Below are positions 1 through 30,940 of a stretch of 30,940 nt of DNA, piece after piece. The translations under genes and the position numbers were made by a program. The DNA comes from Syncephalis plumigaleata. Its lineage: Eukaryota > Zoopagomycota > Zoopagomycetes > Zoopagales > Piptocephalidaceae. The stretch lies in the NCBI GenBank assembly GCA_025201365.1, contig JAIXMF010000148.1, positions 1-30,940 of the forward strand. The letters run 5' to 3'. Below the pieces are notes generated by a model. It saw nothing but the letters and a program-made list of their open reading frames with translations. It did no database searches and was not told the origin of the DNA. Positions within the stretch are counted from its first letter, which is position 1, and the number at the start of each line of letters is the position of its first letter.

Positions 1-139
1 CAATTGGTGCCCATTGATTATTAAAAATAAATAGCATTGTGTTTCTGTCAAGCCTTTTCTTCTTGTTCTTCTTCAACAGCAAAGGAATATCTCTTTCTCG
101 TATTTCATTGTCGATTCATTAACAAGTACAACTGCCGCT

Positions 140-1385
140 ATGACTGCATCTTCTGTGTCGTTGCCTATCATTGATTTCGAAGCAATGCGCGATACCAATG
201 CTGACCCTGAAATACGTAAGCAAGTAGCACAACAAATCGATACCGCTTGTCGTCAATATGGGTAAATTAATCGTGAATAATAAAGAATAGCATCATCGTT
301 TATATTGATCATTCGTGGTATATATAGATTCTTCTATCTTATTAATCATGGTATTCCATTGGAATTGCAACAAGCTATACGAGAGCAAACGAAACAATTC
401 TTTGCCATGTCACTCGAGGAGAAACAAGCGTTGTACGGGCATTACGGCACGGTACGAGGTTATCACAACTATACAAACGATACGAAGTTAAGTGACAATC
501 TACAGCATGAAACATTGGCCATCGTTCAACCGCTATCCCATCATCGTAATGGCAAACCAATAGGCGATGAGGCAGCCATCGATGGTGCAGACATATTTGG
601 ACCGCAAATGAAGATTGATGACGCTGCACTACACGATGCCGTTTACAATTATCGTGCGGCTATCATAGAATTGGGTCGACGTATGATCAAGTTGATTGCC
701 ACCGAGTTGGGTGTCACATCATCATCATCATCATCGTTCGACTTCGAATGGCTTAACGATCTATTCTCGGTCATGCGTCTCAATTATTATCCAACTTGTG
801 AATCAATCAATGATGCATCCGATGTAGGCATGAGAGAACACACAGATATCGGGTAACTATAATAAACACATGCGATATTAATCACTGTAATACTAATTGC
901 CGCTTAGTATGTTGACATTTTTAGATCAGGTAATTAATTGATATAGGCATATATGGAAGTATAATATTAGTCTAATGGTTATCGATTCAGGACACACATG
1001 TTACTTCGTTGCAAATAAAGACAGCCGATGATGAATGGAAGTCGGTGGAACCGGTGCCCAATAGTTTAATCGTTAATCTAGGCGACATGATGGTGGTAAG
1101 CACATAATGAGCAATGCATTGTTAAGGATAGTAACAAGGATAATGTTGAATTAGACATGGTCTAATGGTCAGTATCGATCAGCGATGCATCGTGTTGTAC
1201 ATAAACACAATCAGAGTCGTCACTCGATTGCCACGTTCGTTGATCCTCGATTTGATGCAATTGTACCAACGCTAAAGGAGGCGATACCTGAAGGAGAAAC
1301 GGCACGCTATCCACCTGGATGTTACGGTGATACTGCGTTAAGCAAATTGAAGGATTTCTACGATTTAACTGCCAAAACGAATTGA
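140..1385 (+). CDS. 2-oxoglutarate/Fe(II)-dependent dioxygenase A, isopenicillin-N-synthase-like
   Basis: Five exons: 140-261, 328-852, 908-929, 991-1095, 1155-1385, giving 334 residues. All junctions keep frame. The N-terminus has the family's LPIIDFE strand and the later YLINHG motif. Iron ligands are visible as H212-x-D214 (EHTDIG) and distal H270 (SAMHRVV). The 2-oxoglutarate-binding R280-x-S282 (SRHS) is present, so the enzyme should be active. The family oxidises small molecules (hydroxylation, desaturation, ring closure) using Fe(II), O2 and, usually, 2-oxoglutarate. The substrate cannot be read from sequence. No signal peptide, so probably cytosolic. Exon 3 is only 22 bases. The second dioxygenase in this window (19364-20655) has the same five-exon layout and a 22-base third exon, so the two are paralogues. 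The gene converges on the minus-strand gene ending at 1661. Confidence 0.92.
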
Positions 1386-1660
1386 ATTAATAGCAATAAT
1401 AATAATTGATCGTTACATCGACAATAATGGAATGAAATTACCATGTTATTGTTATTGCCATCATCATGGTATGAATTGATTTACACTTTCAAAGGGACTG
1501 AATTGTTAAGAGTGTAGCTTTATTCCAATCATGAAAGCATCAATCATTAATAAAATTCGTATAAACTTGCTTCCAAATAATTGCTATGACGTCTTACGGA
1601 AATACCGAGTAAATCTATACCAGTTGGTTATAGTAGTTGTGGTCGTGGCTGGTATGCTTA

Positions 1661-2787
1661 CTATGCTTGTACTAGCATACTCTTCAATGCAACCGCAAAG
1701 CTAGAACAGTCTCGAGTACGTGTCGCTATGGTAGTTATCTGAAGCACTGAAATATAGGCAGCTACAGCTTGCTTCAATGTCGCTTTGCTTCGCATTGGGA
1801 AATATGCTAAATCAGCTTCTCGTGCTTGTTTTATATACTGCGCTATCCTCATACGGTCCTCAGGAGTAATATTTAGTGGATTTTCCGCAATTTCTAGGTT
1901 AATCTTGCTTGAAATATAATCGTAAAGCTCCTCATGGTAGCCATTGCATGCATAAGGATTTGGTGATCCAGGATTAATCTTTGCAGGCATGATAGCGACA
2001 TTCAACTGTTTTGTAGGTGGTTGAGGCCTTCCTATTACCTCAAATTCAGATATTGCTGCCTTCAATTGACCTGTAGCTTGTCGCTGAACCCTAACCTCTA
2101 CATTTATACGTTAGATAAATGTGGCATAACTTGATAATACTTACTGCCTAAGTCTAGTTTTATATTCGTAACACCGGCACTAAAAAGGTAAAGGAAACCT
2201 ACGAAATAGTTAGTGCATGCACTGAATACCACAGATAAACAGCTTACCTTTAAGCAATTGTGGTATCTTGGCTGAGAGTAACAAGATGATCTAAATAGTT
2301 TTGCTGATGTATGAATTGCTCCAAGTACAGACCACTAATATTGCGGTAGACAAAACAGTTTCCTGCAGGTTGAGATGGTCCTTCAGGAACCGATATAAAT
2401 TTTAGTGGATTCCTGACGTAATTACGATATTCTTTATTGGTCCCTCTATTTCGTGCGGTCATAAGTGCTTTTTATACAAAGGTAAGTAGAAGGAGTATAA
2501 ATGATATCCATTATACTTACTTCAAATATTGCTTTCTCAATATTAATAGGCGTGCATGCCATATATGCGGACTCTTCACCATACCTAAGTTGAGCAATAC
2601 TAGAAGTCCTGCCTACTCCTCCATCAATCCATCGCAAATTTGATAGACCTTCATTGGTAGCTCTTTGCTCTATGTAGTTACGAGCGTATAAGGTTGAACC
2701 ATCAATTGCTTGTGCCTGGATGGCACATGATATCAGTACCAATACCGCGGTTATCGTCAATGTCGTTTGATGAAATAGTGAACGCAT
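1661..2787 (-). CDS. Secreted protein of unknown function, possibly broken by an in-frame stop
   Basis: Family not recognised. The start at 2787 gives a classic signal peptide (TLTITAVLVLISCAIQAQA). Deduced exons are 2787-2517, 2467-2248, 2179-2145 and 2097-1661, and all phases agree, for 321 codons. Two problems remain. The first intron must use a weak GTATAA donor at 2516, because the better GTAAGT donor four bases earlier leads to a frameshift. Codon 163 (2252-2250), six bases from the end of exon 2, is TAA. The frame then stays open for about 157 further codons to TAG at 1661. Either this is a recent pseudogene, the protein ends at 162 residues, or the splicing differs from this model. 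The downstream half is polar with no membrane segment. It could be a lineage-specific effector-like protein; that is a guess. Confidence 0.55.
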
Positions 2788-3297
2788 GTTATTCGTGATA
2801 TCTAGTAGAATCCAAAGATAGGATAGACGAGCGTGTATATGTGTGGATACCGAGAGAGATCAGAGAAAAAGAAAGTAGCAATATTACCGTCTTCATTTAT
2901 GTCGTAAACAGTTCAGATATGCCATTTTACTGAATAGAACGATGCTTCGACTGTAAACTGAGTATTGCGGAACAGAACAGCCTCTACTTCATATGTAAAT
3001 TGCCGTTAACAATATGACATACACTAGTTGTATTCTGTTTTTATTTTATCTTGATTATTCAGAATGCGCCATTCTATTACATCTTACTTTGAATAAAGTA
3101 ATGTTTCAGTTATAGCTCATGTACTAAAGAAAGGAGAAAACATTGCACGATATCATTTGCCATTATTAGCATGCTTACTATAGAAAAGGTGCTCATTCAA
3201 ACCAATCGTGTATTGGTTAACATGTTCATGTTCAATTGACCATTACATCGATACTAATACACTGCCATCCTTATGATATGGATTGATTTACATTCAG
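2788..3297. other. Intergenic stretch, no gene seen
   Basis: Lies between the start of the minus-strand secreted gene and the outer edge of the left inverted-repeat arm. No convincing ORF, RNA gene or tandem repeat. The last 60 bases (about 3235-3290) resemble about 1407-1492, which lies beyond the 3' end of the secreted gene. Confidence 0.6.
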
Positions 3298-3885
3298 CTA
3301 TACTCATGTACATGATGCTCAATACAACCATTTCAATAGAATGTAACCAGCCATGATGGTTATCACAGGTGTACGCGTCATCATTGATGTAGTATTCTGA
3401 AATGATGATGATGATGTGTAGATTCAGACAATTGACAGACCATGCGGTAACACAAAGGTCAGGCATTCACCATCATCTTCATTTATCGTCATAATGATTA
3501 AGCATGTGGACAGCTTTTCTCATATGGTGCATCTGTATGCAGTTAAAATGATAGCAACTCTTCCTTCCTTCTCACTAGCTGCACGCATAGACCAATAGCG
3601 ATAACCTGATATGTTACATCACTGTTCAGTTATGATATGTTCATGCGAAGGTGAACACCATGATGATACTGCAACCATGCATCGAACGACCTTGACAATT
3701 CAGATTAACGCTGCTCGCTCGCATGATGCATTTGGATTGCATTCGACAATTGACAGAGGCAGGCTGGACATGTATTCCTCCATCTAATTGGTACTCATCT
3801 GCTCGGTGTGTTACTACACCAATACTACCTGTCATTTGGTATTTGTCTGTCCATTGTATCCGTCAATGATCACTCACCTATTGAT

Positions 3886-3951
<66 letters not shown>
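3886..3951 (+). repeat. (TAC)22 microsatellite
   Basis: Twenty-two uninterrupted TAC units within the left inverted-repeat arm. The right arm has 23 units. This one-unit change accounts for the whole length difference between the arms. The poly-Tyr or poly-Thr ORFs that cross it are artefacts of the repeat. Confidence 0.97.
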
Positions 3952-3955
<4 letters not shown>

Positions 3956-4839
3956 TCCATAATACACTAGTCATGTATACAACAATCAATGCAATGATTA
4001 CAATAATATCAGCGTGCAATCAATCAATACAGAGTAGTCGATATGTTTGGATGTACGATACAGACAAGCAATACCAGTTGATGCAAGTGTACGCGTCAGC
4101 ATTCACCGAACATACCGATAGCTATCAATGATAATGGTGATACGATATGTTCTGGCCATTTGATTGATGTCTACATAATTACACTAATAGGAACAGGTAT
4201 TTCTAAGCTATCAGGGTGTTCGATATTACGAATAACCATACGTACAGCCAAGCCTCTTTTCATATGCACAGTCCCATATGCATAGCTTCCAGTCTGGAAA
4301 GGATCAATCAACAAGTTTAACGTCGTTTGACATTCACCAATAACAATGACATTGGTATGCGAATTCAGAGGTCATATGTTGTACGTCCATGCGGTGAGAG
4401 GGATACTACATGGATGCTGTTGGTTAATTCTCAACAGGAATAATGATATCATCATGCAAGCATGAACATAACGAATCAACTTGACATTGCTTAACTCTGA
4501 GCATTCAAACTACACTGCCGATTGACAAATGAAAGTTAGTGGTGCTTGTATTCTCAATATACTACTCACATGCAATGAATGACAATGCTGCTATACCGAT
4601 ATGCACCACTAACTTGCATGATGCTGCTAAAGCAGTATTGCACTATCATTCAGATAGCAAATCTACTGGTTAATATCCACATGGATGGCATGGTAAACGT
4701 GCAGTCTGATGGATGTTCCATCATTCCGAGTACAATCCATGTACAGATGGGAGTATCGTATGGAGATAGTCTGACTGTGGTCTATGGCCATCCTGCTATG
4801 TTCACTAGGAATATCCGCCATCATCACTATCATCTCGGC

Positions 4840-4846
4840 TATAAAT
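4840..4846 (+). promoter_or_regulatory. TATA-like box of the left-arm secreted gene
   Basis: TATAAAT lies about 170 bases before the ATG at 5016 and is followed by a pyrimidine-rich stretch, which fits a fungal promoter and 5' leader. The same box is duplicated in the right arm at 12794-12788. Assigned from sequence and position only. Confidence 0.45.
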
Positions 4847-5015
4847 CAATCACTTTTTGGCACACTCGACTTGCCATCTTCATACTCACTCTTCTACTCT
4901 ATTCTACTCTAGCTACTACTCTAGCTACTACTATTAGTACTCGTATATATTATTGCTCTGTATTCTCGTTTTAGTTTGTTTATCTGTCTACCTATTCCAC
5001 TAGACTAATATCAAC

Positions 5016-5432
5016 ATGAAGTTCTCTGCCGCTATCGCCATTGCCGTCGCCGTTGTCGCTGTCGCCAGCCTGGTCACCGTTGAAGCCAGGCCCAACAGGG
5101 TCCGTCGTGCTCCTCTAGCCGACAACATAAATGTCCAAGATAACGCCGTCGGTAAAGACGCTGTAGTCGCTGTCCCTGCTATCGTTAACGCTCTTGGTAA
5201 TAACCATGGCGATGTTGACAACGATCAACGCACTGGTCATCATTTACAACCTAATCACAATATTGCTGGACATTAAGCAAGCAAGACAAGGACATCATCA
5301 AGTAGATATATTGATACTCAAGGATGGATTGGTACTACAAGACCCTCATTTAGTGTCCATGCCATTCAAGTCATTATTCCTTGGACCAAAAAATATATCT
5401 ACAAATTCATCAATCAAACATTTATTGAATAA
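5016..5432 (+). CDS. Small secreted protein with dibasic processing site (left-arm copy, spliced to family C-terminal exon)
   Basis: Unspliced, the ORF is 86 residues and ends at 5276. A better model splices 5016-5196 to 5278-5432, giving 111 residues. The donor is GTAATA at 5197, there is a CTAAT branch-like sequence, and the acceptor TTAAG ends at 5277. The phases fit (1 then 2). Support is comparative: 5280-5432 aligns with the last exon of the minus-strand pseudogene at 14502-14350 in the same reading frame, sharing RPSFSVH, IQVIIPWTKKY and the terminal FIE-stop, with in-frame indels. The N-terminus is a signal peptide (AIAIAVAVVAVASLVTVEA), followed by NRVRR, a plausible Kex2-type cleavage site. 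There are no cysteines before the splice. The gene crosses the inner boundary of the inverted repeat and converges on etr1 72 bases away. Function unknown; probably a processed extracellular peptide. Confidence 0.65.
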
Positions 5433-5504
5433 ACATGTGTTATTGATTATTACTTATACAATTCTTATTTAACAATACGTATAAGTGTCTATTTACACGG
5501 TTTA

Positions 5505-6961
5505 TTATTTAGTAGGATTAGCCACCATGATTACTTGTTTTTGGCCTGCCATACTAGTGCCGGCCTTATTGATATGTGCCAGAAGATTAGTTAGTGATGT
5601 ACTCGTATCTGATTCATCGCCCCAGTGCGTTAATTCGGCCCTCGGACCTGTTAATTGACCACGACGTAACAGCTCGACTAAGTCGGCGAGCATCGTACGC
5701 TTTGCCTCGATACGACTGGGCACCTTCTCCTCCGTCCAGCGCGACATCCAGTAGCCTCGTGCAATCAAATCTTTAAATATGAAAGCCGAGGCAGGGAAGT
5801 TCACCGGTTGACGTGACATGGCACCATACGTGACGATAGTACCACCCACTCTACAATTATTATTATTATTATTAAATGATTATATTACTTATTCTATACA
5901 CTTACCCTAGTAAACGTGCTAGATTCTGAGCACTTTTACCGCCTACACCATTCAAGGCTAGTAAAGGTGGTCGCACTGCCACCGACCTTAACCAATCTTG
6001 AGTTTCCGTATTTCGTATTTCCGTGTCGCGGACAACCCAGTCAGCACCGATGGCTTTAAGCTGATTAGCCACTTGATCGAAATCGGGACTTATTATATAA
6101 TTAGTATTATTTAGCAAATACATAAATAAAATTTGCACTAACCGATCACGAATAACATTCATCGTGCGTAATCCCCAAGCATGAGCTATCTGTATCACTG
6201 CTTGTCCCACAGCGCTATTAGCTCCATTTTGTAGAACTACATCTCCTGTATATTGATGATTGAATGTGAATATTATTGCTAATAAAATATGCTTTACTCA
6301 CCCGATTCAAGATTAGCGAAATCCTTAAGCATACGGTAGGCTGTACATGGATTAACCGATAATGTCGCCGCCTCTAAAGGCGTCATTGTCTCATAGCGCG
6401 GTAGTTTATCTATTTGTTCATGATTAACTACCATCTCTGTACGCCATGTACCTAAATTAATCAATCGCATATTATTAGTTAATTACTTAATACTCTATTG
6501 ATGCCATACTACTACTATTATTATTATTATTACATACCAAATGCCGGTGCCGCTGGTAATACCCAATCACCCGGTGTAAAGTGTGAAGCCGCCTCGTCTC
6601 CGACCGCGACGACTTGGGCAACACCTTCATTACCGGGTACCCATAACGAATGCTCCTCCATTCTATGAGCTTTGATAGGGTAGACACCCTCAATTTGGTT
6701 AATATCCGCGGGGTTAATGGGAAACGCCAACATTCTTATATGAACGGAATGTTTCGTTAATGCGGGCAATGCCACCTCCCTTACTCTTAACAAGCAGCGT
6801 AAGTAATAACGATAATAATACGTGTATACGTATATGTGTGTATCTTCTAGTAACATTTACCTGAGTACTTGAGCGGGTGAGCCCGTCTGTTCAAAGACGA
6901 CGCAACGTGCTAACGAACTATGATAACGCCGTAATAATGAATACTGAAACCGTATTGACAT
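5505..6961 (-). CDS. ETR1: Mitochondrial enoyl-[acyl-carrier-protein] reductase (trans-2-enoyl-CoA reductase)
   Basis: Six exons (6961-6861, 6785-6538, 6451-6302, 6245-6143, 6088-5906, 5850-5505) give 376 residues, matching the family (373-386). This medium-chain dehydrogenase/reductase makes the last NADPH-dependent reduction of mitochondrial fatty-acid synthesis, needed for octanoyl/lipoyl supply. The N-terminus is basic and hydroxylated (RRYHSSLAR), as expected for a mitochondrial presequence. The family signature [13 protein letters not shown] is intact; its Tyr69 corresponds to the catalytic Tyr of Etr1/MECR. The nucleotide-binding segment reads [16 protein letters not shown]. The C-terminal half has [14 protein letters not shown] and the [12 protein letters not shown] region typical of the family. 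No broken frames. It lies in the spacer of the large inverted repeat, so its orientation could be polymorphic. Confidence 0.95.
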
Positions 6962-7034
6962 TGTATGAATTTGAATAACGAATACAGTTCAGACAAAGAG
7001 AAGAAAATTACTAAAAATATTAGTCGTAACCGTG

Positions 7035-7150
7035 ATTATTTGGTAGTTAAGCATTCTATATAAACCATATCTATAAATGGTAACTAATATTGTATGTGAT
7101 ACTCGCCTTTTTTCTCTTTTCCTATGCTTAGTTTCTAGTTACTGATTAAA
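7035..7150 (+). pseudogene. Relic of the small secreted gene family (internal exon plus intron)
   Basis: About 7035-7090 resembles the internal exon (14655-14590, minus) of the pseudogene at 14350-14738. About 7091-7150 matches its following intron, starting with the same GTATGTGATACTCG donor region and continuing through TTTTCCTATG. The exon-like part has in-frame stops and an extra two bases, so it is dead. It lies just upstream of etr1, on the opposite strand. The matching last exon is not downstream but at 5278-5432, so the family pieces here are out of order. Confidence 0.6.
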
Positions 7151-8880
7151 GTATATCACAATAATGATCGTGCTTTAGTTCTTTAATGTCTCATAATGCA
7201 CGTTACAGCTGTCTTGGATGATTATTATTGACATGCAAGTATCGAATGCTTTATTCCACGTTGAATTGATTGTCATGTATTGCTTAATATCTGTGTTTAT
7301 TCGAGTATGTATCATGAATACGGTAATGTAAGCTTCGTATCATTTAATGACATTGATAACTTTGCTGCAATGGTATAATGCCGCCTATAGCTCAGCAACA
7401 AATAGATAAAAGCAACAAAGGATGGTGGTATAATGTTGAGCATTGCTAGTAAGTGTACTAGTAGGATTCAGTATGTGCTACACAAATCTATGAGCAATTG
7501 GGGAAGCTGTTGGTAGAGTAAACTACATGTGTATGTAAATGAATGAATGGATTTATTAGATCATCGAATATGTTGGTTATACAGCGTAATCAATAATGAT
7601 AATTGATCATATGAATCGGATGAACGCCGTATTGCATTATAGATATCATCGAGTATGTTCATGTTCTCTTGACACGTCCATATGATTGTGAGATCAGTCG
7701 ATGACATGCCGTGATAGATTGCAATCAGTACCAATAATCATACTAATGAAGACTAGGATCTGCTTGATTGACTGGAATGCACCGATGACTGATGCACAGG
7801 TCCCCCATGCCTATGACACATTTGACCGCTTTGCACTTTTGAATCATACGCCTTTCGTACGATGCACAATGCTCTTTGATGTCATCACATATACATTTCC
7901 TTCTTTCTTTTTTTCTTCCTTGTTGCAATTTTCCCGTTTCATTGGTTGGATAAGTACCTTGCTAGATCAGTCCAGTAAATACCACCCATCTTGGAGAGGA
8001 AGTATAGGTTCGTAGCATCATCATTGCAACTATTCTCGACTATTACTAGAATAAACAGTTTGCTTATATGTTTGATCTAATGGCTTCATACTAGTTATAC
8101 ACTCGCCGTATCGTTCTTGTTTTCAACATGATTATTATTATTGTGCTATCAATGCAAACTCTCTTTAATATTACCAAAGGTTTATTGAATACAATTATGA
8201 TGCTTTAGCCGTAAGCATAAGCAAGCAACTACCCAATAATAATCACTAGGCAGGAGACATGAGTACAAGTAACATCTTCTACAACATTGTTCAAACATTC
8301 CTAAAAATAACCATGCTCTTGCTTCACTAATAGTCCTCTAGTGATTTCACAAGAACAAATATCGAGTAAATATCATGAGCCATTAACAGTTTCTTTCCCA
8401 ATAGGTACAGAAAAATATGTATGATGAATGGAATAATGACTGGTTTATGTTACAGATTGGACCAATAAATATATGTGAAGCACAATGTATCAATATACGA
8501 ACAAATGGTAAAGGTACTCTTGAGGAGTACATATACAACATGAAACATCCATTGCAGTCATAGCTAGGATTGCAAGCACATGTGACGGAATGTCAAATTG
8601 GTATTGGCAGGACTTGAAATAACCACTACAGTACATACCTAATCCTGAATAACTTGATGCAACGCCATATTGACGTGACAAATGTGGCCATAGATGGCAC
8701 GATGTTGAAGCATTGACAGCCCCACTCCAAACCTCTTATAACGTCGAGAATAATCTGCTGTAGATGATGGTTCAAGCGCCGCCCTTTTATTTTATTTTGT
8801 TTTACAATATCTTATCATCAGTTTTACGTTTATACAATCAATACAGCACGTCACGTTTCCTCAACCATTATCTAGTAGAC
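7151..8880. other. Long intergenic region with one dispersed repeat
   Basis: No gene found in either strand. It contains a dispersed repeat copy (about 7605-7740). The ORFs at 7701-8015 and 8490-8681 lack homology and splice context. An in-frame ATG at 8764 could extend the next gene, but that would bury its signal peptide, so 8764-8880 is read as 5' leader. Confidence 0.55.
7605..7740 (+). repeat. Dispersed direct repeat, copy 1
   Basis: About 136 bases that match 11419-11557 in the same orientation, roughly 85% identical by eye. The best-conserved cores are GTATTGCATTATAGATATCA and TTGACACGTCCATATGA. The two copies bracket the pseudopeptidase gene. No coding capacity, poly-A tail or terminal inverted repeat was seen, so the type of element is unknown. 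Confidence 0.8.
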
Positions 8881-11260
8881 ATGTTCTGCTATCGTAATAC
8901 AAGCAAGTTTGTAGCACTTGCCTACTTTGCAATACTTATTGGATTGGCCGTACCATTACACGCACTTGTAGGGGCTCAATCGGAACAAGCACCGGTGGCC
9001 AAGACAAAACCATTCCAGCACAAGTACCATGGCGAGGTTATCGATGATCCTTACCAGTGGATAAAGGATGAAGGCCAGGACAGTACAGATGTGAAAGAGT
9101 ACCTCGATGCCGAGAAGGTCTATGCTCAACAAGTGCTCAACAAGGATCAACAGCTTAAGGATCAGATTTATAGTGAACTGGTCAAAACGACAAGCCAATC
9201 TCATGTAATATTATTTCGATATATTGGAAACTATAGCTATTATTCTAAGCTGCAACCTCATACTAAATTTCCTGTCTGCTACCGAAAGAAGATAGGCGAA
9301 GCGAATGCACCCGAAGAAGTTGTATTGGATACCAACACACTACCTGAGGGATCCAGAGGCGTATTTGATGTAAAGCCAAACAGCGATCATACCATAGTTG
9401 TTTTTAAAGCATACAATTCCATTAAGCGGCTATCCAGCTTGCAATTCAGGGATCTCGCTTCTGGAAAGTTACTTCCAGACAAGGTTGAGAGTACTATCTT
9501 TTGGTTTGAATGGAGTGCCACCGGAAATAGCATTCTATACACAGCTTATAGTCGAGATGGTCCTCGCCTAATGCGACACACTATGGGTACTTCTGCAGAT
9601 AAAGATAGCATCATTCATACCGATCAAAAAGCACAATCTATTATCATAAAGAAATCCAGCAGCAATCAATACTTTTTCATAAACGTATATCAAAAAGATG
9701 GTAAAACACAATACTTTTATTTGGATGCCACCAGTGATACTGCAAGTAAAATGGTGCCTATTAAAGCATTGTTATCGCCTGGATCGTATTTGGAGTTACA
9801 CCATTTGAACAAGCAGTTCTTACTTGTAGCCGAGTCTAAGAATACCAAGAAGAAGACAGCATACGTATGCGATATCGACAAGCTAAATGATAAAACCGCG
9901 CATAAACCAGTGCTGGAAAATGTTGACTTTGAAAATAGTCGTATGGCCATCTTCAGAAATCATATTGCAATCTTCAATTACGTTGCAGTCCCTCAGCAAG
10001 TCACCGTATACGACTATGACAGCGAAGGAAGATTACAGCCTAATGCAAAGTCACACAATATCGAGTTCCCAGCTAAATCATACAAGGCGGTAAATGCAGG
10101 AGTAGCCGATTATAACAGTGATACGCTCACATTTGAGTATTCGTCATTGATCACACCTCCAACAACCTATTCCTACAACATGGCAACGAAGAAGGCAACG
10201 AAGACATATATAGATTCAATAGCCGACTATAATGAATCGGATTATGTTACCGAGTTTATCTATGCTAAAGGCAAGCCAGATAGCAAGGGAAATCAACCTG
10301 ATATTCCTATTACCATTGCCTACAAGCGTGGAATGAATAAGAATGGTGAGAATCCTGCTTGGGTAATGGGCAATGGTGGTGGTGCTTCAATGTTCGAAGT
10401 TGACTTTAGAGCAGAGTATGTATCGTTGCTCAATCGTGGATTTGTCTGTGCAATCGCCCATAGCAGAAGAACAGAAGACCCAGAGTTGACTGGAGATGAC
10501 ATAGCCACGGTGCACAATAATAATCAAGCTTTTATTGATGATTTCATGGCTGCCACTAATGCCTTGGTATCCGAGAAGTATACCAGCCATAATCTAATGG
10601 TAGTTGAAGGTTATAACGATGGTTCTACAATTATTGGTGCTGCACTCAATAAGCAACCTGATATTGCCAAGGTGGCCATTATCGACAGTAAGTGTAAAGA
10701 TCGTACATTGATCAATGATGAATGCTAATTTGATATTATAGGACCATTTTTAAATGTCCTGAATAGAATAATGGATCAAAACAGTAATCGCGGATCCGTA
10801 CGTGTGCCTGCATGGGGTAATCCAGATAAATCGATCGATGAATATAAAGCCATTAGATCATATTCACCATACGAAAACATCAAGTCTAATGCCATATATC
10901 CCAATATACTTTTGATTAACTATCTCGAGAACATGTTTTCATCATACTGGGGTAAGTGTGATCAATCAGTTTACTTATTAATTCGTACTAACTAATGCCA
11001 CTTACGATAGATGGTGCTAAATGGGTGGCCAAACTACGTGCTGCTACTGCTCAAAGTGCAAAGAATAGCACTAATCCACATACGATTGTTATGGAAGTGC
11101 GTGATGATGAAAAACTAGGTAAGCAATTGCAACGTAACATATGTATGCTGTATACTAACAAGTCATTTTAGGTGATTTATCCCTTGATCAGATTTCCACT
11201 AAATTAGCATACGCTATTGGCAAGCTAGGAAAGGCAGTCAAACCGTTGAATTCTGCTTAA
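8881..11260 (+). CDS. Secreted oligopeptidase-B/prolyl-oligopeptidase homologue lacking the catalytic triad
   Basis: Exons 8881-10687, 10742-10951, 11011-11118 and 11172-11260 give 737 residues, normal family length. The ATG at 8881 is chosen because it starts a signal peptide (FVALAYFAILIGLAVPLHALV). The beta-propeller start is recognisable (KYHGEVIDDPYQWIKDEG), and the hydrolase domain aligns through SLLNRGFVCAIAHSRR, SYSPYENI and SYWDGAKWVAKLR. The active site is gone. The nucleophile motif G-x-S-x-G-G reads G577-Y-N579-D-G-S (Ser to Asn). The acid position in L-x-D reads L-E-N666 (Asp to Asn). The C-terminal His motif (AGHGG in active relatives) is replaced by acidic sequence (EVRDDEKLGD) with no histidine. 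The RGGGE loop reads RRTED. The frame is intact across four exons, so it is probably maintained as a pseudoenzyme: a secreted binding or scaffold protein. That role is inference. Confidence 0.88.
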
Positions 11261-12354
11261 TACATGGATTATTTGTTGATCAATAGGAATAAAGCTTACT
11301 TTTTTATTCTATTCTTACATTGTTGAACATGCATACATTAGAATGATAATGTCAAACGTATGCCATTTGATTTCCATGTAGTAAACGCGTATGTGTGAGG
11401 GAATGACACTTGAGTAATGATCGTATTCATCGGATGAATGTCGTATTGCATTATAGATATCATCAAGTATGTTCATGCTTTATTGACACGTCCATATGAC
11501 TGTGGGATCATTCGATGGCATGTCATGATGCATTGCAATCAGTATTGATCACATCAAATGATAATGAAATGAGCAATGACAGATGACATACAATTGAACA
11601 TGTCATGTCGATGTCATGATAATGAATGACATTTGTATGAATACGATAGAGATATTTATTGACTCATAGTAGTAGTAATAGTAATATGACTTGTAATGCT
11701 TGTTCTTATTATGGTGCAGCTTATAATAATAGAAATGAAATCAAGCAGCTACAAGAATCATATGAGTAGCCATATGAATGCTAACAACTTTACTAATTTC
11801 TTTGCTCATTCACTTATCGTAGCTCGCGCGTTCTACTCATTCCTCCTGCTTATTACACTCATTCGCTCCGTATCCCTTACATAGTACACTCGCTCCTTCT
11901 GCTTAGTATATTCGTTCACTTCACTCTACTTTTGTATTCCTTGCATAATATACTCATTCACTTCTCTAAGCCCTCGTGTTCTACCCTTTCTGCTTTGCTC
12001 TTTACTCATTCACTTCGTTCATTCCTCTCATAGCTTTCTCCCTTCGCATCGACTTAAGGTCAAATGGCTTTCGTTCTAAAATACTGAAATTATTCTGCTT
12101 TTCTTCTTTCCCACGCTTCAAAATACAGTATACTTGGCCGTCGCTTCCTCAATCGTGAAAAGAGCCCATAAAATCGCATTTCGCATTTCGCTGGAGTGCT
12201 ACATTGCTCATGCTGGATAATGGCGTATCCATAATCCGCTGTTGTGCTTAGCTGGCAATAAATTTATTACCATTCCATTACAAAATTGTACACATTTATT
12301 ACTAAATAGTCTCTTTTGATATCATTGGATAGAGGCATGTAAGCTTTATTATAA
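11261..12354. other. Intergenic region, pyrimidine-rich, with one dispersed repeat
   Basis: Contains repeat copy 2 (11419-11557) and, at about 11805-12010, an irregular pyrimidine-rich stretch with recurring TTCACT, ACACTCGCTCC and CATTCACTTC words. No gene was recognised. AATAAA motifs near 12256 and 12350, read on the minus strand, could serve as 3' processing signals for the right-arm gene copy. Confidence 0.5.
11419..11557 (+). repeat. Dispersed direct repeat, copy 2
   Basis: Second copy of the repeat at 7605-7740, same orientation, about 85% identical by eye with small indels. It starts about 160 bases after the pseudopeptidase stop codon. Confidence 0.8.
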
Positions 12355-12357
12355 TGC

Positions 12358-12618
12358 TTAATGTCCAGCAATATTGTGATTAGGTTGTAAATGATGACCA
12401 GTGCGTTGATCGTTGTCAACATCGCCATGATTTCTACCAAGAGCGTTAACGATAGCAGGGACAGCGACTACAGCGTCTTTACCGACGGCGTTATCTTGGA
12501 CATTTATGTTGTCGGCTAGAGGAGCACGACGGACCCTGTTGGGCCTGGCTTCAACGGTGACCAGGCTGGCGACAGCGACAACGGCGACGGCAATGGCGAT
12601 AGCGGCAGAGAACTTCAT
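12358..12618 (-). CDS. Truncated right-arm copy of the small secreted gene
   Basis: Identical to the left-arm gene from its promoter through the signal peptide and dibasic site, but the duplicated segment ends where the last exon should start, so the conserved C-terminal exon is missing. Read without splicing it encodes 86 residues ending at 12358 (stop 12360-12358), with one amino-acid change from the left copy's unspliced frame (Asn to Arg). The former splice donor at 12437 has changed from GTAATA to GTAGAA. It may be a working shortened secreted protein or a pseudogene. AATAAA-like 3' signals occur just beyond it on the minus strand. Confidence 0.55.
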   Translation of the reverse strand: MKFSAAIAIAVAVVAVASLVTVEARPNRVRRAPLADNINVQDNAVGKDAVVAVPAIVNALGRNHGDVDNDQRTGHHLQPNHNIAGH

Positions 12619-12787
12619 GTTGATATTAGTCTAGTGGAATAGGTAGACAGATAAACAAACTAAAACGAGAATACAGAGCAATAATATATACGAGTACTAA
12701 TAGTAGTAGCTAGAGTAGTAGCTAGAGTAGAATAGAGTAGAAGAGTGAGTATGAAGATGGCAAGTCGAGTGTGCCAAAAAGTGATTG

Positions 12788-12794
12788 ATTTATA
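12788..12794 (-). promoter_or_regulatory. TATA-like box of the right-arm copy
   Basis: Exact duplicate of the left-arm TATAAAT, about 170 bases upstream of the ATG at 12618. The arm includes this whole upstream region, so the truncated copy keeps its promoter. Confidence 0.45.
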
Positions 12795-13678
12795 GCCGAG
12801 ATGATAGTGATGATGGCGGATATTCCTAGTGAACATAGCAGGATGGCCATAGACCACAGTCAGACTATCTCCATACGATACTCCCATCTGTACATGGATT
12901 GTACTCGGAATGATGGAACATCCATCAGACTGCACGTTTACCATGCCATCCATGTGGATATTAACCAGTAGATTTGCTATCTGAATGATAGTGCAATACT
13001 GCTTTAGCAGCATCATGCAAGTTAGTGGTGCATATCGGTATAGCAGCATTGTCATTCATTGCATGTGAGTAGTATATTGAGAATACAAGCACCACTAACT
13101 TTCATTTGTCAATCGGCAGTGTAGTTTGAATGCTCAGAGTTAAGCAATGTCAAGTTGATTCGTTATGTTCATGCTTGCATGATGATATCATTATTCCTGT
13201 TGAGAATTAACCAACAGCATCCATGTAGTATCCCTCTCACCGCATGGACGTACAACATATGACCTCTGAATTCGCATACCAATGTCATTGTTATTGGTGA
13301 ATGTCAAACGACGTTAAACTTGTTGATTGATCCTTTCCAGACTGGAAGCTATGCATATGGGACTGTGCATATGAAAAGAGGCTTGGCTGTACGTATGGTT
13401 ATTCGTAATATCGAACACCCTGATAGCTTAGAAATACCTGTTCCTATTAGTGTAATTATGTAGACATCAATCAAATGGCCAGAACATATCGTATCACCAT
13501 TATCATTGATAGCTATCGGTATGTTCGGTGAATGCTGACGCGTACACTTGCATCAACTGGTATTGCTTGTCTGTATCGTACATCCAAACATATCGACTAC
13601 TCTGTATTGATTGATTGCACGCTGATATTATTGTAATCATTGCATTGATTGTTGTATACATGACTAGTGTATTATGGA

Positions 13679-13682
<4 letters not shown>

Positions 13683-13751
<69 letters not shown>
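13683..13751 (-). repeat. (TAC)23 microsatellite, right arm
   Basis: Twenty-three TAC units on the minus strand (GTA on plus). One unit longer than the left-arm copy. Confidence 0.97.
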
Positions 13752-14349
13752 ATCAATAGGTGAGTGATCATTGACGGATACAATGGACAGACAAATACCA
13801 AATGACAGGTAGTATTGGTGTAGTAACACACCGAGCAGATGAGTACCAATTAGATGGAGGAATACATGTCCAGCCTGCCTCTGTCAATTGTCGAATGCAA
13901 TCCAAATGCATCATGCGAGCGAGCAGCGTTAATCTGAATTGTCAAGGTCGTTCGATGCATGGTTGCAGTATCATCATGGTGTTCACCTTCGCATGAACAT
14001 ATCATAACTGAACAGTGATGTAACATATCAGGTTATCGCTATTGGTCTATGCGTGCAGCTAGTGAGAAGGAAGGAAGAGTTGCTATCATTTTAACTGCAT
14101 ACAGATGCACCATATGAGAAAAGCTGTCCACATGCTTAATCATTATGACGATAAATGAAGATGATGGTGAATGCCTGACCTTTGTGTTACCGCATGGTCT
14201 GTCAATTGTCTGAATCTACACATCATCATCATCATTTCAGAATACTACATCAATGATGACGCGTACACCTGTGATAACCATCATGGCTGGTTACATTCTA
14301 TTGAAATGGTTGTATTGAGCATCATGTACATGAGTATAGATTAACATAT

Positions 14350-14738
14350 TTATTCAATAAATGATTGAATGATTTTGTAGGTATATTTCTTGGTCCAAGG
14401 AATAATGACTTGAATAGTATGGACACTAAATGAGGGTCTTGCACCAATACATTCTTGACTTGAATACCTATAATATCTACTTGATGATGTCCTCGTCTTT
14501 CTCTGTAATCATAATGAATTAGTATGGGTATACTTAAGCAGACAAGAAACTAAACATAGGAAAAGAGAAGAAAGACGAGTATCACATACAATATTAGTTG
14601 CCATTTCTAGATATGTTTTACAGTGCTTTTCCATCCAATTTGCGCAGTTAGCCTTCTGTTTTTACGAATAAATAATAGATAGGTCAATACTTACGTATTT
14701 AGATGTGAGTAGTGATAATCCTCAACTGCTAGAGCCAT
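14350..14738 (-). pseudogene. Pseudogene of a small secreted protein family
   Basis: Three exon-like blocks on the minus strand. The end of the first block is at 14695 (GTAAGT donor). The second is 14655-14590 and encodes KANCANWMEKHC and then KTYLEMATNI. The third is 14502-14350 and encodes KTRTSSSRYY, RPSFSVHTIQVIIPWTKKY and ends FIE-stop. Blocks two and three join in phase. In the frame required by block two, block one reads like a signal peptide (NTIIALLLLLSSCHGSSS), but that frame has an in-frame TGA at about 14724 and no upstream ATG. The ATG at 14738 is out of phase. I therefore call it a pseudogene. The third block is homologous, about 80% by eye, to 5280-5432. It is divergent from ECD and shares its promoter region. 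A missed 5' exon could rescue the gene. Confidence 0.6.
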
Positions 14739-14889
14739 GACAACTACTTAATAATAACAGCAATGCGATAATGGTGTTAACAATTGTGCAAATTTATCTA
14801 TTAATAAAAAGCAAAAGTTAATGGCTAACTGCATTAATCGGTTGGAAAAACACTGTATTTTGTTTTGATTAGACACCATTTTAATTATT

Positions 14890-17885
<2,996 letters not shown>

Positions 17886-18009
17886 ATAAATATAGATTAG
17901 GTTATTTGGTTTAACTTGTATATCACTACATGAATACATTGTAATGCAACAGTTGCCTATATCAATTTAATACGCCATTTATTGGTTAGAAAGAAACGAA
18001 ATATAACGC

Positions 18010-18573
18010 TTAGTTGTCAAATCGTATAACACTACACTTGTAATTGCCCTCGTTGAAATTAGAAAACTCCTAAATACAATGATGGTAAGCTATTTTATAC
18101 GTATGCAAATCGACTACAACTTACCTTCAGGCTATCCAATGCTTTTCTAATACCATGTTTGGAGGCATTTCGACAGCGTATCTTGACTTCCATACCATTC
18201 AAGTCACCGATGGCACTACACGACTGCCAGTTCTCCTCCCAAATTGACGATACCAATAGCGTATACTGGTCGTCAATCACTTTTCTCGTCCCTTTAGCTA
18301 GTGCTGACTCCATATCGAGTTTACATTGAGCGCCCTCTTTCTCATCCTCACTACTGGCGATTGTATACTGTTCTATCGGTGGTAGTGTTCACATTAGATG
18401 AATGTAACGAATAACCGTTTAATACGTAGTAACTTACTATCGTTAGGTTGTGGTAAGGGTAAACCAAAGATGGTAAGCATTCTTCGTTCTATGCTTGGTT
18501 GTGCCACGACTGTCTCTATTTGTGTAGCAACTAGTAATACGTTAATCGTAGCTAGAATCAACAAAAAGCGCAT
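18010..18573 (-). CDS. Small secreted four-cysteine protein, function unknown
   Basis: Exons 18573-18438, 18372-18125 and 18069-18010 give 147 residues. The N-terminus is a clear signal peptide (RFLLILATINVLLVATQIET, ending near VVAQ). The mature part has four cysteines (AQCKLD, QSCSAIG, IRCRNA, YKCSVI), which could form two disulfides. For the last exon the acceptor at 18070 was preferred over an earlier one because it gives NEGNYKCSVIRFDN, with the fourth cysteine. The other choice would give a 39-residue hydrophobic tail. A TATA box lies 84-91 bases upstream. It converges on ECD 125 bases away. No family recognised; a secreted lineage-specific protein is likely. Confidence 0.72.
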
Positions 18574-19363
18574 GTTGATTGTTCGAGAGAAATCGTTAGA
18601 AAACATTGTGAAGAAAGAATAGAGAGTCATTGTAAGTTCATTCATTAATTGGGATATATTTATAGGATGGTTGCATGATTGATTACTACTAATAACAATA
18701 GTACTAGTAGTAAATAAATAGATGCGGTTGCAAGATAATTCATCCAATAAATCGGAATAACAATCTGTAACGCATCATCTGGCTTTTGTTTATATTTGTA
18801 TGGAATTGACCTGATTCGTCATTTAACGAATGACCAAATAGAGGTAAAGAAGACCCCTGGCAATCCATATTAGCATAATGGAAGTCTATATTGAAATATT
18901 GACGAGTTCACTAATGGCACAATGATTATGCTTGACATTTTAGAATGCATCTATTAATAGTAACAATATTAAGAATAGTCTGCTTCATCAACAATAATGA
19001 ACGTTGTTATCGATGACTAACCGGTATTGACTGTAATGATTACCATATAAAGCTATCATCGACTGGTTTCTCACTTTATGACGCATTGTTAGGCCTCTAT
19101 TGAGAGATAGGGGAATGATTATGATATGTGTGGTACGAAAAGTGCAGTCAAGCCAGAGGATATTCATGTGATGCATCTCTTTTCACTTTCAATTAACTGA
19201 TACCGTCTAGCTACACTCTTGGCTCTACTTTTATCAAGTATATTACACGTTCGTGGATATCATATTTATAGGATATTACTCCGATATTGTGGCTAGTAAG
19301 ATTGTTTAGCCGTAGCATTGTCTCTCTCGTTCCGCTTTTGGCAACATTCTAGTCTGTTCAACC
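18574..19363. other. Intergenic region between divergent genes, no gene seen
   Basis: Contains the TATA box of the minus-strand secreted gene (18664-18657) and the 5' leader of dioxygenase B, which is pyrimidine-rich just before its ATG. The short ORFs here have no supporting splice sites or motifs. Confidence 0.5.
18657..18664 (-). promoter_or_regulatory. TATA box of the four-cysteine secreted gene
   Basis: TATAAATA on the minus strand, 84-91 bases upstream of the ATG at 18573. Motif and spacing only. Confidence 0.5.
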
Positions 19364-20655
19364 ATGACCACCACTACTATTCCGATTATCGACTTTGCTC
19401 CCTTCATCAATAAGCAGTCAAGCGAGAGTGAGCGACTTGATATCGCAAAGCAAATCGATGATGCCTGTCGCAATTACGGGTAAGGTAGTTTATTTTGTAT
19501 TCATTCCTGTTTAATAATTGTTCAACTCTATCGTGGATGATAGTTTCTTCCATCTTATTAATCATGGTCTATCTCGAGAACAGTATGATGGTATTCATGC
19601 CATTGCACAAAGGTTTTTTGCACAATCAGAAGAGGATAAACAGCAGCACGCTGTCGAGGGAGCATTTCGCGGTTACATGCGTCGTGTCAATAGCAAGCAC
19701 GGTAATCGCGAGAATAGCTATGAGACATTTAGTTTCTACCCGTCGGTACAGCATTTCGTGAATGGAAAACCAACGACCGCGTATGAACAGATCGATGCCA
19801 ATGCGGATATACTCGGTCCACAGAATACGTTTCTTGATCCGGAAATCAAGCAAGCCATGTTGACCTATCGTGCTGAGTTGATAGACATTGCCGTACAACT
19901 GGTCAAGGCCATTGCCATGGTGCATCATGGTGATATTACGCAATTTGATTGGATGCGCGAAGCATTCTGCGGTATTCGTCTTAGTTGCTATCCCACACTC
20001 GATTCGAAAATAGTCGATGAAGGCGGTTACAGTCTATCTGCTCATTCTGATTTCGGGTAGGATATTCTTCATGCGAATGACTCGTGTAATGCTAGACAAT
20101 ACTAATGATTGATATGAATAGATTCTTGACTTTATTAAATCAAGTAAATAACCAATAGCAAATGACTAAATCATTGCTATCCGTTATTTGATGATTAACC
20201 ATTACGACGACTGTTGCTTATAGGATCCCAATGTTAGCGCGCTAGAGGTGTTCGATGATCAAGCACGAGAATGGTATAAAGTTGATCCGATTCCCTATAG
20301 TCTTGTGATAAATGTCGGTGACATGGCCAGAGTAAGTTATATATATATATATATATGTGCTTACATAAACATGATCTATGTAACAACTATGAATACGACT
20401 AATAACCTCTACTAGCTATGGTCGAATGGAACGTATAAAGCGGCCGTACATCGAGTAATCCATTTGGGTAATGAAATGCGCTACTCTGTTCCACTTTTCT
20501 ATGAGCCACGATTTGATGCTATTATGGAACCATTCCCAAATTTTGTAAATAGTACCAATCATAAATCCGAGTATAATCCCGTACGTTTTGGCGATTACGT
20601 GTTGAATCGATTGAAGAAGTTCTACAACGATGAAGCTACGAATGACAGCAACTAA
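19364..20655 (+). CDS. 2-oxoglutarate/Fe(II)-dependent dioxygenase B, isopenicillin-N-synthase-like
   Basis: Exons 19364-19479, 19544-20056, 20122-20143, 20224-20331 and 20416-20655 give 332 residues. It starts TTTIPIIDFAPF and continues FFHLINHGL, the usual N-terminal motifs. Iron ligands H206-x-D208 (AHSDFG) and H265 (AAVHRVI) and the cosubstrate motif R275-x-S277 (MRYSVPLF) are all present, so it should be catalytically competent. Substrate unknown. The exon boundaries fall at the same places and phases as in dioxygenase A (140-1385), including the 22-base exon 3 that encodes FLTLLNQ here and MLTFLDQ there. This marks an old duplication on the same strand about 19 kb apart. It ends 172 bases from the carnitine acetyltransferase gene, which converges on it. 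Confidence 0.93.
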
Positions 20656-20827
20656 TAAAGTAGTAATAATATACGTTTATAATTCATGGAAATAGTTTAT
20701 TATTAGCATACGTATTTCCTTTTGGATTTCAAATAGAATTGTAATAAAAAGCTAACATGCTTGCTATATATGTCAATTCGTTGATAGTGATAGACGCCAT
20801 TAAAACACATTCACATAGGTATGTGTA

Positions 20828-23380
20828 TTACAATTTGGCCTTAGCTGCCTCGGCGGCCAAACTTGCCTCCATTACTTGACGCATATCGTCGGCTGCTTCC
20901 GCCAAATAATGGGTCATTTGCTTGCTGCCTAGCTTCATGCTAGTGACGTTAAAGTGAAGACTATTCTCCTTGATCATGTAGGCAACGCCATAACCATCGG
21001 GTACGACCTCACCCCAACCGTAGCCATCAAAGTATTCGCTAGTGAGTTGAGAAGTCGAAAGGTACCAGTGACACGACTCGGGATAAGCGGGATCAGTGAA
21101 TATCTCGGGTTTCTCTTCGTTAGACTTTAGTAGCATACGTAAACCTATGAAGAGTACGAATACAAATACGAATGATTAATCATGGATATTCAAGAAAGAA
21201 GAAAGGAAATCGCTTTATAATTCAAGTGATTATTTACCAAATAGATGACGATCAACGCCACGTCCTTCTACGGCATCCGACATGTATTTAACATGGGATG
21301 TAACAGCTTGACGTAGTGCAGCAGCTTTTTTATCGGTCTAGTTCAAATGTATATGTATAAGTAAGACATCTTGTATTTGGATAACTTGCAATTATTATAT
21401 ACTTACCGGTAATGCGGGATCTTCCATTGCTTTAACGAAAGCGACAGAATCGCTCGAGACGGTACGACAAGTCTCCGTACGACCATGCTTGAATTTACGC
21501 GTTTGAGCCGACTCGTAAGTGGGACGACTCACGCCGTACTTCTTAAAGTAGGCCAGTTGAATGACCATTTGTACATAGGCATCGGGTGACATGCGGAATC
21601 GTTTAATTAGGTTTTTACCGTAAGTCGAATACGCCAACACGGATAATTCATGCTTGCCAACTAGTTGGTCAAAGTTTCGCTCGGCAGTACTAATGGCTTG
21701 CACCACCTTGTCGTCCAGTTCAAAGTCGAGACGCGTTGGAGCTGGAAGGGTCGTGTTTGCCGTTAGACTACCATGGTTTACTTGATTCTTGGCCAATCTA
21801 CACGAATCTATCATAAGTATATATATACGCGCTATAGCCGAGATAACATTTCACTTACCGATCGCAAACGGTGTCATTCAAACGACTTAGCGGTGTGCCA
21901 TCCACACCGGAATGCTAGTGAGATAGACGCGTATCAATGATAAGCATATAGAAGCAAGCTTGTATTTATGTCTACATATATGTGTAGGCAGGTAGGTTAC
22001 TCACCTCGATAATGACACCGGCCTTGCCATTTTCGAATACAACATACTGCAACGACTTGTCAAAGTACCGATTACGACCATCGCCGTGCCAACAAGCGGT
22101 GCTTACTTCATCGCGTGTCACAGGCGAGGTGTCATCGAGACAAAGTAGAAACACGGCACTCTCGAGTTTCTCGAGTACTGTCTCATTACGCGGGGATACA
22201 GCAAGTAGTTGTCGGCGTACATCGGTCCATGTATCACGATGTTCTGTCGTTAGGGCACCGATAGCCTGAGCCTTACGATCACCAGCCTGCGAGATAATAC
22301 GATTCAATTGTCTATCACGATCCAAGTGATATTGACAATGAATGACATTAGTAGTGACAATATTATTGCACATTAGCGAATACTTACAGTTCAATATCGG
22401 CCGTTGATAATCGTTTACCATTTTGTACTAGGTCAAAAACAAATACTTGATTCTTACGCATCACCGCCAAATGCTGGTGTGTAGTCGGATCGAATGATCG
22501 TAATTTATCCGATGGTTTCACGGGATAACGACATGTATTGAAGATGTTACGATAGGCCAAACTACATAATGGATTCTTCTTGGTATATTCCGGCTCTAGA
22601 GTCTCACTAATAAATGATCGTGCATTAGATATATATATATTGATACATATACAGGTAGAGCAGCAATCATGGATTCGAGCATTACACTTACTTTACCACT
22701 TGTTCTCGGAAATCCATGGCTGCAGTAACGATGCTGGCAGCACGCGATGCTTGAGCACGACGAAGACGATCATCTTGGAAGGCAAAGAAGAAGCTAACAT
22801 TAACAACGATGGGGTCACGATAGCCCATGTAGGCCACTTCATTCCACCATTCCTCGAGCCAGTTATCGACCTTTGGATCGGCAGCACGTTCTTGCAATCG
22901 TTTCTGTAGTTGCTCGCCTAGACCACCGGGTTGTTGAAACTTTTCCACCACTTCCTCGGTACGTGCAAATGCCGTATCATCCAGTAATGGACGAACAGTA
23001 CGTAGATATTTCGCACACGTCTCCTTGAGGTCTGGCACCGGCAAATGAGGCAACTTATCCTGGAAAGCGTACAATGGACGAGACATATTTACTGTATCTG
23101 ACACTATTTGTTGCGCGGTAGCAGTTGCAGTAGAGTATTTGTTGCTAGGTGATCCGGTAGACTGACTGGCTGTGACAGAAGAATAGGCAGCGCCTTGAAA
23201 TGGACGACTAATAAACTTTGTGGAAGGCTAAGCGATAATGTAGTCGGCGTATTTATTTATATATGCTTAATTAGCAAGTATATATATACGGTATAGTCGT
23301 GTACTTACCACGAACCGCGAAGTTGACGAACGAGAAGCAAGCGACAACGACCGACCAGCACGGAAGGCAGAACTCAACAT
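20828..23380 (-). CDS. CAT2: Carnitine O-acetyltransferase, mitochondrial/peroxisomal
   Basis: Eight exons (23380-23309, 23227-22692, 22606-22388, 22311-22005, 21914-21859, 21797-21407, 21337-21238, 21144-20828) give 665 residues; yeast Cat2 is 670. It transfers acetyl groups between CoA and carnitine so that acetyl units can leave mitochondria and peroxisomes. Landmarks: LPVPDLKETCAKYL near the start, NWLEEWWNEVAYMGYRDP, catalytic H379 in EHSGVDGTPLSRLND at the exon 4/5 junction, and STSQLTSEYFDGYGWGEVVP with DGYGVAY near the C-terminus. The N-terminus is a typical mitochondrial presequence (LSSAFRAGRSLSLASRSS). The last three residues are AKL, a PTS1 peroxisomal signal. An internal Met72 (MSRPLYAFQDKLP) could start a presequence-free form. 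A dual-targeted product, as in yeast Cat2, is likely. Confidence 0.96.
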
Positions 23381-24041
23381 GAAGACAACTTCACAATAGT
23401 TGAAGGAAGGGTACAAATAAAGAGAAAGAGGAAGAGAGAGGAAGAGGAAAACGAGAAGCGAATAATAAGCGTGTTCACACGTATTACTTTTCACGTTTAC
23501 ACGTCACTAAGACACGACAGGATAACCGTAGAAAGCAAGAGAGAGAGAGAGAAAGTGGAAGTGGAAGTGAGAGAGAAAGCACCAGGAAAGAGTAGCGTGT
23601 TTGTAACTTACAGCGGTGGATGGGGCATACGTATTTTACGAGTAGTACTAGTAGTAGTAGCAGTGGCAATAATAAAATAGTCGTAGCGTGTGTGCGTGCA
23701 TATAAAGTTAGAACCCGTGGTAGTCAACTGACCAGTGATAGTATTTATATGCAAATACAAGCGAGCACAGGGACATACTACTACTACTACTTGCAAAGAA
23801 TATTGTAGCGGAGAAATAATCGCAATACTCGTGCACATAGTAGGCAAACCCTTCTTTTTCACATACAAACCCCAATAACTATAGTAAATTCAACAGCAAT
23901 AGTAATTCGAGTAGTAGTAACAACATACACGGAGTATTTGATAACAGTGCCGACAACCAACCGGAACGGACAATATCCACCCTCGGATAATTGTTTAGCG
24001 TGTTTTCATTTCTCTTTCAACAATTACGACATAATTCACAC
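23381..24041. promoter_or_regulatory. Shared upstream region of CAT2 and ARMC7
   Basis: A 661-base divergent promoter region. It has a purine-rich tract (about 23532-23590) made of GA and GGAAGT repeats on the plus strand, and TATATAAAG at 23698-23706, far from either start codon. No gene was found in it. Confidence 0.4.
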
Positions 24042-24928
24042 ATGTCTACTAGTGCTTCTACGTCGGCTAAACTATTACCGTCGAGTAAACGTAGACGTGG
24101 CGGTAAAGGAGGAAAGCAAAGAAAGTCAACGCGACCTGAATATCTACAAGCACTAGTCGATGAATATCAAACGACAGAGGATCGAGGTAAGTTGACTTGT
24201 TCACTATAATGTCAATAAAGCATCCTATAGGATATACTCATATTGTATTGAACTGCACATTGTTATATAGAAGCAAAACGACAAATCCTCGCTAATCTAG
24301 CCAATTTCGCCTATGATCCCAATAATTACAAATGGTTGCGTGCACTGAACATTACCAAATTATTCCTAGGTATATGATATACGCTGATCAATTACTTATT
24401 TATGTGCTAATGCTAGATCATTATTAGATGCTATTGCTACGGAGAAAACAGAAGATATGGCAGATGATTTCATTTCATTTGGCATCGGTGGTTTATGCAA
24501 TTTAACTATTGGTAAGCTCTAACTATTCTATAGAATGATGTGAGTACCTTGTAATAATAACCCTATTGTCAACATATATATACATATAGATATGGATTAC
24601 GCTACGGATCTACTAAAGAATGAAGAGGCATTACAACTTGTATACAATTGTCTTACAAGTACTCAGTCTAGTACAATTTGTTCAGCACTTACTACACTAT
24701 ACCAACTAGTAATAGTAGTAGTGTTGACTGATACTACAACTACAGGTAACAGTATAAATGATAGGCTCTTTTCTTCAATTATCTAATCATCTATTCCATA
24801 TAGTTATGCTAGCAAACATCTATAAATGTATTTACATTCAATTGGATATGTTAATCCATTCAACCGACAAATGTATATCTAATCTAGCTATACTATTACA
24901 GCAACAATTACAACCCTACACTGAATAA
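24042..24928 (+). CDS. ARMC7: ARMC7-like armadillo-repeat protein
   Basis: Exons 24042-24186, 24271-24369, 24428-24511, 24590-24745 and 24804-24928 give 202 residues; human ARMC7 is 198. The core is strongly diagnostic: [19 protein letters not shown], then [38 protein letters not shown] and a [20 protein letters not shown] repeat. The basic N-terminal leader ([16 protein letters not shown]) is not a feature I know from animal ARMC7 and could be a nuclear signal. ARMC7 has been found with spliceosomal proteins in animals; the fungal role is unknown to me. The C-terminal third is less conserved, but all introns keep phase. Confidence 0.93.
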
Positions 24929-25569
24929 TAAATAGATATGATGTTCCCTTCTATTACTACAAGTATTATAATCAAATGAGAGTATATAATAAAAAGTGAA
25001 ATGTTTGTTGTTATTATTATTACAGCTTACAACATCATCCATAATAATCTCTAGTGTACATGTTGGAAAACCCTGTATTCACATTGTCATCGCAACTTGT
25101 TTTTTTTTTGTCAAAGCCATATAGCTATTGTTATTACATTCCACTATTGTCTAGCATACACGTTCCACTGCTACACCTATTATCACGAAAGTGAACAAGA
25201 ATACGCATCAGTGTCTGCTGAGCATAGCATAGACATAGTATATATTGATTCACGAGTGTTATAAGGTGTGCACCTATCTGTGGGTAAGAGAGAGAGAGAG
25301 TTCTATGAAGTGACATGGCAATTAGAACGCGCATCGTTGATTATTCTCACTTGTTCATCGTGTGTTCCAGTAGCTAACCTATTCCTCTTTCTCTACTACT
25401 ACTTGTAACATTCTAAATAGGCATCGTGGTTAACGTATTGATTGATTAATAGGGTCTACTGATTAGTTGATAGGCGTGGCTGTAATACGTGTTGTTTCTA
25501 CGCGTCTACTTTTCCTATTCTTGTTTGTGCGCTTCTTACTTTTACTAATCTCTATTACATTGCGTAAGT
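24929..25569. other. Intergenic region, no gene seen
   Basis: Between the ARMC7 stop codon and the SPT7 start. It contains a T9 run near 25101, a GA run (25289-25300) and AT-rich sequence. No ORF or RNA gene could be supported. A GTAAGT immediately precedes the SPT7 ATG (25564-25569), so an upstream 5' exon cannot be excluded. Confidence 0.5.
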
Positions 25570-28500
25570 ATGCGACCAACAATACGACCTAATGGTCAAC
25601 AGCCGTTCCTCGTTGACCGCCAGAACATATCTACCGATCGACACTGGATAAACCATAGACTCTATATTGCCGCACAAAAGTTACAAAAAGCGCAACAATG
25701 GCGCTATTACTTATCGTCGCAAGAGTTGCACATACTACAAACTGCGCTTATTAGCAGGGAGCACTGGGATGCCTTGATGAATTTTACGCTAGAATTGCCC
25801 ACCTCTACTCCTGATGTAACAAATAACGACAAACAGTCAAATGAGGAGGAACTCATAGATGCCAATCCGACATTAAATGGTGAACAGCAACAGCAACAGC
25901 AGCATAAAGATAAACAAATGCTTCAATGTACAATAATCGCTACTGCTTGCAGAGTTCGTCAAGTGTTGTTCGAACAGATTATATTCGAGTTAACACCGTC
26001 CTATTCGTGTTGTGACCCAGTAGTTGCACCACCCTTTGAACTATTGAGCACGGATCAGGATGAAGAGGAAACGATAGCGGAGGAAGCGAGTGAAGCTGCT
26101 CCCGTTGTAGTTACAGCACCACGATTAAGAGTGACAAAGGAGGATTTCGACTTTGATGAAGATGAAGATGAAGAGAAAGAAGAGAAACCGAAAGAGCCAG
26201 CACAGGATAAAGAGACGAAATCAAATCAAGAAGATGCAAAAGATGAAAACGCCAAGGAAGAGACGGTAGCAGAAGATACGAATACCATCGACGATGTAAT
26301 AACTAATCATGAACGTCCCTACACTCGTTACTGGTTCACATTCGAGGAGGATAAGCAGGCAACTATAAAAGCGGAACAGGAAGAAATATTACGCGTAAGT
26401 ATAATGGAAGATGACACATACACATAATTATTAACTATGATTAAATAGAGACAACAGGAATTGGAGAAGCAACAGGAGCAACAAATAGCGGCACTTGCTG
26501 AGGATACAGCATCCAATACAAATCAAGATGAAGTTACAACCTCGATTATAGAGCCTAATCAAATAATCAACGATGCCAATTCTATTTCTAATAATGCGGT
26601 ATGCTTATTGTTTATAATGCATAATACATAATGCAATTCATCTAATTACTATTCACTAGAATAAGTTAATGGCCATGTTTGGTACAATGGGTATGACCAA
26701 TATTACGGTAGGCTATTGATAGATAATGAAGAACAGTAAAGATTCTAACTAACTAGATTTGTGTAGTATTTACTCGCTTCTATTGAGGAACATCGCGACA
26801 CCATTCCCTGCAATAATAATGACATTCGTTCTATCTTACGTGATGTACGTCCACGTCGCTCTAAATGGGCCAGTGATGATCGTGTTAATCAGGAGGAGTT
26901 ATACGATGCTATCGAACATGTATTGGAACAGTTGAAAAACTATCGTGTAAGCATATCTAGTTATAATTCATTAGCATACTAATTGTGAATGCATAATAGC
27001 CACACTCTGTCCCATTCTTGACTAAAGTGAGTCGACGTGATGCACCCGATTATTATCAAGGTAATTGTAGTATATCAATCATTGTAAGTAATCATTAATA
27101 ATGATTGTATATATGACTTAGTTATTACACATCCAATGGATTTGGGCACAATTACGAAGAAACTAAAAGAGTTCAAGTATCAAAGTAAACAAGAGTTCGT
27201 AGATGATTTAATGTTAATCTATCGTAATTGCTTTACTTATAATACGGAACCGGTATGTAAATGATTTGATTATTTGTCACATCATTATTTAACACAACTC
27301 TCTTTATTAGGGAAATGTTTATCGTAAAAGTGCTCAACAAATGCAAAAGAAAACGGAACGTCTAATCAACTTCATTCCTGATCTATCCATTATGGATCGT
27401 GCTCAAATGGAAGCAGAAGCTGATTTGGATGAAGAACCCACACCGGCAGAGACACCATCTACACAGCAACCACCGACAAGTACAGGTAATACATAGTAAT
27501 AATAATTATATAAACATAGACTAATCATGTATGATAGAACCGAACAAGCAAGGTGATACATCATGGTCATCCACAAGAGCAACAGAGTCTCAATCACAAC
27601 AACAACAACAACAAGAAGAAGCATCATCATCATCACTAAATAATACCACACCTAATTTAAATAATCATTCAGAGGATGTATCAGAATTAAAATCACCTTC
27701 TATAGCAGATGAGACACCAGATAATCCTATGGAGATCATGACATCACCTGATCTACAATCACCTATTACAAATTCTATTCATACAACACGACCTATAAAA
27801 CATCGCTCGGTAGATACAAATATCAATGGTATGATGACAACAGATGCAACAAATTCCACACCACCACCACCACCTGCACCTTCATCAGAGAATATGGCGG
27901 GATCTAGACGTCCCGTCGATACGATGACAGATAAAACAACCGGTGCATCAGTATTAGCCAATGATGCTGGAAATAAGCATACGATAGCCATTGAAATGGA
28001 GAATTTACTAGAGGAACAAGGAGAGCAGGATGATATAGAGCAGGATGATATAGGATTAGCCTTGAAAGGAACAGATATGGACATTGATGATAAAGAAAGC
28101 CATGCTAATATGTTATCTAATGATGCTACACTGAATGGATATGATAAAAAGTCGATGCCATTAGCAGTTATACCAATGGTAGAGGAAGATGTTATTAGTC
28201 AAGCATGGCGTTCTGAAACATTTACTGAACGAGTTCAATTTGAGGTAGGTTCATCTTGATGCAAATACTATATAAGCTGATTAGTTAACTGATTGTTATC
28301 TCTTATTGTTTATTGATAGAAACATCGACGTAAAATGATGGGACATACATTAGCAGATCAAACAGTCATCACCAAGGATGCATTTGCTATGGGACAATTT
28401 ATGACATGGTTAGAGCACCATGATCGTGTCTCTTGTTCCACGCCATTTAATGATATCACCACTAATACAACTAATAATACTGAGTCGACGCAACTTATGT

Positions 28501-30789
28501 TACCAAGTATCAATCCAGATTATCAATTGGATTGTGGTCTACCATTATTGCGTCATTCGTCGATGAGAAACATTGATACAGCATCGAGTATCAAGTAAGT
28601 AGAATGCTAAAGAGTAGATGTATGTTCTAAATACTAAATGACATGTATTAGACCATTATTATCGCGATATACACATGCACGTCTACCTCATGATGGTCTA
28701 TCTGTGTATATCGATGGGAGTATCAATGAATTGAAGCATATACGTCAGCTACATTCAAAGATATTTACTTTGAAGCAAGCATCTATGGTAATCATCTAAT
28801 CCTATTGATTTACATAGTTTATAGTTAACATTGTTAATAATTGATTAGATTAATGAAGGACAACTATTACGTGATGCTATATCCGCACTAATGGATGATG
28901 GTGAAGGCAATATGCTTACGGGAATCCCCTTACAAAATACACCCAATGCTAATCCTGTGGTAGCAAGACTAACTAATGATGAGATACTCGAACGTAAAAA
29001 TGCATTAATAGCACCACTTCCAACATTAGTGGGGAATCAAGGCGATAATGATATTAATGATCTAATTACTACTAATATACAACTAAATCAAGATACGGCA
29101 TTCTCATTACTGGGTCGTGTATCGGCCAAGTTGGCTGCTCATTCCGGGTTTGAAGGTAAGCATCATTTAATACATGTCTATTCCAACTAAATAATAATAA
29201 CAATAATCAATTGGTTACTATAGTTATTGGACAGGAAGCACTTGATATATTGACTGAATCAGCAACACATTACATGATTAATATGGGTCGATTATTACGT
29301 AATTATATAGATTTATATAGTAAAGAAATGCCAATTGAAGTAAGTAATACTACAGCGATACTTGTATAGATTCTAATAATGTCATCTAGGAGATTCTTTT
29401 GCATGTATTATTTGAAAGTGGTATCGATGGACCAAATAGTCTAGCATTGTATATGACAGAACAAGTGCAAAGAAATGCCACCAAACTATCGGATATTGGA
29501 CGTAGATTAAGTGCAACTCATCAGGAACTTGTAGCGGTAATTATGAAATACGTATATAGATACACTAACGGAATAGTACTAAACATTCTATACTATGTTG
29601 TATTAGGCGGCAGAGGGATCCAATACAGCATTGATGGATATTGACAATGAGCAATTCATGATGTATGTACATTTCATTACAATATGAATAAGCATTTAAC
29701 AATATATTACTATCTATCTATTAGGGGAGATATCTTTAGCGAGGTTGACGATGACTACTTGGGTCTACGCGAATTGGGACTTGATTCCGAGTTACAACTA
29801 TCTAATCTAAAGGTGAGTAATTAATCAAGTAGCTCATTGATCTAAATGAATAACCAAATAAATCAAAGATTCCAACTCATTTATGGCGAGGTAAAGCACA
29901 CGGCGCATTAATGGCGGGCAGGTAAGTTTACTGGTTGAGATGAGTATAAAAGAAAACACATATATATTAATGATGATTTATCGTGTATATGCATATGTGT
30001 GTGTGTATTACTTGTAGTGGACATGGAGGTAAGTCAATAGCTATTGATTATAATAGCTAATAACTAATCACGTCAATCATTTAGACAATGCATCGCTTTT
30101 AGCACTTCCATTCCCGCCTCCACCGCTATTTGCACCAATTACATCCACTCAAAATCAGATTGGATTACTGCATTCATTCCTGAATCGTAGATTAGCTGAA
30201 TATCCGGCTATGATCGTGGAGGTAAGGGAATATCATCGATGTATAACAAGATAATGGTATTTATATCGGTGACATAGGATGAGTTTATGCCAAAGATTAA
30301 GAAGAAACCACCTCGTAAACGTGCAGTAGCCAAGTCAAGTATAGCTACACCAATAGCCATTGGCATGGCATCCACACCTAATACTGCTGCTGCTGCTGCT
30401 ACTAATAATAATAATGCGGCATTACCTAATGGTCAGGGTGATACACCTACTACGCCACAAAAGAAGAAGACTAAAATGACTCATGATATGGCGCCATCTA
30501 ACAATATGCCGGCATTACACTCGCCTGTCAATGCAGCACCTGTATCTATCAGTAATGCCGCATCACCTGCTTGTACTACACCGGCTACCACAGTGATGGC
30601 TGATATGGCTACACCGGCAGATACACCTATGAGTGAGGTATTGGCATCACCTCAACCTATACCGTCAGATAGAGGTGATATGGTAAGATAATCATACGTA
30701 ATACGTAATCATATATTAACTATATTACTATTATTATGTAATAGCATGGTGATGAAGATGAAGATGAAGACGAAGAAGACGAGGAGTAA
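25570..30789 (+). CDS. SPT7: SAGA complex core subunit Spt7, bromodomain protein
   Basis: Twenty exons: 25570-26394, 26449-26598, 26660-26707, 26767-26946, 27000-27060, 27122-27252, 27311-27485, 27538-28244, 28320-28594, 28652-28787, 28849-29155, 29224-29339, 29390-29536, 29607-29662, 29725-29812, 29869-29921, 30018-30028, 30085-30221, 30278-30682 and 30745-30789, giving 1350 residues (yeast Spt7: 1332). Order of parts: N-terminal YYLSSQELHIL region; acidic and coiled segment (about 195-300); bromodomain (about 385-490) with APDYYQVITHPMDLGTI and acetyl-lysine-binding N462 in NCFTYN; long disordered Ser/Thr/Gln region; histone-fold segment (about 1005-1090) with ESATHYMINMGRLLRNYIDL and HVLFESGIDG; then YLGLRELGLDSELQLSNLKIP, PFPPPPLFAPIT, a basic patch and an acidic tail. 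Spt7 scaffolds the SAGA transcription coactivator in the nucleus. One exon (30018-30028) has only 11 bases. Confidence 0.95.
30018..30028 (+). other. 11-base microexon of SPT7
   Basis: Flanked by TTGTAG and GTAAGT. It joins AG from exon 16 and AC from exon 18 to encode S-G-H-G-D in frame. Skipping it would shift the frame of the last 185 codons. Confidence 0.7.
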
Positions 30790-30940
30790 TCACACTCTTC
30801 GTATATCATTTATCGAGGAGTAGAAAAATGAACTTTGTGTATATTATATTATAATGAATATGACTATAATTACAATGATACTATGTTGACTCTAATTAGT
30901 GTATCTATCTATCTGTTTCTAGAGATAAAACAATCTATGA

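Follow-up and report, generated by a model that had tools for sequence, protein, structure and literature searches.

A mosaic family of predicted pseudoproteases on the S9A peptidase fold in a fungal genome

The window, by which we mean the whole stretch of 30,940 nucleotides that was analysed, carries a gene for a protein of the S9A prolyl oligopeptidase/oligopeptidase B family (Table 1). The spliced model, in which all introns are GT-AG, upholds the 737 open codons in four exons described in the first-pass annotation. Membership of S9A follows from homology, as the first exon matches both PF02897 (propeller, E=5e-59) and, weakly, PF00326 (S9 peptidase domain, E=1.7e-8). The NCBIfam oligopeptidase B profile also matches the protein (E=4e-43), with a score of 148 bits that lies far under the equivalog cut-off of 1313 bits. 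Judged by eye, the N-terminus resembles a signal peptide, with a hydrophobic run at residues 10-26 followed by HALVGA; a start that looks like a signal peptide is seen, again by eye, in all 13 full-length members of the family described below.

The AlphaFold model covers the 602 residues of exon 1 (39-row alignment; mean pLDDT 83.6, pTM 0.78), exons 2-4 lying outside it. Past residue 32, pLDDT drops below 50 in one segment alone, 531-542, which corresponds to the former RGGGE loop. In a Foldseek search with the same residues, the best eight solved matches were all oligopeptidase B (TM by query length 0.75 for 7zjz and 0.79 for 4bp8), and the structural check proposed with the first-pass annotation therefore finds the oligopeptidase B fold retained in residues 1-602. 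The window protein shares its two-domain fold with oligopeptidase B of MEROPS S9A (PDB 7zjz, 4bp8, 2xe4) but differs from it in the signal-peptide-like start and in the loss of the catalytic triad, the oxyanion Tyr and the RGGGE loop.

Table 1. Coordinates in the window of the pseudo-oligopeptidase gene, its replaced catalytic positions and its flanking repeats.
Feature	Position	Strand	Basis or remark
Pseudo-oligopeptidase coding span, 4 exons, 737 aa + TAA	8881..11261	+	Spliced model; exon layout common to 12 other full-length paralogues
Exon 1: signal peptide (by eye), propeller, first part of alpha/beta-hydrolase domain	8881..10687	+	PF02897, PF00326; AlphaFold model
Putative signal peptide, ~residues 1-33	8881..8979	+	By eye; helix 7-23 in model
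Exon 2	10742..10951	+	Spliced model
Exon 3	11011..11118	+	Spliced model
Exon 4 including TAA	11172..11261	+	Spliced model
Asn498 at oxyanion Tyr position (YGAYG motif lost)	10372..10374	+	Alignment; coordinates from spliced model
RRTED replacing RGGGE, residues 529-533; start of variable stretch that runs to ~549	10465..10479	+	Alignment; low model confidence 531-542
Asn579 (AAC) at catalytic Ser position	10615..10617	+	Alignment
Asn666 (AAC) at catalytic Asp position	10930..10932	+	Alignment
Leu708 (CTA) at catalytic His position	11115..11117	+	Alignment
Upstream flank; whole or part common to 16/17 other family loci, 74-95% identity	8000..8880	+	Sequence comparison
134-bp direct repeat bracketing gene, left copy	7597..7730	.	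Also matched on flanks of several other family loci
134-bp direct repeat, right copy (85%)	11411..11544	.	Repeat comparison
Near-perfect 2-kb inverted repeat, left arm; aligned as two gap-free segments (1394 and 660 nt, both 100%)	3293..5279	.	Dispersed repeat
2-kb inverted repeat, right arm	12355..14344	.	Repeat comparison

The inverted repeat is a dispersed one, with dozens of partial copies elsewhere in the genome, and the arrangement of a family gene between its arms recurs at the C223 paralogue (540-551 kb). The family gene is flanked on each side by one of two separate DIOX_N frames (non-haem dioxygenase N-terminal; window 284-856 and 19518-20060), and on the minus strand at 21972-23227 two frames match successive portions of the choline/carnitine acyltransferase family, apparently as exons of one gene. 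The genome encodes chitin synthases and an EF-1alpha with the opisthokont insertion, which we take to be diagnostic; the organism is therefore a fungus.

The catalytic positions were read from an alignment of the window protein with 24 comparison rows, 12 of them paralogues from its own genome and 12 taken from 79 bacterial homologues. The Ser and Asp columns hold Ser and Asp in 24/24 of these rows, and the His column holds His in 23/24 (the remaining row, L043, is gapped). The window protein has Asn579, Asn666 and Leu708 at these positions, Leu708 standing within the acidic run RDDEKLGD. The alignment therefore confirms the substitutions of Ser and Asp, the acidic sequence at the His motif and the altered RGGGE loop that the first-pass annotation had reported. 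There is no His in the window protein downstream of residue 696, so that a shifted alignment cannot provide a catalytic His in that loop. With the triad (N579, N666, L708), the RGGGE-type loop (RRTED) and, as had not been noted before, the oxyanion Tyr (N498) of an active S9A peptidase all replaced, the window protein is, judged by its sequence, not an enzyme.

A tblastn search with window exon 1 against the 32.6-Mb genome retrieved many paralogues. We modelled 17 other loci of the window's kind, of which 12 are full-length, one (C34) is cut by a contig end, three are disrupted (C1_2385, C2_352, C362_254) and one (C338) is a contig-end fragment. The disrupted copies and the C338 fragment were left out of all alignments, which leaves 14 usable members (the window, the 12 full-length copies and C34_32) and at least 14 paralogues in the genome; these counts are lower bounds, the genome search scoring the best candidates alone. 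The reading frame is open in all 13 full-length members, and their four-exon layout is identical. C164 has three extra residues near the His loop; they depend on a third intron modelled as shorter, at 44 nt, and could be an artefact of the model. The contig-end-cut C34_32 was also left out of the PHI-type test, the pooled dN/dS, the silent-divergence test, the site models and the diversity comparison. Four remnant loci (L132, L136, L137, L138) consist of pieces of family flanks and 3' coding parts with the gene body absent, and family segments therefore seem also to be lost by internal deletion.

A complete triad is found in none of the 14 members. The Ser column holds N in five members, S in four, D in four and I in one; the Asp column N in six, D in four, E in two and S in two; and the His column Q in ten, L in three and I in one. 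Ser is therefore kept in 4/14 and Asp in 4/14, both together in three members (C1_2725, C34_32 and C319_26). The catalytic His is lost from every member, as are the oxyanion Tyr, two of the RGGGE glycines and the Gly preceding the His. The first-pass annotation had proposed a search for orthologues sharing the substitutions and for an active paralogue in the genome. Within this genome, the close paralogues share the loss, with His gone throughout and Ser and Asp varying between members, and triad-bearing paralogues are present as well. Of the latter, 12 were modelled, two of them from disrupted copies; the models A_C329 and A_C351 are rough. The genome's S9 matches are more numerous (58 stretches).

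In a tree of 34 proteins (without A_C157, A_C329, A_C79 and L043), the 14 members fall together in a single clade (100/100), whose stem is 0.96 changes per column long, and this clade joins seven of the nine triad-bearing paralogues (100/99). Conservation was counted with A_C57 also removed. Conservation of at least 95% across the 19 active rows was seen in 53 columns; at least 13/14 members keep 28 of these, no member keeps 14 others, and the remaining 11 are mixed. All 14 lost columns fall within the catalytic surroundings (residues 496-503, 529-549, 575-583, 663-670 and 703-709), against two of the 28 kept ones. This confinement, together with the single clade, suggests a probable single loss of catalysis that preceded the expansion of the family, the scaffold being held. 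For the His, the oxyanion Tyr and the RGGGE loop, the tree makes loss in the common ancestor the simplest explanation, and the recent, tight clade points to a restriction of the family to one lineage.

Pairwise dN/dS ranges from 0.24 to 0.58 over 91 pairs (median 0.46), and the pooled value for 13 members is 0.457 (bootstrap 0.396-0.527), all estimated from paralogues of one genome. Single-base changes that make a stop amount to 4.7% in the window coding sequence, so that neutral drift at the distances observed (dS to the window up to ~0.41) should have left many stops. Therefore, the open frames, the shared exon layout and the pooled dN/dS of 0.46 argue that the protein is maintained. The earlier reading of a retained pseudoenzyme rather than a dying gene is thus supported by the paralogue dN/dS below 1, the intact-triad paralogues and the shared loss. 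The protein may act as a decoy, an inhibitor or a scaffold, the roles suggested in the same annotation.

The family members are mosaics whose blocks have been exchanged by gene conversion or recombination. We applied a PHI-type test to 743 informative sites: the observed value was 0.286, the permutations averaged 0.478 and 0/2000 of them were as low. Incompatibility grows with distance. In 57/91 pairs the longest identical run exceeds those of all 100 shuffles. The window gene and C223_543 are 98-100% identical in 6/14 listed 150-nt blocks, yet 63% identical at codons 501-550, where the window gene resembles C364_18 (96%) and C135_184 (95%) more than it does overall (87% and 86%). The loops round the dead site come in distinct versions, each common to several members, with few indels. 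Two pairs of loci on different contigs (C135_184/C364_18, that is L016/L019, and C135_307/C168_1, that is L017/L018) are 96-97% identical and may be recent duplicates or haplotype copies. Since three sister copies are disrupted, gene birth and gene death are both continuing in the family.

Few parts of the protein vary as much as the dead site. In the 53-residue catalytic surroundings the mean pairwise difference within the family is 0.48, against 0.22 elsewhere, a contrast reached by 2/736 circular shifts; the residue set was picked around known motifs but after inspection of the alignment, which makes this shift test optimistic. The pattern is the reverse in the seven active paralogues (0.40 in these residues, 0.66 elsewhere) and likewise among 11 bacterial rows (0.25, 0.53). 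What active enzymes conserve most thus varies in the family about twice as much as the remainder of the protein. Other variable stretches exist at residues 101-125 and 176-200, both away from the catalytic site, and at 601-625, and the dead site is therefore not the sole one. The dN/dS is 0.66 (0.46-0.93) in the catalytic surroundings and 0.43 elsewhere, whereas silent divergence there is ordinary (0.166 against 0.139, with 144/736 shifts as high); this gives no support to the idea that the loop versions are older than the remainder of the gene. Over 48 windows, amino-acid and silent divergence correlate with a Spearman coefficient of 0.48. Amino-acid change is thus freer at the dead site, the cause being either relaxed constraint or diversifying selection.

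Site models (M1a/M2a) gave likelihood ratios of 18-19 in three of nine blocks (201-300, 401-495 and 656-737). Of 12 shorter, partly overlapping blocks, ten gave ratios of at most 3.73, and the two highest stood at 8.62 and 7.39. As the ratios mostly fade in the shorter blocks and recombination inflates such tests, positive selection was dropped as a claim, and relaxed constraint at the dead site is consequently a possible explanation of its variability. Indeed, about two thirds of the sites in residues 496-560 fit the neutral class, and a positive class brings no gain.

On balance, we favour by a little the view that the window gene is a member of a lineage-specific family of S9A pseudoproteases, secreted by appearance and probably binding proteins. 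The absence of the His, of the oxyanion Tyr and of the RGGGE loop from every member is most simply traced to a common ancestor. The copies have multiplied as segments, with shared flanks, and have swapped blocks by gene conversion or recombination; purifying selection, as estimated from the paralogues, has kept the scaffold. The product most likely binds a peptide or protein outside the cell without cleaving it; the ligand might be, for example, an inhibitor, a factor from host or prey, or else a substrate of one of the active sister enzymes. More speculatively, the exchanged loops round the dead site could confer member-specific binding preferences. A stronger form of this idea, in which the former active site has become a hypervariable recognition surface and the fungus maintains a set of dead peptidases and moves their active-site loops from one paralogue to another by gene conversion, so as to bind differing partners (hosts, rivals or their inhibitors), appears doubtful to us at present. 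If it were true, the family would be a fungal counterpart of shuffled recognition families.

A different division of labour within the protein is tentatively conceivable. The dead site could be unused, with the function residing in a conserved surface elsewhere or in a regulatory or stabilising pairing with an active sister peptidase, and the loop variability would then reflect relaxed constraint spread by conversion. The loop dN/dS, raised yet below 1, the ordinary silent divergence and the predominance of neutral-class sites all favour this reading, as do 28 residues that are invariant across the family and missing from all 19 active rows compared. In the inactivated proteases of the scabies mite, as described in the parts of the source consulted, mutagenesis places the inhibitory site on a conserved face remote from the residual active site (PMC4031079), a warning against taking variable loops as the binding face. 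Nevertheless, the loop indels are few for unconstrained sequence, and the sharing of each distinct loop version among several members likewise speaks against an idle site.

Another account, which we disfavour as improbable, is the following: a dying gene could have been passively amplified by a duplicating segment, its frames persisting because the copies are young or re-copied. The three disrupted copies and four remnant loci, the flanks common to 16/17 other loci, the dispersed-repeat arms that enclose the window and C223 copies, and the five family loci within ~7 kb of a contig end (C164, C168, C365, C34 and C338) are all consistent with such amplification. However, it accords poorly with a dN/dS of 0.46 at dS values to the window of up to ~0.41, with the lack of any stop in 13/13 full-length members and with the 350/737 residues that are invariant across the family. 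Residual or altered catalysis, finally, would make the family one of unusual hydrolases, in which C1_2725, C34_32 and C319_26 use another His, for example that at 712. These three members that keep Ser and Asp do each carry His at position 712, four residues beyond the catalytic one, but the loss of the oxyanion Tyr, the two RGGGE glycines and the Gly preceding the His in 14/14, and a window member without Ser, Asp or any His after residue 696, render this explanation very improbable.

Proteins of the S9 fold with roles independent of catalysis include DPP6/DPP10, which are S9B pseudopeptidases, and PREPL/PREP. These are membrane or intracellular proteins with few genes per genome, and to our knowledge none has a hypervariable dead site. 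Pseudoprotease families as such are already known; the present one, secreted by appearance, is built on the S9A fold in a fungus and shows mosaic exchange. In the open-access literature we found no oligopeptidase B pseudoenzyme, and no S9A pseudoprotease family of this kind appeared in the titles or abstract beginnings among the matches listed. A large survey of fungal serine proteases, in the parts consulted, dismissed fragmented and likely inactive homologues (PMC5567314), which may explain why such families go unreported. Dead-enzyme families are readily overlooked, and a whole mosaic S9A pseudoprotease family could be missed in this way; about 14 paralogues and their triad-bearing sisters in one genome offer a natural experiment on the conversion of an enzyme's site.

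The closest likeness is to SMIPP-S and SMIPP-C of the scabies mite. According to the portions of the sources consulted, SMIPP-S comprises 33 serine members, complement inhibitors located in gut and faeces, and the inactivated proteases are available outside the animal's cells (PMC4031079, PMC5956821). SMIPP-S has a known function, complement inhibition; that of the fungal family is a proposed one. The SMIPPs are built on folds of serine and cysteine proteases distinct from S9A and belong to an animal parasite rather than a fungus. Block exchange is present in the fungal family but did not come up in the consulted portions of the SMIPP sources, and PMC5956821 nowhere uses the term "gene conversion". 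Nevertheless, both are multigene families, the fungal one probably lineage-specific as the SMIPPs are, of dead protease paralogues alongside active relatives: in the fungus, 14 members without a full triad lie in one clade, beside triad-bearing paralogues.
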